This document shows positions 1 through 64,000 of a DNA stretch of 64,000 nucleotides, piece by piece. The DNA is taken from positions 62,001 through 126,000 of the forward strand of contig PLMN01000025.1 of assembly GCA_003141555.1 (NCBI GenBank), written 5' to 3'. The notes below the pieces were generated by a model that saw nothing but the letters and a program-made list of their open reading frames with translations, was not told where the DNA came from and did not search any database. How positions within the stretch are numbered: position 1 is the first letter of the stretch; each line of letters opens with the position of its first letter. The stretch is from Candidatus Aminicenantota bacterium. GTDB lineage: Bacteria; Acidobacteriota; Aminicenantia; Aminicenantales; UBA4085. Position numbers and translations under genes: made by a program.

Positions 1-1307
1 GGATCCCCTTGATCGTTTCGGCTCCGGGCCTGGCCCCGGCCCGGGTGGATCAGAACGCCTGCCACATCGACATCTTCCCGACGGCCTGCGGCCTCCTCGA
101 GACGCCCCCGCCGCCCGGCCTGCAGGGCATATCGCTCGTCCCGGCCGCCCGCGGGAAGAAGCTGGCCGGCCGGCCGATCTATTTCGAGTCGCTCTATCCG
201 TATTATCGCCGGGGGTGGGCGCCCCTGAGGGGCTATATCGAAAACGATGAGAAGTTCATCGAATCCCCCATTTCGGAAGTCTATGATCTCAAGGCCGACT
301 TCGGCGAATCGAAAAATCTGGCCGGGAAGGACCTCGGCCGGGAACGGGCAACGCTCGCCCGTCTGATGAAAGAGGAATCGGCAACGGAAAGCGCCGCCCG
401 GCCGCGGCTGGACGCGGCGGCCCAGCGGATGCTCCAGAGCCTGGGCTATGTCGGGGGCTACCAGCCGCCGACCCGGGAAAGCTTCGGCCCCGAAGACGAT
501 CTGAAAACGCTCCTGCCCTACAACCGGAAATTCGAGGAAGCCGTGGATCTGAGCGGCCGAGGAGACACGGAACGGAGCATCTCCCTCCTCCGCGAGCTCA
601 TCGCCGAGCGCAAGGACTTCGACAATCCCTATCTGTACCTGGCGACCGTCCTCCAGGCGAAGCGCCGGCTCCAGGAAGCGGCGGCCGTGCTGGAAAAGGG
701 GTCGAAGGACAATCCGCGCTCCTACAAGCTGGCCATGGAATACGGGATCGTCCTGGCCGAGACCGGCCGGAACGACGAAGCCGTCGCCGTCCTGACCAGA
801 GCCGCGGGCATCATCGATTGGGACCCGGAGCTCTGGAACTACCTCGGCGTGGCGTATTGGAACAAGGGCGATCTCGACCAGGCCCGGGCCGCCTACGAAA
901 AGGCCCTGGCCCTCGACCCCGGCTACGCGGTCGTCCTGAACAACCTGGGATCCGTCGCCTTTTCCCAGGCCGTGAAGGACAAGGACGCGGCCGGATTGCG
1001 CCGGGCCATCGAATACTTCCGGAAGGCGATCAGCCACGACCCGGGCTACGCCCCGGCCTACAACGGCTTGGGGTCGGCGACCCTGATGGCCGGCGACGCG
1101 GACGGAGCGATCGCGAGCTGGCTGAAGGCCCTCGAGATCGATCCGGCCCAGAAATTCGCCTTGTACAATCTGGGCGCGGCCTATCTCGAGCGGGGGGACA
1201 AGGCCAAAGCCCGGGCCTTCTGGACAAAATACAAGGATCTCTACTACCGGACGCTCTCGGCGGCCGAGAAGGCGGCCCTCGACGCCGACCTCGAGAAGAC
1301 CCGATGA
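1..1307 (+). CDS. Sulfatase-like hydrolase with C-terminal TPR repeats (5' partial)
   Basis: The reading frame is open from base 3, so the N-terminus lies outside the window. The visible start carries the late part of an alkaline-phosphatase-superfamily/sulfatase domain: a VSAPG strand, the DIFPT segment that normally follows the last metal ligands, and the VYDLKADFGESKNLA motif typical of sulfatase C-terminal subdomains. From about visible residue 175 onward come tandem TPR units (LYLATVLQAKRRLQEAA, YLGVAYWNKGDLDQA and later copies). The catalytic residues are off-window, so the chemistry cannot be judged. The architecture matches the complete gene at 9880-12093, so the two are probably paralogues. 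A periplasmic or membrane-anchored enzyme with a protein-binding TPR tail is the likeliest reading. Confidence 0.85.
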   Translation, partial: IPLIVSAPGLAPARVDQNACHIDIFPTACGLLETPPPPGLQGISLVPAARGKKLAGRPIYFESLYPYYRRGWAPLRGYIENDEKFIESPISEVYDLKADFGESKNLAGKDLGRERATLARLMKEESATESAARPRLDAAAQRMLQSLGYVGGYQPPTRESFGPEDDLKTLLPYNRKFEEAVDLSGRGDTERSISLLRELIAERKDFDNPYLYLATVLQAKRRLQEAAAVLEKGSKDNPRSYKLAMEYGIVLAETGRNDEAVAVLTRAAGIIDWDPELWNYLGVAYWNKGDLDQARAAYEKALALDPGYAVVLNNLGSVAFSQAVKDKDAAGLRRAIEYFRKAISHDPGYAPAYNGLGSATLMAGDADGAIASWLKALEIDPAQKFALYNLGAAYLERGDKAKARAFWTKYKDLYYRTLSAAEKAALDADLEKTR

Positions 1308-1431
1308 GCGCCGCTACCCGCCGCAACGGGGCGTTCCCCGCCCTCGTTATAAATATTGGATTCGAAGGGATGGCCGTCGTCTGCGCGCCCCGGCCGGGCG
1401 GGCGGATCGCCATCTGCGTGAGGTACAGGCC

Positions 1432-3543
1432 ATGAAGAAATTCGGAATCGCCCTGTTGCTCCTGGGAGGGGTCTTATCCCTCGGCCTCGCCGCCCAGGAC
1501 GCCAAGCCCGCTCCGGCGGCCCCCAAGCCTCCGAAGATCAACGTCAAAGCCCTCCCCGAACAATACCGGGATTTCCTCGATCTGACCGCCTATATCATCA
1601 CCGACGCGGAAAAGGACATCTTCCCCCGCCTGACGAATGACCGCGACCGCGACATCTTCATCGAGAACTTTTGGAAGCTCCGCGATCCGACGCCCGGGAC
1701 ACCTGAGAACGAATACAAGGAAGAGATCATCCGGCGGTTCAACTACGCCAACAAGAAGTTCGGCACCGGGCGGCCGGGCTGGATGACCGACCGGGGCAAG
1801 TTCTATATCATCCTCGGCGAGCCGCGGAGCTACGACCGGTATCCCGGGACCCTCGGCCTCGTCCCCTGCGAAGTCTGGTATTATTATACCGATGAGACCA
1901 AGGGGTTGCCTTCTCATTTCGGCCTGGTCTTCTATCAGAAGGGCGGCGCGGGGGACTACCGGCTGTACGATCCGTTCATGGACGGCCCCAAGGCGCTCAT
2001 GCAGAACATGGCCAGCACTTCCCAGCTGGATTCGACGGACTACGAGTCGCTCTACAACAAGATCCGGGAGCTGGCCCCCGCCCTGGCCTCCATGACGATT
2101 TCGCTCACTCCGGGCGATTATGACGGCTACGGCTATCAACCGACCCCCCGCAACACCATCATCCTGGCCAACATCATCGAGTCGCCCAAGGCCAATCTCA
2201 AGCCATCCTACGCCACCCATTTCCTCGATTACAAGGGCCTGGTCAGCACCGAATACCTGACCAACTACATCGAGACCCAGGTCTGGGCGGCCGAGATCCA
2301 GGACCCGGTCCTCGACATGCGCTTCGCCCATGTCTCGATCGTGCCCCAGAAATTGACCCTCGATTACTACCAGCCCAAGGACCAGTATTTCTGCGCGTTC
2401 AAGCTCTCGGTCAGCTTGCGCAAGGGCGACCTCGTCGTCTACCAGTACACCAAGGATTACTCCCTGGAGATCCCGGCCGGCGATATGGACCGGACGCAGA
2501 AGCTCGGCATCGCCCTCGAGGATACGTTCCCGGTCGTCGAGGGGCGGTTCCACATGTCCCTCCTGCTCCAGAATACGACCGGCAAGGAATTCAGCGTCTA
2601 CGAAAGCGATATCGGCGAGGACGCGCCGGCCGCGGGCCCGCGCCTCGAGGGACCGTTCCTCGGCTACAAGCTCGACCCGGCCCGGAGCGACCTCCACATG
2701 CCCTTCGCCTTCGCCGACCGGAAGCTGGTCTTCGATCCGAAGGTCACGTTCTCCGCGGCGGAGGACATCCATGTCCACTGGTCCGTCCTGGACGTCCCAT
2801 CCGAGCTCTGGCAGGGAGGCGACGTTCAGCTGACGGTCAAGGGCCAGCGGCCCAAGGATCCCGTCACCCGGAGCTCGACCCTCAAACTGGCCGACGCCCG
2901 GTTCGGGAAGATCATGAGCCTCGATCAGACCCTGCCGGCCCGGGAGATCCCCCCCGACTATTACGAGATCCAGCTGAGTCTCCGGGCGAAGGACGGGACC
3001 GTCCTCGACCGGAAAGTCGAGCACTTCATCGTCTCCCCGGAGGGCGGGGTGGCCCACCCGATCATCAAGACGAAGGCCTTCCCCCTGTCCAACCAATTCT
3101 TCTATTACTATCAGCTGGCCGGGCAGAACGACGTCCTGAAGCGCGACCCCGCCGCCGGGGCCGCCTTCGCCAAGGCTTACGCCCTGAAACCGGACAACAA
3201 GGACGGCGTCGTCGAATACGTCAACTACCTTCTCAAGGCCCAACGGTTCGACGAGGCCCTGAAGCTCTGCGAAAACCTCCAGAACTACGATAAAGGGCCC
3301 TATAACTATCACCTCCTCAAGGGCCTCGCCCTCGTGGGAAAGACGGACTATGCCCGGGGGATCGCCAGCCTCCTCGAAGCGAACAAGATCTACAACAGCG
3401 ACACGCGCCTGCTGAACGCCCTGGGGAACGCCTATGTCCGGACCGGCCGGACCAAGGAGGCCCTGGACGCCTACCGGGCCTCGCTCAAAATGAACCCCAC
3501 CCAGGAGGACGTCAAAAAGATCCTCCAGGGCTTGGAAAAGTAA
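1432..3543 (+). CDS. GWxTD domain-containing protein with TPR tail
   Basis: 703 aa. A signal peptide covers residues 1-21 (MKKFGIALLLL... ending LAAQ). The GWxTD domain follows, with a conserved block on FIENFWKLRDPTPGTPENEY near residue 80 and the signature GWMTD at 116-120 followed by RGKFYIILGEP. The C-terminal third holds TPR units (for example ALGNAYVRTGRTKEALDAY). The GWxTD family is widespread in Acidobacteriota-like genomes and has no established biochemical function. It is exported and may work in periplasmic protein contacts. The upstream gap of 124 bp separates it from the sulfatase-like gene. The M61 peptidase gene follows after 69 bp, so the two may be co-transcribed. This is the first of four family members in the window. 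Confidence 0.88.
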   Translation: MKKFGIALLLLGGVLSLGLAAQDAKPAPAAPKPPKINVKALPEQYRDFLDLTAYIITDAEKDIFPRLTNDRDRDIFIENFWKLRDPTPGTPENEYKEEIIRRFNYANKKFGTGRPGWMTDRGKFYIILGEPRSYDRYPGTLGLVPCEVWYYYTDETKGLPSHFGLVFYQKGGAGDYRLYDPFMDGPKALMQNMASTSQLDSTDYESLYNKIRELAPALASMTISLTPGDYDGYGYQPTPRNTIILANIIESPKANLKPSYATHFLDYKGLVSTEYLTNYIETQVWAAEIQDPVLDMRFAHVSIVPQKLTLDYYQPKDQYFCAFKLSVSLRKGDLVVYQYTKDYSLEIPAGDMDRTQKLGIALEDTFPVVEGRFHMSLLLQNTTGKEFSVYESDIGEDAPAAGPRLEGPFLGYKLDPARSDLHMPFAFADRKLVFDPKVTFSAAEDIHVHWSVLDVPSELWQGGDVQLTVKGQRPKDPVTRSSTLKLADARFGKIMSLDQTLPAREIPPDYYEIQLSLRAKDGTVLDRKVEHFIVSPEGGVAHPIIKTKAFPLSNQFFYYYQLAGQNDVLKRDPAAGAAFAKAYALKPDNKDGVVEYVNYLLKAQRFDEALKLCENLQNYDKGPYNYHLLKGLALVGKTDYARGIASLLEANKIYNSDTRLLNALGNAYVRTGRTKEALDAYRASLKMNPTQEDVKKILQGLEK

Positions 3544-3612
3544 GGGCGGTCTCCGGAGGCCGCCCCGCCGGCGGCACGCGCGGAGTCCGCCGCTCGAAAA
3601 GGAGTCTCCGCC

Positions 3613-5427
3613 ATGGCCCGCACCCACCGGTTCCAAGCCGTCGTCCTCGCCCTCATCCTGGCCGCGACGGCGCCCGCCTTCGGCCGCGCGGCCGCCGAAG
3701 GGACGATGGCCTTCACCCTGTCCATGCCCCAGCCGGCCCAGCACGTCTATCACGTCGTCTTTCGCTGCGAGGGGCTCCCCGGCCCGACCCTGGACTTCAA
3801 GATGCCCGCCTGGACGCCCGGCTATTACGGCCTCTTTGATTTCGCGAAGAACGTCCGGAATTTCCGGGCGGAGGACGGCGAGGGCCGGCCGCTCGCCTGG
3901 GAGATGACCTCGGGCAACGCCTGGCGCGTGGCCGCCGACCGGACCGCGGTAGTGACGGTGACCTACGACGTCCTGGCGACGTCGACCTTCGTCGCCCAAT
4001 GCTACCTGGGCGAGGACCGCGGCTACATCGTCCCCGGCGGCGTCTTCATATACGTCGGCGGCCGGATCGGGCATCCGGTGACCGTGGCCATCGAGCCGAA
4101 TCCCGCCTGGAGCAAGATCGCCACGGGGCTCGATCGCGATCCCTCGGCCTCCCGGCCGACCTACGCCGCCCCGGACTTCGACGTCCTTTACGACAGCCCC
4201 ATCCTGATGGGCAATCTCGAGTCCCTCCCGGCCTTCGAGATCCGGGGGATCCGCCATGAGTTCTTCGGCTACGATCCCAAGGTTCCCGACCCGGCGAAAT
4301 TCATGGCCGACCTCAAGGCCGCCCTCGAGGCGGGCATCGCCGTCATCGGTGACATTCCCTACCGGCACTACATGTTTCTGGCGATCGGCCCCGGCCAGGG
4401 CGGCATCGAGCACCTGAACTCCACCTCGTTCGGATTCAACGGATCGGGCATGACCTCGCGGGCGGGGGAGATCCGGACGCTGTCTTTCCTCGCCCACGAA
4501 TACTTCCATTTGTTCAACGTCAAGCGCATCCGGCCGATCGCCCTCGGCCCCTTCGATTACGACCGGGAGAACGTCACCGGCATGCTCTGGGTCTCCGAAG
4601 GATTCACGAGCTACTATGAGGCTCTGATGCTCAAGCGAGCGGGCCTCACCTCGGCCGAGGAGCTCCTGGACGAGCTTCGCGGAAGCATCGTCGCCTATGA
4701 GAACAACCCGGGCCATCTTTTCCAGTCCGCCGTCCAATCCAGCCTCGAGACCTGGAGCCAGGGCCCGTTCGGCAAGCGGGGGGACGGGATCCGGAAGACG
4801 ATCTCGTACTACGACAAGGGGGTGGCCCTGGGAATGCTTCTCGACTTCGCCATCCGCCATGCGACCGCGAACCGAAACTCGCTCGACACCGTGATGCGGG
4901 CGCTTTACGGGACCTACTTCAAAAGCCTGGGACGCGGCTGGACCGACGCCGAATTCAGGACCGCCTGCGAGACTGCCGCCGGCGTTCCTCTCTCCGAGAT
5001 TTTCGAATACGCCGCCACGACGAAGGCCGTCGATTACGCCAAATACCTCGCCTACGCGGGCCTCGAGCTGGAAAAGTCCCGGGAGCTCCCCGAGCCGTTC
5101 CTAGGCGTGATCGCCGAGGACGCGGGAAGCAAGTTGATCGTCGCCGCGGTCGAAGAGGACTCGCCGGCGGGCCGGGCGGGCATCGCCGCCCGGGACGAGA
5201 TCAAAGCCCTGGACAAGGCTCCCGTCACGGCTAAGGCGTTGGAGACCGCCCTCGCGGCGAAAAAGCCCGGAGATAAAGTGGCCGTTCTCGTCTCCCGGAG
5301 CGGCCGGGACAGGGAGATCGAACTCACCCTGGGGCCTAAGCCGGAGAGAAGCTTCAAGATGCGCCCGATCGCCGTCCCGGACAAGCTGCAAGCCGAGATC
5401 CTCAAGGATTGGCTGGGAGGCCGCTGA
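3613..5427 (+). CDS. M61 family glycyl aminopeptidase-like metallopeptidase with PDZ domain
   Basis: 604 aa with an N-terminal signal peptide (residues 1-29). The N-terminal beta domain has the M61 block MPAWTPGYYGLFDFAKNVRN. The zinc site is HEYFH at 295-299, followed by NVKRIRP, with the third ligand expected at Glu329 in WVSEGFTSYYE. A PDZ domain lies near the C-terminus (about 495-580: FLGVIAED...AGIAARDEIKALD). This is the normal layout of the family, whose characterised members remove N-terminal glycine or alanine from peptides. It is probably periplasmic or outer-surface. The ATG is preceded by AAAAGGAG, a good ribosome-binding site. Confidence 0.92.
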   Translation: MARTHRFQAVVLALILAATAPAFGRAAAEGTMAFTLSMPQPAQHVYHVVFRCEGLPGPTLDFKMPAWTPGYYGLFDFAKNVRNFRAEDGEGRPLAWEMTSGNAWRVAADRTAVVTVTYDVLATSTFVAQCYLGEDRGYIVPGGVFIYVGGRIGHPVTVAIEPNPAWSKIATGLDRDPSASRPTYAAPDFDVLYDSPILMGNLESLPAFEIRGIRHEFFGYDPKVPDPAKFMADLKAALEAGIAVIGDIPYRHYMFLAIGPGQGGIEHLNSTSFGFNGSGMTSRAGEIRTLSFLAHEYFHLFNVKRIRPIALGPFDYDRENVTGMLWVSEGFTSYYEALMLKRAGLTSAEELLDELRGSIVAYENNPGHLFQSAVQSSLETWSQGPFGKRGDGIRKTISYYDKGVALGMLLDFAIRHATANRNSLDTVMRALYGTYFKSLGRGWTDAEFRTACETAAGVPLSEIFEYAATTKAVDYAKYLAYAGLELEKSRELPEPFLGVIAEDAGSKLIVAAVEEDSPAGRAGIAARDEIKALDKAPVTAKALETALAAKKPGDKVAVLVSRSGRDREIELTLGPKPERSFKMRPIAVPDKLQAEILKDWLGGR

Positions 5428-5525
5428 CGGCTGGCCCGAGGGCGAACCGGCGGCAGGAAACGAAATGCGGGGATGCGTCGTTGAACCTTATGACGGCCCG
5501 GAAGAGAACATATTCCGTCCTGAAT

Positions 5526-5552
5526 AATTCGTCAATCCAAGATTGACGAATT
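5526..5552. promoter_or_regulatory. Perfect 12-bp inverted repeat, candidate operator
   Basis: The two 12-bp arms AATTCGTCAATC and GATTGACGAATT are exact reverse complements separated by CAA. The element lies in the 173-bp gap before the GWxTD gene at 5601, about 50 bp upstream of its start. No T-run follows, so it does not look like a terminator. An operator or RNA hairpin is possible. Confidence 0.4.
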
Positions 5553-5600
5553 CACCCGGGGGCGGTCCGGCTTGCGGCTCCGCCGGGGGAAGGCTATAAT

Positions 5601-7700
5601 ATGAAAGTGAATAAACGCGCATTCCTAACCATCGTCCTCATCGTCATAAGCGTGGCGGTGCTCTCGGCCGTCCTGCCCGCCCAGCAAAAGAAGAAGTCCG
5701 TCAACGACCTCCCGCCCGAGTACAAGAAATGGCTCCAGGAAGAGGTGGTCTACATCATCACCCCGAAGGAGCGGGACGTCTTTCTCCAGCTCGATTCCGA
5801 CCGGGAGCGGAACATTTTCATCGAGGCGTTCTGGAAGCAGCGCAATCCCGACCCGAATGCGGCCGAGAATGCGTTCAAGATCGAGCACTACAATCGGATC
5901 AAGTACGTCAACCAATGGTTCGGCAAGAACTCCCCGACACAGGGCTGGCGGACCGACCGGGGGCGGATCTACATCCTCCTCGGGCAGCCCAAGGAAGTCC
6001 AGACCTATGAAAACGAGTACGACCTCCGGCCGTTCATCACCTGGTTTTACGACGGCATGTCCGAATACGGGCTGCCGGGCTCGTTCTACATCGCCTTCTG
6101 GAAAAAGGACATCGTCGACGATTACCGGCTCTATTCCCCGATCAATGACGGTCCCCAGCAGCTGATGGTCCATTACGCGGGCGACATGGCGGACGCCGCC
6201 ACGGCCTACCAAGCGCTCATGAAGATCGAACCGTCCGTGGCCAACGTCTCCCTATCGCTGCTCCCGGGCGAGTGGCAGTATAGTTCATCGCCGTCCCTCG
6301 CCTCCGAAATCCTGATCAAGCAGAGCATCCCGGAAGCGGCGCACGTCAAGGTCCGGGACGAATATGCCGAGAAGCTCTTGAAGTACAAGAACGTCATCGA
6401 GGTTGATTATACGGCGAACTATATCGATAACGAGTCGCTGATCAGCGTCTTCCAGGATCCCTCCGGCCTGACCTTCGTCCACTACCTGATCGAGCCCAAA
6501 CGCCTGACATTCGAGCAGACCGCCACCGGCTACCGCTCCCAGCTCGAGATCACCGGCCGCGTCACCGACATGAGGAACAACTCCGTCTACCAGTTCGACC
6601 GCTCCGTGCCCCTGGACATATCCGAGCCCATGATGGCCCAGATCAAGTCCAGATTCTTCAGCCTCCAGGATTTGTTCCCCCTGACGCCCGGCCAGTACAA
6701 GGTCAGCCTCCTCCTGAAAAACAGGCTTTCCCGGGAATTCACCTCGATCGAAGCGGACATCCTCGTCCCCGAGCCGACCGTGTTTTCGATGAGCCCGCCC
6801 GTGGCGGCTTATAAGACGGACCGCACATCGCGGTTCAAGGGCCAGAACAAGTCCTTCCTCCTGGGCGGGATCCAGTTCGTCCCGTCTCCGCGGAATGCCT
6901 TCATCGCAGACGATACCCTGTCGCTCTACTTCCAACTCCACGGGGTCCCGGCCGAGCTCCGGTCGAACGGTGCGGTCCAGTACACGATCGAGCGCCAAAA
7001 CGAGACCATGAAGCTTCCGGAGAAAATGAAGACCCTGACCCGGAACCTGCGGGACATCGCCGACCTCGGCAACATCTTCGAGGAATTCCCCCTGGCGGCC
7101 TATATTCCCTCGCACTATGTGCTCACGGTAGCCGTCGTGGACGCGTCCGGGGCCGAAAAGCTCAAATCCCGGCTCGACTTCGATATCCGGGGCGCGACGA
7201 CGATCAACCGGGCGTGGGTCCTCTCGCTGCCCCAGCCCCCGACGTCCGACCCGTCCTTCACCAATATCATCGGCGGGCAGCTCCTGGCCAAGAAGGACGT
7301 GGCCAAGGCCCGGCCGCTTCTCGAAGAAGCCTACCGGCGCGACCCCTCCTCCCCGAAATACGCGCTCGACTACGTCCGGGCCCTGATCGAAGCCAAGGAT
7401 TTCCGGGGCGTCGGGGACGTCGTCAAGCCGTTCCTGGGCGACGAGCGGCGCTACGATTTCCTGGAGTTCGCGGGCGAAGCCGCCCAGGAGCTCGGGACCT
7501 ACGCCGAGGCCATCGGCCTCTACAAGGACTACCTCTCTCATTTCGGGACGAACATCGCCATCCTGAACGCCATCGGGGAGTGCCAGCAGAAGCTGGGCAA
7601 CGCGGCCGAAGCGCTCGTCGCCTGGGAAAAGTCCCTCCAGATCGAGCCCAACCAGCCCGCCATCAAGGACAAGGTCCGGGCTCTCAAAGACAAAAAATGA
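5601..7700 (+). CDS. GWxTD domain-containing protein with TPR tail
   Basis: 699 aa. An N-terminal hydrophobic signal (residues 7-27, ending PAQQ) precedes the domain. The GWxTD signature GWRTD sits at 115-119 followed by RGRIYILLGQP, and the upstream block FIEAFWKQRNPDPNAAENAF matches the paralogue at 1432. C-terminal TPR units run from about residue 560 (ALDYVRALIEAKDF, AIGECQQKLGNAAEALVAW). A GGGGGAAGG ribosome-binding site lies 8 nt before the ATG. The stop codon overlaps the start of the next GWxTD gene (ATGA, 7697-7700), so the two are translationally coupled and probably act together. Function of the family is unknown; export to the periplasm is inferred. Confidence 0.88.
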   Translation: MKVNKRAFLTIVLIVISVAVLSAVLPAQQKKKSVNDLPPEYKKWLQEEVVYIITPKERDVFLQLDSDRERNIFIEAFWKQRNPDPNAAENAFKIEHYNRIKYVNQWFGKNSPTQGWRTDRGRIYILLGQPKEVQTYENEYDLRPFITWFYDGMSEYGLPGSFYIAFWKKDIVDDYRLYSPINDGPQQLMVHYAGDMADAATAYQALMKIEPSVANVSLSLLPGEWQYSSSPSLASEILIKQSIPEAAHVKVRDEYAEKLLKYKNVIEVDYTANYIDNESLISVFQDPSGLTFVHYLIEPKRLTFEQTATGYRSQLEITGRVTDMRNNSVYQFDRSVPLDISEPMMAQIKSRFFSLQDLFPLTPGQYKVSLLLKNRLSREFTSIEADILVPEPTVFSMSPPVAAYKTDRTSRFKGQNKSFLLGGIQFVPSPRNAFIADDTLSLYFQLHGVPAELRSNGAVQYTIERQNETMKLPEKMKTLTRNLRDIADLGNIFEEFPLAAYIPSHYVLTVAVVDASGAEKLKSRLDFDIRGATTINRAWVLSLPQPPTSDPSFTNIIGGQLLAKKDVAKARPLLEEAYRRDPSSPKYALDYVRALIEAKDFRGVGDVVKPFLGDERRYDFLEFAGEAAQELGTYAEAIGLYKDYLSHFGTNIAILNAIGECQQKLGNAAEALVAWEKSLQIEPNQPAIKDKVRALKDKK

Positions 7701-8635
7701 AGCGGCGCGGCGCGCTCGGCCTGGCGGCGGCGATCCTGCTGCTGGCCGGAGGTTGCGCCCTAAGCCGCCTGGAGCGGTCCCTCGACCCCGAGAGCCGCGA
7801 CTTCCTGTCCAAGGTCCGCTACCTGATCACCCGGAACGAGCGAGTCGCCTTTCTCCACCTCCCCGCCGACGAGCGGCCGGCCTTCATCGAGGACTTCTGG
7901 AGGAAGCGCGACCCGAACCCCGAGACCCCGGAGAACGAGTTCAAGCTCGAGTATTTCAAACGGATCGAAACGGCCAACCACCTCTTCACCGACGGCGGGG
8001 AGCCCGGCTGGCTTCAGGACCGGGGCCGGATGTACATCCTCCTGGGGCCCCCGTCCGAGCGGCTGACCTATCCCCGGGGCATCACGTTTTACGGCAAGCC
8101 GACGGAAAGCTGGTATTACGGTTTCTTCGAGCTCGACTTCATCGACGACAAATGGACCGGGGATTACCGGCTCGATCCCTACTCCGCCGAGCAGATCGGC
8201 AACATCATGCGCGCCCAGCTCGAATGGAAGCCCCACGTGGACAAGGAAGCGCCCGCGACGGGGAGCCTGGAGTGCGAATTCTCCGCCGAAAGCCGGGGCG
8301 GCGGGAAGGCCCTAGCCCGCATCCTCATCCCCTACAGGACGATCTGGATGAAGGCCGATACGGCGGGGAAGCAGTTCCGGACGACCATCACCGTCGTCCT
8401 GGAAGCCGTCCCCCTCGAATCCGCCAAGGGGGATGAAAAGAAAGCCTGGGAGTTCCGGAAGGATTACCCCCTATCCTTCACGAAGGACGAGCTCGACAAG
8501 CTCCTCTCCGAGACTTACGCGATCGAGGCCGAGGCCGTTCTCAAGCCGGGATCCTACGCGTTGAACCTGGCCCTGGAGAATGCGATTGACGGGGGCAAGA
8601 TCCATCGGAAGGCCACGGTCGTCATAGCGGATTGA
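7697..8635 (+). CDS. GWxTD-family lipoprotein with variant GWLQD motif
   Basis: 312 aa starting at the ATG that overlaps the previous stop. Upstream in-frame codons run through coding sequence of the preceding gene and are not used. The N-terminus is a lipoprotein-like signal with Cys20 (LLLAGGC). The GWxTD block is present (FIEDFWRKRDPNPETPENEF), but the signature reads GWLQD at 104-108, with Gln in place of Thr. There is no TPR tail, unlike the two longer paralogues upstream. Probably an outer-membrane- or inner-membrane-anchored partner of the 5601 protein. The Gln replacement looks genuine because RGRMYILLGPP follows in frame. Confidence 0.85.
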   Translation: MKRRGALGLAAAILLLAGGCALSRLERSLDPESRDFLSKVRYLITRNERVAFLHLPADERPAFIEDFWRKRDPNPETPENEFKLEYFKRIETANHLFTDGGEPGWLQDRGRMYILLGPPSERLTYPRGITFYGKPTESWYYGFFELDFIDDKWTGDYRLDPYSAEQIGNIMRAQLEWKPHVDKEAPATGSLECEFSAESRGGGKALARILIPYRTIWMKADTAGKQFRTTITVVLEAVPLESAKGDEKKAWEFRKDYPLSFTKDELDKLLSETYAIEAEAVLKPGSYALNLALENAIDGGKIHRKATVVIAD

Positions 8636-8801
8636 CGCCCCCCGGCCGGGGCGGGACGAAAGGCGCGCGGCCGGGTCCGGGGAACATTTCCGTTCCCGTA
8701 AAAAAATGTTACAATACGGGCTCGGGACGGGAAGGCCTGCCCTAGAATTGCAGTCCGGAATTGGCACGGCGGTTGCATATATAATAAAGGTGGAGGTAAT
8801 C

Positions 8802-9770
8802 ATGAGAACACGCGCATTCAGGATCATAGGGCTCGCGGCCCTCCTCGTCGGACTCGCCGCCGGGCTCGGCTTCGCCCAGGCCGGACGGGGCGTCGGCCGC
8901 GTCGGCGGCGTCGTCCTCGATTCCGCCGGGAACCCCATGGAGGGCGTCAAGGTCAAGATCGTCTTCGCCCAGAACGACAAGATGGTCTTCGAGCAGACGA
9001 CCAGCAAGAAGGGCGAATGGTCGTTCCTCGGCCTCGGAACCGGAAACTGGGATTTCACGGCCGTGGCCGCCGGGTTCATGCCCCAGAACAAGACGCTTTA
9101 TATCAGCCAGCTCGGGGTCAATCCCAAGGTCACCGTGACGATGCAGAAGATCCCCAAGGGAGGGGGCGGCGGCGTCGCGGACGAAGCCTCGTTCGCCATC
9201 CTCGAAAAGGGCAACCAGCTGCTCAAGGACGCCAAGTACGACGAGGCGATCGTCCAGTTCCAGGACTTCCTGACCAAGAATCCCAACCTCTACCAGGTCC
9301 AGGCGAGCATCGGGGACTGCTACCGGGCGAAGGGCGAGTTCGATAAGGCCATGGAGACCTACAACAAGGTCCTTGAGCTGGCGAAGTCCGACACCGCCCT
9401 GGGCAAGGAGATGTCGGCCAAGGCTTTCTCCGGGATCGGCAACTGCTACCTCAAGCAGGGCAAGCTCCCCGAGGCCCAGAATGCCTTCAAACAGTCGATC
9501 GAGAACTCGCCCGACGACGAAATCATGGCCTACAACGTCGGCGAGATCAACTTTTCGAACCAAGCCTACGACGACGCGATCAAGTATTTCGACATGGCCG
9601 TCCAGATCCGGCCCGATTGGCCCGACCCGTATATCAAGCTGGGCTACGTCTACCTCAACAAGGCCGAGACCGCCAAGGCCATCGAAAAGTTCGAGAAGTT
9701 CCTGACGCTCGAGCCCGACGGCGAGCGGGCCGCCCTAGCCAAGAACATCCTCAACGCCATCAAGAAGTAA
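8802..9770 (+). CDS. Exported carboxypeptidase-regulatory-like/TPR protein
   Basis: 322 aa. The start at 8802 is chosen because AAGGTGGAGGT lies just upstream and the next residues form a signal peptide (MRTRAFRIIGLAALL...GFAQ). Residues 28-110 form one carboxypeptidase-regulatory-like beta-sandwich (VGGVVLDSAGNPMEGVKVKI, ending in a VTVTMQ strand). After a glycine-rich hinge come about five TPR repeats (AIVQFQDFLTKNP, IGNCYLKQGKLPEAQNAF, YIKLGYVYLNKAETAKAI). It is probably a periplasmic scaffold. It lies between the GWxTD block and the sulfatase-like gene in the same orientation. No enzymatic residues were recognised. Confidence 0.85.
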   Translation: MRTRAFRIIGLAALLVGLAAGLGFAQAGRGVGRVGGVVLDSAGNPMEGVKVKIVFAQNDKMVFEQTTSKKGEWSFLGLGTGNWDFTAVAAGFMPQNKTLYISQLGVNPKVTVTMQKIPKGGGGGVADEASFAILEKGNQLLKDAKYDEAIVQFQDFLTKNPNLYQVQASIGDCYRAKGEFDKAMETYNKVLELAKSDTALGKEMSAKAFSGIGNCYLKQGKLPEAQNAFKQSIENSPDDEIMAYNVGEINFSNQAYDDAIKYFDMAVQIRPDWPDPYIKLGYVYLNKAETAKAIEKFEKFLTLEPDGERAALAKNILNAIKK

Positions 9771-9879
9771 CCGGCCCCGCGCCCCGGCGCTCCGGGCGCC
9801 CGGGTCCTGATCCGATAGGTCATCCTTTCCTCCCGCCCGGCGGGGGCGGAGGGATTATATTCTTCCGGAAGGACCGTCC

Positions 9880-12093
9880 ATGTCCAAGAACAAGCATTCC
9901 CATAAGAAAAACCGCGGCGGCGCTCGCCCCGCACCGGCTGCGGCGCAAACGATCGGGACCGGACACAAGAACGTCCGGACGTTTGTCCGCGTCGCGGCCG
10001 CCCTGGCCGTGGTCGCCGCCGGAGCCGGACTGTATTTCATCCTCCGACCGGCTCCGGTTCCCATCACCCGCGACGGCAAGCTCAACGTCCTCCTCATCAC
10101 CCTGGACACAACCCGGGCCGACAGGATCGGCGCCTACGGCTATGCCAAGGCCAAGACCCCGAACCTCGACGTCATCGCCCGCAACGGCGTCCGTTTCGCG
10201 AACGCCTATGCCCAGGTCCCGCTGACTCTGCCTTCGCACAGCTCGATCATGACCGGGACCTACCCCCTGACCCACGGCGTCCACAACAACGGCGCCTACG
10301 TCCTTCCGGCCGGAGCCGTCACCCTGGCCAAGGTCCTCAAGGACCACGGCCTGAAGACCGCGGCTTTCGTGGCTTCGTTCTCGGTCGACTCGCGCTTTGG
10401 TCTGGACAAGGGCTTCGACGTCTACGACGACAATTTCCAGGAGGGTGCGCCCTTCAAGGCGGTCAACGCCGAGCGCAGGGCCGAGCAGGTCCTGGGCGTC
10501 TTCACCCCCTGGTTCGACAAAATCAAGGACGAGCAGTTCTTCTGCTGGCTCCATTTCTTCGATCCGCACCTTCCGTACAGCCCCCCATCGCCCTACCGCG
10601 AGCAATTCGCCGACCGGCCCTACGACGGCGAGATCGCCTACATGGACTTCATCATCGGCCAGGTCATGCGCAAGCTCCTCGACCGAAACCTCCTCGGCCG
10701 GACGTTGGTCGTGGTGACCGGCGACCACGGCGAAGGCTTCGGGGAGAAGGGCGAGTACGGGCACGGCATCTTCCTCTACGACAATGTCCTCCGCGTGCCC
10801 CTGATGTTCTATTCCGAGAACCACCTGCCGGCCCAGAAGGTCATCGAATCCCGGGTGCGGCTGATCGACATCATGCCGACCATCCTCGACCTCATGAACA
10901 TCCCCAAGCCGGACCCGGTCCAGGGCCGGAGCCTGCTGCCCTACATCCAGAGGAAGGAGAAGGCCGACCTCGACTCGTATATCGAGACGGTCTACCCCAA
11001 GGAGAATTTCGGCTGGGCGCCCCTCGTCGGCTTCATCTCGGGCGTTTGGAAGTACATCCGGGCCCCCCACGAGGAGCTCTACGATCTGAAGGCCGATCCC
11101 GGCGAGGAGAAGAACGCCATTGCCGTCGCGGCCAAGCCCGCCGCCGAGCTGAAGACGAAGCTCGACGACACGATCCGGGCCGCGGTCGTCCCGGGCGTCT
11201 CGGCCAAGCAGGCCCTGACCTCGGAAGAGCAGGCCCGCCTCCGGTCCCTCGGCTATGTCGACTATACCGATCCCACGGCCCGAGGCGCGGCCGCCGACCC
11301 GAAAGACAAGCTGGGGGAGCTGAAGATGATCCAGGACGCCGAGCGGCTCGAGTTCGAAGGCGATTTCAAATCCGCCGCCGCTCTCCGCGAGCAGATGCTG
11401 GCCCTGCGGCCCGGCGCCGCCTCGAGCTACATCGAGCTGGCCCTGACCCGGGCGCGGCTGAAGGACTTCGACGGGGCCGTGGCCGTCCTGAAGCAGGGCG
11501 TCGAGAAGATCCCCGATTCCGAGATCCTCCGGACCCGCCTCGGCTACACCTACCTCATGATGGGCCGGATCCCGGACGCCCTGGCGACGATGAGCCGCGT
11601 CCTCGAAGCCAATCCCCGGGCGATCGACGCCCTGACCACCGTCGCCATCATCTTCGACGGGACGGGCCGCAAGGACGACGCCCGGGCGTATTTCGAGCGG
11701 GCCCTGGCCGTCGAGCCGGAGAACAAGTTCCTTCGCCTGGGATACGCCCAGAACTTGGCTTCGGTCGGCCGCCTGAGCGAGGCGATCGACCTGTTCACCA
11801 AGCTGACCCAGGATTTTCCGCTCGACGCCCAGCCGCGCCAGCTCCTCGGCATCGCCTACGCCCTGCTTCCGGACTACGACAAGGCGATCGACAACCTCAA
11901 GCAGGTGATCTACCTCAAGCCCACGCCCCAGGCCTACTTCTACCTGGCCATGTCCTACAAGGAGAAGGGCGACCTGACCGAAGCCGTCCGCTGCCTCGAA
12001 CGCTATCTGGAGGATCCGAAGGACGAGCCCCCGCAGCGCGTCCAGAACGCGCGGGCGGGCCTCGCGGCCTTGCGAAAGGCCATCGGCAAGTAA
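9880..12093 (+). CDS. Membrane-anchored sulfatase-like hydrolase/transferase with TPR tail
   Basis: 737 aa. A cytoplasmic basic N-terminus is followed by one membrane segment (about 35-56), then the alkaline-phosphatase-superfamily domain (67-430) and about eight TPR units to the end. Metal-site motifs are visible: LDTTRAD at 75-81 and DHGEGFGEKGEYGHG near 283. The position of the formylglycine Cys/Ser in classical sulfatases (CxPxR) reads T116-L-P-S-H120. Conversion to formylglycine is therefore impossible, and Thr116 is the candidate nucleophile, as in phosphoethanolamine transferases and related phosphodiesterases. Substrate unknown. GGAAGGA precedes the ATG, and a bidirectional terminator follows. 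Confidence 0.88.
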   Translation: MSKNKHSHKKNRGGARPAPAAAQTIGTGHKNVRTFVRVAAALAVVAAGAGLYFILRPAPVPITRDGKLNVLLITLDTTRADRIGAYGYAKAKTPNLDVIARNGVRFANAYAQVPLTLPSHSSIMTGTYPLTHGVHNNGAYVLPAGAVTLAKVLKDHGLKTAAFVASFSVDSRFGLDKGFDVYDDNFQEGAPFKAVNAERRAEQVLGVFTPWFDKIKDEQFFCWLHFFDPHLPYSPPSPYREQFADRPYDGEIAYMDFIIGQVMRKLLDRNLLGRTLVVVTGDHGEGFGEKGEYGHGIFLYDNVLRVPLMFYSENHLPAQKVIESRVRLIDIMPTILDLMNIPKPDPVQGRSLLPYIQRKEKADLDSYIETVYPKENFGWAPLVGFISGVWKYIRAPHEELYDLKADPGEEKNAIAVAAKPAAELKTKLDDTIRAAVVPGVSAKQALTSEEQARLRSLGYVDYTDPTARGAAADPKDKLGELKMIQDAERLEFEGDFKSAAALREQMLALRPGAASSYIELALTRARLKDFDGAVAVLKQGVEKIPDSEILRTRLGYTYLMMGRIPDALATMSRVLEANPRAIDALTTVAIIFDGTGRKDDARAYFERALAVEPENKFLRLGYAQNLASVGRLSEAIDLFTKLTQDFPLDAQPRQLLGIAYALLPDYDKAIDNLKQVIYLKPTPQAYFYLAMSYKEKGDLTEAVRCLERYLEDPKDEPPQRVQNARAGLAALRKAIGK

Positions 12094-12096
12094 AAA

Positions 12097-12133
12097 AAAG
12101 GCCCGCCCCGCCTTTCGACGGGACGGGCCTTTC
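12097..12133. terminator. Bidirectional Rho-independent terminator
   Basis: A 14-bp stem with one mismatch (AAAGGCCCGCCCCG against CGGGACGGGCCTTT) and an 8-nt loop lies between two convergent genes. The run of A on its left side gives a U-tract for the minus-strand TonB receptor gene, so it should end that transcript best. It starts 3 nt after the stop of the plus-strand gene. Confidence 0.85.
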
Positions 12134-12191
12134 CGTATCTCTCTGCGATACCTGCTTCTACGCTAGGTAAGAAATCCTTCGATTCCCTTCC

Positions 12192-15100
12192 TCAGAAGGA
12201 AATCCGAGCGCCCATGCGCCAGGACCAGGGACCGTTCAGGGTCGTCCACCAATTGTAGACCAGGTTGTACTTGTTGGTCACGTTGTTGTTGGCGATGAGC
12301 GTGTGCCAGTCTACGTAATTGGTCTGCTGGGCGATCAGGGAGCCTTCCGTCATGACGAGCTGGTCGTAGTTGTAATACATGGAGTAGGCCGTGATCGTGT
12401 TGGCGTTGGTGAAGTTGGTGATCGTGGCGTTGAGGTTGACCGTCCACTTCTTGGAGATGCGGAGGTTGTATTCGAGGTAGAGGTCGGCGGTGAACATGAA
12501 CGGGGTGCGTTTGCCGGTGTCGAAGTAGCCGTCGGGATAAACCGTCATGTCGTTGAAGTACAGCATCGTGGCCAGCGGCAGGCCGCTGCGCCCGTAGCCG
12601 ACGACGCCGACGGTCAGGCCGAACGGGAAGGCATAGGATCCGTAAGCCTTGAAGTAGTGGGTCCGGTCGGTGGGCAGGATGCCGTCCAACGGACGGCCGT
12701 GGAGGTCGTACCGTTCGAAGAATTCGTCGAAATAACGCTCGACGTTCGGCGAGTTACGGCCGACCTCGTCCGAGGAGGACAGGCCGCCGTAGTTGCCCGT
12801 CATCCGGCTCCAGGTATAGTTGATGCCGCCCTGCCAGTTGTCGGCGAAGCGCTTTTCGAGGGCCAGGTTCAAGGCGTAGTATTCTCTCTTCGCCTTGGGG
12901 GTCGCCCAATACTTGTCGGCGAACCGGCCGCCCTGGGAAACGGGACGCGCCCAGCCGAAGCCGGGGTTCCCGATGTAGTACTGCTCGCTGTAGTTGCCGT
13001 CGGCATCGAGCAGCATGACACCGATGTCCTCGATCGTCCGGATGAGATGCTTGTAGACGAGCCGGGCGCTGAACGACAGCTCTTCACTGATCTTCTTCTC
13101 GGCGCCGAACGATGTCTCGCTCTGGGCGACGGGCTTCAGGCCGGTATCCGTGGTGTCCCACGAAACCGTCCGCCAGTTGCGGGAGCCGCCGTACACGTTG
13201 CCCGCGAGCTGATCCGTCGCGTTGGTGATGTTGCCGGACGCGGCGATCTTCAGGAAGTCCGGATCATTCAGGGCGTAATAGGAGGACCACCACTTGAATC
13301 CGCCGTACGCGCCTTCGGCCATGTACAGCTTCATGACGTCATAGTAGATCCCGAAGCTGCCGAAGACTTTCAGGCTGGAGTCGCCGAACACGTCATAGAC
13401 CGCGCCCAAACGGGGAGCCAGTTTCTTGTCGAAGCCGAACTGGATGGGCTTGTAGTTGGCGTAGTTCGGGTCATTGGTGGCCAGGGAGGGGATATATTCG
13501 CTTTCCGTCCGGAGGCCCAGGTTCAGGGTCAGCCTCTGGCCGATCGTCCAGGAATCCTGGAGGTAGATCGCCCAGTTGTCGCTGGCCACGTTGAAGTTCG
13601 AGCCGTAAGGCGACTTGAAGTCGTTCCGGACCGTGTAATAGCCGTACGTGCCCTTGACGATGGATCCGTCGGGCATCGTGTAGCCGATGCCCCAATAGAT
13701 GTTGACCAGGGGCGCGACCGGGCCGGAGTTGACGTTTTCATGGAGGCGGATCCACTGGATGCCCGCCTTCCAGGCGTGCTCGCCGGCCAGGGAGAGGTAA
13801 TAGGTCAGGTCGAGGTTGAGGCTCGCCCGGCTGTTGATGTAGGCCTGAGTGACCGTCGTCCCGGCGCCGTTCGACCACCCGGAGGAGTGGATCTCGTTAG
13901 GATAGTTGGCCACGACGTCGGCATAGGCCGAGTTCGAGCCCGAGGAGAAGGCATAGTACGTGCCGGGGACGAACAGCTTCTGATCGGCGGTGTTGGTATA
14001 GAAGAAGCCGCCGCGCAGGCTGATCAGGAAGTTGTTGCTGACCGTGTAGTCGATGTTGCCGTTGCCAGACCAGTTGGGATAGCTATATCCGGGTTCCTCG
14101 CCGGCCGTCAGGAGTCCTGCCCCCGTCGAGGGGTTGATGGGATTCCAGTCTTTCGCGTAGGAATAGTACTTGGTCGACGTTCCCTGGTAGGCCGGGTAGC
14201 TGCCCGTATACTTGTAGAAGTTGCTGACCGCGCTTAGCGAAATCCGCATGCCGGTGATCGGCGCCGCGGTCAACTTGCCCTGCCAGTACCAGTAGTTGAA
14301 CTTCTGGTAGAAGGGGTACGTGACACGGCCCTGCTGCGGGTCGTGGATCGTGTCGCCGGGGATGAGGGCCGCGGCGAGGTTCACGGGGTCGGACGCGAAC
14401 CACCGGTTGACACCGACATAATTGTAAGTGGGGTTGAACGATCCGAAGAACCACAGCTTGTCCTTCAGGATGTACCCGCTCAGGTTGAAAACCCCTTCGA
14501 TCCGCTGATTGTTGTCCCGGGACTTGCCCCCGTTGAAGTAGAGGTCGTCGTTGTTGATGTATTCATACATCGACGCGGCGACGGGGTTGATGGCGTCGGG
14601 GCGGAGGCGGAGGTAGTTTGTGGCCTTGCCGGCCATCCAGAGATTTTGGTTGTTGTAGTAGCCGAAAATATCGCCGTGGAACTCGTTGCCTCCCGAGCGG
14701 CTGATGACGTTGATGACGCCGCCCATGGAGCCGCCGAATTCGGCGTTGTAGCCGGAAGCCGAAACCTTGACCTCTTCCAGCTGCTCCATGACGATGCTCT
14801 GCTGCTGGGTCCCGACCCGCATGTTGTTGATGTTCGTGCCGTCAACATAGAATTGGTTTTCGGAACCCGACGCGCCGTCGACCGAAAAGCCGCCCTGGTT
14901 GGTCTCATACTGGACGCCGGGGACGGTGGCGATCAGGCCGGTGAAGTCGCGGCTCCGCGGCAGCTGCATGAACACTTCCTTGGTCATGGTGCTGCCCTTG
15001 GTCGTGCTCTTGACGTCGATCAGGGGGCTCTGGCCCACGACCGTCACTTCCTCGTTCAGAGCGCTCTGCTCGAGGGTTGCGTTCAGGGTCAGGTCCTGTT

Positions 15101-15389
15101 CCAGCTCGAGCCTGATGTCCCGGCGGGTGACCGTTTTGAAGCCGGGCAGGGTAAACCGGACCGAATACATTCCCGCGGGAAGCGAGAACAGCCGGTAGAT
15201 ACCCTGTTCATCCGAGACCGCCGTCGCGTTGCCGACCAGCCTGGGGCTGTCGGCCACGATCGAAACGCCGGGCAGCGCCGCCCCGTCCTTGTCGGTCACC
15301 TTGCCGTCAATCTTGCCGGAGGGGACCTGGGCGAACGCGCTGACGACTAGCAAGACGATCGCGAGCAATGCAAAAATGCTCTTTCTCAT
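12192..15389 (-). CDS. Oar-like TonB-dependent receptor
   Basis: 1065 aa. Signal peptide 1-20, then a carboxypeptidase-regulatory-like domain (about 25-105: GKIDGKVTDKDGAALPGVS). A plug domain follows (LIATVPGVQYETNQGGFSVDGASG, VDGTNINNM), then a long beta-barrel with many aromatic-rich strands ending in a C-terminal Phe (MGARISF), which suits outer-membrane insertion. Oar-type receptors import large or unknown substrates in TonB-dependent fashion. There is no SusD partner next to it. A good AAAGGAGT ribosome-binding site precedes the ATG. The gene is monocistronic, between a shared terminator and an AT-rich upstream region. Confidence 0.92.
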   Translation of the reverse strand: MRKSIFALLAIVLLVVSAFAQVPSGKIDGKVTDKDGAALPGVSIVADSPRLVGNATAVSDEQGIYRLFSLPAGMYSVRFTLPGFKTVTRRDIRLELEQDLTLNATLEQSALNEEVTVVGQSPLIDVKSTTKGSTMTKEVFMQLPRSRDFTGLIATVPGVQYETNQGGFSVDGASGSENQFYVDGTNINNMRVGTQQQSIVMEQLEEVKVSASGYNAEFGGSMGGVINVISRSGGNEFHGDIFGYYNNQNLWMAGKATNYLRLRPDAINPVAASMYEYINNDDLYFNGGKSRDNNQRIEGVFNLSGYILKDKLWFFGSFNPTYNYVGVNRWFASDPVNLAAALIPGDTIHDPQQGRVTYPFYQKFNYWYWQGKLTAAPITGMRISLSAVSNFYKYTGSYPAYQGTSTKYYSYAKDWNPINPSTGAGLLTAGEEPGYSYPNWSGNGNIDYTVSNNFLISLRGGFFYTNTADQKLFVPGTYYAFSSGSNSAYADVVANYPNEIHSSGWSNGAGTTVTQAYINSRASLNLDLTYYLSLAGEHAWKAGIQWIRLHENVNSGPVAPLVNIYWGIGYTMPDGSIVKGTYGYYTVRNDFKSPYGSNFNVASDNWAIYLQDSWTIGQRLTLNLGLRTESEYIPSLATNDPNYANYKPIQFGFDKKLAPRLGAVYDVFGDSSLKVFGSFGIYYDVMKLYMAEGAYGGFKWWSSYYALNDPDFLKIAASGNITNATDQLAGNVYGGSRNWRTVSWDTTDTGLKPVAQSETSFGAEKKISEELSFSARLVYKHLIRTIEDIGVMLLDADGNYSEQYYIGNPGFGWARPVSQGGRFADKYWATPKAKREYYALNLALEKRFADNWQGGINYTWSRMTGNYGGLSSSDEVGRNSPNVERYFDEFFERYDLHGRPLDGILPTDRTHYFKAYGSYAFPFGLTVGVVGYGRSGLPLATMLYFNDMTVYPDGYFDTGKRTPFMFTADLYLEYNLRISKKWTVNLNATITNFTNANTITAYSMYYNYDQLVMTEGSLIAQQTNYVDWHTLIANNNVTNKYNLVYNWWTTLNGPWSWRMGARISF

Positions 15390-15874
15390 TCTAGCGTTCT
15401 ACTCCTTTTCCCCGATCATCCTTTTGAGGATGAGTCGGGATTGTTGGCCGTCTTCCGCGAAGCCCCGCGGCCAGCGGAGGCGGCTTTGAAACCTGGGAAG
15501 GAAGACGAGCTTCCTCTCCCGACATGCGGACAAGAAATCGTCTTCGAAGTGATTCTCACCTCCTCACTTGGGCATAGGATGAAAGAAAGATATCCCTTAG
15601 TTGTAAATCCACCTATGAAAGGCATACTCATAACCCTCAAGTAACTTATATATAAGCAATAAATATGCCACTTCAAGAAATAATTTAAATCGTTTATTTT
15701 GTATAAGATAGAATGACGCGCGGCTCCCCCGATATGCAAATAATTGAATTTAATTCAAAATAATGAATTTATTGATAATTTATTATAGTTTCGTATTGTA
15801 ATTAAGTATCATTTTAAAATTTGGCCGTCGGCGGAACCGCGTGTCCTTTAGTCGGCCGATTATTCCATCGTTCC
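15390..15874. other. AT-rich intergenic island between divergent genes
   Basis: About 485 bp without a convincing gene. From about 15540 to 15835 the base composition drops to roughly 30% GC in a GC-rich neighbourhood. The short frames here lack ribosome-binding sites and codon bias. It holds the upstream region of the TonB receptor and an exact palindrome at 15744-15758. It may be a regulatory region bound by a nucleoid protein, or a foreign insert remnant. Confidence 0.6.
15744..15758. promoter_or_regulatory. Palindrome TTGAATT-T-AATTCAA
   Basis: Perfect 7-bp arms around a single central base, inside the AT-rich island. Candidate operator for the divergent TonB receptor or nuclease genes. 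The AT-rich background raises the odds of a chance palindrome. Confidence 0.35.
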
Positions 15875-15903
15875 TTGACTTTATAACGGAGGGCCCCTAT
15901 ATT
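15875..15903 (+). promoter_or_regulatory. Sigma70-type promoter of the bifunctional nuclease gene
   Basis: TTGACT (15875-15880), 17-bp spacer, TATATT (15898-15903). Predicted start about 15910, just before the AAGGAGG ribosome-binding site at 15918. Confidence 0.75.
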
Positions 15904-15930
15904 TACATTTCAAGAGCAAGGAGGGCGACG

Positions 15931-16416
15931 ATGGAAATTGAAATGAAAATCAAGGGCCTGATCATGGACCCGATCTCAAAGATGCCCATCGTCCTGCTCG
16001 AAGACCCGAACAGCGAAAAAGTCCTGCCCATCTGGATCGGCGTCTTCGAAGCCAACGCCATCGCCCTTACGATCGAAAACATCCCGACCCCCCGGCCGAT
16101 GACCCATGACCTCCTGAAAAACATCCTGGCCCACCTCAACATCGTCGTGGAGCGGGTCGTGGTCAACGACGTCCGGAACAACACCTTTTTCGCCTCGATC
16201 CACTGCCGTTACGCGGATGGGGAGATGATCGTCGACTCGCGGCCGTCCGACGCAATCGCCCTTGCCCTGCGGGTGCACTCGCCGATCTACGTCGAGCACG
16301 CCGTCGTGGAGAAGGCCCGGGGCCTCAAGATCGACGACAACCTCGAGGCGGGCGAAAGCCTGCGCAAGTGGCTCGAAACCCTCCGGCCGCAGGATTTCGG
16401 TAGATATAAAATGTGA
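15931..16416 (+). CDS. Bifunctional nuclease family (DUF151) protein
   Basis: 161 aa. The ATG at 15931 is used because it follows AAGGAGGG and begins with the family N-terminus (EIEMKIKGLIMDP). Core motifs of the bifunctional DNase/RNase domain are present: LPIWIGVFEANAIAL, RPMTHDLL, FFASI and DSRPSDAIALALR. The plant founder of the family shows DNase and RNase activity; the role in bacteria is unclear. Typical length. Its stop codon lies at the left end of a palindromic repeat (16415-16465), which may therefore define the last residues. It is transcribed alone, convergent with lptFG. Confidence 0.92.
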   Translation: MEIEMKIKGLIMDPISKMPIVLLEDPNSEKVLPIWIGVFEANAIALTIENIPTPRPMTHDLLKNILAHLNIVVERVVVNDVRNNTFFASIHCRYADGEMIVDSRPSDAIALALRVHSPIYVEHAVVEKARGLKIDDNLEAGESLRKWLETLRPQDFGRYKM

Positions 16417-16465
16417 CACAGAACGCCCGCCTTCCGTCAACAAAAGGATCTCGGGGTTCTGTGTC
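16415..16465. repeat. Palindromic repeat, family A, copy 1
   Basis: Arms GACACAGAAC and GTTCTGTGTC enclose a 31-nt core. The same arms and a 31-nt core (23 of 31 identical) recur at 58202-58278. The left arm overlaps the stop codon of the upstream gene, and a CCCCTTTTT tract follows the right arm, so it could also serve as a terminator for the nuclease gene. It resembles REP-type repeats mobilised by IS200-like (RAYT) transposases; that link is inference. Confidence 0.75.
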
Positions 16466-16495
16466 CCCTTTTTCAGGGCGTCCCGCCTTCGATCG

Positions 16496-18877
16496 TCACG
16501 TCCTGATCGTCAGCAGCAGATACACCCCGCCCAGTCCGAAAATCATGTTCGGGCCCCAGGCCGCCAGAAAAACGCTCAGAAACCCAACGTACCCAAGGTC
16601 CTGAAAGATTCCGATCGATACCCAATAGACCATGGCGATCGCCAGTCCGATCCCGATCCCGACCAGGGTCCCGCGTTTGCCCATCGAAAAGGCGAACGGC
16701 AGCCCGAGCAGGGTCATGATCAAGGCCGTGAAGGGGAAAGCCGCCTTCGAGGCGAGGCTCACCCGGTCGCGCAGGGTCTCGTAGCCCAGGGCTTGAACGT
16801 CCTTGATATATTGCCGGAGCTCGCCCGAATCCATCTGGGCCGGCGCCTTGAACTCGCGGAGGAAGAGGGACTTCTCCTCCTCGAGCGGGACGTCAAGCGC
16901 CTTGCGGTACAGGTAGGCCCCCCCCGATCCCAGCTCCCGGATCCAGCCGTCCTCGAAGTGCAGCCCCTTGGCGTCGAGCGTCGCCCGCTCGGCATACCCG
17001 AGCCGGGTGATCGACCACGACGCCAGGTCCAGGTCATAGATGGCCAGCATGTTGAACCGCGACGTCCGGCTGTCGAAGTAGCTGTAATGGTAGAACCGGT
17101 CCGCCGCTTTGTTGGACACCCAGCGCCGGTTTTCAAAGCTGTAACTCTGGGGCGAGAGGTCGACGATCCGGTTCCAGGTCTCCTCGGCGAGCTTGTTGGA
17201 CCGGGGATAGACCTTTTCCTGGAGGAGGAAGGCCAGCCCCCCGACGAGCACGGCCATCGCCGCGATGGGCAGGATCGCCCGGTAGATGCTGATGCCGCAG
17301 GCCTTCATGGCCGTGATCTCATTGGTCTTGGTCATCAGCCCGAGAGTCAGGAGGGCCGCCATCAGGGCGGTGACGGGCAGGCCGAAGTGGATGAACTCGG
17401 GAACGCGGTAGCCGACGTAGGCCAGCAGCCACGAGAACGGCTTGGCGTGCTCGTTGAACGTGCCGATCTTATCGAAGAACGTGACGATGACCGAGATGGA
17501 CACCAAGCTCAGGATGACGAGGCCGGCGATGAAAACATATTTCCGGATGATGTAGCGGTCGAGTATGTTCGGGAAGCGGAGCGACGGGCGGAAGCGTCGC
17601 TTCCCGACCGGGCGGGCGGGCGGGGCCGCCCGGCCGGCCGCGGCGGGACGGCGGAAGATCGTCGAGAGGAACGGCGATTCCTTCGCCGTGGCGACGAAGA
17701 GGATGACGCTCGCCGCCCCCAGGATGATGTTGGACCCCCAGATGCCGAGGAAGGGGGACAGCACGCCGTTCATGGCCAGCTGTTCGCCGGCGGTGATGCC
17801 GATATAATAGACCAGGATGATGATGAGGCTCAGGGTGAAGCCGCTCGTCCGGCCTCCTTTCCGGGTCGAGCTGCCGAGCGGGAGGCCGAGGAAGACGAAG
17901 ATCCAGCAGACGAAGGGCAGGGCGAAGCGCTTATGGATCTCGACCGCGTAGGACCGTCGGTCGCGGTCGGCCTGGGCCAGGTTGAAATCCGTCCGGGCCA
18001 GCGCCGGGGCGTCGCCCGGGGCGCCGCGCGGGGCGATCGCGGCCTTTTCCGCGACGAGGCCGGCCCGCCGCGTCCGGACTTCGGACAATCCCTGGAAGAG
18101 CTCGACGATGTTCCTCTCCCGGACGCGCTTTTCGGCCACCGCCGAGGGGAACAGACTTTCGACGTCAATCGCCTCCTCGAGGTGGGCGCTCGACTGCACC
18201 TGGTAGGAGGTGTCCGGCTGGGACAGGTCGACGACGTGCTGAACCGCATCCCAGAGCTCGAGCACGGCCTTCTTCGACTCCGGATAGACGTGCAGCCGCC
18301 CCCGCCTGGCCATCAGGATTCGCGGCTTCACGGGATCGGCGTTGAAGGCGATGAAGACGTTCTCCCAGGTCCGGTCCTTGGCGATATTCTGGATGTAAAG
18401 GACCATGTTGGTGATGGACTCGTTGAACTCGCGGGCGTTGAACCGGAGCTCGGCCCGGTTGAGGACGACCTCGGTGAACGTCTTGGTCCAGAGGAAATTG
18501 GAGCGGGGCGTCACGACCATGGTCAGGAGCGAGGCGGCGAGCCATCCCCCGAAGGCGAAGATGAACAGGGGCCGGAGGACGCGCCGCGGGCTGATGCCCA
18601 GCGTCCGGAGGGCCGTGACCTCGGAGTCCGAGGACATGCGGCTCAGGCCGGCCAGAATGCCCATCAGGATGCCCATGGGCACGGTGAAGGCCAGGATGGC
18701 CGGGATGAGGTAGACGAGGAGCTTGAGCGTGTCGGCCAGGGTCACGCCCCGGGAGATGAAGAGGTCGGGAAACTGGAGGAGCTGGTTCATGAGGAGGACG
18801 AAGCTGTAGATCAGGAGGCCGAGGACAAACGGCGGGGCGACCTCCTTCAGAATGTAGCGGTCGATGAGCTTGAGCAT
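16496..18877 (-). CDS. Fused LptF-LptG lipopolysaccharide export permease
   Basis: 793 aa, about twice the size of a usual LptF or LptG. The first half (1-375) starts MLKLIDRYILKEVAPPF and carries the family segments LLVYLIPAILAFTVPMGIL and SEVTALRTLGISPRRVL. After a linker rich in Ala, Pro and Arg (about 375-405), a second full copy begins (LDRYIIRKYVFIAGL, GLPVTALMAALLTLG, NEITAMKACGISIYRAI). Each half has a periplasmic beta-jellyroll between membrane segments, giving about 12 membrane helices. In the Lpt system, separate LptF and LptG form the permease with LptB2 and lift LPS onto the LptC/A bridge. Here one chain supplies both, and lptB lies at 32424. The start at 18877 is supported by an extended -10 box 8 nt upstream. 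Confidence 0.9.
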   Translation of the reverse strand: MLKLIDRYILKEVAPPFVLGLLIYSFVLLMNQLLQFPDLFISRGVTLADTLKLLVYLIPAILAFTVPMGILMGILAGLSRMSSDSEVTALRTLGISPRRVLRPLFIFAFGGWLAASLLTMVVTPRSNFLWTKTFTEVVLNRAELRFNAREFNESITNMVLYIQNIAKDRTWENVFIAFNADPVKPRILMARRGRLHVYPESKKAVLELWDAVQHVVDLSQPDTSYQVQSSAHLEEAIDVESLFPSAVAEKRVRERNIVELFQGLSEVRTRRAGLVAEKAAIAPRGAPGDAPALARTDFNLAQADRDRRSYAVEIHKRFALPFVCWIFVFLGLPLGSSTRKGGRTSGFTLSLIIILVYYIGITAGEQLAMNGVLSPFLGIWGSNIILGAASVILFVATAKESPFLSTIFRRPAAAGRAAPPARPVGKRRFRPSLRFPNILDRYIIRKYVFIAGLVILSLVSISVIVTFFDKIGTFNEHAKPFSWLLAYVGYRVPEFIHFGLPVTALMAALLTLGLMTKTNEITAMKACGISIYRAILPIAAMAVLVGGLAFLLQEKVYPRSNKLAEETWNRIVDLSPQSYSFENRRWVSNKAADRFYHYSYFDSRTSRFNMLAIYDLDLASWSITRLGYAERATLDAKGLHFEDGWIRELGSGGAYLYRKALDVPLEEEKSLFLREFKAPAQMDSGELRQYIKDVQALGYETLRDRVSLASKAAFPFTALIMTLLGLPFAFSMGKRGTLVGIGIGLAIAMVYWVSIGIFQDLGYVGFLSVFLAAWGPNMIFGLGGVYLLLTIRT

Positions 18878-18885
18878 CGGAGGCC

Positions 18886-18894
18886 ATTTTAGCA
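18886..18894 (-). promoter_or_regulatory. Extended -10 promoter of lptFG
   Basis: On the minus strand TGC-TAAAAT ends 8 nt before the ATG at 18877, with no recognisable -35 box. It abuts the U-tract of the groEL terminator. Spacing implies a leaderless or nearly leaderless mRNA. Confidence 0.45.
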
Positions 18895-18930
18895 TAAAAA
18901 AAAGGGGACGGTCCGAAGACCGTCCCCCTC
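18894..18930 (-). terminator. Rho-independent terminator of groES-groEL
   Basis: A perfect 10-bp stem (GGGGACGGTC and its complement) closed by a UUCG loop on the minus strand, followed by eight U. It lies 28 nt after the groEL stop codon. Confidence 0.9.
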
Positions 18931-18957
18931 GGGAAATCAAATTCCGCGCGCGGGCGC

Positions 18958-20902
<1,945 letters not shown>

Positions 20903-20928
20903 AAAAACCTCCTTAAAATTTTTTGATC

Positions 20929-20955
20929 TTAGCAATCAGATAGATCGAGTGCTAA
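20929..20955. promoter_or_regulatory. CIRCE operator (HrcA site)
   Basis: TTAGCAATC, nine bases, GAGTGCTAA. This matches the CIRCE consensus TTAGCACTC-N9-GAGTGCTAA with one mismatch. It overlaps the -10 box and transcription start of the groES promoter, the usual place for HrcA repression. Confidence 0.93.
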
Positions 20956-20982
20956 TATACACGGACGGATTTATTTTGTCAA
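20954..20982 (-). promoter_or_regulatory. Sigma70-type promoter of groES-groEL
   Basis: On the minus strand: TTGACA (20982-20977), 17-bp spacer, TATATT (20959-20954). The leader to groES is about 45 nt and contains most of the CIRCE element. Confidence 0.9.
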
Positions 20983-21016
20983 GGGGGAAAACGGTCTAAA
21001 TTAGCAGTCGGCGGAT

Positions 21017-21259
21017 CTAACTGCCAGATAATTTCTTGATTTTAAGCGATTTCACCCGGTTGTGGAGAGTGTTGCGGTGGACGCCGAGCGCGTCCGACAT
21101 TTTCGTCTTGTTGCCCTCGAATTTTCTCCCGGCGCACTCGATATAGAGCTTCTGGAATTCTTTCACCGCGTCCCGGAACCGGACGCCCTTGTCCACCATC
21201 TCCGCGACAAGCAACTCCATCTTCTGATGGATGTTGAGCGAGTCAGATTTCCTGTCCAT
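21017..21259 (-). CDS. Small Fis-type helix-turn-helix protein
   Basis: 80 aa from the ATG at 21259 (GGGAGCA upstream). The C-terminal half is a Fis-family helix-turn-helix (NKTKMSDALGVHRNTLHNRVKSL), as in the DNA-binding domain of Fis and NtrC-type activators. The N-terminal half (MDRKSDSLNIHQKMELLVAEMVDKG) is helical and may dimerise. No receiver or AAA+ domain is present. It overlaps the end of cvpA by 17 nt and is the last gene of the purC operon. Role: DNA-binding regulator or nucleoid protein, targets unknown. Confidence 0.8.
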   Translation of the reverse strand: MDRKSDSLNIHQKMELLVAEMVDKGVRFRDAVKEFQKLYIECAGRKFEGNKTKMSDALGVHRNTLHNRVKSLKIKKLSGS

Positions 21260-21794
21260 TGTTCTTGCTCCCGCCTTTGGGGATCCCGCCCTTGGCCACG
21301 TCGTCATAGGTGGACTTGATCTTGTCCTTCAGGTCCTGCGGAATGAGGTTGATGAAGATCCTGGCCCCTTCATAGCAGATCGGGGCCAGCTTCGAATTGG
21401 TCACCGCGTCGGGATTGACCGGGAAGGCCAGCAGGCCGAAGACGAGCGCCCCCCCGACGAGGACGCCCTCAACGAGGCCGACCAGTCCCCCGAGAAAATG
21501 GTTGAAGAAGCCCAGCGTTCCCTTCATGACCTTGGTCAGGAGACCGGTCAGGATCGCGCCGGCGAGGAAGACGCCCAGGAAGACGAGGATGAAGCCCAGG
21601 AAATTGGCCACGGCCTCGTTCTTCACCACTTTGCCGACGACGGCCGCGACGGGCTGATACCAACGGGCGGCCAGGACGATGCCGGCGATGACGACGACGA
21701 AGCCGAGGAGCTCACGGACGAGGCCCTTGACGAAGCCCAGGATGACGGCGCCCAGGATGAGAATCGCCAGGACGATATCGAGCCAATCGATCAT
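21243..21794 (-). CDS. CvpA family membrane protein
   Basis: 183 aa with four predicted membrane helices (DIVLAILILGAVILGFVKGL; LLGFVVVIAGIVLAA; FLGFILVFLGVFLAGAIL; GLVGLVEGVLVGGALVFGLL). The N-terminal MIDWLDIVLA and the FVKGLVRELLGF segment fit the CvpA family, linked to colicin V production and envelope stress tolerance in enterobacteria. The C-terminal 45 residues are a polar tail. Its ATG overlaps the PHP gene stop (ATGA at 21791-21794), so it is translationally coupled. Confidence 0.88.
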   Translation of the reverse strand: MIDWLDIVLAILILGAVILGFVKGLVRELLGFVVVIAGIVLAARWYQPVAAVVGKVVKNEAVANFLGFILVFLGVFLAGAILTGLLTKVMKGTLGFFNHFLGGLVGLVEGVLVGGALVFGLLAFPVNPDAVTNSKLAPICYEGARIFINLIPQDLKDKIKSTYDDVAKGGIPKGGSKNNGQEI

Positions 21795-22678
21795 GCCTGC
21801 CTCCGTCTCACCCTCAGCTGCTCAAGAATCTCGGGGCCGCCGTCCCGGATGTCCCCGAAGCGGACATGGGGCTTGATGCGGCCGTGGAAATCCGAGCCCG
21901 CCGTGGGCACGAGGTCGAGCTCCGCGGCGAGGCCGCGGTAAAACGCGGTCAACTCGGGCGTATGGTACGACGTATAGACTTCGAGGCCGGCTAGGCCCTT
22001 GTCTTTGAGCGCGGCCAGGTCGCCGCGCGTTGCGTTCTCGAAATAAGCGCCGGGGTGGGCGAGCACCGGCACGGCGCCCGAGCCGGGCGCCGCGTCCAGG
22101 ACCTCGAGGAGGGGCATGTGGCGCTTGACGACCGACGCCGGCCGGCCGTCCATGAAATAATCCCGGTAAAAATGGTAGGGCGCCCAGGTCCGGGCGGGGC
22201 CTTCGAAATATTTCCGCAGCGCGGGGACGTTCTTCGAGGACGGCTTGTCGAGCAGGATCTGGGCGATCGCAACCCCCAGGGGCGGAGCCCCCGGCGAAGC
22301 GGCCTCGACGTCCTCCCAGGAAAGGTCCAGACCCAACTCTCCGAGCCGGGCCACGCGCTCGCGCGCCTCGATCAGCCGCCCCGCGGAGACGCGCTCCGCG
22401 ATGCGGGCGATGACCGGGCTCGTCCAGTCGAGGTACGGCAGGAGGAGATGGAACTCGCGGCCCTCGAAGAGGGTCGTGACCTCCATGCTCGGTACGATCT
22501 CGACGCCCGTTCCGACGGCGGCCTCGACCGCCTCGGGATACGCCGCGGTCGTATCATGGTCGGAGATGGAGATCGCGGCGAACCCGGCCTCGCGGGCCAT
22601 GGCGATGAGCTCGGCCGGGGCGAAGTCCCCGTCGCTCGAGAAGCGGGAATGGATATGGAGATCGACGAAACCGGGCAT
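21791..22678 (-). CDS. PHP domain phosphoesterase
   Basis: 295 aa. Metal-binding motifs of the PHP fold are visible: DLHIHSRFSSDG at the N-terminus, SISDHDT near 40, Glu in PSMEVT near 65, LAHPG near 195 and AGSDFHG near 265. The whole chain fits the RNase AM/YciV-like group that removes phosphate from 3',5'-nucleoside bisphosphates, with an inserted helical part around 100-160. Cytoplasmic. It follows purC by 11 bp and overlaps cvpA. Exact substrate cannot be assigned from sequence. Confidence 0.88.
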   Translation of the reverse strand: MPGFVDLHIHSRFSSDGDFAPAELIAMAREAGFAAISISDHDTTAAYPEAVEAAVGTGVEIVPSMEVTTLFEGREFHLLLPYLDWTSPVIARIAERVSAGRLIEARERVARLGELGLDLSWEDVEAASPGAPPLGVAIAQILLDKPSSKNVPALRKYFEGPARTWAPYHFYRDYFMDGRPASVVKRHMPLLEVLDAAPGSGAVPVLAHPGAYFENATRGDLAALKDKGLAGLEVYTSYHTPELTAFYRGLAAELDLVPTAGSDFHGRIKPHVRFGDIRDGGPEILEQLRVRRRQA

Positions 22679-22689
22679 GGCGGCGGGCC

Positions 22690-23580
22690 TCAGAGCCCCG
22701 TTTTCCCGGTGAGGAGCTTGAAGATCTCGACGTATTTCTCGGACGTCCTGGCGATGAGGTCCGGAGGCAGGGCCGGGGGGTCGGTCTTCTTGTCCCAGGC
22801 CGTGCTTTCGAGGTAGTCGCGGACGAACTGCTTGTCGAGGCTCGGCTGGCTCCTGCCCGGTTCGTAGGAGGCGAGCGGCCAGAACCGGGACGAGTCCGGG
22901 GTGAAGATCTCGTCGATCAGGAGGAGCTCGCCCCCGATCAGGCCGAATTCGAACTTGGTGTCGGCGATGATGATCCCCCGGGAGAGGGCATGGAGGGAGG
23001 CCCGCTGATAGAGCTCGAAGCTGACCTTGCGGATCTTCTTGGCCAGAGCGGGCTCCACGATCTTCTGCATGTCCTTGAAGCTGATGTTCTCATCGTGGCC
23101 GACTTCGGCTTTGGTCGAGGGGGTGAAGATGGGCTCGTCCAGGCGGTCTGATTCCCGCAGGCCGGACCGGAGTTTGATCCCGCAGATCTTGCCCCCGGCC
23201 TTGTATTCCTTCCAGCCCGAGCCGGCGAGATAGCCCCGGACGACGCATTCAATGGGGACGACCGAGGTCTTGGAGACGAGCATCGACCGCTTGTCGAGCA
23301 CCTCGCGGTACTTGGCCAGCGCGGCCGGGAATTCCGCAACGTCGGCCGCGATCATGTGGTTGGGCACCACGAGGGCGGTATAGTCGAACCAGAAGCGGGA
23401 GAGCTGGGTCAGGACCTTGCCCTTGTCCGGGATGATCGAGGGCAGGACGAAGTCGAAGGCCGAGATCCGATCGGTCGCGACGATCAGGAGCCGGTCGCCG
23501 ACCTCATAGACGTTCCGGACCTTGCCTTTCTTGAACAGCTTCAGATCGGGGAGAGAGATGTCGGAAAAAGTTTCGGTCAT
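22690..23580 (-). CDS. purC: Phosphoribosylaminoimidazole-succinocarboxamide synthase (SAICAR synthetase)
   Basis: 296 aa, the long form common outside enterobacteria. Diagnostic blocks: FKKGKVRNVYEV, TDRISAFDFVLPSIIPDKGKVL, ECVVRGYLAGSGWKEY, DTKFEFGL and LIDEIFTPDSSRFW. It condenses CAIR with aspartate using ATP in purine synthesis, in the cytoplasm. It heads an operon with PHP, cvpA and the Fis-like gene. No other pur gene is adjacent. The promoter at 23622-23651 abuts a repeat cluster. Confidence 0.97.
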   Translation of the reverse strand: MTETFSDISLPDLKLFKKGKVRNVYEVGDRLLIVATDRISAFDFVLPSIIPDKGKVLTQLSRFWFDYTALVVPNHMIAADVAEFPAALAKYREVLDKRSMLVSKTSVVPIECVVRGYLAGSGWKEYKAGGKICGIKLRSGLRESDRLDEPIFTPSTKAEVGHDENISFKDMQKIVEPALAKKIRKVSFELYQRASLHALSRGIIIADTKFEFGLIGGELLLIDEIFTPDSSRFWPLASYEPGRSQPSLDKQFVRDYLESTAWDKKTDPPALPPDLIARTSEKYVEIFKLLTGKTGL

Positions 23581-23621
23581 AGTGCACCTGGTTCGCCGGG
23601 ACGAAATCGAAATAGGCGACT

Positions 23622-23651
23622 ATGATACCCAAAATCGGGGCACCCGGTCAA
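23622..23651 (-). promoter_or_regulatory. Sigma70-type promoter of the purC operon
   Basis: On the minus strand: TTGACC (23651-23646), 18-bp spacer, TATCAT (23627-23622). Leader of about 35 nt to purC. The -35 box is 3 bp from the first repeat copy. Confidence 0.65.
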
Positions 23652-23654
23652 TTC

Positions 23655-23948
23655 AATTGGTGACAGATACTCCATTTCCGAATTTCGCTCAAAGTCATCA
23701 GCTCTTAATTGGTGACAGTTACTCCATTTCCTAATTCCCAACAGGGTAAATTGATTCATCGATCTCCGGTTTAGATGGGGGATCGATTCCTCCGCCACCA
23801 AAAACGTGAAAACCCGGAACTTCTTTGAAGTTTCTGGAATGGAGCCCCCCTGGACGGTGCTGTTTTAATTAGGAAATGGAGTAACTGTCACCGATTTCCG
23901 ATGAGCGGGGACTCCCTTAATTAGGAAATGGAGTATCTGTCACCGATT
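23655..23948. repeat. Palindromic repeat cluster, family B: four 30-bp copies in nested inverted pairs
   Basis: Plus-oriented copies at 23655-23684 and 23707-23736 share the core GGTGACAG-T-ACTCCATTTC. Minus-oriented copies lie at 23867-23896 and 23919-23948. The outer pair shares the variant GATACT and the inner pair GTTACT, so the copies form nested inverted pairs around a 130-bp centre. A further partial copy (GTCACCGATTTCG) follows at about 23953. With the leader of purC this explains the whole 367-bp gene-free gap. The AT-rich borders differ from the GC-rich genome. REP/RAYT-type elements are the closest known analogy. Confidence 0.85.
23776..23800 (+). other. tRNA/tmRNA 3'-end-like fragment
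   Basis: GGGGG and CCTCC enclose a 7-nt loop ATCGATT, and GCCACCA follows, resembling a T-arm with an encoded CCA end. No 5' half exists upstream, so it is not a functional RNA. It may be a remnant of an integration event, or chance. Confidence 0.25.
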
Positions 23949-24700
23949 TACCCGTCACCGATTTCGCGAATTCCGATGAAATTGTAAAGGCGGGCTGACG
24001 TGTCGCGGTCGCGGCGATACGACAGGAGCCGGCCGTCGCAGTGCGTGCAGAGGGGGATATCGGCCACGGCGTCGGGCCGAAGCCCCGCCCCAAGGAGCTG
24101 GCTCCGGTTGGCCGCCTTGAGATCGAGAACGTATTTCCCTCCGCCGGCCGCGTCGGGGGCAGCCGATCTCCGGAACGCGGCGTCTCCTTGCCCCCTCCGC
24201 AGGAACTCGCCCCGGACATCCTCCCCGACCTCGTAACACGCGGGACCGATGCACGGGCCGAGGACCGCGACGAGCCGGGGCGGCCGGGAGCCGTAGCGCT
24301 CCCCGAGCGCGCGGACGACGCGCGCCGAGATCCCCAGGCTCGTCCCCCGCCAGCCGGCGTGGACGGCCGCCACGGCCTTGTGCTCGAGGTCGGCGAGCAG
24401 GACCGGCAGGCAGTCGGCGGTCCGGATCGCGAGGAGGAGGCCGGACCCGTCCGTCGCCAGGGCGTCGCCCTGCAGGCGCCGCGCGGGGGGCTTATCGATG
24501 AAATGGAGGGCGTCGGAATGCGTCTGCTCGAGCTCGACGAGGCGGGCGCCGGGCCAGCCGCCCTCCTTCCCAAAATCCTCCGGGCCCCAGACGCGCGTCC
24601 CGAATCCGTGGACGAGCCAGGGAATCGAGGCGAAAAGGGAGTCGGTCAGATAGGGCGGGGGCATCATGACTTTGGCCCGGGAGAAGGATTCTGATCTCAT
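23948..24700 (-). CDS. pgeF: Polyphenol oxidase/laccase-domain protein (YfiH/PgeF family)
   Basis: 250 aa. Family motifs: VHGFGTRVWGPEDFG, LEQTHSD, TADCLPVLLADLEHKAVAAVHAGWRGT and GPCIGPACYEVG, which provide the zinc-binding His and Cys ligands. Characterised members act as purine nucleoside phosphorylases/adenosine deaminases, and some edit peptidoglycan precursors. The ATG at 24700 (MRSESFS) is chosen because the -10 box covers the earlier ATG at 24712. The last residues (REIGDG) and the stop codon lie in family B repeat sequence, so the original C-terminus has been replaced. Confidence 0.88.
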   Translation of the reverse strand: MRSESFSRAKVMMPPPYLTDSLFASIPWLVHGFGTRVWGPEDFGKEGGWPGARLVELEQTHSDALHFIDKPPARRLQGDALATDGSGLLLAIRTADCLPVLLADLEHKAVAAVHAGWRGTSLGISARVVRALGERYGSRPPRLVAVLGPCIGPACYEVGEDVRGEFLRRGQGDAAFRRSAAPDAAGGGKYVLDLKAANRSQLLGAGLRPDAVADIPLCTHCDGRLLSYRRDRDTSARLYNFIGIREIGDG

Positions 24701-24709
24701 CCTGCTCCA

Positions 24710-24738
24710 CATATATTACAGACCCGGCCGGCGTTCAA
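24710..24738 (-). promoter_or_regulatory. Sigma70-type promoter of the PgeF-like gene
   Basis: On the minus strand: TTGAAC (24738-24733), 17-bp spacer, TATATG (24715-24710). The ATG at 24700 begins 9 nt downstream, giving an almost leaderless mRNA. Confidence 0.6.
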
Positions 24739-24796
24739 GCGCGCCGGGATCGGAATGAATACGGCCGGCCCGCGCCCGGCTCCTCTTGCCCTTTGA

Positions 24797-24952
24797 TCAG
24801 GCGGCGGATATGATTGTCTCCGCCGCGCCGCCGCCGAAGCGACGGAGGAAGCGATCCTCAATTCGCCGTTCAAGACCCGTCGGACCGAGGGCAAGGACGG
24901 CCGGATCGCCGAGGCCCTTCCGATTGACACGCTGAAGGAAATCCTGAAATAA
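24797..24952 (+). pseudogene. C-terminal remnant of a P1 (DmpA/S58) family peptidase
   Basis: A 51-codon frame with no start codon encodes AAAEATEEAILNSPFKTRR, then EGKDGRIAEALPIDTLKEILK and a TAA stop. The pattern EATEEAILN...GRDGR..EALPID is the typical end of P1 family aminopeptidases/D-esterases, which normally have 350 residues or more. The catalytic part is absent upstream (an in-frame TGA at 24794), so this is a decayed fragment. The racemase gene follows 20 bp later. Confidence 0.65.
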
Positions 24953-24972
24953 GGCCAGGGAGGACGGAGTTC

Positions 24973-25704
24973 ATGGGAGCCGCATCGCCCAACCATAATA
25001 AGAAGAAAGTCATCGGCGTGCTGGGCGGCATGGGGCCCGAGGCGACCGCGCTGTTCTTCCGCCTTCTCGTCCGATCGACCGACGCGGCCACGGACCAGGA
25101 CCATGCCCGCATCCTCGTCTGGAACAACCCCCGCATCCCGCCCCGGTCCGAGGCGATCATCTCCGGCGGGCCGAGCCCGCTTCCGGCGCTCCTCGAGGGT
25201 CTGACCCTCCTCGAGCGCGGCGGCGCGGGGCTCGTCGTCATGCCCTGCCTCACCGCCCATCACTTCGCCTCCGAGCTGGCCGCCGCAGCCGGCGTGCCCC
25301 TCGTCGACCTGATCGGCGAGACGCTCGCCCATGTTCGGAAGGCTTTCCCGGCCTTGAAGACCGCGGGCCTCCTGGCCAGCCCCGGCACGATCCGGTCCGG
25401 GCTTTTTTCCAAGGCGTTCGCCGGGGCGGGCATCGGCATCCTCGTTCCGGCGCCCCGGGAGCAGGAGGCTGTGACGGCGGCCATCCTTGAGATCAAGGCG
25501 GGGCGCACTTCGGGCCGGCCGCGGACGCTTATCCTCCGCGCCGCCCGAGCCCTCGCCGCCCGAGGCGCGGAGGCCGTCATCGCCGCCTGCACCGAGGTTC
25601 CGCTCGTCCTCCGGCCGGCCGACCTCGCCTGCCCTTTCCTCGACCCCATGGCCATCGGCGCCCGGGCCTGCATCCGGAAGGCGGGCTATGCCGTCAAGGA
25701 TTGA
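24973..25704 (+). CDS. Aspartate/glutamate racemase family protein
   Basis: 243 aa. The N-terminal block VIGVLGGMGPEATALFF and the two catalytic cysteine motifs identify the family: MPCLTAHH near 85 and AACTEVPL near 200. Members racemise acidic amino acids with two cysteines as acid and base. The first motif has Leu where most members have Asn or Thr (PCNTAH), so the substrate may not be aspartate. GGGAGG precedes the ATG. It stands alone, convergent with the anti-sigma gene 5 bp further on. Confidence 0.88.
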   Translation: MGAASPNHNKKKVIGVLGGMGPEATALFFRLLVRSTDAATDQDHARILVWNNPRIPPRSEAIISGGPSPLPALLEGLTLLERGGAGLVVMPCLTAHHFASELAAAAGVPLVDLIGETLAHVRKAFPALKTAGLLASPGTIRSGLFSKAFAGAGIGILVPAPREQEAVTAAILEIKAGRTSGRPRTLILRAARALAARGAEAVIAACTEVPLVLRPADLACPFLDPMAIGARACIRKAGYAVKD

Positions 25705-25709
25705 CGCGG

Positions 25710-26444
25710 TCAGCGCTTCAAGACCGCCAGGTCCAGGACGGGATTGACCTCGTACCACTTGCGGCCCGGCTGGGGATCGTAGCGGGCCACGCCGTAAACC
25801 CGGACGCGGTTACCTTCCTGAGGAATGGCCATTCCCGCCGGGCTGAGGATCTCGCAGACGACGAACGGCTCCGATCCCTGCGCGGCCTCGACCAGCTTGA
25901 AGTGAAGCGTCCGCTCCTCGGGATCGAGGTAGACCTCGCGCACGTAGCCTTCCGTGGCGATGTAGGGTCGCGTATTCGAGGGGAGCTCCGGAATTCGGAT
26001 CGGATGATAGTCGCCGATGTTCAGGGTGTTCGATTTCGCGAGAAGGGCGGCCCGCTCCCCGACCGTCATCCGTCGCCCCGTGACCGCGAAGACGACGGCC
26101 AGGACCAGGGCCACGGCCATGACCCCCTGGATCACGGCGGGCGACGACAGCGGAGCCAGCCGGTCCGCCCACCTTCCGCCCGCCCGCCTGCCGCGCCCCA
26201 GGCCGCCGCGCGCCGCCCCGCCGGTTTCCGGCGCCTCGAAGGCGGGCGGCCGCGATGCGCCGGCATCCTCCGGCCGCATGAGCCGCGCGGCCAGCTCATG
26301 CCCGGCCCGCAACCGGGCAAAGTCCGCGCGACACCGTTCGCAGCCGCGCAGATGATCTTCCACGCGCTTCGCGGGGCCGGGAGGAAGCTCGCCGTCGAGA
26401 TAAGGGATGAACAGCCGGCGCAGACGGTAGCGGAGGCAGATCAT
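25710..26444 (-). CDS. Anti-sigma factor with zinc-finger (zf-HC2) domain
   Basis: 244 aa. The N-terminal anti-sigma zinc finger shows the His-x3-Cys-x2-Cys set in HLRGCERC near residue 31. A single membrane helix (about 105-123: GVMAVALVLAVVFAV) follows a Gly/Arg/Pro-rich linker. The outer part (125-244) is a compact beta domain (YIATEGYVREVYLD, GNRVRVYGVARYD) of unknown fold, possibly OB-like. It lies 28 bp after the ECF sigma gene on the same strand and should hold that sigma factor at the membrane until an envelope signal arrives. Confidence 0.85.
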   Translation of the reverse strand: MICLRYRLRRLFIPYLDGELPPGPAKRVEDHLRGCERCRADFARLRAGHELAARLMRPEDAGASRPPAFEAPETGGAARGGLGRGRRAGGRWADRLAPLSSPAVIQGVMAVALVLAVVFAVTGRRMTVGERAALLAKSNTLNIGDYHPIRIPELPSNTRPYIATEGYVREVYLDPEERTLHFKLVEAAQGSEPFVVCEILSPAGMAIPQEGNRVRVYGVARYDPQPGRKWYEVNPVLDLAVLKR

Positions 26445-26472
26445 CGCCGTCCCTCTCCGCGTTCGGCCGCGC

Positions 26473-27138
26473 TCACAGGATCCTCCGGACGGGCTCCAGC
26501 CTGTCGCCGAGTTCGGCCAGGGCCCGGTTCAGCCGCGAGGCCACCGTCCCGGGCGCGCAACCGAGCGCCCGGCTCATTTCCTCGTAGGACATGCCTTCCA
26601 CATATTTAAGGATGACCACCTCGCGCATCTTGAAGGGCAGCTGCCGCACCGCGTCCCGGAGAAGGATGTTCCGCGTCTCGGCCGCGTCCGGAAGCGGATC
26701 CCGCTCCATTTCGTCGCTGCTGCCCAGGATCGTGTCGAGCGGCACATGAGGGGCGGACCGGCGCCGGTGGAAATTCCGGCACTCGTTGCGGGCGATCCGG
26801 TAGAGCCAGGTGAACAGGCTGGACTGGAAGCGGAAGCTCCCGAGCCCGCGGTAGGCCTTGAAGAAGATCGTCTGGATGAGGTCCTGCGCTTGGAGCGGAT
26901 CGCCGATCGAATAGACGACCAGGCTCCAGATCCTCTCGCGATACGCCTCGTAGAGCTCCCGGAACGCGGCCGGATCGCCGCTCTGGGCCGCCGCCGCGAG
27001 CCTCCGTTCGCTCTCGCGCTCGCCGGCGGCCCCCGGCGCGGCAGGCGGGGCAACGGGATGCGGCGCCGCCCAGGCGGACGCGCGGGCGGGGCGCAACGGA
27101 GCGTCGGCGACGGCTTGTCCCACGGCCTCGGTTTTCAT
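26473..27138 (-). CDS. ECF-family RNA polymerase sigma factor
   Basis: 221 aa. Region 2 is seen at about 47-115 (FRELYEAYRERIWSLVVYSIGDPLQAQDLIQTIFFKAY) and region 4 at about 160-215 (LPFKMREVVILKYVEGMSYEEMSRALGCAPGTVASRL). The N-terminal 45 residues are an Ala/Pro-rich extension that most ECF factors lack. It forms an operon with the downstream anti-sigma gene. The promoter is sigma70-like, with the -10 box only 11 nt from the ATG. A TonB receptor gene starts 126 bp away in the opposite direction and is a possible target. Confidence 0.93.
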   Translation of the reverse strand: MKTEAVGQAVADAPLRPARASAWAAPHPVAPPAAPGAAGERESERRLAAAAQSGDPAAFRELYEAYRERIWSLVVYSIGDPLQAQDLIQTIFFKAYRGLGSFRFQSSLFTWLYRIARNECRNFHRRRSAPHVPLDTILGSSDEMERDPLPDAAETRNILLRDAVRQLPFKMREVVILKYVEGMSYEEMSRALGCAPGTVASRLNRALAELGDRLEPVRRIL

Positions 27139-27149
27139 GTCCGGCCGGA

Positions 27150-27178
27150 AATATAGCCCCGCTGGGGGGGCATGTCAA
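27150..27178 (-). promoter_or_regulatory. Sigma70-type promoter of the ECF sigma operon
   Basis: On the minus strand: TTGACA (27178-27173), 17-bp spacer, TATATT (27155-27150). The start codon is 11 nt after the -10 box, so the leader is only about 4-5 nt. Confidence 0.8.
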
Positions 27179-27264
27179 GGACGCGGAAGCGGGCCGCATC
27201 CGGCCGGAATTTTCATGGAAGAAATCCGTTTTCCCCGGTGTCTAATATAAATATAGGAGTGTAC

Positions 27265-29454
27265 ATGATGCCAAATAATCACCGCGGATTCCCCCGTTTC
27301 ACGCTGTTGACCGTCCTGGCCCTGACCCTGATCGCCGGCCCCGCCGCCGCCCAGGAGAAGGAAAAGGAAAAAGAGCAGGCGGGACAGGTCAAGGAAAAAA
27401 TCGAGATCACGGTCACCGCGCCGCGCGTCGAGATTCCCCTCAAGCAGAATCCGGCCGCAACCACGGTCGTCGAAACCCTCCTCCTCCAGACGATGCCCCG
27501 GACGGTCGCCATCGACGAGGCCCTGAAGCTCGTCCCGGGCATCAAGGTCGACAACCAGGCCGACGGCGAGCGCGTCCACCTCTCGATCCGCGGCCAGGGC
27601 ATCCTGACCGAGCGCGGGACGCGGGGTATCCAGACCATGGTCGACGGCATCCCGCTCAACGACCCGTCGGGCTTCGTCCCCGACTTCTTCGACATCGACT
27701 GGGCGACCGTCCACCGCATCGAGATCCTGCGCGGGCCCGCGGCCGCCTTCTATGGCAGCGCCTCTTCGGGCGGCATCCTCAACATCCTGACCCTCGACGG
27801 CGGCGCCGAGCCGATCTCCGCCGACGCCTATCTCGCGGGCGGGTCCTTCGGCTTCTACAAGACCATGGCCGAAGTGGGCGGAACGACCGGCGCCCTGAAC
27901 TACCGCGTCGCCGGCTCCTACAGCAACAGCACCGGCTACCGCGACCATACGAAATTCTGGGCGGACAACTTCTACGGCAAGTTCCACTTCGACGTCGCCC
28001 CTAAGGTCAAGCTGACCGCGATCCTGGGCTACACCGATTTCTTCAACGACAACGCCGAGGGGCTCAACCTCGACTGGTTCAGCGCCGACGTGGCCCAGGA
28101 CCGGAAGCTGGCCAACCCGGACGCTTATTCCCTGGCCGAATACAAGAATACGCCTCTCTGGTACCGGCAGATGTTCGGCCTGGACCGAGTCCCCGGAAAC
28201 GAATACCAGCAGACGGGCCGGTTCACGAGCGGCCTGACCGGAAAGATCGGCCTGGCCGACAACCTCGATCTGGCCCTGACCGCGTTTTATCGCCAAACCA
28301 AGTACACGGAATCGGTGCCGTCCTCACTCATCCATCGCGACTATTACACGCCGGGCACCTCGGTCCAGCTCAACCACACGGCCGGGGACGGCGACCTGAA
28401 AAACCACCTGAGCGTCGGGGCCGACTTCGGCTGGCAGACGATCGACGAGATCAAGCACAACAACCTGGGCGACGCCGTGGAGGGATCCGAGCTTCAATCC
28501 GATCAGCGGATGACCCAGACGAGCGCGGGGGCCTTCCTTCTCGATCGGCTCGAGTTCGGCCCCGAATGGGGCGTATTCCTCAGCCTGCGCTACGACAACG
28601 TCACCTGCAAGCTGGATGACCATCTCGGCGACCTGTCGGGCGACAACGCCTACAAGAAGACCACGGGCCGCCTGGGCGTAACCTGGAACCCGCTTCCCGA
28701 GTTCGGCCTGTACGCGAGCTGGGGGACGGGCTTCCTGCCCCCGGGCACCGAGGAGCTGGCCAACAATCCCAACGCCTTCGGCGGATTCAACAAGGACCTC
28801 AAGCCGGCCACATCGAGCGGCGAGGAGATCGGGGCCCGCGGCTCGCTCGGGAGCTCCCTGGTCTACGACCTGGCCCTTTTCACCATGACCACGGACAACG
28901 ACTTCGGCCGGTTCCGCATCGCCTCCCGGCCGCTCGAGACCTTCTACGGCAACGTCGGCTCGACCACGCGCTACGGGCTGGAAGCCTCGCTCGCCTGGTA
29001 TCCGATCGAGCCCCTCGCCCTGCGCGCCGCCTACACCTATGCCCACTACAAGTACGACACCGTCCAGACCCTCGACGCGGGAGTGACCTACAGCGGGACC
29101 TGGCTGCCCAACTGCCCCCAGAACCAGCTCTACCTCGACGGCGAGCTCAAGATCACGCCCGCGCTGACGATCGGCGCCGCCCTCGAATACACCAGCTCCT
29201 GGTACATCGACTCGACGAACCGGATCTTCCCGAACGGCTACGGCCGGACCGATCCCTACACCCTCGTCCACATCCGGCTGGGCTACAAGCTCGAGATCGG
29301 CGGGATGCCGTGGGAGCTCTTCCTCTCCGGCCGGAACATCTTCGGCGTGCTCTATTACGGGTTCACCGAGCCCGATCCCGACGGGAACTCCTACCAGCCC
29401 GCCCCCACGGCCGAGTGGACCGTCGGGCTGCGGGTCGGCGTCGGCAGGAACTAA
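27265..29454 (+). CDS. TonB-dependent outer-membrane receptor (FecA/siderophore type)
   Basis: 729 aa from the ATG at 27265 (AGGAG 5 nt upstream). A signal peptide ends at PAAAQ; a charged Lys/Glu stretch and a TonB-box-like segment (KIEITVTAPR) follow. The plug domain is clear: IDEALKLVPGIKVD, IRGQGILTERGTRG, MVDGIPLNDPSGF, IEILRGPAAAFYGSASSGGILNI. A 22-strand barrel follows, ending in VGLRVGVGRN. Members bring ferric siderophores, cobalamin or sugars across the outer membrane. No transport partner is adjacent, and the divergent ECF sigma pair may regulate it. Confidence 0.92.
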   Translation: MMPNNHRGFPRFTLLTVLALTLIAGPAAAQEKEKEKEQAGQVKEKIEITVTAPRVEIPLKQNPAATTVVETLLLQTMPRTVAIDEALKLVPGIKVDNQADGERVHLSIRGQGILTERGTRGIQTMVDGIPLNDPSGFVPDFFDIDWATVHRIEILRGPAAAFYGSASSGGILNILTLDGGAEPISADAYLAGGSFGFYKTMAEVGGTTGALNYRVAGSYSNSTGYRDHTKFWADNFYGKFHFDVAPKVKLTAILGYTDFFNDNAEGLNLDWFSADVAQDRKLANPDAYSLAEYKNTPLWYRQMFGLDRVPGNEYQQTGRFTSGLTGKIGLADNLDLALTAFYRQTKYTESVPSSLIHRDYYTPGTSVQLNHTAGDGDLKNHLSVGADFGWQTIDEIKHNNLGDAVEGSELQSDQRMTQTSAGAFLLDRLEFGPEWGVFLSLRYDNVTCKLDDHLGDLSGDNAYKKTTGRLGVTWNPLPEFGLYASWGTGFLPPGTEELANNPNAFGGFNKDLKPATSSGEEIGARGSLGSSLVYDLALFTMTTDNDFGRFRIASRPLETFYGNVGSTTRYGLEASLAWYPIEPLALRAAYTYAHYKYDTVQTLDAGVTYSGTWLPNCPQNQLYLDGELKITPALTIGAALEYTSSWYIDSTNRIFPNGYGRTDPYTLVHIRLGYKLEIGGMPWELFLSGRNIFGVLYYGFTEPDPDGNSYQPAPTAEWTVGLRVGVGRN

Positions 29455-29469
29455 GCGCCTCGACTTTTT

Positions 29470-29507
29470 CCCCGGCCGTCTCGCCGCCGGCGGCAAGACG
29501 GCCGGGG
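29470..29507. terminator. Strong GC hairpin after the TonB receptor gene
   Basis: A perfect 12-bp stem (CCCCGGCCGTCT with its complement) and a 14-nt loop lie 15 nt after the stop. No U-tract follows on the plus strand, so intrinsic termination is uncertain. Confidence 0.4.
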
Positions 29508-29568
29508 ACGCGGCAACTCCCGGGCGCGCGACGGGCCGCGCGGCGCCGGCCCTCCCGGCCCGGTTCTA

Positions 29569-29597
29569 TTGACTTTTCAGCCCCATTCGGATATAAG
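29569..29597 (+). promoter_or_regulatory. Sigma70-type promoter of rpsU-lipA
   Basis: TTGACT (29569-29574), 17-bp spacer, TATAAG (29592-29597). Leader of about 28 nt ends in a very strong GGAGGAGGTG ribosome-binding site. Confidence 0.8.
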
Positions 29598-29632
29598 TTC
29601 GCTACTTCCCCCAAGGGAGGAGGTGAATTCTA

Positions 29633-29839
29633 TTGGCATTTGTTGTCATTGAAGAAGGCGAATCCATCGAAAGCGCCCTCCGAAGATTTAAAAGAAAAGT
29701 TCAACAGGAAGCGATCATCAAGGAAATCAAGAAGCATTCCGTCTATTTCAAGCCCGGCGAGAAGAAGCGGATGAAGGAAGCGCAGGCCCGCAAGCGCATG
29801 CGCCGACGGATGAAGCGCGAAAAAGACCTCGAATACTGA
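29633..29839 (+). CDS. rpsU: Small ribosomal subunit protein bS21
   Basis: 68 aa, typical of S21. The start is TTG at 29633, 7 nt after GGAGGAGGTG, giving AFVVIEEGESIESALRRFKRKV. The family blocks RFKRKVQQEAIIKEIKKH and the basic tail ARKRMRRRMKR are present. S21 sits on the 30S platform near the anti-Shine-Dalgarno end of 16S rRNA. The gene heads a unit with lipA, whose frame continues directly after the rpsU TGA stop. Confidence 0.96.
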   Translation: MAFVVIEEGESIESALRRFKRKVQQEAIIKEIKKHSVYFKPGEKKRMKEAQARKRMRRRMKREKDLEY

Positions 29840-29863
29840 TCTTTTTTCTCTCAAGAGACGACG

Positions 29864-30757
29864 ACGAGTAAAAAACCGTCCTGGCTGAAAGTCCAGTTTC
29901 CGTCCCAGTCCGGCTATTTTTCGGTAGCGGCGCTCCTCGACCGGCACAACCTCAACACGATCTGCCGGAGCGCCAAGTGCCCGAACATCACCGAGTGCTG
30001 GTCCCAGCGGACGGCGACGTTCCTCATCCTCGGGGATACCTGCACCCGCGGCTGCGCGTTCTGCGCCGTGGCCAAGGGAATCCCGCAGGTCCCGGCCGGG
30101 GATGAGCCCGGCCGCGTAGCCGAGGCGGCGGCCCTGCTCGGCCTGTCCTACGTCGTGGTGACTTCGGTCACCCGGGACGACCTCGCGGACGGCGGGGCGT
30201 CGCATTTCGTCCGGACGATCGCCGCCCTGCGGGACCGGATCCCCGGCGTCCGGATCGAAGCGCTCGTGCCCGACTTCGGCGGTGACGCGGACGCGCTGGC
30301 GAGCGTCGTCGCGGCCGCGCCCGACATCCTCAACCACAACCTGGAAACGACCGAACCCTTCTACCCGGTCATCAATCGGCCGGCGGCGAATTACCGGCGG
30401 TCGCTCGAGGTCCTGCGCCGGGCCAAGGAAGCCGGGGCGGTGACCAAGTCGGGCCTGATGCTCGGCCTGGGCGAATCGGCGGACGACCTGCTCACCGCGC
30501 TGCGGGACCTGCGGAGCGTCGGTTGCGATCTCCTGACCCTCGGCCAGTACCTTCAGCCGACGCGGGCCCACGCGCCCGTGGCGGAGTACGTCACGCCCGA
30601 GGAGTTCGCCGGGTGGAAGGCGGTCGCCCTCGACCTCGGTTTCGCCGACGCCGAAGCCGGCCCCCTGGTCCGGAGCTCTTTCCACGCCCACAGGCTATAT
30701 GATACGTTGACGAGGATCCCCCGGAGCCCGATCCATGCGGTACCTGATCTTCAGTGA
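29864..30757 (+). CDS. lipA: Lipoyl synthase, with no ATG/GTG/TTG start
   Basis: About 297 aa as drawn. The full family N-terminus is encoded: KKPSWLKVQFPSQSGYF, the auxiliary-cluster motif CRSAKCPNITEC, then the radical SAM motif CTRGCAFC. C-terminal RSSFHAHR supplies the usual Arg-Ser-Ser. It inserts two sulfurs into octanoyl groups of lipoate-dependent enzymes. No ATG, GTG or TTG lies in frame between the rpsU stop and the radical SAM motif; the first GTG (30068) would remove both clusters. The ACG at 29864, 6 nt after AAGAG, would give (M)SKKPSWLKV and is taken as the provisional start. Other possibilities are TGA readthrough from rpsU or a sequence error. Confidence 0.85.
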   Translation, partial: TSKKPSWLKVQFPSQSGYFSVAALLDRHNLNTICRSAKCPNITECWSQRTATFLILGDTCTRGCAFCAVAKGIPQVPAGDEPGRVAEAAALLGLSYVVVTSVTRDDLADGGASHFVRTIAALRDRIPGVRIEALVPDFGGDADALASVVAAAPDILNHNLETTEPFYPVINRPAANYRRSLEVLRRAKEAGAVTKSGLMLGLGESADDLLTALRDLRSVGCDLLTLGQYLQPTRAHAPVAEYVTPEEFAGWKAVALDLGFADAEAGPLVRSSFHAHRLYDTLTRIPRSPIHAVPDLQ

Positions 30758-31475
30758 CATCCACGGCAACCTCGAAGCCCTGAACGCGCTCCTGAAATTC
30801 TCCCTCAAGCGGCGGATCGACCACTACGTCTGCCTCGGCGACCTCGTCGGCTACGGAGCCTCGCCCAATGAGTGCATCCAGAAGGTCCACGCCCTCCGGC
30901 CGCTGTCCATGATCCGGGGCAACCACGACAAAGCGGTCATTGGGCTGGACTCGATCGAGACGTTCAACCCCGTCGCGGCGGCCGCGATTTATTGGACCAA
31001 GAAGAACATCCTGAAGAAGAACGCGGAGTTTCTGACCCACCAGGCCAAGGGGCCCCGGGTCGTGGACGAAGCGTTCGTTATCTGCCACGGCTCGCCGTTC
31101 GACGAGGACTATTACATCTTCGGCGAATTCGACGCGGACGAGGCGTTCGACTACCTCAAGCTGCCGCTCTGCTTTTTCGGACATACCCACTTTCCCTGCG
31201 TCTACGCGAAGCGGGAGAACACCGTCGAGGGGACGTTCCTCGAAGGGAACTCGAACGAGATCAAGCTCGAGAAGGGCGTCTCCTATCTGATCAATCCGGG
31301 CTCGGTCGGCCAGCCGCGCGACCGGAACCCGCGCGTGGCGTTCGCCATCTTCGACTCCGAGGCGCGCGTCGTCAAGTTCTTCCGCATCGACTACGACATC
31401 GAAGACGCCAAGGCCAAGATCATCGCCTCGGACCTTCCCCCCGCCCTGGCCGAGCGCCTGTCGCTCGGAATCTGA
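30735..31475 (+). CDS. Metallophosphoesterase (YfcE/MJ0936-like)
   Basis: 246 aa. Calcineurin-like motifs appear in order: FSDIHGN at 7-13, GDLVGYG at 36-42, GNHD near 60, CHGSP near 117 and GHTH near 150, giving a two-metal site. Such small cytoplasmic enzymes hydrolyse phosphodiesters or phosphomonoesters; the natural substrate is unknown. It overlaps the end of lipA by 23 nt and is therefore probably translated from the rpsU-lipA mRNA. A functional tie with lipoate is not evident. Confidence 0.88.
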   Translation: MRYLIFSDIHGNLEALNALLKFSLKRRIDHYVCLGDLVGYGASPNECIQKVHALRPLSMIRGNHDKAVIGLDSIETFNPVAAAAIYWTKKNILKKNAEFLTHQAKGPRVVDEAFVICHGSPFDEDYYIFGEFDADEAFDYLKLPLCFFGHTHFPCVYAKRENTVEGTFLEGNSNEIKLEKGVSYLINPGSVGQPRDRNPRVAFAIFDSEARVVKFFRIDYDIEDAKAKIIASDLPPALAERLSLGI

Positions 31476-31516
31476 CGCCGTCGTGCGCCCGGCGGGTCCG
31501 ATCGCCTGTAATAACC

Positions 31517-32362
31517 TTATATCTTCGGGTTCGCATAGCAGTACAAGCAGCCGTGGGCGCAGGACTGGGCGTAGCTGCCGATGTCGATCGAGGCGGTGCA
31601 ACCGCACTCCGGACGCTGCCCCTTGTCCTTCGCGGCCGATGCCGCTTCATGCCGCGGGTGGAGCGCCTGGAGGAGCCGGCCGTCGATGCAGGAGGACGGC
31701 TCGACGCCGGGGACCCGGGCGAGAAAATCCTGGGCGCAGGCGTGGAGTTTCAAGCCGTGGCCCGCCGCGACGGCGGCCAGCCGGCGGGCGGCCTCGAGCT
31801 TTTCCTCCTCGGGCGGGTCGATATAATCGAAGCCGTGAGCCTTCGCCCGCCGGGCGGCCTTGCCGTACCATTGGGTCAGGCTGAACCGGACATCGGTCAG
31901 GCGCGCCCGGGCCGCCGCCGCGGCGGCGCGCTCGAAGAAACCCAGGTTCGTCCTTACCCCGCCCCCCTCCCGCCAGAACACCACGGGATCGAACCGGAGC
32001 GACACGCGGCGCGGGTCGCCGGCCAGCTCGACCAGGGCGGGGAGCTGGGCCAGGGCCTCGTCGGGCCGGGGCGCACCCCGTTCGATGCGCGTCCCCCCCA
32101 GCCCCGTGACCGTAAACAGCAGGTAGATCTGGTCGTATTTCCTCACGGCGTCGCGGAGCCCGGCCGCATTCCCGATCAGCCGGGAAAAGTCCTTGGACCA
32201 GAAGACGATCGAATGGACGGCGCCCGGGGAAAGGTCCACGTCGCGCACCCGGCCGCCGGGTCCCGCGACCGCGGCCCGCTCGGACGTCAGGGCGGCCGCC
32301 ACGAATTCGGGGAAGAAGGCCGGAAGATCCGTCCGGCGCGAAGCGCTGATGACCGTTTTCAT
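31517..32362 (-). CDS. DUF1848 family protein with C-terminal CxxxCxxC motif
   Basis: 281 aa from the ATG at 32362 (AAGGA upstream). It begins TVISASRRTDLPAFF, the DUF1848 hallmark, followed by VFWSKDFSRLI and YLLFTVTGLGG. The C-terminal 35 residues hold ECGC and then SCAHGCLYCYANP, a Cys-x3-Cys-x2-Cys set like a radical SAM cluster site but placed at the end of the chain. Earlier cysteines (HACAQDF, SSCIDG) may add ligands. Family function is not established; an iron-sulfur enzyme is plausible. It diverges from lptB with overlapping promoters. Confidence 0.82.
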   Translation of the reverse strand: MKTVISASRRTDLPAFFPEFVAAALTSERAAVAGPGGRVRDVDLSPGAVHSIVFWSKDFSRLIGNAAGLRDAVRKYDQIYLLFTVTGLGGTRIERGAPRPDEALAQLPALVELAGDPRRVSLRFDPVVFWREGGGVRTNLGFFERAAAAAARARLTDVRFSLTQWYGKAARRAKAHGFDYIDPPEEEKLEAARRLAAVAAGHGLKLHACAQDFLARVPGVEPSSCIDGRLLQALHPRHEAASAAKDKGQRPECGCTASIDIGSYAQSCAHGCLYCYANPKI

Positions 32363-32368
32363 CGTTCC

Positions 32369-32397
32369 TTGACAGCCCGCTTCTAGGGACATAGTAT
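32369..32397 (+). promoter_or_regulatory. Sigma70-type promoter of lptB
   Basis: TTGACA (32369-32374), 17-bp spacer, TAGTAT (32392-32397). Leader of about 20 nt with AAGGAGA. Its -10 box overlaps the -10 box of the opposite promoter by 2 bp. Confidence 0.75.
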
Positions 32398-32424
32398 TCT
32401 AAGCGCGGAGCGCAAGGAGATCAA
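32396..32424 (-). promoter_or_regulatory. Sigma70-type promoter of the DUF1848 gene
   Basis: On the minus strand: TTGATC (32424-32419), 17-bp spacer, TAGAAT (32401-32396). The -35 box reaches the lptB start codon, so the two promoters face each other and cannot both be occupied. Confidence 0.6.
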
Positions 32425-33164
32425 TGGCCGTCCTCGAAGCCCGGAACCTCGTCAAGAGCTATGGCCGGCGCACGGTCGTGAAGGGGGTGGATCTCGTCCT
32501 CCACTCGACGGAGATCCTGGGCCTCCTCGGGCGCAACGGGGCGGGCAAGACGACGATATTCCAGATGATCGTCGGCCTCGTCCGCCCGGATTCGGGCGGG
32601 GTCTACCTCGACGGCGAAAACATCTCCGCCGCGCCGACGCACCGGCGGGCCTTGGCCGGCCTCACCTATCTTCCCCAGGAAAACTCGGTCTTCCTCAAGG
32701 CCACGGTGATGCAGAACCTTCTCCTGGCGCTCGAGCTGGGGGTGCGGTCCCGGAAGGACCGCGTCCGGACCGCGCGCGGGCTCCTCGAGGAGTTCGGGAT
32801 GCTGCCCCTCGCCGGCCAGGCGGCGCACAGCCTGTCCGGAGGAGAGAGGCGCCGCCTCGAAATCTGCCGGGCCCTGACGGTCAATCCGAAATTCCTCCTG
32901 CTCGACGAGCCGTTCACCGGCATCGATCCCCTGACGATCGTCGAGCTCCAGAAGCTCATGACCCTGCTGAAAAGCCGGGGGATCGGCATCCTTATCTCCG
33001 ACCACAACGTCCGCGATACCCTCCGGATCACGGACCGCGCCTGCGTCATCGACGAGGGGGAAATCCTGATCGAGGATGTCCCCGAAAAGGTCGCCGCGGA
33101 CAAACGGGCCCGCGAGAAATTTTTCGGGACGGAATTCACTCTCGGCGCCGAGGTCCGGGCTTAG
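32424..33164 (+). CDS. lptB: LPS export ABC transporter ATPase LptB
   Basis: 246 aa. Walker A GRNGAGKTT near 40, Q-loop YLPQENSVF, signature LSGGERRRLEICRAL near 138, Walker B LLLDEPFTGIDP near 160 and switch His in LISDHNVRDTL. The ERRRLEICRAL and SDHNVRDTL forms are characteristic of LptB rather than other ABC ATPases. It should power the fused LptF-LptG permease encoded at 16496-18877, about 14 kb away. No lptA or lptC was recognised beside it. Cytoplasmic face of the inner membrane. Confidence 0.92.
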   Translation: MAVLEARNLVKSYGRRTVVKGVDLVLHSTEILGLLGRNGAGKTTIFQMIVGLVRPDSGGVYLDGENISAAPTHRRALAGLTYLPQENSVFLKATVMQNLLLALELGVRSRKDRVRTARGLLEEFGMLPLAGQAAHSLSGGERRRLEICRALTVNPKFLLLDEPFTGIDPLTIVELQKLMTLLKSRGIGILISDHNVRDTLRITDRACVIDEGEILIEDVPEKVAADKRAREKFFGTEFTLGAEVRA

Positions 33165-33180
33165 GTCGCGGCGGGCCGGC

Positions 33181-34590
33181 TCAGGCGGCATCCCGGCGGG
33201 ACATGAGCCTTCCGCCGAGCGTTTCGCCCAGGAAGAAGAAGAACAGGAACAGGTAGCCGGCGAACAGGACCCCGAACAGGAGCCCCAGGGGGACGGTCGC
33301 CGCCCGGACAACATCGGGCGCCGCCGCGCCCATCAGCCTCGCGCCCAGCCCGACCGCCGCCGCCCAGAACAGGGCGATGAAGACGAAATCAATAATGCTG
33401 GCCGCGATCCGCCGGAAGAATCCGAGCCGGGCCCGCGGAGGGAGCTCGGTTTCGGTCTCATCCGGAATCGCCCCGGTTTCGAAATCCTCGGTCTTGCGGC
33501 GGATCACTATGGCCGGCGCCGGGACGACGGGCGGAGCCTCCGCCGCGGGGCCCTCCTCGTCGCGATCGAACAGGATGGCCGTCCTGGGCTTGACCGGAAT
33601 CTCGGGCATGCCGATCGTCGCTTTCGGCGGCGCGACGGTATCCGCCCGGCGCATGACCTCATCCTGGAAATCCATGGTATCGCCGGGAGCGAAGTTGCCG
33701 GTGTCCGCTTTCTCCCGGGCGCCGTCGTCTTCGACCGGCTCCGGAGCCGCCGTGTCGCGGGCCAGATCGGACCAGGTCGGGAGGTCGCTCGCGACATCCG
33801 GCGGAGCGATGATCTTCTCGTCCGCGTCCGAGACGCCCGCCTTCTTGTGTTTCTTCTCGAGAGTGCTGATGAGGCGCGCGATTTCTTCCTTGGTGTCGCT
33901 CTCGTCGCCGCGGCGTTCGGGGGTCTCCGGCTCATCGGCGTCCGCATCGACGTCGAGATCGGGAGCGGGTTTGGGCATCAACGCGACGCGTTCCGAAAAA
34001 GCCTCCAAGACGAAGTCTCGGCCGCCCTTCTTCACCGGGATCTCGGGCGGCGCGGGTTGCGTCGCGGAGATCGGCGGCTCCGGAGGAAGGGACGGCGGCG
34101 CTTCCGTCATGACGGCCGCGGGCGGCGGCCCCAGATTCGATGTCGGGCGCCGCGTCGGGGCCCTTTTCGGGACCGGAGGAGGCGGAGGCGGGAACGGGGG
34201 GATCGCCTTTTTCGGCCGGCCCCGCTTCGAAACCGGAAGAGAAGGCTCCTCTTCGATATTATCGGGATCCTCGGCGAGATCGTCATCGTCGCCGCCGGTG
34301 AATTTCACGCCGGGGCCAATTTCATCGGGAAAGCCGGACCCGCCTTTGAGGACCTCTTCGAGGTCGATCACCTCGGGCTGGACGTCCTTCTCCCCGGGAG
34401 CATCGGGCGATTCGTCGAGATCCTCTTCGTCGTCCGTGTCCCTGAAGTCGTCGTCGACGATCTTTTCGCCCTTGATGTCTTCCTCGACGCTTTCGTCCTC
34501 GGGGAATAGGAGCTGGGTTCCGCAGTTGTTGCAGTACTTCTGCGACTCGTCAATGATCGCCTTGCAATAGGGACAACGCCTGATGGCCAT
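33181..34590 (-). CDS. Zinc-ribbon protein with long acidic/proline-rich linker and RDD-type membrane domain
   Basis: 469 aa. The start at 34590 gives MAIRRCPYCKAIID, and CPYC with CNNC (residues 6-25) form a zinc ribbon. Residues 30-390 are low-complexity, highly acidic and Pro-rich, including a poly-Pro run near 145 and EIPVK repeats, so probably disordered. The C-terminus holds an RDD-like part: RLGFFRRIAASIIDFVFIALF, a second helix and GETLGGRLMSRR. It is likely an inner-membrane protein with a cytoplasmic sensor or adaptor arm. Function unknown. The promoter 7 nt upstream of the ATG indicates a leaderless mRNA. Confidence 0.75.
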   Translation of the reverse strand: MAIRRCPYCKAIIDESQKYCNNCGTQLLFPEDESVEEDIKGEKIVDDDFRDTDDEEDLDESPDAPGEKDVQPEVIDLEEVLKGGSGFPDEIGPGVKFTGGDDDDLAEDPDNIEEEPSLPVSKRGRPKKAIPPFPPPPPPVPKRAPTRRPTSNLGPPPAAVMTEAPPSLPPEPPISATQPAPPEIPVKKGGRDFVLEAFSERVALMPKPAPDLDVDADADEPETPERRGDESDTKEEIARLISTLEKKHKKAGVSDADEKIIAPPDVASDLPTWSDLARDTAAPEPVEDDGAREKADTGNFAPGDTMDFQDEVMRRADTVAPPKATIGMPEIPVKPRTAILFDRDEEGPAAEAPPVVPAPAIVIRRKTEDFETGAIPDETETELPPRARLGFFRRIAASIIDFVFIALFWAAAVGLGARLMGAAAPDVVRAATVPLGLLFGVLFAGYLFLFFFFLGETLGGRLMSRRDAA

Positions 34591-34597
34591 TGCTTTA

Positions 34598-34626
34598 TTT
34601 ATAAGGAGAACTGGGGTGAAAGTCAA
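34598..34626 (-). promoter_or_regulatory. Sigma70-type promoter of the zinc-ribbon/RDD gene
   Basis: On the minus strand: TTGACT (34626-34621), 17-bp spacer, TATAAA (34603-34598). Seven bases separate it from the ATG, so transcription should begin at or next to the start codon. Confidence 0.75.
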
Positions 34627-34716
34627 CTCAAGAGGGAAGAAAGCGGGCGCGGGCGCGGCCATGGACGTCGTCGCCCGGCAAAATGAGCCTCCGGCTCGGC
34701 CGGTCCCCCCGAGCCC

Positions 34717-34745
34717 TTGAAGAGAGCAGGGGAAGATGGTATATT
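34717..34745 (+). promoter_or_regulatory. Sigma70-type promoter of tRNA-Val
   Basis: TTGAAG (34717-34722), 17-bp spacer, TATATT (34740-34745). The predicted start is about 12 nt before the mature tRNA. Confidence 0.7.
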
Positions 34746-34763
34746 TCTGCCGGTTTTTGCTCT

Positions 34764-34836
34764 GGGCGATTAACTCAGTGGCCAGAGTGCTACCTTCACA
34801 CGGTAGAAGTCACAGGTTCAAATCCTGTATCGCCCA
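34764..34836 (+). tRNA. tRNA-Val (anticodon CAC)
   Basis: A complete 73-nt cloverleaf. Acceptor GGGCGAT pairs with ATCGCCC, D stem ACTC/GAGT, anticodon stem CTACC/GGTAG around loop TTCACAC, five-base variable loop, and T stem ACAGG/CCTGT with loop TTCAAAT. Anticodon CAC reads GTG valine codons. Discriminator A follows, and CCA is not encoded. Confidence 0.96.
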
Positions 34837-34983
34837 TTCCTTCCTTATCAGCAGCTTGCGCAATCCCGTGGCCCGGCAAAATGAGAGTTGCGTCCAAATT
34901 GCGCCCAAATATAGATTTGGAAGCTGAACGATCAGGTCAGGCCGATGTTGGTCGCTAAGAAAGGAAGCAGCCGCCCGTCCCGC

Positions 34984-36468
34984 TCAATCCTTAAGACTCA
35001 CCCGTTTGATGGCCCCCGCCTCGAGCGCCAGGAACTCGATCGCGCCGCCGGGCATGAACTGGGGCGGGCTGATCTGGCGGTAATCGGTGAACGGCTTGCC
35101 GTCGATGACCCAAACGGGCTTGCCCTGGATTTTGGCTTCGTAAATCAGATGTTTGCCGTCCGGGCTGAAGGCGAGCTTTGAGACCGCTTCGAACGCCGCC
35201 TGCGGCCGGCCGTCGAGGACGACAAACCATGACCCGCCTTTGGCCGCCCCATAGGCCAGGTGGGCGCCGTCGGGACTGAACAGCGGAGCAAGGACCTTTT
35301 CATAGACGAGCCCGGGCGCGCCGTCCAGGATATAGGCGCGGCTCTCCGGATGGGCCTTGTCCGGGTTCTTGGGCAGGGCCTCATAGACGACGTGCCGGCC
35401 ATCGGGGCTGAAATCGATGTTGGAAACCTGGTACTCGGCGGACGAGTAGACCTTTCGGGCGTCGCAAAATACGCCGAACATGACCTCGTCCGTACCGTCG
35501 GCCGACTTCTCCCAATAATTGCCGGACCACCATACACGACCGTCCGGAGCGAACTGCATGTTTCCGATGATCTCGTGCTTGCTCAAGAGCTTGCCGTCGA
35601 CAATGATCGAGCAGTCCCACATGCGGGAGCTGGTCCGGACGCCGAGGCCATAGCCGACGTGGGCGCTGTCCCGGCTGAAACGGGGTGGCGTGAGCTTCTC
35701 GGCGCCGCTTCTCTCAACTTTCCCGTCGACGACCACGATGAACTTCTCCTCGTCCATCGCCGCCCAGAGGATCCGCTTGGAGTCCGGGCTGAACCAGGTA
35801 TAGAGGACCTTATCGTAGCGGCCGGCGTCTTCCTTGCCGTCGAGAACCACGCTCGATTTGAGGGCGGGCGCCCCCGAGCCTTGGACGATTCGCGTCAGGC
35901 GATACATCGACCGCCGTCCGTCGGGACTCAGGGTGAGATCCGAGAGGGCATCCGGATACTCCTGCGCGGTCTTTCCGTCGATCACGGCCAGGTATCGGCT
36001 CCCTTTCCGGGCTAAGAACGGGGCCAATCGGCCGTCCGCGTCGAAGGTCGGCTCGGAGAGGATGGCGTCATAAGCGCCGACCGGCTGCCCGTCCAGGACG
36101 ATGGAGGAAGTGCCGGCCCCGCCGGCAGCGTCCACATAGGCCCGGTAAAGAAAATGCCGGCCGTCGCGACTGAAGCTCAGGTTGGCCACGCGGCTGTACC
36201 AGGGATCGGCCTTGCCGTCGACGACGACGGCGGCCCTCACGTTCTCCGGCAGGGGCGGTTTCTTGGCGTCCCGCAAACCGAGGACGATCGCGGCCCAACG
36301 AGAGCCGTCGGGGCCGATCAGCCCGTCGCTCATCGCCAATCCCCCCGGCGGAAGCTTGCCCAGCTCGCTCGCCTCCGCGCGCCCGGGGACCTGCGCCCCG
36401 GCGCTCGCCCCGCCCAAGGCCAAAAGCCCCGCGATCAGAACCGCGGCGAACGCTTGTTTGGAAATCAT
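34984..36468 (-). CDS. Exported WD40/PD40-like beta-propeller protein
   Basis: 494 aa with a signal peptide (1-25, ending ASAGAQ). The rest is a series of about eight to ten blade-like repeats combining FSPDGRHLxY-type strands with VVLDGKxxxxY segments (IVLDGQPVGAYD, AVIDGKTAQEYPD, VVVDGKVERSG, WVIDGKPFTDYRQ). The repeats resemble TolB/PD40 propellers. No catalytic residues are recognisable, and a periplasmic binding or scaffolding role is inferred. GGGAGGG precedes the ATG. It is divergent from ispH. Confidence 0.8.
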   Translation of the reverse strand: MISKQAFAAVLIAGLLALGGASAGAQVPGRAEASELGKLPPGGLAMSDGLIGPDGSRWAAIVLGLRDAKKPPLPENVRAAVVVDGKADPWYSRVANLSFSRDGRHFLYRAYVDAAGGAGTSSIVLDGQPVGAYDAILSEPTFDADGRLAPFLARKGSRYLAVIDGKTAQEYPDALSDLTLSPDGRRSMYRLTRIVQGSGAPALKSSVVLDGKEDAGRYDKVLYTWFSPDSKRILWAAMDEEKFIVVVDGKVERSGAEKLTPPRFSRDSAHVGYGLGVRTSSRMWDCSIIVDGKLLSKHEIIGNMQFAPDGRVWWSGNYWEKSADGTDEVMFGVFCDARKVYSSAEYQVSNIDFSPDGRHVVYEALPKNPDKAHPESRAYILDGAPGLVYEKVLAPLFSPDGAHLAYGAAKGGSWFVVLDGRPQAAFEAVSKLAFSPDGKHLIYEAKIQGKPVWVIDGKPFTDYRQISPPQFMPGGAIEFLALEAGAIKRVSLKD

Positions 36469-36613
36469 GATGCCCTCCCTGGAGGCCGCTTTTTCATTTC
36501 TCCTCCCGAACGTCCTTTCGGCTCCAACTTTATCCTCGGCCGATCGGGGCTGTCAACGCCGCGAACGCCTTCCGTCAAGGGCGGGCCTCCCGATTCGTCT
36601 CCGGCCGATCGAA

Positions 36614-36642
36614 TTGCTTATCGGGATTGATTCCCTTATAAT
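36614..36642 (+). promoter_or_regulatory. Sigma70-type promoter of ispH
   Basis: TTGCTT (36614-36619), 17-bp spacer, consensus TATAAT (36637-36642). Leader of about 11 nt to the GTG at 36660. Confidence 0.7.
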
Positions 36643-36659
36643 TTGATCCTCTGAATGAC

Positions 36660-37496
36660 GTGAGAACAACCGGCCCCCAAAAAGTCGTCCTGGCCAAGAA
36701 CAGCGGCTTTTGTTTCGGCGTCAAACGAGCCGTGGACTTGGCTCTCCGGACCCAAGATCGCGTCTTCACCTTGGGGCCCCTGATTCACAATCCTCAAGTC
36801 ATCGCCTATCTGGAAAGGAAAGGCATCCGGGCCATCGAGTCCCTCGATCGGATCAAGGACGGGAAGCTCATCATCCGGGCCCACGGCATCCCGAGATCCG
36901 TCATCGCCGAGGCGGAGAGGAAAGGCCTGGCCGTGATCGATGCGACGTGCCCGTTCGTGAGGAAGGTGCAGCGGACCGCGGAATCGTTGAGCCGGCAGGG
37001 ATATCAGGTCGTCATTTTCGGCGAGGCCAACCATCCCGAAGTCGTCGGGATCGCCGATCGGGTCAAGAACCCGATCATCGTTGAAACGGCCGGCCACGTC
37101 CGAGCCCTCGGCCGGTTCGACAAGATCGGCGTCGTGGCCCAAACCACGCAATCCGTGGAGAGCTACAAGGCCATAGTCCGGGAATTGAAGAAGCACGCGA
37201 AGAGTGTCAAAGCGGCCGATACCATCTGCAACGCCACGAAAAGGAATCAAGACGCGGCCACGTCCTTGGCCAAGAATGTCGACCTGATGATCGTGGTGGG
37301 CGGGCACAACAGCGGCAATACCCGCCGGCTCGCGAGCCTCTGCTCGAAGATCGTCACGACCAAGCATATCGAGATCGCCGGGGAGCTCAAGCCCTCCTGG
37401 TTCCGGCGCGCGGCGATCGTCGGCGTCGCCGGAGGCGCGTCCACTCCCGATTGGATCCTCCGGGACGTCATCGAGAGCATCGAACATGAATTTTGA
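36660..37496 (+). CDS. ispH: 4-hydroxy-3-methylbut-2-enyl diphosphate reductase
   Basis: 278 aa with a GTG start. The three cluster cysteines are in KNSGFCFGVKRAV, DATCPFVRKVQ and DTICNATKRNQ. The substrate motifs RAHGIP, TTQSVE, GGHNSGNT and AGASTPDW-like GGASTPDWIL are intact. IspH makes IPP and DMAPP in the last step of the MEP pathway. The next gene, a prenyl diphosphate synthase, overlaps it by 11 nt, so the two are coupled: precursor formation and chain elongation. It opens the ether-lipid region. Confidence 0.96.
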   Translation: MRTTGPQKVVLAKNSGFCFGVKRAVDLALRTQDRVFTLGPLIHNPQVIAYLERKGIRAIESLDRIKDGKLIIRAHGIPRSVIAEAERKGLAVIDATCPFVRKVQRTAESLSRQGYQVVIFGEANHPEVVGIADRVKNPIIVETAGHVRALGRFDKIGVVAQTTQSVESYKAIVRELKKHAKSVKAADTICNATKRNQDAATSLAKNVDLMIVVGGHNSGNTRRLASLCSKIVTTKHIEIAGELKPSWFRRAAIVGVAGGASTPDWILRDVIESIEHEF

Positions 37497-38565
37497 AAAG
37501 AGCTTGAGCGCGTACCGGGCGATCATCGATTCCAGGATCGCGGACCTTTTTGACGAAAAGATCCTCGCCTCCCGGGATTTCATCCGGTTCAGCTATGCCC
37601 GCCTCAAGGATTTCGTCCTCCGGGGAGGTAAAAGGCTGAGGCCCGTCATGACGATCATGGCCTTCAAGGCCGTGAGCGACCGCCCCGAGGAGGAGATCTT
37701 GCTGCCGGCCGTCGGAATCGAGCTCTTCCACAACTCGTCTCTGATCCACGACGATATCATGGATGAGGACAGCCGGAGGCGGGGACGGCTCAGCATGCAC
37801 ACGCGCTTCGAGCGCTTTTTTTTGAAGGGCCACGCCGACCGGGAAGATGCCGGACGGATGTTCCAAAAAATGTCCGAGCGATTCGGCGTTTCGATCGCCA
37901 TCTTGATGGGAGACATCCTCTACGCGATGACCGAAGGCTGCCTCATCGATTCGCCCTTCGCCGCGGGAAGGATCCGCCGGGCTATGGAGGTTCTCCATCG
38001 CGCGTACCGGGAGATCAGCGAAGGCCAGATGCTGGACATCCTGTCGGAGCTGGATGGCGACCTCGCCGAGGGCGATGTCCTGCGCCTGATCGAATTGAAG
38101 ACGGCCCGACTGTTCGCGGCCGCGATTCAAATCGGGGCCATCCTGGGCGGCGCGCCCGTGCCCACGCGGAACGCCCTGTCCGCCTACGCCCTCGACCTCG
38201 GGATGGCCTTCCAGTTGCAGGACGACCTCCTCGACATCGGCCCCGGGCGCAAAGGACGCATGTATGGCTCCGATCTCCGGCGGGGGAAATCCACGTTATT
38301 GACGTTGAAAGCGCTCGAGACGGCAAGTCCCGGGCAGGCCCGGATCCTTCGTTCAGCCCTCGGCAACGGCCGGGCCGATCGGGGAACGATCGAAGCCGCC
38401 GTCGGCGTCCTTCATGCCACGGGCGCCGTCGATTGCGTGAAAAAGCTGGCGGTCCAAAAGCTCGGCGAAGGACAGGCCCATCTCCGGGACCAGGCGCTCT
38501 CGCCGGAAGCGGGCAAATTTTTCGACGGTCTCGCCGATTTCATGGCCCGGCGACGGATGCCCTGA
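37486..38565 (+). CDS. Polyprenyl (geranylgeranyl-type) diphosphate synthase
   Basis: 359 aa. First aspartate motif DDIMDED near 87 (HDDIMDEDSRRRG), upstream GGKRLRP and second motif DDLLD near 245 (FQLQDDLLDIGPG) are intact, as is GKSTLLTLKAL. The DDIMD form is shared with archaeal geranylgeranyl diphosphate synthases. About 20 extra residues sit after the first motif (FERFFLKGHADREDAG). Ser is five residues before the first Asp, where a Phe limits product length in some archaeal enzymes, so a product longer than C20 cannot be excluded. It should feed the two prenyltransferases encoded just downstream. Confidence 0.9.
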   Translation: MNFEKSLSAYRAIIDSRIADLFDEKILASRDFIRFSYARLKDFVLRGGKRLRPVMTIMAFKAVSDRPEEEILLPAVGIELFHNSSLIHDDIMDEDSRRRGRLSMHTRFERFFLKGHADREDAGRMFQKMSERFGVSIAILMGDILYAMTEGCLIDSPFAAGRIRRAMEVLHRAYREISEGQMLDILSELDGDLAEGDVLRLIELKTARLFAAAIQIGAILGGAPVPTRNALSAYALDLGMAFQLQDDLLDIGPGRKGRMYGSDLRRGKSTLLTLKALETASPGQARILRSALGNGRADRGTIEAAVGVLHATGAVDCVKKLAVQKLGEGQAHLRDQALSPEAGKFFDGLADFMARRRMP

Positions 38566-38633
38566 GGACTTCGCCGCCCGGGTTTTTTGGGACCGGCCCT
38601 TCCCGATCACCCCTCAAGGCAAAGGAGTGGGGA

Positions 38634-39452
38634 TCACCAGGATCCCGCGATGAACGCCAGCAAAACGACGAGCGTCGCCGCCTTGACCACCTTCTGCGCC
38701 TTCCCGGGCTGCAGGAATAACGACGTCCCGAGGGCCGCCGTCGCGAGCAGGATCAGCGCCAGGTAAGGACCATCCATCGGCCGGACGGCGACAGGGAGGA
38801 AGATCGCGAGGACGGCCGGGAGGACGCAGAGACCCGCGACGGTCCGGGCGCGCTTGACGCCCCATCGGATCGGCAGGGTCGAGGCTCCCGAGCGGCGGTC
38901 CCCCTCGAGATCCTCGATGTCCTTCAGGATCTCCCTCGTCACCATGATGAAGAACGCGCTCGCGGCTAGGACGACCACGTGGAGATCGATCCGGCCAAGA
39001 ATCGCCCCCGCGAAAAGGAAGACCGAGGACGTCATCCAGGCGACGAGGAGATTGCCGAAGAGATGCATCGCCTTGGAATACCGGGCGTAGACGATCAGGA
39101 GACACGTATTGAGGACGGCCAGGGCCAGGGCCCCGGCGTTCAGGAAGGCGCTCAAGCCGAGGCCGCCGCAAAAGAGAAAGGCCGCAAAAATCAGGGCCCT
39201 GTGCGGCGCGACCCGTCCCGAGGGGATGGGCCGGTGGGGCTTATTGACCACGTCAATCTCCCGGTCGAAATAATCGTTGAGGGAGTTCCCTCCGCTCAGG
39301 ATCAGGAACGCGGCCGCGGCCCCGAAGAGGACCGCCCGGCCGGGCCCAAACGAGCGCGTCACCGAGTAGGACGTGACCAGGATCGAAACGACGGCGATCA
39401 GACCGTTGGGGACCCTCATCAGCCCGAGATATCCCCCCAAAGTCAGGAGCAT
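38634..39452 (-). CDS. UbiA-family prenyltransferase, probable digeranylgeranylglyceryl phosphate synthase
   Basis: 272 aa, about eight to nine membrane helices. The first Asp-rich motif is in NSLNDYFDREIDVVNKPHRP followed by IPSGRV, the form typical of archaeal digeranylgeranylglyceryl phosphate synthases. The second is KDIEDLEGDRRSGASTLP. This enzyme adds the second prenyl chain by an ether bond to the product of the neighbouring GGGP synthase, which ends 5 bp upstream in the same operon. Menaquinone and heme UbiA homologues are the alternative, but the context argues against them. Inner membrane. Confidence 0.85.
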   Translation of the reverse strand: MLLTLGGYLGLMRVPNGLIAVVSILVTSYSVTRSFGPGRAVLFGAAAAFLILSGGNSLNDYFDREIDVVNKPHRPIPSGRVAPHRALIFAAFLFCGGLGLSAFLNAGALALAVLNTCLLIVYARYSKAMHLFGNLLVAWMTSSVFLFAGAILGRIDLHVVVLAASAFFIMVTREILKDIEDLEGDRRSGASTLPIRWGVKRARTVAGLCVLPAVLAIFLPVAVRPMDGPYLALILLATAALGTSLFLQPGKAQKVVKAATLVVLLAFIAGSW

Positions 39453-39457
39453 GGGCC

Positions 39458-40210
39458 TCAGGATCGCGCGGCGGGCCGGGCGCCGTGGATGGCCTCGATG
39501 ATCGATCGGAGCTTCGCGATATTTCGTTCGGCGATGGTTCCCGTGACGATGATGTCGGCGCCGGCCTCCGCAATCCTCCGGGCCTGTCCGGCCGTCCGTA
39601 TGCCGCCGCCGACGATCAGGGGTCCATGGATCTTAGCCCGGACCGCCCGGATCATCGGCAGGGGAACGGGCCTATCGGCGCCGGAGCCGGCTTCGAGGTA
39701 CGTACAGCCCATGCCGAAATAGCGGGCGGCCAGGGCGTAGCTGGCCGCCTTCGCGGCATCGCGGGGCCCGATCTTGTCCAGCTTGACCCGCCTCTCGATC
39801 GTCGTCGGCCGCCGGCTCGTCCCGATGACGATATAGGCCATCGAGATGGGACACAGCTTTATCCGCTCGATGAACGGAGCCGCGCGGACCTGTTCCCGGA
39901 TCAGGACCCGCGGGTCGTCGGCGTTGAGAAGCGACATAAAAAAAATGGCGTCGGCCCGCTTCGAAACGGCGGCCGCCGAATTCGGGAACAGGATGACGGG
40001 GAGTTTGACGGCGTTCTTGAGGGTCTTGACCGTCGCCTCGAGCAGCCGGGGGCTGAAGGAGCTCGAGCCGCCGACCAGGGCGGCATCGGTCCCGAACCGC
40101 TCGCTCATCTTCGCTCGGCGGGCCAGCTCGTCCAGGGTCTGCCGGTCCGGATCGAACAGGGTGAAGTGGAGGACGCGGCCCGTCCTCGTCAGCAGGTCAT
40201 CGATCAGCAT
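39458..40210 (-). CDS. Geranylgeranylglyceryl phosphate synthase (GGGPS/PcrB family)
   Basis: 250 aa. TIM-barrel motifs match the family: FTLFDPDRQ near 17, ALVGGSSSF, LPVILFPNSAAAVSKRADA, FFMSLLNADDP, ISMAYIVIG, TYLEAGSGADRPVP, PLIVGGGIRT and GADIIVTGTI. It forms the first ether bond between glycerol 1-phosphate and a C20 prenyl diphosphate, the committed step of archaeal lipids. Bacillus PcrB uses longer chains. The ATG at 40210 follows GAGAGGGA and overlaps the end of tes by 14 nt, so it is translationally coupled. Glycerol-1-phosphate dehydrogenase is not in the window. Confidence 0.9.
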   Translation of the reverse strand: MLIDDLLTRTGRVLHFTLFDPDRQTLDELARRAKMSERFGTDAALVGGSSSFSPRLLEATVKTLKNAVKLPVILFPNSAAAVSKRADAIFFMSLLNADDPRVLIREQVRAAPFIERIKLCPISMAYIVIGTSRRPTTIERRVKLDKIGPRDAAKAASYALAARYFGMGCTYLEAGSGADRPVPLPMIRAVRAKIHGPLIVGGGIRTAGQARRIAEAGADIIVTGTIAERNIAKLRSIIEAIHGARPAARS

Positions 40211-41717
40211 GGTCCCTCTCGCGGATCGACGCCGGCGGCCGCCCATAGGCCGTCTCGATCTCCTGGCGATATCCCAGATTGTTGTAAGAGCAGAACGGGA
40301 TGAGCCGGCCGTCGGGCGTCGCGTAGTGGATGACGCAGCGCCGGACCCGTTCCCTATCGAAATTGTGGGCGTCCATGAAATGCATGCAGGAGAACAGGAT
40401 CACCCGGGAATGAAGATCGCTCAGGGCTTCGAACGTGCCCTTGCCCAGGAGGGGCCGAAGATGCTTCCTCAGCAGGCCCGGTTTGACGTGCCGGAGCGAG
40501 GCCATCAGCCGCAGCCTCGCCGCGCCGCGAGACCCCCGGGAAGCCTCGCGCTGGACCGCCGCCATGGAACGCAGGAATTTGTCGATCTTGACGAAGCGGC
40601 CGATCGGGACCAGCGTCCCCCGGTCGGGAACGAGATACGTCGCCGCGCCGCAATGGGGATGGGCCGTGAACTCGGGATGCCGCTCGTTCATCAACGCCCC
40701 GACGGCCCGGGCGATCGGGACTTCGCAGGGCACGGGATAGAAATCCGCGGCCCGGATCCGGCCGCCCGTCTGCCGTTCGACGCAGGCCAGGAAGTCGGGG
40801 ATCGTCAGGCGCCGCGCGGCGAGGTCGTCGTCCGGGACGCGGCCGGCGAACGACAGCGGCTGGACGTTGACGCAGCGGACGACGTCGAAGTTGTCCGCCG
40901 CGAATTTAAGGATGTCTCCCAGCTGGCCGGTGTTGACTCCTTTGATCAAGGTGACGACGAGTACGACGCTCCGGAGTCCCGCCCGGCGGCAATTTTCGAT
41001 GGCCGCCCGCTTCACGGCCGCGAGATCCCGGCCCCGGATGAACGTCGAGACGTCGCTCGCCAGCCCGTCGAACTGGAGGTAGAGGGTGTCCATCCCGGCG
41101 GCCATGAGCGTCCGGACATAATCGACGGACTCCGCCGGCCTGATCCCATTGGTATTGACCTGGATGTTGAGAAAGCCGGCCCGCTTGGCCATCCCGACGA
41201 GCTCCGGGAGGTCCTCCCGGAGCGTCGGCTCGCCGCCGGAAAACTGGACGGCCGGGGCCGGGACGGGCCGGTTGCTCCTCAAATTGGCGAGCATGGAGGC
41301 GACTTGCTCGCGGGTCGGCTCATAGACGGACCCGGTCGCGGCGGCATTGGCGAAACAGACGGGGCATTTGAGGTTGCATCGGTTCGTGACGTCGACGATC
41401 CCCAAATCCGTCTCGGACAGGTGGCCCGGGCAGAGGCCGCAATCGAGAGGGCATCCCCGGCGTTCGGCGGTCCGGGGATTCTCCACCCCTCGGCCGTCGG
41501 CCTGGAAGCGCCCGGCCCTCTCGAAGGATTCCTCGTCGGACCAATAGACGTCCCGGAACGTCCCATGGACCGGGCATTCTTTCTCGATGAAGATCCGGCC
41601 CCGTTCGGAGAAGATCCGGGCCTCGACCCTCCGCCGGCATTCCGGGCAGATGGAGGACGTGATCCTTATCGATTTGCCGTCGTCCGACATTCCATGATCC
41701 TTCGCAACGGTCCCCAT
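40197..41717 (-). CDS. tes: Tes-type radical SAM tetraether lipid (GDGT) synthase
   Basis: 506 aa. The layout matches archaeal Tes: an N-terminal cysteine-rich ribbon (SSICPECRRRV, KECPVHG, DVYWSDEE), a [4Fe-4S] motif in GCPLDCGLCPGH, then the radical SAM motif CNLKCPVC with AAATGSVYEPT and FSGGEPTLREDLP. At the C-terminus FSCMHFMDAHNFDRERVRRC and PDGRLIPFCSYN give the last auxiliary cluster cysteines. Tes joins isoprenoid chain ends head to head, making macrocyclic archaeol and tetraethers. The start at 41717 follows GGAGG. It heads the operon tes-GGGPS-UbiA. Confidence 0.9.
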   Translation of the reverse strand: MGTVAKDHGMSDDGKSIRITSSICPECRRRVEARIFSERGRIFIEKECPVHGTFRDVYWSDEESFERAGRFQADGRGVENPRTAERRGCPLDCGLCPGHLSETDLGIVDVTNRCNLKCPVCFANAAATGSVYEPTREQVASMLANLRSNRPVPAPAVQFSGGEPTLREDLPELVGMAKRAGFLNIQVNTNGIRPAESVDYVRTLMAAGMDTLYLQFDGLASDVSTFIRGRDLAAVKRAAIENCRRAGLRSVVLVVTLIKGVNTGQLGDILKFAADNFDVVRCVNVQPLSFAGRVPDDDLAARRLTIPDFLACVERQTGGRIRAADFYPVPCEVPIARAVGALMNERHPEFTAHPHCGAATYLVPDRGTLVPIGRFVKIDKFLRSMAAVQREASRGSRGAARLRLMASLRHVKPGLLRKHLRPLLGKGTFEALSDLHSRVILFSCMHFMDAHNFDRERVRRCVIHYATPDGRLIPFCSYNNLGYRQEIETAYGRPPASIRERDHADR

Positions 41718-41734
41718 CGGACCTCCGTTTTTTT

Positions 41735-41764
41735 AGTCTACTATGGGTTCCTCCCGGCCATCAA
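41735..41764 (-). promoter_or_regulatory. Candidate promoter of the tes-GGGPS-UbiA operon
   Basis: On the minus strand: TTGATG (41764-41759), 18-bp spacer, TAGACT (41740-41735). Both boxes are imperfect. Leader of about 11 nt with GGAGG. Confidence 0.4.
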
Positions 41765-41804
41765 GCGGAAAGCCACGGCCTCGACCGGGAACGCCGCCGG
41801 CCAC

Positions 41805-41833
41805 TTGATAAGGTGTCGCGGCTCTGCTATAGT
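41805..41833 (+). promoter_or_regulatory. Sigma70-type promoter of the ferredoxin-GGR gene
   Basis: TTGATA (41805-41810), 17-bp spacer, TATAGT (41828-41833). Leader of about 95 nt to the GTG at 41935. Confidence 0.7.
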
Positions 41834-41934
41834 CCGGGCACATCGCACATCCCCGGGGGGTGCGGTCCCGCGAACGCCAAGATCACTCTTTCTGCATGAA
41901 ACCGGCGGAGCCCGCATGAGGCCAAGGAGGCAAG

Positions 41935-43374
41935 GTGCACAGCCTCAAGGAGACGGGATTGAAAGAACGACTCAGGATCGACCGGGGAAGCTGCTGCTAT
42001 TGCGGAGCCTGCGTTGGGATCTGCCCGGCCGACGCCCTCGTCCTGAGGGAGACCGAGCTTCGCCTCGACGAGGAGAAATGCACGCTCTGCCGCTTCTGCA
42101 TCGTGTTCTGTCCCGTCGAGGCCCTTTCCGTCGCTCCGGAGCAGTCCCTCCCACCCGCCCGGGAAGCGGACCTCCTGCGGGCCGACGTCGTCGTCGTCGG
42201 GGCCGGACCGGCCGGAAGCATCTGCGCCAGGGACCTGGCCCGATCCGGGGCCAAGGTCCTGGTCGTCGACAAGAAGCAGGAAATCGGAACCCCGAAACGG
42301 TGCGCCGAGGCGGTCGAGCCCGACACCTTCGAGCTCGCGGGAATCGAACCCCATCCCCTCTGGCTGACGAACCGCATTCGGACGGCGGTCCTCTACGCCC
42401 CCAACGGAACCCCGGTCAGCTTCGGAGCCCGATCTTTGAAGGAGAACGGATTCATCATCGAGCGGAAGATCTTCGAAAAACATCTGGCCAAGGATGCCAT
42501 TCTGGCCGGGGCCCAGTATATGCTCAAGACCACGGCCGTAGACGTGATCAAGGACGCCGGCCGGGTCAAGGGCGTGGTCGTCGAACAGATGGGCGGGCGG
42601 AAGAAGATCATGGCCGAGATCGTCATCGCCGCGGACGGGGTGGATTCCATGATCGCCAAGAGGGCCGGCTTGAAGACCGTCAACCGGCTGAAGGATTTCA
42701 TGAGCTGTTTCCAATACGAGATGGCCGGAGTCCGCCACGCGGATGAGCAATCGATTTATCTGTACTACGGGAACGCCGTCGCCCCGGGAGGATATGTCTG
42801 GCTGTTCCCCAAGGGAAACACCCTGGCCAATGTCGGCGTCGGGATCAAGCCGTTGAAGAAAGAGGGCAAAACCCCCAAGGCCTATCTGGATGAATTCATC
42901 GCCGGGCATCCCCGGATCTTCGAGAACGCCTCGGCCGTCGAATTCAACGGGGGCGGCGTGCCCGTTCATCGAACGGCCGAGACGCTCGTGGCGGACGGCC
43001 TGATGGTCATCGGGGACGCCGCCCAGCTCGTCAATCCCATCACGGGAGGAGGCATCCGGCTGGCCATGATCTCGGGCCGATTGGCCGCCGACGTCGCGGC
43101 CCGGGCGCTCCGAAAAGGGGATGTCGGCCGAAGATCCCTCTCCGATTACCAGAGGCGATGGGACGCCGGGCACGGCAAGCTGATGGACAAGATGCTCAAG
43201 CTGCAGCGCTTCACCGATCGGCTCGCCGATGACGAGCTCAACCGGCTCGCCGAGATCCTGACGGGCCCTGTCCTGGAAGACCTGGCCGAGGGCCGATTCC
43301 TCGGATTCCTCAAGCTCCTGATGAAAAAAGCGCCCGCTCTCGCGCCGTTCGCGGTGAAATACCTAAGATCCTGA
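41935..43374 (+). CDS. Geranylgeranyl reductase fused to an N-terminal 2x[4Fe-4S] ferredoxin
   Basis: 479 aa, GTG start after AAGGAGG. Residues 14-70 are a ferredoxin with two clusters (CCYCGACVGICP and CTLCRFCIVFCP). The flavoprotein follows: FAD site VVVVGAGPAGSICARDLA near 87, PKRCAEAVEP, AADGVDS and GDAAQLVNPITGGGIRLAM, all typical of geranylgeranyl reductases. These enzymes saturate the double bonds of archaeal lipid chains. In Methanosarcina the reductase works with a separate ferredoxin; here the donor is built in. It is divergent from tes, across a 217-bp promoter region. Confidence 0.92.
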   Translation: MHSLKETGLKERLRIDRGSCCYCGACVGICPADALVLRETELRLDEEKCTLCRFCIVFCPVEALSVAPEQSLPPAREADLLRADVVVVGAGPAGSICARDLARSGAKVLVVDKKQEIGTPKRCAEAVEPDTFELAGIEPHPLWLTNRIRTAVLYAPNGTPVSFGARSLKENGFIIERKIFEKHLAKDAILAGAQYMLKTTAVDVIKDAGRVKGVVVEQMGGRKKIMAEIVIAADGVDSMIAKRAGLKTVNRLKDFMSCFQYEMAGVRHADEQSIYLYYGNAVAPGGYVWLFPKGNTLANVGVGIKPLKKEGKTPKAYLDEFIAGHPRIFENASAVEFNGGGVPVHRTAETLVADGLMVIGDAAQLVNPITGGGIRLAMISGRLAADVAARALRKGDVGRRSLSDYQRRWDAGHGKLMDKMLKLQRFTDRLADDELNRLAEILTGPVLEDLAEGRFLGFLKLLMKKAPALAPFAVKYLRS

Positions 43375-43467
43375 GGTCCGATCGCACAGGTTCCGATCTT
43401 CAGCGGCAGCGCTTTCTCCCTGATATATCGCCGCATGATCCCGACGACCTTCGGACGGCCGCCTTTC

Positions 43468-43496
43468 TTGACATCACCCGGGGCCGACGCTATGAT
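43468..43496 (+). promoter_or_regulatory. Sigma70-type promoter of the HlyD/MacB-like operon
   Basis: TTGACA (43468-43473), 17-bp spacer, TATGAT (43491-43496). It contains the apparent ATG at 43492, which therefore cannot be a start codon, and supports initiation at 43519. Confidence 0.85.
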
Positions 43497-43518
43497 TCCG
43501 GGCGGTCCGGGAGGCTTC

Positions 43519-44772
43519 ATGTCGAGACGGCTGCTCATCTGGCTCATTGTCCTTCTCGTTCTCGCCGGGGCCGTGGTCTGGATCTCTCGGGCCGTTCGCT
43601 CCAGCCCGGTCGCGGTCGCCGTTTGGGACATGAAGAAAATGGACATCCAGGAGACCGTCACCGGCGTCGCCACGGGGTATATCGAACCGGCGAAGCGCAT
43701 TTCCATCCAGCCCGAGATTTCGGCCCGGATCAGAGAGGTCAAGGTCAAGCGCGGCGATCGGGTCAAGGCTGGACAAACCCTCGTCGTCCTCGATGATTCG
43801 GATCTCAAGAACCAGGTCCTCGCCCTGGACGCGGCCCTTCCGCTTTTCGAGGCCCGGCTGAAACAGGCCAAGGCTCATGCGGGCCAACTCCATCTGGACT
43901 TTGACCGGGCTCAACGGCTGTTCAATGCGGGCTCTCTCACCGTTCAACAGTTTGAAAACGCGAAGATGGCGATCGATCTGGGAACGGCGGAATTGGAGGC
44001 GTCCGAATCCGCCCTGCATCAAGCCCGGGTGAACCGCGACATCGCCGTTTCGTCGCTGAGAAAAACCCTGGTCACGGCGCCGTTCGACGGGGTTCTCCTG
44101 AACTCCACCCTGGAGGCCGGCCAGCTCTGGAGCGGACTGGCCCTGACTTCGTTGTCCGGCGGGTCCCTGGCGGCGGGATTCGGACGGCCGGAGACCGCCG
44201 GCGTGACTCCCGAAGCATCGACGCTCCTCTCTCAGGCCCAAGGTTCCGGGCCATCCCAAGGCCAGCTGGAGCTCGCGGACGATTCGCAGATATTCGTGGT
44301 CGTCGATGTGGATGAGAGCGACTACGGGAAGCTCAGGCTCGGACAGCCGGCTTCCCTGACCATCGAGGCGCTCGGCAAGCGGAAGGTGGTCGGAAGCATC
44401 GTCGAGATCTTTCCGTTCATCTCCCGGGCCCTGGACCAGAACCGGACTTCGCGGGTGAAGATCCGGCTCGATCCCGGGCTCACGGCCGGCGTCCTCCCCG
44501 GGATGTCGGTCAACGCCGAGATCCTGATCTCGTCCCGGACCGACATCCTGGCCGCCCCGACGGCCGCGATCCTCCTCCGACCCAAGGGAAAGGTCATCTA
44601 CCGGGTAGCGGGCGGAAGGCTCGAGGAGACGATCGTCAAGACCGGGATCTCCAATTGGGAATGGAGCGAAATCACCTCGGGCCTCGCCGTCGGAGACCGG
44701 ATCGCCAGGCCGCCGGAGAACGCCGCGCTCAAGGACGGCCTGCGGGTGGTCGAGAAAGACCGCGAGTCCTAG
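43519..44772 (+). CDS. HlyD/MacA-like periplasmic adaptor subunit
   Basis: 417 aa from the ATG at 43519 (GGGAGG upstream, promoter just before). One N-terminal membrane helix (RRLLIWLIVLLVLAGAVVW) is followed by a lipoyl-like half (RISIQPEISARIREVKVKRGDRVKAGQTLVVLD), a coiled-coil hairpin (about 85-180), the second half (VTAPFDGVLLNSTLEAGQ) and beta-barrel and membrane-proximal domains. A Gly/Ser/Pro-rich insert near 215-250 is unusual. It links an inner-membrane transporter to an outer-membrane channel. The permease gene follows 9 bp later. Confidence 0.88.
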   Translation: MSRRLLIWLIVLLVLAGAVVWISRAVRSSPVAVAVWDMKKMDIQETVTGVATGYIEPAKRISIQPEISARIREVKVKRGDRVKAGQTLVVLDDSDLKNQVLALDAALPLFEARLKQAKAHAGQLHLDFDRAQRLFNAGSLTVQQFENAKMAIDLGTAELEASESALHQARVNRDIAVSSLRKTLVTAPFDGVLLNSTLEAGQLWSGLALTSLSGGSLAAGFGRPETAGVTPEASTLLSQAQGSGPSQGQLELADDSQIFVVVDVDESDYGKLRLGQPASLTIEALGKRKVVGSIVEIFPFISRALDQNRTSRVKIRLDPGLTAGVLPGMSVNAEILISSRTDILAAPTAAILLRPKGKVIYRVAGGRLEETIVKTGISNWEWSEITSGLAVGDRIARPPENAALKDGLRVVEKDRES

Positions 44773-44781
44773 CCCATCGTC

Positions 44782-46002
44782 ATGAAGCGCGACCTGAACA
44801 TCTGGGAATCCGTCCGGGTGGCGTTCCGCGTCCTCGGCGAAAACAAGCTCCGGACGGGCCTGACGATGCTCGGGATCATCATCGGCGTCTTCGCCGTCAT
44901 CTCCCTGGTCTCGCTGGGCCACAGCGCCCGCCTCTACGTCGCCGACCAATTCGCGGGCATGGGGAGCAATCTCCTGATCGTCACGCCCGGCAAGCGGGAA
45001 ACGATCCGTTCGAGCTGGATCGTCGGCGCGGCCAACGTGCACAAATTGACGATGGCCGATTCCGACGCCATCCGCCGGCGCCTGCCCTCCATCAGCGCGG
45101 TGGCCCCGTTTATCCTCGGCTTCGGCCTGGTCAAGCAGGAAGGCCTTTCCAGGAACACGCTGGTGAGCGGGACCGGGCCCGAATATCCATTCGTCCGGGA
45201 CAGCGTTCCCGAGCTCGGCCGGTTCATCAGCCAGGACGATGTCGACGGCGAGCGACGCGTGGCCGCCCTCGGAAGCAAGGTCCGGACGGAATTGTTCGGC
45301 GCGGAAAATCCCCTGGGAAAGCTCATCCTGGTGATGGGGACGCCGTTCCGGGTCATCGGCGTGCTTGGATCCAAGGGGGCGACCCTCGGCTTCGACCTGG
45401 ACGACCAGGTGTTCATCCCCCTGACCGCGGCCCGCCGCCTGTTCAATACCGACGCCCTGGTCGAGATCATCACCCGGGCCAGGTCCAACGACGAGGTCGG
45501 CGTCGCCGAAGCGGGCATCAAGGAACTGATCCGGTCGCGGCACAACGGCGAGGAGGACATCACCGTCATCTCCCAAAACCAGATGCTGTCCACGCTCAAT
45601 TCGATCCTCGATGCCCTGACGTTCACCCTGGTGGCCATCGCGGCCATCTCCCTGATCGTCGGGGGGATCGGGATCATGAATATCATGCTCGCCTCCGTCA
45701 ACGAGCGCACCCGGGAAATCGGCCTGCGGAAGGCGGTGGGAGCGCGCCCGCAGGACATCCAGGCTCAATTCCTGATCGAGTCCGCGGTTCTCTCGTTGAT
45801 CGGCGGCCTGACCGGCGTCCTCCTAACCGGGGTGGCCTTGGTCGTGGCCCGTTGGGCCAGCCCCTCCCTGCCGGTCGTCATCACCCCATGGGCCGTGGCC
45901 CTCGCCGTGACGTTCTCGGCCGCCACGGGCATTTTCTTCGGGGTCTACCCCGCCCGCCGCGCGGCGCGCCTCTCGCCGATCGAAGCGCTGAGGAACGAGT
46001 GA
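44782..46002 (+). CDS. MacB/FtsX-like ABC transporter permease
   Basis: 406 aa. An N-terminal membrane helix (TGLTMLGIIIGVFAVISLVSL) precedes a large periplasmic MacB_PCD domain (55-270). Three C-terminal helices carry the FtsX core (LIVGGIGIMNIMLASVNERTREIGLRKAVGARPQDI). The end PARRAARLSPIEALRNE is typical of MacB. No ATPase domain is in the protein and no ATPase gene is next to it, so the partner must be encoded elsewhere. With the adaptor at 43519 it should form a tripartite exporter; the substrate is unknown. Confidence 0.9.
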   Translation: MKRDLNIWESVRVAFRVLGENKLRTGLTMLGIIIGVFAVISLVSLGHSARLYVADQFAGMGSNLLIVTPGKRETIRSSWIVGAANVHKLTMADSDAIRRRLPSISAVAPFILGFGLVKQEGLSRNTLVSGTGPEYPFVRDSVPELGRFISQDDVDGERRVAALGSKVRTELFGAENPLGKLILVMGTPFRVIGVLGSKGATLGFDLDDQVFIPLTAARRLFNTDALVEIITRARSNDEVGVAEAGIKELIRSRHNGEEDITVISQNQMLSTLNSILDALTFTLVAIAAISLIVGGIGIMNIMLASVNERTREIGLRKAVGARPQDIQAQFLIESAVLSLIGGLTGVLLTGVALVVARWASPSLPVVITPWAVALAVTFSAATGIFFGVYPARRAARLSPIEALRNE

Positions 46003-46013
46003 TCTCGAGGCGG

Positions 46014-46778
46014 CTAGAAGAGGGAGAAGGCCAGGCCGGCCGACACAAAGCTCCCCTGGGAGACGGTGGCATCTAAAAATAGGGCGAGCTTCGGGGCGAT
46101 TCGAAAGCGGACGTCGATCCCCAGGACGGGGGAGAAAATCCAAGAGGGCACATCCAGGCCCAGGCTCCGGATCTCATCGATCGTTTGATTCAAGGTTCCT
46201 GAAAACTTGAGATCGCCGGCCGGCGTCGTCACGACCGCCGTCTGATCCATGGAGATGTCTCCCTGAAAAGGCAAGGCCATCAAGCCGGCCTGGAGCGAAA
46301 GCTCCACGGGCCCGGCCGAGAGCGGCGTCCATCGCCCCAGGAGGGAGAGGGCGAGCCCATTGAGGCGGGTCGTGCCCTGGCCGCGCCCATCCACGGCGAC
46401 CAACGGGAATCCCAGGATGTCGAGGGATGTCGCCACGGACACGGAATACGGCACCCGAAAGTCGAAATAATCGCCTTCCAGCCCGGCTGACCAACGGCTA
46501 TCTTCAAAACGGTACCAGAGCGCCGCCGAAAAGAAATGGCCGGACGAGGAGAGGTTCACGCTCGAAACGAGCGGAGTCAAAAAGGCCTCGGAGAGGGCCG
46601 CGCCGACCGAATTGCTGAACCCGTTTCTGATCAAGCGCTCGCATTCGGTCTCGACCAGGGGCCGAAGTGGAGACAGGCTCCATCCGCCGTAAGACACTTG
46701 GATCTCGAGCGGCCGGCTCTCGGCGAGGGCCGCGCCCGCCAAGGCGATGATCAGGATCGGTATCCCTCTCGCTTTCAT
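46014..46778 (-). CDS. Predicted outer-membrane beta-barrel protein
   Basis: 254 aa. Signal peptide 1-19 (ending ALAES). The remainder alternates polar and hydrophobic residues in strand-like blocks (SAALWYRFEDSRWSAGLEGDYFDF, LNGLALSLLGRWTPL, GIDVRFRIAPKLALFLDATV) and ends in ...AGLAFSLF with the terminal Phe expected of an outer-membrane barrel. No family was recognised. It is convergent with the exporter operon, 11 bp away. The mRNA appears nearly leaderless from an extended -10 box. Confidence 0.7.
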   Translation of the reverse strand: MKARGIPILIIALAGAALAESRPLEIQVSYGGWSLSPLRPLVETECERLIRNGFSNSVGAALSEAFLTPLVSSVNLSSSGHFFSAALWYRFEDSRWSAGLEGDYFDFRVPYSVSVATSLDILGFPLVAVDGRGQGTTRLNGLALSLLGRWTPLSAGPVELSLQAGLMALPFQGDISMDQTAVVTTPAGDLKFSGTLNQTIDEIRSLGLDVPSWIFSPVLGIDVRFRIAPKLALFLDATVSQGSFVSAGLAFSLF

Positions 46779-46784
46779 GGCCTT

Positions 46785-46793
46785 ATTGTAGCA
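46785..46793 (-). promoter_or_regulatory. Extended -10 promoter of the barrel gene
   Basis: TGC-TACAAT on the minus strand ends 6 nt before the ATG at 46778. No -35 box is seen. Confidence 0.45.
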
Positions 46794-46826
46794 TAAAGGG
46801 CTCCGGAAATTTTCCGGGCGCCTCTC

Positions 46827-47801
46827 CTATTTGAAGTCCATGGTCTTTTTGAGAATCTCGTTTCCGGTGACGTTCGTCAGAGTGATGACGAGGACGTCCT
46901 GGCCCTGTCCCAGCCGGCCGACCTTGTCCGCGCCTTCGACGAGGATCGGGATCTCCCAGCGGTACGTCTTTCCGATCATCCGGTTGACCTCGGCCACCGG
47001 GAGCCGGATCTCGCGGCGGGCCTTGGATTCCCAGACCGAAGCCTTCCGGGCGTCCCGGAGCTCGAGGGCGGCCTCGAGCGTCGTAACCATCATCGTCCCG
47101 TCCGCCTTGAACCAGATGCGCTCATAGGGCATCTCGATCCCCAGGACGGCCTCGATCCGATCGGGAGCGCGGACTTGGATCTTCAGGTCCGCGTCGAGGT
47201 TCATCGGCTTGACGTTCGCCTCCTCGGCGAAGACCTTCTCGGCTTCGTCCCGGGCCTGGTTCAGGCCGTGCATGGACGTCAGGCTGTAGCTCTCCAGAGG
47301 AACGAGATCGAGGGTCTCGAGCCGGTACGTCCCCGTGCAGGAGGCGTCGATGAAGATCACGGGGTAGTTGGCGTAATACCAGACTTCCTGGCAGCGGTTG
47401 GAGGCGTTGCGGTACGGCTGGGTGATGCGTTCCGTGGGCGGCCCGTAGATGATCAGCATCCGCCCCCGATCGGTCAGCCAGCCGGGAGCGCCCTCGCCCT
47501 GGAACAGCTTGGTCGCCTGGTCGATCCGCTTGTAGTATTCGATCTTGAACGCGTTTTCCGCGGAGGACGGATCGGGATTGCGCTTTTTCCAGAACTCCTC
47601 GATGAACTTCGGCTTCTCCGAATCCGGAAGCTCGAGGAAAATCCGGCGCTCCGAGCTGCCGATGATATAGCGGACCTTGCTCACAAAATCGGCGTTGACC
47701 GGATCGAGCTTGCGCTCCAGGTTATACAAGCGGCAGGCCGCGCCGGCAAGGAGTCCGACCGCGAGGGCCAGGGCTACGGAGAGGCGAAGGCGAGAGCTCA
47801 T
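46827..47801 (-). CDS. GWxTD-family lipoprotein
   Basis: 324 aa from the ATG at 47801, preceded by AAGGAG. Lipoprotein-like signal with Cys23 (LLAGAAC). The domain block FIEEFWKKRNPDPSSAENAF and the signature GWLTD at 107-111 with RGRMLIIYGPP are intact. It resembles the lipoprotein at 7697 more than the TPR-containing forms, and both share the opening xLxRxLDPxxxDFxSKVRYxI. It overlaps the small membrane gene upstream (ATGA). Function unknown; the fourth family copy in the window, 38 kb from the others. Confidence 0.87.
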   Translation of the reverse strand: MSSRLRLSVALALAVGLLAGAACRLYNLERKLDPVNADFVSKVRYIIGSSERRIFLELPDSEKPKFIEEFWKKRNPDPSSAENAFKIEYYKRIDQATKLFQGEGAPGWLTDRGRMLIIYGPPTERITQPYRNASNRCQEVWYYANYPVIFIDASCTGTYRLETLDLVPLESYSLTSMHGLNQARDEAEKVFAEEANVKPMNLDADLKIQVRAPDRIEAVLGIEMPYERIWFKADGTMMVTTLEAALELRDARKASVWESKARREIRLPVAEVNRMIGKTYRWEIPILVEGADKVGRLGQGQDVLVITLTNVTGNEILKKTMDFK

Positions 47802-47983
47802 TTTTTCTCCTTCAGGGCGACGGCCTTGGCCCATTCGCCGAGCTTGCCGTAGGCCAGCCCGGCAAGGACGAAGACCTCGTATTGCGGCGCCTTGGCCGCC
47901 GCTCCGAGAGCGAAGATCAAGGCCAGAAAGGCGGCGGTCAAGAATGCCGCTTCTTTGAGCGGGGCCGTTCTCTCAGCGGGCAT
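47798..47983 (-). CDS. Small single-pass membrane protein
   Basis: 61 aa. One hydrophobic stretch (AAFLTAAFLALIFALGAAA, residues 12-30) followed by YEVFVLAGLAYGKLGEWAKAVALKEKK, which has TPR-like spacing. The stop overlaps the start of the GWxTD lipoprotein gene (47798-47801), a coupling that supports it as a real gene. No family recognised. The ribosome-binding site is weak. It may help insert or stabilise the lipoprotein; this is inference. Confidence 0.55.
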   Translation of the reverse strand: MPAERTAPLKEAAFLTAAFLALIFALGAAAKAPQYEVFVLAGLAYGKLGEWAKAVALKEKK

Positions 47984-48083
47984 GAATTTCTCGATGATTC
48001 AAAGTAAGCCTATCCCCCGATAAATGCAAGTCCGCTCCCCGAAGACGAACCCCGGGAATTCGAAATCGAGGGGAGCCGCGGCG

Positions 48084-48099
48084 CCCCGAAATTTCGGGG
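48084..48099. repeat. Perfect 16-bp palindrome CCCCGAAATTTCGGGG
   Basis: Lies in the 182-bp gap between the ROK gene end and the small membrane gene start, both on the minus strand. It could form a hairpin after the ROK gene, but no U-tract follows. The rest of the gap holds nothing recognised. Confidence 0.4.
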
Positions 48100-48165
48100 G
48101 CTGGGGCGGTTCTCCGCCGTTGAAATCGGGGCGCGGGTCGAGGAGGCGGCGGGCGCAGGGCCGGC

Positions 48166-49425
48166 TTATCCCGGAAGCGGCGAGAACCGGTCGTCCTGGT
48201 TCAGGTTCACGACCTCGCTGAGGATGAGCGAGACGGCGCCCATGACCGCGGCCTTGATCCCGAAGGACGCCGGCTTGATCAGGACCCCGGAGGCGATTTT
48301 ATCCAGGGCCCGGCTGTTCACGGTCTTCCGGACCTTGTCGAAGAGGAGGTTTCCGGCCTGGGCCACGCCCCCGCCGATCACCACGGCCTCGGGGCCGAAC
48401 AGGTTGATCAGATTGGCGATCCCGATGCCCAAGTACTCGACGGCCGTGTCGAAGACTTCGAAGGCCAGCGGATCTCCCTGCCGGGCGAGGGTGGCCACCA
48501 TTTCGGCCGTAACGGCGTCGAGGTTGCCCCCGCAAGCTTCCCGGAGGACGCTCGGCCGGCCTTCCCGCAACCGGGCCTGCGCGATCTTGGCGATGGCGTT
48601 CCCGGAGGATAGCGCCTCGAGGCACCCGTAGTTCCCGCATTCACAGAGGGCCCGGCTGTCCTTGTCCATCGTGGCGTGGCCGAACTCGCCGGCCAGCCCC
48701 AGGGGACCGTAGAGAGGCTTTCCGTCGATGATGATGCCCGCCCCGATCCCATAGCCGACATTGATGCAGATCAGGTTCTTGAACTGCTTCCCCAGCCCGT
48801 ACCACATTTCGCCGAGGGCCATGACCCGGGTCACGTTGTCGAAAATGATCGGGATCTTGTGGTATTGGCTCAGGGCCTCCACGACGTCCACTTTGTGCCA
48901 GTGGAAGTTGGGGGAGAACTCGACGATGTTCCGGGTCCTGTTGATCAGCCCCGCGACGGCCATCCCGATGCCGTAGATGCGCTTCTTCTTGCCGAGCGGG
49001 TATTCGATGAGCTCCCCGATCACCTCGGCCGTGGCCTTCATCACGCTGGCGAAGCCTTCCTCGACCCGGGTCGGCCGCCGGACCTCGGCGATGATCTTGG
49101 CGTCGAAATCCGAAAGGACGCCGTAGATCTGGGTCGTACCGAGATCGATGCCGATGATGAAATTGCCCTGTTCGGAGAATTTCAGGAGCGTCGGCCGACG
49201 CCCGCCCTGCGATACGCCCGCGCCCATCTCCCGGACCAGCCCTTCCTCGAGAAGCCCCTCGACGATTCGGGAGACCGTCGGCGCGCTCAATCCGCTCAGC
49301 TTGGCGATATCGGCCCGGGACACATTTTCCGTCTTCCGGATCAGATTGAGAACCTTGACCTTGTTGATCTTGTTGATGAAGCTGGCGTTTCCCGTGGAAT
49401 CAAGCGGCTTGTTTCGTGATTTCAT
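48166..49425 (-). CDS. ROK family transcriptional repressor
   Basis: 419 aa. The N-terminal winged helix (about 20-80: VSRADIAKLSGLSAPTVSRIVEGLLEEGLV) is joined to a ROK sugar-kinase-like domain starting IIGIDLGTTQIYGVL. The zinc motif CECGNYGCLEALSSG near 255, preceded by GEFGHATMD, is intact. NagC/XylR-type members bind sugars and lose DNA binding. It lies downstream of and in the same direction as the GH95 fucosidase and esterase genes, so control of glycan use is likely. Confidence 0.9.
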   Translation of the reverse strand: MKSRNKPLDSTGNASFINKINKVKVLNLIRKTENVSRADIAKLSGLSAPTVSRIVEGLLEEGLVREMGAGVSQGGRRPTLLKFSEQGNFIIGIDLGTTQIYGVLSDFDAKIIAEVRRPTRVEEGFASVMKATAEVIGELIEYPLGKKKRIYGIGMAVAGLINRTRNIVEFSPNFHWHKVDVVEALSQYHKIPIIFDNVTRVMALGEMWYGLGKQFKNLICINVGYGIGAGIIIDGKPLYGPLGLAGEFGHATMDKDSRALCECGNYGCLEALSSGNAIAKIAQARLREGRPSVLREACGGNLDAVTAEMVATLARQGDPLAFEVFDTAVEYLGIGIANLINLFGPEAVVIGGGVAQAGNLLFDKVRKTVNSRALDKIASGVLIKPASFGIKAAVMGAVSLILSEVVNLNQDDRFSPLPG

Positions 49426-49457
49426 GCACCCCCCCCAGGGTCTTTCTCAGTGTCCCT

Positions 49458-49486
49458 AACTTACTTTTTGACGGCAGGAAAATCAA
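49458..49486 (-). promoter_or_regulatory. Candidate promoter of the ROK gene
   Basis: On the minus strand: TTGATT (49486-49481), 17-bp spacer, TAAGTT (49463-49458). The -10 box is poor. Confidence 0.35.
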
Positions 49487-49532
49487 GCTTTATCTGGAAA
49501 TCAAGGCAGCGCGTCCCGAGCCGGGCGCCCGT

Positions 49533-51986
49533 CTACTTTTCCGACGTCAGCACATAGGCCGCGCCCGGCGACGTCTTGAACTCCACCACGCCGTTCTCGG
49601 GCCTCGCCGTCGCGACGGCTTTCCCTTGGGATGCGATCTTTAGGGGCGCGGCCGAGCGGACCCGGCAGGCGTTGCCCAGCCGGGAGACGAGGGTCGCCCG
49701 GTCAAGCCGCCCGTTATTCCATTTCAGCCCGACCTCGAAGCCGCCCCGGGCCACGAGGCCCGACGCCTCGCCCGCCGTCCAGGAGGCGGGCAGGGCCGGG
49801 AGGAGGCTCAACTCGCCCTCGTGCGACTGGAGGAGCATCTCGGCCACGGCCGCCGCCATCCCGAGCGCGCCGTCGACCTGCATGGCCCGGGAGCAGATCG
49901 AAAAAAGCGCCGGGGTCGTGTAATTGCGCATGGCATAGGTGAAGTTGTCCATGGCCTGGGCGGCGTCGCCCAGCCGGGCCCAGCAATTCGCCTTCCAGGC
50001 CGACGACCAACCGTTGCCCGGCAGGCCGCGCTGCTCAAGGACGACCCGGCTCGCCGCGGCCAATTCCGGCGTCCGCCGGGGCGAAATCTGGTTGCCGGGA
50101 TAGAGGCCCCAGAGACAGGAGATATGGCGGTGGCTTGTCTCGGTCTCGTCCCAGTCGTCGAGCCACTCCTGGAGGTTGCCTTTCCGACCGATCTGCATCG
50201 GCGCGAGCTTGGACCGGGCGTCGAGGACCCGGGCCTTGAAGTCGCGGTCGACGCCGAGGACGTCGGCGGCCTGGGCGACCGCGGCGAAGAGATCCCGGAG
50301 GATCTGCATGTCGATGGTCGAGCCGGAGCAGATCGAAGCCCCGGTATTGAACGTCGTGATCTCGTCGAAGAACTTGACGGCCGCCGGGCCGGCCGGGAAA
50401 TTCTCGGGCGACGTCGACGGATTCGTCACGAGCCACCCTTTCGTCGGATGGGGAACGAGGAAATCCAGGAAGAACTCCGCGGCCCCCTTGAGCACGGGAT
50501 AATACTCGCCCAGGAACGCCTTGTCCCCCGTATATAGATAATGCTCCCAGAGGTGCGTGCTCAACCAGGCGCCGCCCGTGGTGAACGCGCCCCAGCTCGC
50601 CCCGTCCATGGGCGCCGCCACCCGCCAGAGGTCGGTGTTCTGGTGGTGGACCCAGCCGCGGGCGCCGTAGGTCTCACGGGCGACCCGGCTTCCCTGATCG
50701 GTCAGCTCCTTGATCATCTTGAAGAGCGGCTCGGCGCATTCGCTCAGGTTTCCGACCTCGGCCGGCCAATAGTTCATCTGGGTGTTGATGTTGGTCGTAT
50801 ATTTGGCATCCCACATCGGGTTCTGGTCCTTGTTCCAGAGGCCCTGCAGGTTCGCCGGCTGCGTGCCCGGGCGGGACGAGGAGATGAGGAGATAGCGGCC
50901 GAACTGGAAGACCAGCGCCGCCAGCGCGGGGTCGTTCGTCCCGTCGAAGGCTTTCAAGCGCTCGTCGGTCGGAAGGCCGGAATTCGCGGTCGCAGGCAGG
51001 CTCACCGCCGCCCGCCGGAAGAGCCGTTGGTGCTCTTTGATGTGGACCGCGAGCATCGCCTCGTAGGTCTTGCCCTGGATGGCCTTCATCGTCGCTTCGA
51101 CCCGCCCCGCGGGATCGCCGCTCACGTCCTTGTAGCTGACGAAGTTCGTGGCCGCGGCGAGGACGAGAGTCACGGCGTCGGCGCCGGCGACGGAGAGCTC
51201 ATCGTCGACGACCTTGACCGTCCCGCCCTCGGCCGACGCCCGGAGGCGGGCTTCGTAGCGGAGCTTGCCCTCGACACCCATGTAGTCCGCCGATTTCCCC
51301 CTGAGGACGAGGCCGTCGGAGCCGAAGCCGTCCATCCGGAAATAGTCCGTGGCGTAGTTGGAATGGGCCTGGTTTCGGGTCCCCCGGAGCTGGCCGACAA
51401 AGGAGATCTTCCCCGGCGCGTCGGCCGTCAGCCGAACGACCAGGACCTGATCGACGGGGCTCGAAAAGACCTCGCGTTTGAATCGGACGCCGTTCTGCTC
51501 GTAGCTCGTCGTGACGACGGCCGTGTCGAGGTCGAGCTGATGGCGGTAGCTCGTCGCCGGATTCTTGCCGAGCTCAAGGACCAGCGTCCCGAGGGCCTGG
51601 TATTTCATCTGCTCGACCGGATAGCCGAGGAAGTGCCGGTTGAAAAGCGTATAAGCCTTCTTGTATTGGCCGTCGAAGATGGCTTCCCGGAGCTCGGGCA
51701 GATACGCGGCCCCGCCTTTGACCACTGTCGAATAGGGACCGCCCGACCAGAGGGTGTCTTCATTGAGCATGATCTGCTCTTCGTCGGTCTTGCCCCAGAC
51801 GAGGCCCCCCAGCCGCCCGTTGCCGACGGGGAGGGCAGCGTCCCAGGCGGCGGCGGGATGGGCATACCAGATGACCCCGGCGGGATTCGACCCGGCCGGC
51901 GTTGCGTCCCGGGCCGCGAACCCGGGCAAGGCGCCGGCCGCGATCCCTGCGGCGAGAATCAGGCCCGAGACCCGCCGTGACTTCAT
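49533..51986 (-). CDS. GH95 family alpha-L-fucosidase/galactosidase
   Basis: 817 aa from the ATG at 51986 (GAGAGG upstream), with a signal peptide ending PGFAARD. GH95 blocks: DAALPVGNGRLGGLVWG, LNEDTLWSGGP, the (alpha/alpha)6 part with PANLQGLWN, NINTQMNYWPAEVGNL, HHQNTDLW, GWSSAWKANCWARLGD and SCLWGLYPGNQISP. The C-terminal beta domain is complete. GH95 enzymes release alpha-1,2-linked L-fucose or L-galactose by inversion. Exported, so glycan trimming happens outside the cytoplasm. It follows the esterase gene by 32 bp in one operon. Confidence 0.92.
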   Translation of the reverse strand: MKSRRVSGLILAAGIAAGALPGFAARDATPAGSNPAGVIWYAHPAAAWDAALPVGNGRLGGLVWGKTDEEQIMLNEDTLWSGGPYSTVVKGGAAYLPELREAIFDGQYKKAYTLFNRHFLGYPVEQMKYQALGTLVLELGKNPATSYRHQLDLDTAVVTTSYEQNGVRFKREVFSSPVDQVLVVRLTADAPGKISFVGQLRGTRNQAHSNYATDYFRMDGFGSDGLVLRGKSADYMGVEGKLRYEARLRASAEGGTVKVVDDELSVAGADAVTLVLAAATNFVSYKDVSGDPAGRVEATMKAIQGKTYEAMLAVHIKEHQRLFRRAAVSLPATANSGLPTDERLKAFDGTNDPALAALVFQFGRYLLISSSRPGTQPANLQGLWNKDQNPMWDAKYTTNINTQMNYWPAEVGNLSECAEPLFKMIKELTDQGSRVARETYGARGWVHHQNTDLWRVAAPMDGASWGAFTTGGAWLSTHLWEHYLYTGDKAFLGEYYPVLKGAAEFFLDFLVPHPTKGWLVTNPSTSPENFPAGPAAVKFFDEITTFNTGASICSGSTIDMQILRDLFAAVAQAADVLGVDRDFKARVLDARSKLAPMQIGRKGNLQEWLDDWDETETSHRHISCLWGLYPGNQISPRRTPELAAASRVVLEQRGLPGNGWSSAWKANCWARLGDAAQAMDNFTYAMRNYTTPALFSICSRAMQVDGALGMAAAVAEMLLQSHEGELSLLPALPASWTAGEASGLVARGGFEVGLKWNNGRLDRATLVSRLGNACRVRSAAPLKIASQGKAVATARPENGVVEFKTSPGAAYVLTSEK

Positions 51987-52018
51987 GATGCCTCTCGTTG
52001 TTCCGCCCTCCGCGGCCG

Positions 52019-53635
52019 TCAATAGATCCAGCTTTTGTCCCCGTCCGGAGAATTTTTCAGGACGTGATCGGCCATGGCCCGCGTCAGCTCGTCTCCCCGA
52101 AACGGGCTCCAGCCGTGCCCGCCGCGGTCGCCGTATTTGAATTCGCCGCCATAGGCGGGGTTCGTCGCGCTCTCCAGGAAAGCCTGGAGCAGGTAGCAGG
52201 CCTCGTTGAGGTAGAAATTGTCCATCCGGCCGCAGTAAACGTGAATCTTGCCCGCCAGCCTGGGGCCGAGCGCGGGCCAGTCCTTTTCGAGCCGGCGGCG
52301 GAGGTCATAGCGCTCCCCGGCCCAGGCCGCGACCGCCTTGTCGATCCGTCCCGTGAGAGGATCCCACAGCGGCTGGGGATATCCGTCGGCGGCCACGGGG
52401 GCAAAGACCGCATTCCAGATGGCCCATTGTCCCCCCGACCGGCTGCGGTCGCCGATCGCCTCTTCATAGAGGCACTCCTGGTCCATCGTGTAGACCAGGT
52501 TGCCGCTCGTGTCCCGCTCGCCGCCGCGCGGCACGCTCATCCATTCGCCCTCGACGCGGTAGGCGTTGGCGTCGTTATAGAGGTTGACGATCTGATACTT
52601 GTGGAAATCGACCGGATCGGGACAGAACGACCATGTCCCCCCGAAGACGTCCGGGTAGAAGACCTGCATGGCCAGGGAGATCCAGCCGCCCGTGGACCCG
52701 CCGGTGAGCACGCGCGCCCAGGGCCGGCCGATGGCCCGGTACGTCGCCTCGAGGCGGGGGATGAGCTCGGTGACGATCGCGTCGCCGTACGGCCCGACGT
52801 TCTCCGAATTCACGCCGTACGAGTCGTCGTAGTAGGGGCAGGCGTGCTCGATCGTGACCTGGATGAAGCGCGGCGCCGTGTCCGCGTCCCAGATCTTGAA
52901 GGCGGGATTAGTGAGGGACTCGCTGAAGCGGCCGACGCTCCCGCGGGGAAAGTGGCCCTGGTTGTAGAGGACCGGGTACCGGACGTCCGGATGCTCGTCG
53001 TAGCCCTTGGGCAGGAGAATGTTCGCCCCGAGGAACATCGGCCGGCCCCAGAAGCGGGTCAGCAATTCGCTCTGGATTCGGAGATGCTTGAGATGGGGCG
53101 TATCCGGGCTGGCCGGGAGGGGGGGAACGACGCGGCTCAGGACGATCGGCGCGGGCGCCTCGCCGCCGATCCGGACCTTGACCGGATCGCTGAAGAGATT
53201 TCCCGGAGAACGGCGCCAGTTCTGGCCTTCGCCCTGATCCATGTGAAGCTCAACGGTCTTGCCGTCCGAGCGCCGGAAGGTCGTATAGACGTTCAACCAG
53301 GCTTGAACGAAATACTCCCCGTCGGGAAGATCGGACAGGCTCCTCAGGGGATAGCCGAATGCCGTCTCGTCGACGACGGCCCGCTCCCCCGGTTTGAGAG
53401 CCTCGACGTTTTTTCCGAACACCGGCGTCCCGTTGACGCCGGGATTGAAGCGCTCCGTCCGGGAGACGAGGAGCAAAATGCGCCCCGAGGCCGGCTCGGC
53501 CCGGACCGAGGGATCGATCGAAACGGCGAAGCGGACCGCGCCCGCCGCGCGGCCCGACGGGAGGGCGAACGCCGCCGCGACGAGCAGGGCCGGCAACAGG
53601 ATTAAGACGGTGATTTTGGACGATGTCGTTTTCAT
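52019..53635 (-). CDS. Exported esterase of the alpha/beta hydrolase (Esterase_D/enterochelin-esterase) type
   Basis: 538 aa from the ATG at 53635, signal peptide 1-31. Residues 45-190 form a beta-rich N-terminal domain (VRFAVSIDPSVRAEPASGRILLLVS). The hydrolase part follows with PVLYNQGHFPRG, the nucleophile elbow GGSTGG near 325 (Ser in VLTGGSTGGWISLAM), and likely acid and His residues in GRMDNFYLNE and GGHGWSP. It may remove acyl groups from glycans before the GH95 enzyme acts; the substrate is unknown. First gene of the operon, from a leaderless-type promoter. Confidence 0.8.
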   Translation of the reverse strand: MKTTSSKITVLILLPALLVAAAFALPSGRAAGAVRFAVSIDPSVRAEPASGRILLLVSRTERFNPGVNGTPVFGKNVEALKPGERAVVDETAFGYPLRSLSDLPDGEYFVQAWLNVYTTFRRSDGKTVELHMDQGEGQNWRRSPGNLFSDPVKVRIGGEAPAPIVLSRVVPPLPASPDTPHLKHLRIQSELLTRFWGRPMFLGANILLPKGYDEHPDVRYPVLYNQGHFPRGSVGRFSESLTNPAFKIWDADTAPRFIQVTIEHACPYYDDSYGVNSENVGPYGDAIVTELIPRLEATYRAIGRPWARVLTGGSTGGWISLAMQVFYPDVFGGTWSFCPDPVDFHKYQIVNLYNDANAYRVEGEWMSVPRGGERDTSGNLVYTMDQECLYEEAIGDRSRSGGQWAIWNAVFAPVAADGYPQPLWDPLTGRIDKAVAAWAGERYDLRRRLEKDWPALGPRLAGKIHVYCGRMDNFYLNEACYLLQAFLESATNPAYGGEFKYGDRGGHGWSPFRGDELTRAMADHVLKNSPDGDKSWIY

Positions 53636-53642
53636 GAGGTCC

Positions 53643-53671
53643 AAGATATTCCCGGCGGACGCCGCCGTCAA
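53643..53671 (-). promoter_or_regulatory. Sigma70-type promoter of the esterase-GH95 operon
   Basis: On the minus strand: TTGACG (53671-53666), 17-bp spacer, TATCTT (53648-53643). Seven bases separate it from the ATG at 53635, as at the zinc-ribbon/RDD gene. Confidence 0.7.
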
Positions 53672-53745
53672 GGCACCGCAACGTTTTCCCCGGATTCGGA
53701 GTATGATAGATCCATGTTTGAGAATCTCGGCTCGAGGTAGCGCCC

Positions 53746-55113
53746 ATGATGAACCGAATCCTTCCCTCGATCTTCCTGATCGCCGGCCTGCTCACGGCCT
53801 CCCCCGCGCCCCAGGCTCCGGCCGGCATCCAGCTCCCGCCGACACCCGTCGGGCGGAGCGTCGAAGCATATTTCAAGGCCTTCAACGCCGGCGTCGAGGC
53901 CATGCAAGGCTATTTCGCCGCGTTCACGGCCAAGGATGCGCTCCAGCAAGTGCCGATCGATGTCCGCCTCACCCGCTATCGCCAGATGCACGAGCGGCTC
54001 GGCAACCTCGAGCTCCGGAAGCTCGTCGAAGCCAAGTCGGATCTCGTCCGCGTCGTCGCCCACGGCGGCAACGGCCCGCTCGTCAACCTCGAGTTCCAAT
54101 TCGAGCCGGCGGAGCCGTTCGGCCTCATCGCCATCCGGGTCACGGACGCCGGCATGGAGGGCGCGCCCGGCGATCCGAAGAAGGACGCCTCCGAGCTCGC
54201 CTCCACCGTCCGGGCGTATGCCCAGAAACTCGCGGACGAGGACGCTTTTTCCGGGGTCATCCTCCTCGCCCGCGACGGCGCGCCGATCTTCGAGCAGGCC
54301 TTCGGCCTGGCCGACCGCGCCCGCAAGATCCCGAACCGGCTGGACACGAAATTCAACATCGGCTCCATCAACAAGTCGTTCACCGCCCTCGCCGCCCGCC
54401 AGCTGTTCGCCCAGGGCAAGCTGTCTCTCGACGACCCGATCGGGAAATTCCTGCCGGACTACCCCAATCTCGAGGCGGCGGTCAAGGTGACCGTCAGCCA
54501 TCTCGTCGACATGACCTCGGGCATCGGGGATTTCTTCGGCGACCGCTACCAGGCCACGCCCAAGGACAAGCTCCGATCACTCAAGGACTATCTCCCCCTG
54601 TTCGCCGACAAGCCTCTCGAGTTCGAGCCCGGCACCAAGACCCTGTATTCCAACGGAGGATATCTCGTCCTCGGCCTGATCGTCGAGAAAGCCTCGGGCC
54701 AGGATTACTATGCGTACGTCCGGGAGCACATCTACAAGCCCGCGGAAATGACCGACTCGGATTCCTACGCCAAGGGCGACGTGGTCGCGAATCGGGCGAA
54801 AGGCTACACCCACTCGGGGTCGGCCTGGGTCCCGAATGACGACACCCTGCCCGCCCGCGGAAGTTCGTCGGGCGGCGGATATTCCACGGCGCACGACCTC
54901 CTCAAGTACGTGGTCGCCCTCCAAAAGGGAACGTTCGGGGAGCTCCCCGAAGACTTGAAGGACGGGATGGGCATCGCCGGCGGCGCGCCGGGGCTCAACG
55001 CGGGAGTGGAATGGGACGCGAAGCGGGGCTATACGATCATCGTCCTGGCCAACCTTGACCCGCCGGCCGCCGAGCGCATCGCCCTGCAGATCCGGGCCTG
55101 GCTGCCCCAGTAA
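53746..55113 (+). CDS. Exported serine hydrolase of the class C beta-lactamase family
   Basis: 455 aa with a signal peptide (ending ASPAPQ). Residues 30-145 form an extra N-terminal domain (EAYFKAFNAGVEAMQGYFAAF) resembling a nuclear-transport-factor-like fold. The catalytic part has Ser-x-x-Lys in GSINKSFTALA near 208, the Tyr-x-Asn motif in LYSNGGYLVLGLIVEKASG near 302 and GSSSGGGYST. The third motif near the end is GGAPG in place of HxG or KTG. Beta-lactam resistance is unlikely; peptidase or esterase activity on cell-wall or peptide substrates fits better. Divergent from the esterase operon. Confidence 0.88.
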   Translation: MMNRILPSIFLIAGLLTASPAPQAPAGIQLPPTPVGRSVEAYFKAFNAGVEAMQGYFAAFTAKDALQQVPIDVRLTRYRQMHERLGNLELRKLVEAKSDLVRVVAHGGNGPLVNLEFQFEPAEPFGLIAIRVTDAGMEGAPGDPKKDASELASTVRAYAQKLADEDAFSGVILLARDGAPIFEQAFGLADRARKIPNRLDTKFNIGSINKSFTALAARQLFAQGKLSLDDPIGKFLPDYPNLEAAVKVTVSHLVDMTSGIGDFFGDRYQATPKDKLRSLKDYLPLFADKPLEFEPGTKTLYSNGGYLVLGLIVEKASGQDYYAYVREHIYKPAEMTDSDSYAKGDVVANRAKGYTHSGSAWVPNDDTLPARGSSSGGGYSTAHDLLKYVVALQKGTFGELPEDLKDGMGIAGGAPGLNAGVEWDAKRGYTIIVLANLDPPAAERIALQIRAWLPQ

Positions 55114-55125
55114 CGGGACGGGGAT

Positions 55126-55389
55126 TTATTCGAAGATCTCGCCCCGGTCGGCGAGCCACCTGTTCTTGAAATAGCGGAGAATCTCCTGGCGCCGGCCCTC
55201 AAGCCGCTCGAGGCGCCGGCCGATCCGCCGCAGGCGGACGCGGATATAGCCGACCCGGAGGCGGCTGAGGTCGCGGAGCTCGAGTCTCAGGCGGAGACGC
55301 TCGGTCCGCACCTTGTTGCGGCGCTCCCGGCGTCCGATCTTGTTTTCCCGGAAGATCATCATCAGAGATTCCAATCCTTCCGTCCGCAT
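55126..55389 (-). CDS. Small highly basic hypothetical protein
   Basis: 87 aa, about a third Arg/Lys, with a heptad-like pattern of Leu (LRLRLELRDLSRLRVGYIRVRLRRIGRRLERLEGRRQEIL), so helical and possibly nucleic-acid binding. A good promoter lies 35 nt upstream, which favours a real gene. The ATG at 55362 (MMIFRENK), with GGAAGGA upstream, is an alternative start. No family recognised. It is convergent with the serine hydrolase, 12 bp away. Confidence 0.5.
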   Translation of the reverse strand: MRTEGLESLMMIFRENKIGRRERRNKVRTERLRLRLELRDLSRLRVGYIRVRLRRIGRRLERLEGRRQEILRYFKNRWLADRGEIFE

Positions 55390-55423
55390 GGCCGCACCCT
55401 CACAACCCGAATAATACCACTAG

Positions 55424-55452
55424 ACTTTAGGGCGCAACGCGGGATTTGTCAA
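55424..55452 (-). promoter_or_regulatory. Sigma70-type promoter of the small basic protein gene
   Basis: On the minus strand: consensus TTGACA (55452-55447), 17-bp spacer, TAAAGT (55429-55424). Leader of about 28 nt. Confidence 0.6.
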
Positions 55453-55456
55453 GGCG

Positions 55457-55486
55457 ATCGGCGGCCCGGCGCGCCGGGCCGCCGAT
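55457..55486. repeat. Perfect 30-bp GC palindrome
   Basis: Fifteen bases beginning ATCGGCGGCCCG are followed at once by their exact reverse complement. It lies downstream of the UxaC-like gene and 5 bp before the -35 box of the small basic gene, on the minus strand. It may end UxaC-like transcription without a U-tract or insulate the promoter. A weaker hairpin (CCTCCT/AGGAGG) lies at about 55509-55528. Confidence 0.6.
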
Positions 55487-55574
55487 TGTCCCGAGGCCTT
55501 GCGAGGGACCTCCTCTTCTAGAAGGAGGGGTTTCTCCCAACCAAATCGAGGCCCCCCCTCTGCCGGAGCGAGGG

Positions 55575-56828
55575 CTATTTAGCCGGCCGCGCGGCGACGA
55601 ACGACTCGAAATTGCCGGCGAAGAGCGCGGCCGCGTCGCGCCGGATATCGTCTTCCGTAACGCGCCATCCCGCCGCGGCCAGGTCCGCGTATTTTTCAGC
55701 CAAAACATCGCCCACGGCGGCCCGGGCGTGCTTCCATTTGTAGAGGATCTGCTCCAGGACGCGCGCGTCGGAATGCTGGGGGATGTAGCTTAAGCCCAGG
55801 AGGTCCGTCCGAAGGGCGGTGATTTCACGGACGAGGCCCGGTCCGTTCAGGAACCACCAGCAGCCGAAGGGCATCAGGTTCGCGAACTTGCGGGCCGCGA
55901 CGCAGAGCTCGTGCTGGTTTTCGCGCGAGAGCATCGTGACGAGGAATCGGTTCGAGGGGAATGCCCGGCAGAGGTTTTGGACGGCCGCGACGTCGGCCCG
56001 GCCCAAGCCGTCCCCGGCCGGCCCGAGGTCGGGATTCACGCCGCGCTCCACCCCGATCATCAGGGCGAAGGGCACGCCCGCCGCCTCGGCCGCGGGAAGG
56101 ACCGCCTCCGCCAGCAGGCGCGCCCGGGAGGAAGGCCCGGGAAAGGCAAACGTCGGCGGGAGCGACGCCGCGGCGTAGAGGGCTCCCGTCCGGTCAAGCC
56201 ATTCGGCGACAAACCGTCGGACCTCGGCCATCGTCCGGCCGCCGAGCCCCGGCTCGACATCGAATCCCCAGGCCTGAAGGCGGAAAACGGCCGACGGCCA
56301 GGCGCCGAGCAGTGCATCCAGCCGGAGCGCGGCCCGGAAGCGGGGGTCGGGCTTCGGTCCCGCGAGCCAGACGGCACGTTCCGGGCCATCGAAAGGATCA
56401 TTGGTCATGACGGCGTATTCGACGCCGGCCAGGTCGAACACGCGGGCGACATGCTCTTCGGGATTCCGGCGGGCGAAAAAGTCCCGGTACTCCGCGAGGT
56501 CGCGCGGCCCGGGATCGAGCCCCAGGGAGGCGAGCGCGGTGACCACCCCGCGGCAGGCCTCGCTCACCGGGGACCGCTCGAGGAAGAGCGTTCGCCAGAC
56601 GAGGTCGGCCCGGGTCCGCTTGTCGAGGCGGCCGAACGCCGCCGCGGGCATCGGCAGCCAACGCAGCGCTTCGGCGACGAGATAGTGGTAGGTGAGCAGC
56701 TCGTCGATCCCGGACAGGAGGAGCGGGCCGAAGGCCGGAGCGAAAAGATGGGTGTGGATATCGGCGACCCGGACCTTGTCGACGGCATCCCGAGTCATCC
56801 GGACGATCGTTTCGCGTTCCGCGTTCAT
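55575..56828 (-). CDS. Amidohydrolase-fold protein, uronate isomerase (UxaC)-like
   Basis: 417 aa from the ATG at 56828, 7 nt after GGAGG. The TIM-barrel metal motif VADIHTHLF opens the chain, and GIDELLTYHYLVAEALRW follows as in uronate isomerases. Later segments are VMTNDPFDG near 138, LMIGVERGVNPDLG near 250, FLVTMLSRENQHE and MPFGCWWFLNGPGLV. It is shorter than Escherichia UxaC (about 470 aa). Uronate isomerases convert glucuronate or galacturonate to the keto sugar. The ExuT-like transporter gene 23 bp upstream supports this reading. A more distant amidohydrolase role remains possible. Confidence 0.7.
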   Translation of the reverse strand: MNAERETIVRMTRDAVDKVRVADIHTHLFAPAFGPLLLSGIDELLTYHYLVAEALRWLPMPAAAFGRLDKRTRADLVWRTLFLERSPVSEACRGVVTALASLGLDPGPRDLAEYRDFFARRNPEEHVARVFDLAGVEYAVMTNDPFDGPERAVWLAGPKPDPRFRAALRLDALLGAWPSAVFRLQAWGFDVEPGLGGRTMAEVRRFVAEWLDRTGALYAAASLPPTFAFPGPSSRARLLAEAVLPAAEAAGVPFALMIGVERGVNPDLGPAGDGLGRADVAAVQNLCRAFPSNRFLVTMLSRENQHELCVAARKFANLMPFGCWWFLNGPGLVREITALRTDLLGLSYIPQHSDARVLEQILYKWKHARAAVGDVLAEKYADLAAAGWRVTEDDIRRDAAALFAGNFESFVAARPAK

Positions 56829-56851
56829 GCGGCGCCTCCGCGTTCCAACCC

Positions 56852-58153
56852 TCAAGGCCGGCGGACGGGCTTGAGGTCGTCCCCGAGGGGCGTCATCCGA
56901 GGCATGATCAGGTGGATGGCGCCCAGCGCGACGGGATAAAGCAAACCCGCCACTAAAAAGGCGACGAAATACCCTTGGCGGCCGCTCCGGTCCAGGATCC
57001 TGCCCACCCCGAGATCGGCCGCGATCCCGGCTGCGGCGCCGATCATCCCCCCGATCCCGACGACGGAAGCCGTGGCCTTCCGCGGGAAGATATCGGAGGC
57101 CAAGGTGAAGGCATTGGCCGACCAGGCTTGGTGCCCCCCCGCGGCCAGGGCCATCAAGGCCACGGCCAGCCAGACCTTGGAAGCCTGCGTGGCGAAGACA
57201 ACGGGGAGGATGACCACGGCGCAGAGGAGCATGGTGGTCTTCCGGGCGCGGTTGATCGACCATCCCTTCAGGATGAGGGCTGAGGACAGCCAGCCGCCGG
57301 CGACGCTCCCGAAGTCGGCGACGATATAAATGACGACCAGGGGCAGGGCCAGGCCCGTCAGGGAAAGCCCGAACTGGGCGTTCAAGAAGAAGGTCCCCCA
57401 GAACATGTAGAAATACCAGACGGCGTCCGGCAGCTTGGCCGCGGCGAACGCCCAGGTCTCCTTGACCGGCAGGACTTTGGCCCAGGGGATTTTTTCCTCG
57501 GTCTCCGGGGCGGCGTCGCACCGGATATAAGCCAGCTCGGCCGGCACGACGCGGGGATGGGCCTCGGGCCGGCGGTAGGTCCGCAGCCAGAGCACGATCC
57601 AGGTCGCGCTCAGCGCCGCCGTGGTCAGGAAGGTGAACTGCCAGCGCTGGCCTTCGGGCCCGACGATAATGGTTGCGAGCGCCGCGGCGAGGATGATCCC
57701 GACGTTCGTCCCGGCATTGAAGATGCCGGTGGCCAGGGCCCGCTCGCGCTTGGGGAACCATTCGGCGATGGTCTTGATGGAGGAGGGGAAATTCCCCGAC
57801 TCGCCGAACCCCAGACCGAACCGGGCGAGGGCGAAGCCGATCCAGCCCATGCCCCGGGTGATAAGGGCATGGAGCAGGCTGAATACGCTCCAGGTCCCGA
57901 TGGAATAGAGATAGCCCTTCTTCGTCCCCTTCCGGTCGATCACGGCGCCCATGACCAGGAAGCCGAGGGCGTAGGCGATCTTGAACGAGATCGTGATATA
58001 GGAATACTGGATGTTCGTCCAGCCGAAGACGTGGTCGCGCAGGGTCGGCCCGAGGACGCCGAGGACGCTCCGGTCCATGTAATTGATGGTCGTGGCCATG
58101 AAGAGCAGGGCCAGGATGCGCCAGCGGAAGGAGCCGATATTGCGCAAGGCCAT
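56852..58153 (-). CDS. MFS transporter, hexuronate (ExuT)/anion:cation symporter type
   Basis: 433 aa with 12 predicted membrane helices. The start region RWRILALLFMATTINYMDRSVLGVLGP is the hallmark of the ExuT/phthalate group, and GFGESGNFPSSIKTIAEWFPKRERALATGIFNAGTNVGIILA is the conserved loop and helix. Members import hexuronates, galactonate or related acids with protons. It should supply the UxaC-like enzyme encoded next. The ATG at 58153 gives MALRNIGSFRW; upstream TATAAA could be its -10 box. Confidence 0.9.
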   Translation of the reverse strand: MALRNIGSFRWRILALLFMATTINYMDRSVLGVLGPTLRDHVFGWTNIQYSYITISFKIAYALGFLVMGAVIDRKGTKKGYLYSIGTWSVFSLLHALITRGMGWIGFALARFGLGFGESGNFPSSIKTIAEWFPKRERALATGIFNAGTNVGIILAAALATIIVGPEGQRWQFTFLTTAALSATWIVLWLRTYRRPEAHPRVVPAELAYIRCDAAPETEEKIPWAKVLPVKETWAFAAAKLPDAVWYFYMFWGTFFLNAQFGLSLTGLALPLVVIYIVADFGSVAGGWLSSALILKGWSINRARKTTMLLCAVVILPVVFATQASKVWLAVALMALAAGGHQAWSANAFTLASDIFPRKATASVVGIGGMIGAAAGIAADLGVGRILDRSGRQGYFVAFLVAGLLYPVALGAIHLIMPRMTPLGDDLKPVRRP

Positions 58154-58201
58154 GGGAGTCCGTTGAATTTTATATGAGCGCCGCGAAAAAGGAAAGGCGA
58201 G

Positions 58202-58278
58202 GGCGGAAAGGGGGGACACAGAACGCTAGCCTGCCGTCAGCAAAAGAAACGCAGGGTTCTGTGTCCCCTCTTTCCGCC
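58202..58278. repeat. Palindromic repeat, family A, copy 2
   Basis: 23-bp arms (ending GGGGACACAGAAC and its complement) with one mismatch enclose a 31-nt core that matches the copy at 16415-16465 in 23 of 31 positions. The arms extend beyond those of copy 1 into GGCGGAAAG/CTTTCCGCC. It lies between the MFS gene start and the PepSY-like gene end. Confidence 0.8.
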
Positions 58279-58306
58279 AAAGGAGAGCCCTTGCTTCGCT
58301 CGGGAT

Positions 58307-58343
58307 GACGAATGGCCCCGAGGTCTGCTCGGGGCCATTCGTC
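58307..58343 (-). terminator. Perfect 15-bp hairpin at the end of the PepSY-like gene
   Basis: GACGAATGGCCCCGA and its exact complement around a 7-nt loop, overlapping the TGA stop at 58344-58342. No U-tract follows, so termination may need Rho. Upstream bases (CTTCGCTCGGGATGAC) resemble the repeat at 61228-61345. Confidence 0.5.
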
Positions 58344-58980
58344 ACTTCTTGACCGGAGGGGTAGCCGGCTTTTCAGCCGGGGCCTTCGGGACGACCTTGC
58401 CGGCGGGGTCGATCGTCACGCCCATCTTCTTGTCCTTGCCCTGGAGCGAGAGCTCGTAGACTATCGTCCCGTTTTTGGTCAGGGTCTCGGCCTTCAGGAT
58501 CTTGGCGCCGGCATAATCCTTGGCCAGCGTCGCCTTGACGGCGTCGGGCAGGCTCTCCGGGGCCATCGCTTCCTCGAGCTCGAGCACCTTGCCGTCCGCG
58601 GCGTAGATCAGGTCGCGGTTCAGCTTGCCGTCGACGCTTTCGACCTCGAACTGGGTCACCCCGTTCTCGACTTCCTTGCTCGCCCCCTTAATCTCGGCCT
58701 TGGGATAGGCGGCCTTGAACGCGGCGAGGACCGCGTCGGGGAGAACCTTGAGATCGACCGGCTTGGCCTCGGCCTTCTCGCCCTTTTCTCCGGCCTCCTC
58801 TTTCTCCTCGTCCTCTTCCTTCGCTTCCTTTTTGTCGACGGCCGCCTTCTTCTCGGTATCCGCCGCCGCGGCCTTGACTTCGGGCTTGGCCGCCGCCTGG
58901 TCCGCCGCCTTTTGCTTGCACCCGACCGCGAACAGGAAGGCCGCCGCGATCAGGAGCGCCGCCAGACTTTTGAGCTTCAT
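58342..58980 (-). CDS. Lipoprotein with PepSY-like domains
   Basis: 212 aa. Lipoprotein signal with Cys21 (LFAVGC). Residues 25-72 are an Ala/Lys/Glu-rich linker (EEDEEKEEAGEKGEKAEAK). Two repeated PepSY-like units follow: LPDAVLAAFKAAYPKAEIKGASKEVENG and LPDAVKATLAKDYAGAKILKAETLTKNG. Such domains bind or inhibit peptidases or sense envelope conditions. It is upstream of, and in the same direction as, nothing closer than the two-component genes (72 bp on), so regulation by that pair is plausible. Probably periplasmic-facing. Confidence 0.8.
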   Translation of the reverse strand: MKLKSLAALLIAAAFLFAVGCKQKAADQAAAKPEVKAAAADTEKKAAVDKKEAKEEDEEKEEAGEKGEKAEAKPVDLKVLPDAVLAAFKAAYPKAEIKGASKEVENGVTQFEVESVDGKLNRDLIYAADGKVLELEEAMAPESLPDAVKATLAKDYAGAKILKAETLTKNGTIVYELSLQGKDKKMGVTIDPAGKVVPKAPAEKPATPPVKK

Positions 58981-59052
58981 GTGTCTCTCCTTAAAAATTA
59001 TCTATTCCGAGGGATCCTGGAAATCCGCCGGGAATTCAGTTATATAGGCGTT

Positions 59053-60387
59053 TCATTTCGGCAGGACGATCCGGAAGGTGCTCCCCTGGCCTTCCCGGCT
59101 CTCCACTTCGATCGCTCCGCCGTTCGCCTCGACCGCCCATTTGGCGATCGCCAACCCCAACCCGACGCCGCCCGCGTCCCGCGGCCTGTCCTTCTCGACG
59201 CGGTAGAAGCGGTCGAAGATCTTGTCCCGCTGGTCGGCGGGAATGCCCGGACCGCTGTCGACCACCTCGATCCCGGCGACGCCGGGCTGGCCTCTCATCG
59301 CCACGCGGATCGTCCCTCCCGGCGGCGTGTATTTGATCGCGTTGTCCAGGATATTCACCACGGCCTGCCGGAGCAGACCCTCGTCCGTCGAAACAAGGAC
59401 GCCGGCCGGAAGGTCTGCGGTCAGATTCTGATTCCGCTCCTCGGCCAGGACGCGCAGGTCCTCCACGGCCTTCCCAACCAGGGCGCCGATGTCGGCGGGC
59501 TTCCGGTTCATCGGAAGGCGGCCGCTGTCGGCCCGCGTCAGGACGAGGAGGCTCTCGACGAGGTTCGTCAGCCGGGACGTTTCCTCGAGCATGCTCCCGA
59601 TGCGGTCGCGATAGGCCGTGACGTCCAGGTCCTCCTGCAGGGCGACCTCGCCGACGCTCCTGAGGGCCGCGAGTGGCGTGCGGAGCTCGTGGGACGCGTC
59701 GGCCGTGAACCGCTGCAACCGCTCGAAGGCGGACTGCAGCCGGCTCAGAGTCTGATTGAAGACGGCCGCCAGCTTTCCGAATTCATCATCCGGATTCTTG
59801 ACCGGCAACCGCTCCGAAAGGCTCTCCGCGCCGATTTTTTCGGCCTGGCGGGCCATGGCTCCCACCGGGGCGAGCAATCGTCCCGCCAGAACGTAGCCGC
59901 CGAGCGCCGCGAGGAGCAGGGCGATGGGCAAAGCCAGATAGAGAATCGCGAGCAACGTATGGAGGGCGTTCCAAACGGGCTCCTCGTCCTGGGCCACCAC
60001 CAGGAACCGGTCGCTTTTGACCGGGCCCGCCTGGAGCCGGAACCGCTCGCCGCCCCCGGATCGCACGGTCCGGATTCCGGCGGTCGGAACGCCCGGCGAT
60101 TCCGGAAGCCCGGCCTTCCGGAAGGACGCGCTCCGGAAGATGGAAACGCCCCCCCGGAAGACTTCGAACATGGAGGGGGATTCGATGTCGCCGAAATCCC
60201 CCGCGTCCTCGGCCACTTCGATGGCGACCGCCGCGAACTCCTTGGTGATCCCCCGGTCAAACTGCCGGAACAGGCGGTCCTTGACGAAGAGGAAGACGGC
60301 GAGGGAAAACGCCAGGACGATCAAGGCCAGGACCGACGTATACCAGAGGGTCAGGCGCAGGCGGACGCTCGAGGCGGACGGCTTCAT
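59053..60387 (-). CDS. Sensor histidine kinase
   Basis: 444 aa from the ATG at 60387. Two membrane helices (about 12-34 and 165-187) flank a 130-residue periplasmic sensor region. HAMP (LLAPVGAMARQAEKIGAESLSERLPV) leads to the HisKA motif SHELRTPLAALRSV, where His is the phosphorylation site. The ATPase has N box NILDNAIKYT, G1 DSGPGIP, F box DRFYRVEK and G2 GGVGLGLAIAKW. Its ATG overlaps the response regulator stop (60384-60387). CusS/PmrB-like layout; signal unknown, with envelope or metal stress likely. Confidence 0.93.
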   Translation of the reverse strand: MKPSASSVRLRLTLWYTSVLALIVLAFSLAVFLFVKDRLFRQFDRGITKEFAAVAIEVAEDAGDFGDIESPSMFEVFRGGVSIFRSASFRKAGLPESPGVPTAGIRTVRSGGGERFRLQAGPVKSDRFLVVAQDEEPVWNALHTLLAILYLALPIALLLAALGGYVLAGRLLAPVGAMARQAEKIGAESLSERLPVKNPDDEFGKLAAVFNQTLSRLQSAFERLQRFTADASHELRTPLAALRSVGEVALQEDLDVTAYRDRIGSMLEETSRLTNLVESLLVLTRADSGRLPMNRKPADIGALVGKAVEDLRVLAEERNQNLTADLPAGVLVSTDEGLLRQAVVNILDNAIKYTPPGGTIRVAMRGQPGVAGIEVVDSGPGIPADQRDKIFDRFYRVEKDRPRDAGGVGLGLAIAKWAVEANGGAIEVESREGQGSTFRIVLPK

Positions 60388-61076
60388 GCGCTCTCCTCCC
60401 GAAGGATGAATCCGACGCCCCGGACGGTGTGCAGGAGCCGGACGGCGAACGGCTCGTCGATCTTCTTCCGGAGCCGGGCGATGTGGACGTCGATGACGTT
60501 GTCGAGGGGCGTGGCCCGCCGCGTCTCCTTCCAGACGTCGGCGGCCAGCATCTCGCGCGTCACGACCCGGCCCTGGTTGCGGAGGAGGTATTCGAGCAAA
60601 TCGAACTCCCGGGCGGTGAGCGCCAGGGCCCGGCCGCCGCGCGAGGCCTCGCGTCGGGCCGCGTCCATTTCGAGGTCGGCCAGCCCGAGCTTGACGAGGG
60701 GACCGGTCGTCCCGCCCGCGCCCCGCCGGAGCAGGGCCCGGATGCGGGCCGAGAGCTCCGGAAAGGCGAAGGGCTTGACCAGGTAGTCGTCCGCCCCGGC
60801 GTCCAGGCCGACGACCCTGTCTTGGATGGTGTCTTTCGCCGTGAGGATGATCACCGGGGTCGCATCCCCACGGCCGCGGACGGCGGTCAGGATTTCCAGG
60901 CCGTCCCGGCCCGGAAGCATAAGGTCGAGGACGATCAGGTCGAAGGCCCGGGTGGCAGCCCGGTCTCCGCCTTCGCTTCCGGTCGAAGCCACGTCGATCT
61001 CGTAGCCCTCGGACTCCAATCCTTTTTTGAGCGCTTGGGCGATCTTCCGGTCGTCCTCGATGACCAGGATCTTCAT
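60384..61076 (-). CDS. OmpR/PhoB-family response regulator
   Basis: 230 aa. The receiver domain has the acidic pair in VIEDDRKIAQ, phospho-acceptor Asp51 in LIVLDLMLPGRDG, Thr in VIILTAKD and Lys in YLVKPFAF. The C-terminal winged helix (about 130-225: LTAREFDLLEYLLRNQGRVVTREML, VIDVHIARLRKKID, LLHTVRGVGFIL) binds DNA. It is the first gene of the pair and is coupled to the histidine kinase by a 4-nt overlap. Likely targets are the neighbouring PepSY-like lipoprotein or the RND pump; this is inference from location. Confidence 0.95.
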   Translation of the reverse strand: MKILVIEDDRKIAQALKKGLESEGYEIDVASTGSEGGDRAATRAFDLIVLDLMLPGRDGLEILTAVRGRGDATPVIILTAKDTIQDRVVGLDAGADDYLVKPFAFPELSARIRALLRRGAGGTTGPLVKLGLADLEMDAARREASRGGRALALTAREFDLLEYLLRNQGRVVTREMLAADVWKETRRATPLDNVIDVHIARLRKKIDEPFAVRLLHTVRGVGFILREESA

Positions 61077-61157
61077 GGCCGAGTCCCTTCGGAGAGGCGG
61101 TCCCGATGTATGCCGTCTCTCGCGGATTGAAAAATCGGAGACCGATCAACGATCCAG

Positions 61158-61186
61158 ACTATACCACCCGGCCGGGCGGCGTTCAC
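61158..61186 (-). promoter_or_regulatory. Candidate promoter of the two-component operon
   Basis: On the minus strand: GTGAAC (61186-61181), 17-bp spacer, TATAGT (61163-61158). Leader of about 75 nt. Confidence 0.4.
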
Positions 61187-61227
61187 CTGAACTTTTCCTT
61201 AACGGACGAGGCGGAAGGGCGGAGTTG

Positions 61228-61345
61228 GAGTCATCCTGAGCGGAGCGAGCGATCTCCTCTCTTTCGGAGGAGATTGCCACGCTCCCAAAGGTCGCTCGCA
61301 ACGACATGAAAGGCTCTTTGTCTTTGCGAGGAGCGAAGCGACGAA
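61228..61345. repeat. Intergenic dispersed repeat (GCGAGGAGCGAAGCGACGAAG type)
   Basis: The stretch holds GTCATCCTGAGCGGAGCGAG, an internal hairpin (ATCTCCTC/GAGGAGAT) and TTTGCGAGGAGCGAAGCGAC. Sequences of this type recur between genes in many bacterial genomes. A related fragment lies at about 58292-58310. It fills most of the 293-bp gap between the RND pump and the response regulator. Confidence 0.55.
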
Positions 61346-61369
61346 GCCATCCCCTCCTTTTTGATTCTA

Positions 61370-64000
61370 TCAGGCGGGGAGCGGCGCTTGTTCCGTTTTC
61401 TTCTTTTTCGACAGCCGGTCCAAATACGTGAACACCACCGGCGTCACGAAGAGCGTGACCAGCTGGGAGAAGAGCAGGCCGCCGACGACGGCCAGGCCCA
61501 GCGGCCGGCGCGCCTCGGCCCCCGCCCCGAAGCCCAGGGCGATCGGCAGCGTTCCGAAGAGCGTGGCCAGGGTGGTCATCATGATCGGCCGGAACCGGAT
61601 GACGCACGCCTCGAAGATCGAATCGAAGGCGTTCTTCCCCTCGTCGCGCTGGGCGGACAGGGCGAAGTCGATCATCATGATCCCGTTCTTCTTGACCAGC
61701 CCGACGAGCATGATGACGCCCACGTAGCCGTAGATGCTGAGCTCGGTCCGGAAGATCAGCAGCGTGGCCAGGGCGCCGAAGCCGGCGAACGGCAGGGCCG
61801 AGAGGATGGTCAGGGGATGGATGAAGCTCTCGTAGAGGATGCCCAGGATAATGTAGATCACGAGGATGGTCATGATCAAAAGGACCCCCAGCCCCTGGAG
61901 CGAGGACTGGAAAGCCTGGGCGGTGCCCTGGAAGTTCGTGCTGACCGTGGACGGAAGCGTCTCGCGGGCGAGCTGCGTAATCTCGTTCACCGCGTCGCCG
62001 AGGGATACCCCCGGCTTGAGGTTGAACGAGATGGTGACGGACGGCAGCTGGCCCGAGTGGTTGACGGACAGCGGGCCGATCGTCCGGGTCAGCTTGGCCA
62101 CGGAATCCAGGGGAACGAGCGTGCCGCGCGAGGAGGAGATATAGAGCTTGGACAGCAACGCCGGGTCGCTCTGGAAGCGCGGATCGAGCTCGACGATGAC
62201 CCAGTACTGGTTGTTGGCCGTGTAGATCGTCGAGACCTGCCTCTGGCCGTAGCTATAATACAGGGCGTCCTCGATCTGCAACGCCGAGACGCCCTTAGCC
62301 TGAGCCATGTCCCGGTCGATCTGGACGGTCACCTGCGGGTTCTTCAGCTGCATGTCGCTCGTGACGTCCTGCAGGTTGGAGAGTGAGCGGATCTTCGCTT
62401 CGAAGGCCGTGGCCGCCTGGTAGAGCTCGTCCGTGTCGGGGCTCTGGAGCGTATACTGATAGAGGCTCTTGGCGATGCGCCCCCCGATCTGGATGGGCGG
62501 CGGGTTCTGGAGGAAGACGTTGATGCCCGTCACCCCGGTCACCTTGGGCCGCAACCGCTCGATGATTTGGTCGACGCTCGCCGTCCGGTCGGCGCGCGGC
62601 CGGGCGAGGATGAACATCCGGCCCGTGTTGCTAGCGCTGATCCCGCCCAGGCTCGAGCTGAAAGCGGCGATGTCCGGATCCTGGATGACCAGCTCGGCCA
62701 CGGCCTGTTGGTGGCGGACCATGGAATCAAACGAGATGCCCTGGGCCGCCTCGGAGACGATGTTGAACTGGCCGGTGTCCTCGCTGGGGATGAAGCCCTT
62801 CGGAATCCTGGTGAACATGACGACCATGGCCACAAAGATGACGGCCGAGAAGAGCATGACCGGCCGCCGGTGCTTCAAGGACCAGCGCAGGCCGGTCTTG
62901 TAGGCCTCGAGCGTCCCGTTGATGATCTTCTCGATGCCCACGTACAACCTCCCGTGCCGCGCCCCGGCGAGCGGTTTGAGGATGCGGCTGCTGAGGAGCG
63001 GCGTCAGGGACAGCGAGACGACGCCCGAGATCAGGACGGCCGCGGCGATCGTCACCGCGAACTCATGGAGCAGGCGGCCCAGGATCCCGCCCATGAACAG
63101 GATCGGCAGGAAGACCGCGGCCAAGCTGAGGGTCATGGACAGGATCGTGAATCCGATCTCGCGAGAGCCGTTGAGCGTGGCTTCGCGGACGCCCTCCCCG
63201 AGCTCCTGGTGGCGGAAGATGTTCTCCAGCATGACGATGGCGTCGTCGACCAGGAACCCGATCGACAGGGTGAGGGCCATGAGAGACAGGTTGTTCAGGC
63301 TGTAGCCGAAGAGCGACATGACGGCGAACGTGCCCACGATCGAGAACGGCAGGGCCAGGCTGGGGATGATCGTGGCCGACAGACTCCTGAGGAAAAAGAA
63401 GATGACGAGGATGACCAGGACCACGGCGATGAGGAGGGTGACCTCCACGTCGTTGACGGATTCGCGGATGGACTGGGAGCGGTCGTAGAGGATCTGGAGG
63501 TCGACCGAGGCCGGGAGCTGCTTGCGGAAAATGGGAAGCAGCGCCTTGACCGCGGACGTGACCTGGACGGTGTTCGTCCCCGGCTGGCGCTGGACGGCGA
63601 GCATCAGGGCCCGCTGGCTGCCCGCCTTGGAGTAATACCAGGACGCGACCTTGTCGTTCTGGACGCTGTCGAGCACCCGGCCCACGTCTTTCAGCCGGAC
63701 GGGCGCGCCGTTGCGGTAGGTGACGATGAGCTCCCGGAAGGAGGCCGCGTCGAAGAGCTGGCCGTTCGCCTGCAGGGTGAATGCCTGGTCCCGGCCATAC
63801 ATGACGCCCGTCGGGAGGTTGACGTTCCCGCCGGTGATGGCCGCGCCGACCTGGTCGAGCCCGACCTTCTTGGCCGCCATGGCGTCCGGGTCGAGCTGGA
63901 CGCGCACGGCATAGACCTGCGAGCCGTAGACCATGACTTGGGCCACGCCGTCGACCATGGAGATCCGCTGGGACATCATGGTCTCGCCGTACTCGTCGAG
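61370..64000 (-). CDS. RND efflux transporter permease (HAE1/MdtBC-like), 5' partial
   Basis: At least 876 codons are visible; the N-terminus lies beyond the right edge, where the frame stays open (LDEYGETMMSQRISMVDGVAQVMVYG). Membrane helices of the second bundle and both porter loops are present. FLVDDAIVMLENIFRH near visible residue 250 carries the two proton-relay aspartates of helix 4, and GLVKKNGIMMIDFAL with the ARRPLGLAVVGGLLFSQ end is typical. It exports drugs, bile-like compounds or lipids by proton motive force through an adaptor and an outer-membrane channel. No adaptor is in view; the HlyD-like gene at 43519 belongs to another operon. Confidence 0.93.
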   Translation of the reverse strand, partial: LDEYGETMMSQRISMVDGVAQVMVYGSQVYAVRVQLDPDAMAAKKVGLDQVGAAITGGNVNLPTGVMYGRDQAFTLQANGQLFDAASFRELIVTYRNGAPVRLKDVGRVLDSVQNDKVASWYYSKAGSQRALMLAVQRQPGTNTVQVTSAVKALLPIFRKQLPASVDLQILYDRSQSIRESVNDVEVTLLIAVVLVILVIFFFLRSLSATIIPSLALPFSIVGTFAVMSLFGYSLNNLSLMALTLSIGFLVDDAIVMLENIFRHQELGEGVREATLNGSREIGFTILSMTLSLAAVFLPILFMGGILGRLLHEFAVTIAAAVLISGVVSLSLTPLLSSRILKPLAGARHGRLYVGIEKIINGTLEAYKTGLRWSLKHRRPVMLFSAVIFVAMVVMFTRIPKGFIPSEDTGQFNIVSEAAQGISFDSMVRHQQAVAELVIQDPDIAAFSSSLGGISASNTGRMFILARPRADRTASVDQIIERLRPKVTGVTGINVFLQNPPPIQIGGRIAKSLYQYTLQSPDTDELYQAATAFEAKIRSLSNLQDVTSDMQLKNPQVTVQIDRDMAQAKGVSALQIEDALYYSYGQRQVSTIYTANNQYWVIVELDPRFQSDPALLSKLYISSSRGTLVPLDSVAKLTRTIGPLSVNHSGQLPSVTISFNLKPGVSLGDAVNEITQLARETLPSTVSTNFQGTAQAFQSSLQGLGVLLIMTILVIYIILGILYESFIHPLTILSALPFAGFGALATLLIFRTELSIYGYVGVIMLVGLVKKNGIMMIDFALSAQRDEGKNAFDSIFEACVIRFRPIMMTTLATLFGTLPIALGFGAGAEARRPLGLAVVGGLLFSQLVTLFVTPVVFTYLDRLSKKKKTEQAPLPA

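Follow-up and report, generated by a model that had tools for sequence, protein, structure and literature searches.

Our analysis indicates that a bacterial chromosome probably carries a horizontally acquired, established ether-lipid pathway from an Altiarchaeota-like archaeon, which would yield saturated diethers and macrocyclic archaeol or GDGT in a hybrid membrane. The genes lie in the window, the 64,000-nucleotide stretch of DNA analyzed here, which belongs to a bacterial genome (G000) that is 97.4% complete. Gene identity, linkage in two genomes, the archaeal ancestry of the geranylgeranylglyceryl phosphate synthase (GGGPS) and the tetraether lipid synthase (Tes), retention of residues and the lack of a contamination signal were computed directly. 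All six adjacent reading frames that the first-pass annotation had assigned to an archaeal-type ether-lipid route are present in the reading-frame list of the window at 36660-43374, in the chromosomal order ispH, prenyl diphosphate synthase, UbiA enzyme, GGGPS, tes, and ferredoxin-fused GGR, and family matches bore out their identities, although the UbiA enzyme is only DGGGPS-like. The core of the cluster is tes-GGGPS-UbiA plus GGR, since the same four genes recur in a second genome (G264), which represents a different family of the order and has them on a 553-kb contig; because they recur together, the cluster is not a chance pattern.

The ispH/lytB frame (36660..37496, plus strand) scored 289.6 bits with TIGR00216 (cut-off, 187.85) and overlaps by 11 nt the trans-prenyl diphosphate synthase (37486..38565, plus strand; PF00348, 183.3 bits; cut-off, 27), whose FARM reads DDIMD; membership of both in the lipid cluster is uncertain. 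The minus strand carries the radical SAM enzyme Tes (40197..41717; NF045702), GGGPS (39458..40210; TIGR01769, 214.2 bits; cut-off, 161.55) and the UbiA-family DGGGPS-like prenyltransferase (38634..39452; NF009521). The tes and GGGPS frames overlap by 14 nt, provided that GGGPS starts at 40210, where AGAGGG stands 3 nt upstream of the ATG (an alternative start lies at 40246), and 5 nt separate GGGPS from UbiA. GGR (41935..43374, plus strand; TIGR02032, 256.8 bits; cut-off, 158.8; PF22578, 86.5 bits; cut-off, 27; Fer4) is divergent from tes, with 217 nt between them. Upstream of GGR is a sigma70-like promoter with an extended -10 (41805..41833, plus strand; TTGATA-17-TATAGT), a consensus match only, at 10 of 12 positions; three such sites occurred in the scanned 7.2 kb, versus 1.0 (sd, 1.0) in shuffles. 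Family matches also upheld the description of the surroundings as clearly bacterial: the flanking genes encode cpn60, a TonB receptor, AcrB, HlyD, MacB, and an ABC ATPase, the last of which had been called LptB.

Across 80 archaeal GGGPS, 47 columns reach a conservation of at least 90%; the window GGGPS retains 45 of them and the G264 enzyme all 47. The window protein shares the PF01884 superfamily with PcrB/heptaprenylglyceryl phosphate synthase of Bacillales but scored only 28.7 bits with the model for that enzyme (cut-off, 260), versus 214.2 bits with TIGR01769. In a GGGPS tree that included no FCB rows, the window sequence branched with ten Altiarchaeota and one further archaeon (support, 100/99). 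Strong GGGPS matches were found in only 2 of the 94 genomes of the order, the window genome and G264; matches of 19 to 32 bits, which mostly cover the later TIM-barrel part (about residues 140 to 240), were treated as noise. A GGGPS-family protein in G286 (66 bits), left out of the tree, was rejected as a sign of a further cluster: the surrounding 19 kb gave no match at 60 bits to any of the six window proteins.

Tes matched NF045702 over its full length in the window (606.6 bits) and in G264 (619.3 bits; cut-off, 450), and the closest solved relative of the window protein was 7tol, a GDGT/macrocyclic archaeol synthase (496.9 bits over residues 18 to 494). Comparison with the metal-site motifs described in the available text of PMC9433317 revealed a rubredoxin-type CX2CX20CX2H (C24, C27, C48, and H51), an N-terminal Cys3-His cluster (C89, C93, C96, and H99, the last assigned by alignment reading) and a radical SAM CX3CX2C (C114, C118, and C121), all of them the same in G264. 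The C-terminal M445, M448, and C461 are also kept and are candidate positions for the Fe4S4 cluster with a labile Met (Met439). In the Tes tree, the window protein was sister to three Altiarchaeota and the same further archaeon as in the GGGPS tree (98/96) and stood outside a separate clade (100/99) of 28 other Tes proteins of the phylum, which have the same ligand columns. Those 28 bacterial rows came from L002 and L005 to L031, and rows L176, L178, L179, L181, and L182 were archaeal genomes; omitted were window/G264 duplicates, L177 and L180 (both short Tes rows), the other eight Tes-positive genomes of the phylum and many phylum proteins of about 320 to 350 bits. In residue composition, the Tes of the window and the rows from G264 stand apart from the other rows (Tes and GGGPS trees).

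The UbiA enzyme contains two Asp-rich motifs, NDYFDREID (residues 59 to 67) and DIEDLEGD (residues 178 to 185). Its best NCBIfam model was the DGGGPS model NF009521 (243.6 bits, and 211.1 bits in G264; cut-off, 296), and its best solved relative was the DGGGPS 6m31 (137.8 bits, versus 51 for chlorophyll synthase). Because the curated cut-off was missed, yet DGGGPS came first among both the models and the solved structures, we class the protein as probably DGGGPS-like rather than as DGGGPS outright. A DGGGPS tree had long branches and contained the window sequence twice (L229), and no origin was drawn from it.

GGR begins with a two-cluster ferredoxin region (about residues 14 to 64; two Fer4 motifs), with the FAD reductase following from residue 83. 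The sequence PGGYVWLFP at 284 fits PxxYxWxFP, which we take to be the GGR superfamily motif, and a solved relative is 3oz2 (221.7 bits). Its score with NF041160, the digeranylgeranylglycerophospholipid reductase equivalog, was far below the cut-off (257.6 bits versus 780), and we therefore assign no exact substrate. The ferredoxin-GGR fusion occurs in both bacteria, and GGR of the cluster type was found in 2 of 94 order genomes, the same two as GGGPS. In E. coli, a Methanosarcina GGR showed higher activity when its neighboring ferredoxin was present (PMC9385802), and in the archaeal locus L087 a ferredoxin-like frame directly precedes the GGR-DGGGPS-GGGPS genes. Since Tes acts on saturated lipid (PMC9433317), its pairing with GGR makes sense. 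In G457, from the same family as the window genome, a GGR relic (DNA score, 66, versus a maximum of 30 in 300 shuffles) stands beside HlyD, the same neighbor as in the window. Being rare, and with its type of GGR lost in G457, the cluster is dispensable, which counts against our main reading. A stretch of G328 that resembled the ferredoxin motif was rejected as a GGR relic (DNA scores of 16, 16, and 24 versus shuffled maxima of 26, 30, and 29; 24 was reached by 15 of 500 shuffles).

The first-pass annotation had treated all six genes as one lipid set. This held for tes, GGGPS, UbiA, and GGR, which recur in G264; ispH and the prenyl synthase were absent from the G264 cluster when the window proteins were compared with that locus, and they were dropped as certain members. 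Their links to the lipid pathway are weak. We take an aromatic residue to be expected five places before FARM in a type I GGPP synthase; the window synthase has Ser there instead, and a C20 product is therefore not a necessity. Another prenyl synthase of the genome, on contig C9, has Tyr at that position, which serves as the type I GGPP synthase criterion in PMC9385802. The window synthase reached no NCBIfam cut-off, and we assign it no chain length. Its Ser leaves the source of GGPP in doubt, a point against our main reading. A genome without a GGGPS match, G146, also has an ispH-synthase pair, but a different one (34% and 31% identical); placing the two genes side by side may thus be a habit of the order and not something brought in with the archaeal import.

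The tes-GGGPS-UbiA genes are contiguous in both the window and G264, every cluster frame is intact in both, and the proteins are 63% (Tes), about 60 to 61% (GGGPS), 50% (UbiA), and 54% (GGR) identical. GC3 averaged 0.834 in the cluster versus 0.846 (sd, 0.056) in 19 other window frames, and the GC of the cluster was host-like, versus 0.39 to 0.57 in nine Altiarchaeota loci and one other archaeal locus. Both assemblies consist of many contigs. A chimeric assembly, or a bacterial bin contaminated with archaeal DNA, would fit the archaeal ancestry of GGGPS and Tes, the lack of the cluster in almost every relative, among them G451 of the same genus (GGGPS and GGR searches of 94 order genomes), and the finding that none of the relatives compared has both flanks in the window's order. 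This is nonetheless extremely improbable, given the same cluster on a long contig of a second genome, the host-like GC and GC3, the recurrence of genes of both flanks in family members, the G457 relic and the ferredoxin-GGR fusion in both bacteria. Retained functional residues, host-like GC3 and the relic beside the same neighbor argue for an old transfer, not contamination. The earlier proposal is supported in part: there was no sign of the contamination that it had named as refuting, and its picture of a bacterial host with the core of an archaeal route, Tes and GGR included, holds, GGGPS and Tes grouping with archaeal enzymes. The frame at 46014-46778, a conserved neighbor with no Pfam match and a 31% identical relative beside tes in G264, was rejected as a cluster member, as 71%-similar DNA is also present in G328, which lacks the cluster.

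What follows on expression, step order, head-group enzymes, product and glycerol phosphate enantiomer is inferred from these genes. GGGPS would couple glycerol phosphate with a C20 prenyl diphosphate, a second chain would be attached by the UbiA enzyme, and completion of the polar head would probably fall to bacterial CdsA/PgsA-type enzymes. The ferredoxin-GGR fusion would saturate the chains, its own Fe4S4 relay replacing a separate ferredoxin, and Tes would then join the ends of the saturated chains to give macrocyclic archaeol or GDGT. The acyltransferase PlsY (171.8 bits in G000 and 165.9 in G264) suggests that the cell keeps an ester-lipid route alongside; a hybrid membrane is therefore expected, in which the product would sit. 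Judged from sequence, the product most likely consists of saturated isoprenoid diethers that are linked to form GDGT, with ester lipids made as well. Against this reading, E. coli engineered to synthesize GDGT is harmed by doing so (PMC12042123).

The search for a glycerol-1-phosphate (G1P) source, whose absence the first-pass annotation had named as refuting, was unfavorable: G1P dehydrogenase (EgsA/AraM, Fe-ADH_2, PF13685) had no match in G000 (control positive in 13 of 14), and G264 gave only a partial PF13685 match of 23.7 bits, below the cut-off of 28. The accompanying check for CarS (PF01864) likewise gave no match in G000 (control positive in 7 of 14, four archaea included). These gaps despite 97.4% completeness, together with the sub-cut-off UbiA scores in both genomes, speak against the main reading. 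In our assessment they do not amount to a refutation, because four Cloacimonetes genomes share them, with G1P dehydrogenase and CarS reported as not found in the available text of PMC7852524, yet their GGGPS and DGGGPS were functional in E. coli. PMC6431249, in the part available, lists G1P dehydrogenase orthologues for Cloacimonetes. Tentatively, and with rather less than even probability, we propose a natural hybrid membrane with isoprenoid tetraethers made without a known G1P dehydrogenase, using either an undiscovered bacterial G1P source or G3P.

The pathway might instead end at diethers or a minor non-membrane ether lipid, for which the PcrB product in Bacillus is a model, with Tes working on the cell's own fatty-acyl lipids to give diabolic-acid or brGDGT-type chains. 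Tes exceeded the family cut-off in 38 of 396 phylum genomes, and 36 of these lacked a strong GGGPS match, so that Tes-like enzymes serve other purposes in these bacteria; bacterial Tes proteins have been proposed to make brGDGTs (PMC8941075), and MjTes expressed in E. coli contained bacterial phospholipid (PMC9433317). The window Tes shares the radical SAM family and ligand columns with these proteins but lies beside Altiarchaeota, outside the clade that holds 28 of those 36, and its frame overlaps GGGPS in a linkage kept in G264, which makes this alternative unlikely.

Less probable still is a silent cluster decaying toward loss: the patchy distribution (2 of 94 genomes) and the G457 relic would suit it, but every frame is intact, as are the Tes ligands in both genomes, and 45 and 47 of the 47 conserved GGGPS columns persist at a mutual identity of 60%. 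GGR and Tes, whose genes lie close to that of GGGPS in both genomes, carry out anabolic steps (saturation and C-C bond formation), so that enzymes running in reverse or salvaging environmental archaeal lipids seem very unlikely, even though G000 has no G1P dehydrogenase match and a catabolic role of GGGPS and DGGGPS has been suggested for bacteria lacking that enzyme (PMC6431249).

The pathway we favor, acquired from an archaeon and ending in tetraethers, resembles the archaeal Tes/GDGT-MAS route (PMC8941075 and PMC9433317) in passing the NF045702 cut-off, in having 7tol as best relative and in keeping the compared metal ligands; it differs in its bacterial host and in the lack of egsA or CarS matches, and the genes are clustered, unlike those of the Altiarchaeota loci examined. 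Like the Cloacimonetes/other FCB set (PMC7852524), the window represents a bacterium with GGGPS, DGGGPS-like, and GGR genes beside a bacterial lipid route. It is set apart by a GGGPS that groups with Altiarchaeota (in the tree lacking FCB rows), by its ferredoxin-fused GGR and by a host probably outside FCB; the window also has a linked Tes, whereas the available text of PMC11868695 reports none found in Black Sea Cloacimonadota. E. coli engineered to produce archaeol and GDGT (PMC12042123) is likewise a bacterium with a GDGT route, but the window route is natural, clustered and, by composition and divergence, apparently old.

These data name a bacterial lineage whose carbon-skeleton route, tetraether step included, appears archaeal-derived and retained; like Cloacimonetes before it, this lineage has GGGPS but no match to the known G1P dehydrogenase family. 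If G3P is used, isoprenoid GDGTs with mirror-image (bacterial) backbone stereochemistry would result. The cluster also cautions that isoprenoid GDGTs taken as biomarkers for archaea might come from bacteria. The bacterium is a candidate for a natural archaeal-bacterial hybrid membrane, so far only engineered, and the hybrid-membrane question becomes testable in a natural organism.

The window occupies C18:62001-126000 of a 3.79-Mb genome assembled in 33 contigs (97.4% complete, 2.3% contaminated). Inspection of reading frames placed all six genes of the block (36660 to 43374) where the first-pass annotation had put them, and NCBIfam and Pfam searches upheld their naming as IspH, a polyprenyl synthase, a UbiA enzyme, geranylgeranylglyceryl phosphate synthase (GGGPS), tetraether lipid synthase (Tes), and geranylgeranyl reductase (GGR). 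Curated cutoffs were passed by Tes (606.6 bits; cutoff, 450), GGGPS (214.2; 161.55), IspH (289.6; 187.85), and the GGR superfamily model (256.8; 158.8). The narrower claim that the UbiA protein is a DGGGPS held less firmly: DGGGPS was its top model, yet the score of 243.6 bits lies below the cutoff of 296. The top solved relatives were 6nke, a GGGPS (184.6 bits); 7tol, a GDGT-macrocyclic archaeol synthase, for Tes (496.9 bits); 6m31, a DGGGPS, for UbiA (137.8 bits); and 3oz2, a digeranylgeranylglycerophospholipid reductase, for GGR (221.7 bits). On the minus strand, tes overlaps GGGPS (start at 40210) by 14 nt, and 5 nt separate GGGPS from UbiA; GGR diverges from tes across 217 nt containing a promoter-like site (41805 to 41833). 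A strong sigma70-like site, TTGACA-17-TATGAT (43468 to 43496), lies 3′ of GGR near the HlyD gene start; a G328 stretch resembling it scored 34, not above the best of 300 shuffles.

A second genome of the same order but another family, G264, also carries tes-GGGPS-UbiA contiguously, and its ferredoxin-fused GGR adjoins them, convergently, at the end opposite to that in the window. Identities between the two genomes are 63% for Tes, 61% for GGGPS, 50% for UbiA, and 54% for GGR; Tes and GGGPS of G264 pass the same curated cutoffs, and its UbiA misses its own, as in the window. Neither ispH nor a prenyl synthase was found at the G264 locus (L069). There, a glycosyltransferase family 2 gene (15395 to 16471) adjoins GGR and possibly serves a glycolipid head group. 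A window protein without a Pfam match (46014 to 46778) has a 31% relative directly beside G264 tes (L069, 10000 to 10776); it is probably one of the order's general genes.

Among 396 phylum genomes, a sample of a larger group, PF01884 matched in 24 and exceeded its cutoff in 8, but scores above 100 bits were confined to G264 (153.7) and the window's genome (139.9); G286 reached 66.1 and the rest at most 25. The G286 gene (L071; G286:C33:41001-60000) is a third, weaker GGGPS-family gene of the phylum, and that stretch gave no match at 60 bits to the six window proteins. The window GGGPS matched 13 of 94 order genomes, exceeding 33 bits only in the same two, which likewise alone in the order hold the cluster-type GGR (892 bits in the window's genome, 475 in G264); remaining GGR matches there reach about 114 bits at most and are mostly paralogues of ~30% identity, one of them inside the window's own genome. 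Tes above the cutoff occurs in 38 of the 396 genomes and, among the 28 order genomes in that set, in these two. No GGGPS or cluster-type GGR was found in the same-genus genome G451 (98% complete, 7% contaminated).

Across 80 archaeal GGGPS, 47 columns reach 90% conservation or more; the window protein keeps 45 of them and the G264 protein all 47. By the motifs given in PMC9433317, both Tes retain the metal ligands at three sites (rubredoxin-type, N-terminal cluster, and radical SAM cluster); in the C-terminal region both keep two Met and one Cys, which are candidate ligands. Since 28 other phylum Tes also retain the ligands at the three named sites, these are uninformative on substrate.

To trace ancestry, named genome contigs were scanned with two peptide patterns, which were built from the window and G264 GGGPS and may therefore miss other bacterial ones. 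The best 80 of 194 GGGPS relatives all bore archaeal titles, led by Altiarchaeota at 48 to 52% identity. When the window GGGPS was compared with solved structures, the top archaeal enzymes reached 157 to 185 bits and 4jej, a Flavobacterium protein, 125.5. In midpoint-drawn trees, the window and G264 proteins paired for both GGGPS (82 rows, without FCB GGGPS; support, 100/99) and Tes (58 rows; 100/100), with composition flagged for G264 in both trees and for the window in the Tes tree as well. The GGGPS pair grouped with ten Altiarchaeota and one further archaeon (100/99), and the Tes pair with three Altiarchaeota and that same archaeon (98/96). Among the ten genomes behind loci L073 to L082, Tes exceeded 400 bits in four and did not exceed 80 bits in six. 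Tes from 28 other phylum genomes (of 36 above the cutoff) formed a separate clade (100/99); these proteins (L002, L005 to L031), from genomes without a strong GGGPS match, are candidate brGDGT-type synthases.

For GGR, the pair (91/94) joined L087 and L164 (90/90) inside a nine-row group (100/100) that includes archaeal rows and one paralogue from the order, L213 (G403). The remaining 17 rows from the order fall on the far side of that group's branch. GGR thus leans archaeal, less firmly than GGGPS and Tes. No other cluster gene was present in the fetched Altiarchaeota GGGPS neighborhoods, so clustering may have arisen in bacteria or on the way to them.

The GGR carries two ferredoxin cluster motifs (residues 20 and 49) N-terminal to its FAD domain. 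On L087 (1 to 2879; contig titled Thermoplasmatota), whose GGR is 51% identical to that of the window, a 36-residue frame with one ferredoxin motif ends at the GGR start, followed by DGGGPS and GGGPS; the contig begins just upstream of this frame, which may be incomplete. Given that arrangement, the bacterial protein may be a fusion of ferredoxin and GGR. In PMC9385802, the neighboring ferredoxin raises the activity of Methanosarcina GGR in E. coli.

The first-pass annotation had named archaeal contamination among its grounds for refutation, which was not borne out. The block genes are host-like in composition, with a mean GC3 of 0.834; 19 selected long frames elsewhere in the window, at least 2 of them without a Pfam match at 1e-10, average 0.846 (standard deviation, 0.056). 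GC is 0.39 to 0.57 in nine Altiarchaeota loci and one other archaeal locus. Flanking genes recur among family members, none of those compared having both flanks ordered as in the window; a G458 contig has the left-flank WD40-like gene with no ispH adjoining, and DNA similarity stops at 36507. On the right flank, the family member G457, which belongs to another genus, holds a GGR relic (73 bp, 31 residues; L199, G457:C143, 3092 to 3184) between DUF1848 and HlyD, with 67.7% identity to the window GGR (score, 66; maximum, 30 in 300 shuffles). From this position, a GGR of this type probably adjoined HlyD at an earlier stage of the family's history and has since been lost from G457; the relic informs on GGR alone and not on the remaining cluster genes. 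A similar relic in G328 was rejected, not being supported by the shuffle comparison. The DUF1848-LptB segment is oriented oppositely to the window, relative to HlyD, in G328:C2 and G457:C143, so the region has been rearranged. A tRNA-Val (CAC) gene (34763 to 34837) lies 1.8 kb left of the block in DNA that recurs in relatives; in G451 a large outer-membrane receptor gene follows it in place of the window's continuation.

Neither pathway gene that the first-pass annotation had proposed to seek elsewhere in the genome was found there: Fe-ADH_2, the family of the G1P dehydrogenase EgsA/AraM, gave no match (control positive in 13 of 14), and neither did CarS. In G264 the Fe-ADH_2 match was partial, at 23.7 bits. 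PMC7852524 describes the same two gaps in four Cloacimonetes genomes, whose GGGPS and DGGGPS yielded archaeal-type lipid in E. coli; PMC6431249 does assign orthologues of G1P dehydrogenase to Cloacimonetes. CarS is described as replaceable by bacterial CdsA, and G1P-based lipid as forming in E. coli without AraM (PMC7852524 and PMC13400652). Three PF00348 proteins, candidate sources of GGPP, occur in the window's genome, with Ser (beside ispH), Ala (C4), or Tyr (C9) at position −5 relative to the FARM motif.

Bacterial GGGPS/DGGGPS are already on record (PMC6431249), with GGR also present in Cloacimonetes (PMC7852524). Bacterial Tes are recorded separately from that set (PMC8941075 and PMC11868695), and PMC11868695 reports none in the Cloacimonadota examined. 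Acidobacteria and Aminicenantes are among the groups surveyed in Table 1 of PMC6431249; individual archaeal genes of these groups may have been recorded already. In titles and abstracts from mainly open-access literature, bioRxiv outside it, neither a bacterial linkage of GGGPS, DGGGPS, and GGR with archaeal-type Tes nor a bacterial GGR fused to ferredoxin came to light.

With steps assigned from family knowledge, GGGPS would join GGPP to glycerol phosphate to give GGGP, the UbiA enzyme would add the second chain, bacterial enzymes would attach a head group, ferredoxin-GGR would saturate the chains, and Tes would join them end to end by a C-C bond. The linkage of GGR and Tes makes sense, since the Tes enzyme of PMC9433317 acts on saturated lipids. 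PlsY is found in both genomes, so an ester-lipid route should run alongside; the predicted products of this probably archaeal-derived core are isoprenoid di- or tetraethers beside ester lipids.

Follow-up and report, generated by a model that had tools for sequence, protein, structure and literature searches.

An archaeal-type tetraether synthase gene coupled to GGGP synthase in a probable transferred ether-lipid gene cluster of a likely acidobacterium

A gene encoding an archaeal-type tetraether synthase (Tes) overlaps that of GGGP synthase (GGGPS) within a compact cluster of archaeal lipid genes whose host is probably an uncultured acidobacterium. The analysis shows the content, order and coupling of these genes, their conservation in a second genome (G264), an archaeal origin for each of the four core genes, and the fold and metal ligands of Tes. 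We consider it likely that the cluster represents a transferred archaeal isoprenoid ether-lipid pathway leading to isoprenoid GDGTs and/or macrocyclic archaeol, with no lipid observed to date. A stronger proposition is that isoprenoid GDGTs are made by a natural bacterium whose self-contained cluster was transferred from archaea, and that they share its membrane with its own phospholipids although no G1P dehydrogenase can be recognised; we judge the chances of this to be even. Palaeoclimate proxies draw on isoprenoid GDGTs, which also serve as biomarkers of archaea; if this proposition is true, these lipids are not exclusively archaeal. Zeng et al. (PMC8941075) stated in 2022 that GDGT production had not been demonstrated in any bacterium, and the capacity for archaeal lipids through the membrane-spanning step has not yet been shown in a natural bacterium, the lipid product being unobserved here too. 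The clustered archaeal Tes-GGGPS-DGGGPS-GGR set makes bacterial GDGT production directly testable.

The tes ORF spans 40197-41717 on the minus strand of the window, by which we mean the whole 64-kb stretch of DNA analysed, and encodes a radical SAM protein of 506 aa assigned as tetraether / macrocyclic archaeol synthase. In a profile search it scored 606.6 bits (E 3e-182) against NF045702, the NCBIfam model for 'tetraether lipid synthase Tes' (curated cut-off 450 bits), and its best solved-structure match was the Methanocaldococcus jannaschii GDGT-MAS (PDB 7TOL/7TOM; E 5e-148), confirming that the ORF is real and belongs to the Tes family, as the initial annotation had proposed. The alignment showed a full complement of the metal ligands reported for the M. 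jannaschii protein, namely the rubredoxin-type set C24-C27-C48-H51, the N-terminal Fe4S4 set C89-C93-C96-H99, the radical SAM set C114-C118-C121, and the C-terminal Fe4S4 set C356 (HPHC), M445, C461 and C476. The annotation had described all cysteine sets as intact, which is correct insofar as no ligand is missing, but the cysteine of its CMHF motif (C444) is variable: sequences from Bathyarchaeia, among others, have Ser, Ala or a different residue there. Within the C-terminal part of the Tes alignment, the residues that do not vary are C356, M445, C461 and C476. Tes sequences forming a separate clade from other genomes of the phylum also keep all ligands, and the N-terminal cluster ligands are missing only in more distant TrsS-like paralogues. 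Hence, the ligands alone do not set the window Tes apart, and the cysteine sets were rejected as proof of substrate. At two further loci in the phylum (L179 and L180, from G265 and G073), an over-cut-off Tes lies near a TrsS-like paralogue without N-terminal cluster ligands.

An AlphaFold model of the window Tes (mean pLDDT 87) superposed end to end on 7TOL, with TM scores of 0.90/0.92 over 492 columns. The SAM-binding residues named for the M. jannaschii enzyme (PMC9433317), Phe106, Arg210, Gln268, Ser271 and Arg275, correspond to F122, R228, Q286, S289 and R293, while Tyr459 and Met439 correspond to Y465 and M445. The C-terminal helical segment equals that of Bathyarchaeial Tes in length and resembles it in hydrophobicity; a shorter form of 72 residues is common to Tes of the window, G264, Bathyarchaeia and one Nitrososphaeria, the segment of the remaining Tes being 74 to 98 residues long. 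Structure prediction, which had been suggested as a check on the lipid-binding channel, thus agrees with the archaeal enzyme in overall fold and named active-site residues, and only to that level. In the published mechanism, the formation of each C-C bond takes two SAM-derived radicals, and the C-terminal cluster is close by (PMC9433317). Given that the window protein resembles archaeal Tes (MJ0619; 7TOL, 7TOM) in full-length fold, all four metal sites and the named SAM-site residues, this mechanism is available to it, although the activity itself, the coupling of two phytanyl termini, is inferred. Unlike MJ0619, the window gene resides in a bacterium, overlaps GGGPS and clusters with a DGGGPS-like gene.

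The GGGPS gene (39458-40210, minus strand) encodes 250 aa from an ATG at 40210, or 262 aa from an upstream in-frame ATG at 40246. It exceeded the cut-offs of NF003198 and TIGR01769 (214 bits versus 161.6 for the latter), matched PF01884, and had archaeal GGGPS 6NKE as its best PDB match (E 2e-53). Its start codon at 40210 lies within the final tes codons, giving a 14-nt overlap (40197-40210, minus strand), and is preceded by a Shine-Dalgarno-like GAGAGGG at 40220-40214. The corresponding overlap in G264 is 26 nt, its own rather than the same one. These features confirm the translational coupling suggested by the initial annotation. Only 5 nt downstream of GGGPS begins a UbiA-family prenyltransferase gene (38634-39452, minus strand; PF01040), predicted to encode DGGGP synthase; its best PDB match was archaeal DGGGPS 6M31 (E 5e-39) and its top profile hit NF009521, albeit under the equivalog cut-off (243.6 of 296 bits). 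Divergent from tes is a gene (41935-43374, plus strand) in which an N-terminal ferredoxin with two 4Fe-4S motifs (Fer4) is fused to geranylgeranyl reductase (GGR; TIGR02032 over cut-off, PF22578 GGR_cat), with the digeranylgeranylglycerophospholipid reductase 3OZ2 as best PDB match (E 2e-64). The intervening region (41718-41934) holds one sigma-70-like match, TTGATA-17-TATAGT (41805-41833, plus strand), identified by consensus only. For each of the four core proteins, then, the best solved match was an archaeal lipid enzyme.

Convergent on the Tes-GGGPS-UbiA genes are two further genes on the plus strand (36660-38565) that overlap by 11 nt, encoding IspH of the MEP pathway (36660-37496; TIGR00216 over cut-off) and a polyprenyl diphosphate synthetase (37486-38565; PF00348), the predicted source of prenyl chains. 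The best PDB match of the latter was 5JFQ, named GGPP synthetase. Where 5JFQ has Phe at position -5 of the first Asp-rich motif, the window enzyme has Ser, so chain lengths other than C20, perhaps greater, are possible. This IspH is the sole match in the window genome and is only 32 to 40% identical to the IspH of order-mates; hence, it may have been acquired together with the cluster or have displaced the native gene.

The window genome (3.79 Mb, 97.4% complete, 2.3% contamination) carries PlsY, and bacterial genes within the window include GroEL/GroES-like, GWxTD-domain and MacA/MacB-like ORFs. We infer, from the distribution of Tes and from neighbours among other cues, that the phylum is probably Acidobacteriota and the class probably Aminicenantia. 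We found no inverted repeats and only one chance-like direct family when looking near the cluster for repeats that would flag a mobile element. An assembly or binning error that placed archaeal DNA in a bacterial genome is a very improbable explanation. Such chimeras do exist, as illustrated by a 'Terriglobia bacterium' contig (L062) in which GC-rich bacterial DNA is joined to an AT-rich, archaeal-like stretch with part of a Tes gene (59% identity to the window Tes); this fragment (1-1305) was considered as a third bacterial case and rejected, being a chimeric contig end with its junction near position 1023. The window cluster, however, lies in the interior of 64 kb of even GC and GC3, has a GC content like that of its surroundings, and shares its contig with bacterial genes. 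Moreover, an orthologous cluster sits inside a 553-kb contig of G264, a separately assembled genome from the same order but another family. Contamination was rejected on the grounds of this second conserved cluster and the even composition.

In G264, the genes for Tes, GGGPS and UbiA occur in the same order, with GGR adjoining on the opposite strand, and identities to the window proteins are 63, 61, 50 and 54%, respectively. ORFs around PlsY are 50 to 60% identical between the two genomes; thus, the cluster is about as diverged as ordinary genes. Both one old acquisition followed by loss in most of the order and an old transfer between lineages fit these data. Next to GGR in G264 (L127 1392-3694) are genes for a family-2 glycosyltransferase and UDP-galactopyranose mutase, possible head-group genes. 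Across the phylum, Tes exceeded the cut-off in 38 of 396 genomes, yet a clear full-length archaeal-type GGGPS occurred in only two, the window genome (140 bits) and G264 (154 bits), and in both GGGPS touches Tes. None of the other 36 genomes with an over-cut-off Tes had an archaeal-type GGGPS; one genome (G286) gave a weak PcrB-like match of 66 bits, and the remaining GGGPS hits were fragments or near-threshold marginal matches. A scan of 94 genomes of the order returned the same two. That the only clear archaeal-type GGGPS in both samples belong to genomes sharing this cluster makes a binning artefact unlikely. The edge of a contig in G457, another member of the window's family, encodes a divergent Tes (L264, C109:1-1470; 36 to 38% identity) that falls among archaeal Tes on a long branch; no GGGPS was found in that genome.

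Phylogenetic analysis placed the window and G264 Tes as sisters (100/100) beside Bathyarchaeia and inside archaeal Tes (100/99 in the 18-row set), a placement recovered in three tree runs. Other genomes of the phylum contributed 24 Tes-family sequences, four of them TrsS-like paralogues; these 24 formed a separate clade (100/99), and joining the window and G264 Tes with them was rejected (dlnL 177, p-AU 1e-4). The phylogeny proposed as a check in the initial annotation supports its reading and adds a refinement: the most fitting description of the window protein is an archaeal Tes that a bacterium acquired, and not one of the bacterial Tes relatives. In the GGGPS, UbiA and GGR trees, the window and G264 sequences likewise formed pairs (support of at least 100/99) that fell among archaeal ones, with GGGPS nested in archaeal GGGPS and UbiA among archaeal homologues. 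Long-branch rows were left out of the GGGPS tree, where composition bias may affect the placement. Nearest archaea differed between genes, being Bathyarchaeia for Tes, Thermoplasmata for GGGPS and, weakly, Aenigmatarchaeota for UbiA and GGR; a single archaeal donor was therefore not established.

Taken as a pathway, the cluster would operate as follows. IspH and the polyprenyl synthetase would supply prenyl diphosphate, GGGPS would join the prenyl chain to glycerol phosphate, and the UbiA enzyme would add a second chain. The ferredoxin-fused reductase, a fusion that fits the ferredoxin gene cloned with Methanosarcina acetivorans GGR (PMC12042123), would then saturate the chains to give saturated diethers. 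Finally, Tes, using SAM-derived radicals one after the other close to its C-terminal Fe4S4 cluster, would join two terminal methyls to form biphytanyl-type lipids. Since PlsY is kept, a mixed membrane would be expected. The enzymatic activities of this pathway are inferred, as are its chain length, head groups and stereochemistry. Two steps have no recognisable gene: neither G1P dehydrogenase (G1PDH; PF13685) nor CarS (PF01864) had a match in the window genome, and G264, where PF13685 was only sub-threshold, also falls short of a complete pathway defined by these two enzymes. We infer that CdsA-type enzymes and an unknown route stand in for CarS and G1PDH. Counting against the pathway are these two absences, the lack of lipid or enzyme data, the uncertain prenyl chain length, the sub-cut-off score of UbiA and the bacterial phospholipids bound by 7TOL.

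The last point bears on substrate. Expressed in Escherichia coli, the 7TOL enzyme also bound bacterial phospholipids with little head-group selectivity (PMC9433317). An isoprenoid substrate therefore does not follow from Tes alone; for the window protein, it is inferred from gene context and ancestry. Tes might instead couple iso-branched fatty-acyl chains of the branched tetraether or iso-diabolic type, as proposed for bacterial Tes homologues by Zeng et al. (PMC8941075), with the adjacent prenyl-ether genes serving another product, and retention of PlsY by the host accords with such a role. We regard this as unlikely: the clade that the proposal covers is a separate one and excludes the window Tes, and while 36 other Tes genomes lack archaeal-type GGGPS, the tes genes of the window and G264 overlap it. 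With most of the ether-lipid pathway adjacent and kept in G264, and with Tes placed among archaeal enzymes, the neighbourhood indicates isoprenoid substrates, as the initial annotation had argued on less evidence.

Even with isoprenoid substrates, the pathway could stop short of GDGT, yielding mainly macrocyclic archaeol or some other lipid that is mixed or closed within one molecule. The M. jannaschii enzyme yields macrocyclic archaetidylglycerol as well as GDGT (PMC9433317), and how long a chain the prenyl donor carries is uncertain; yet the nearest Tes relatives are those of Bathyarchaeia and no sequence feature favours ring closure within one lipid. We regard this outcome, too, as unlikely. 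We give still less credence to a vestigial or repurposed cluster that makes a minor lipid or quinone-like product without a membrane role. The missing G1PDH and CarS would suit such a fate, but the core genes are full-length with motifs intact, and their divergence between the window genome and G264 is similar to that of genes around PlsY. A transferred pathway for isoprenoid ether lipids thus remains our preferred reading.

Branched GDGTs have been suggested as the product of Tes homologues in Acidobacteriota (Zeng et al. 2022, PMC8941075). These homologues belong to the same family, and apparently the same phylum, as the window Tes, with ligands intact in both, but occupy the separate clade described above, and their genomes lacked archaeal-type GGGPS in our sample. 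GGGPS and DGGGPS are also known from FCB bacteria; in Ca. Cloacimonetes the two genes are neighbours, and the genome encodes polyprenyl synthases and GGR as well (Villanueva et al. 2020, PMC7852524). The same two genes, G1PDH and CarS, are missing there, for which a bacterial CDP-diacylglycerol synthase and an unknown bacterial G1P source were proposed (PMC7852524). The window genome would thus represent a second bacterial group, after Cloacimonetes, with archaeal-lipid genes but no known G1P source. It differs in phylum, and in the window case Tes and GGR are inside the cluster; Tes was undiscovered at the time of that study, and no Tes hits were later found in Cloacimonadota (PMC11868695).

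Like the window bacterium, engineered E. coli (PMC12042123) carried GGPPS, GGGPS, DGGGPS, GGR (with ferredoxin) and tes beside its own phospholipids; unlike the window cluster, it was also given G1PDH and CarS. Its GDGT synthesis was gone within two to three passages (PMC12042123), whereas the window cluster is conserved between two lineages. The window bacterium would offer a natural case of an archaeal-bacterial mixed membrane, which engineered E. coli tolerated poorly at the GDGT step. We found no earlier report of a bacterial cluster of archaeal Tes, GGGPS and DGGGPS in the literature searched, from which subscription papers and preprints were mostly absent.

Pairing of Tes and GGGPS in a bacterium is not unique in kind, as both occur, unlinked, in a member of Neomarinimicrobiota/Fidelibacterota (G497). 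There, an archaeal-like Tes (L069 170-1648) lies beside an aspartate/ornithine carbamoyltransferase gene, and GGGPS (L193 7389-8138) lies on another contig beside a biotin carboxylase gene. Both contigs have uniform low GC and bacterial neighbours, with UbiA and GGR homologues elsewhere. In Aenigmatarchaeota, genes for Tes, polyprenyl synthetase, UbiA, GGGPS and GGR were found close together (L068 3-8602), a possible model of a transferable lipid cluster.
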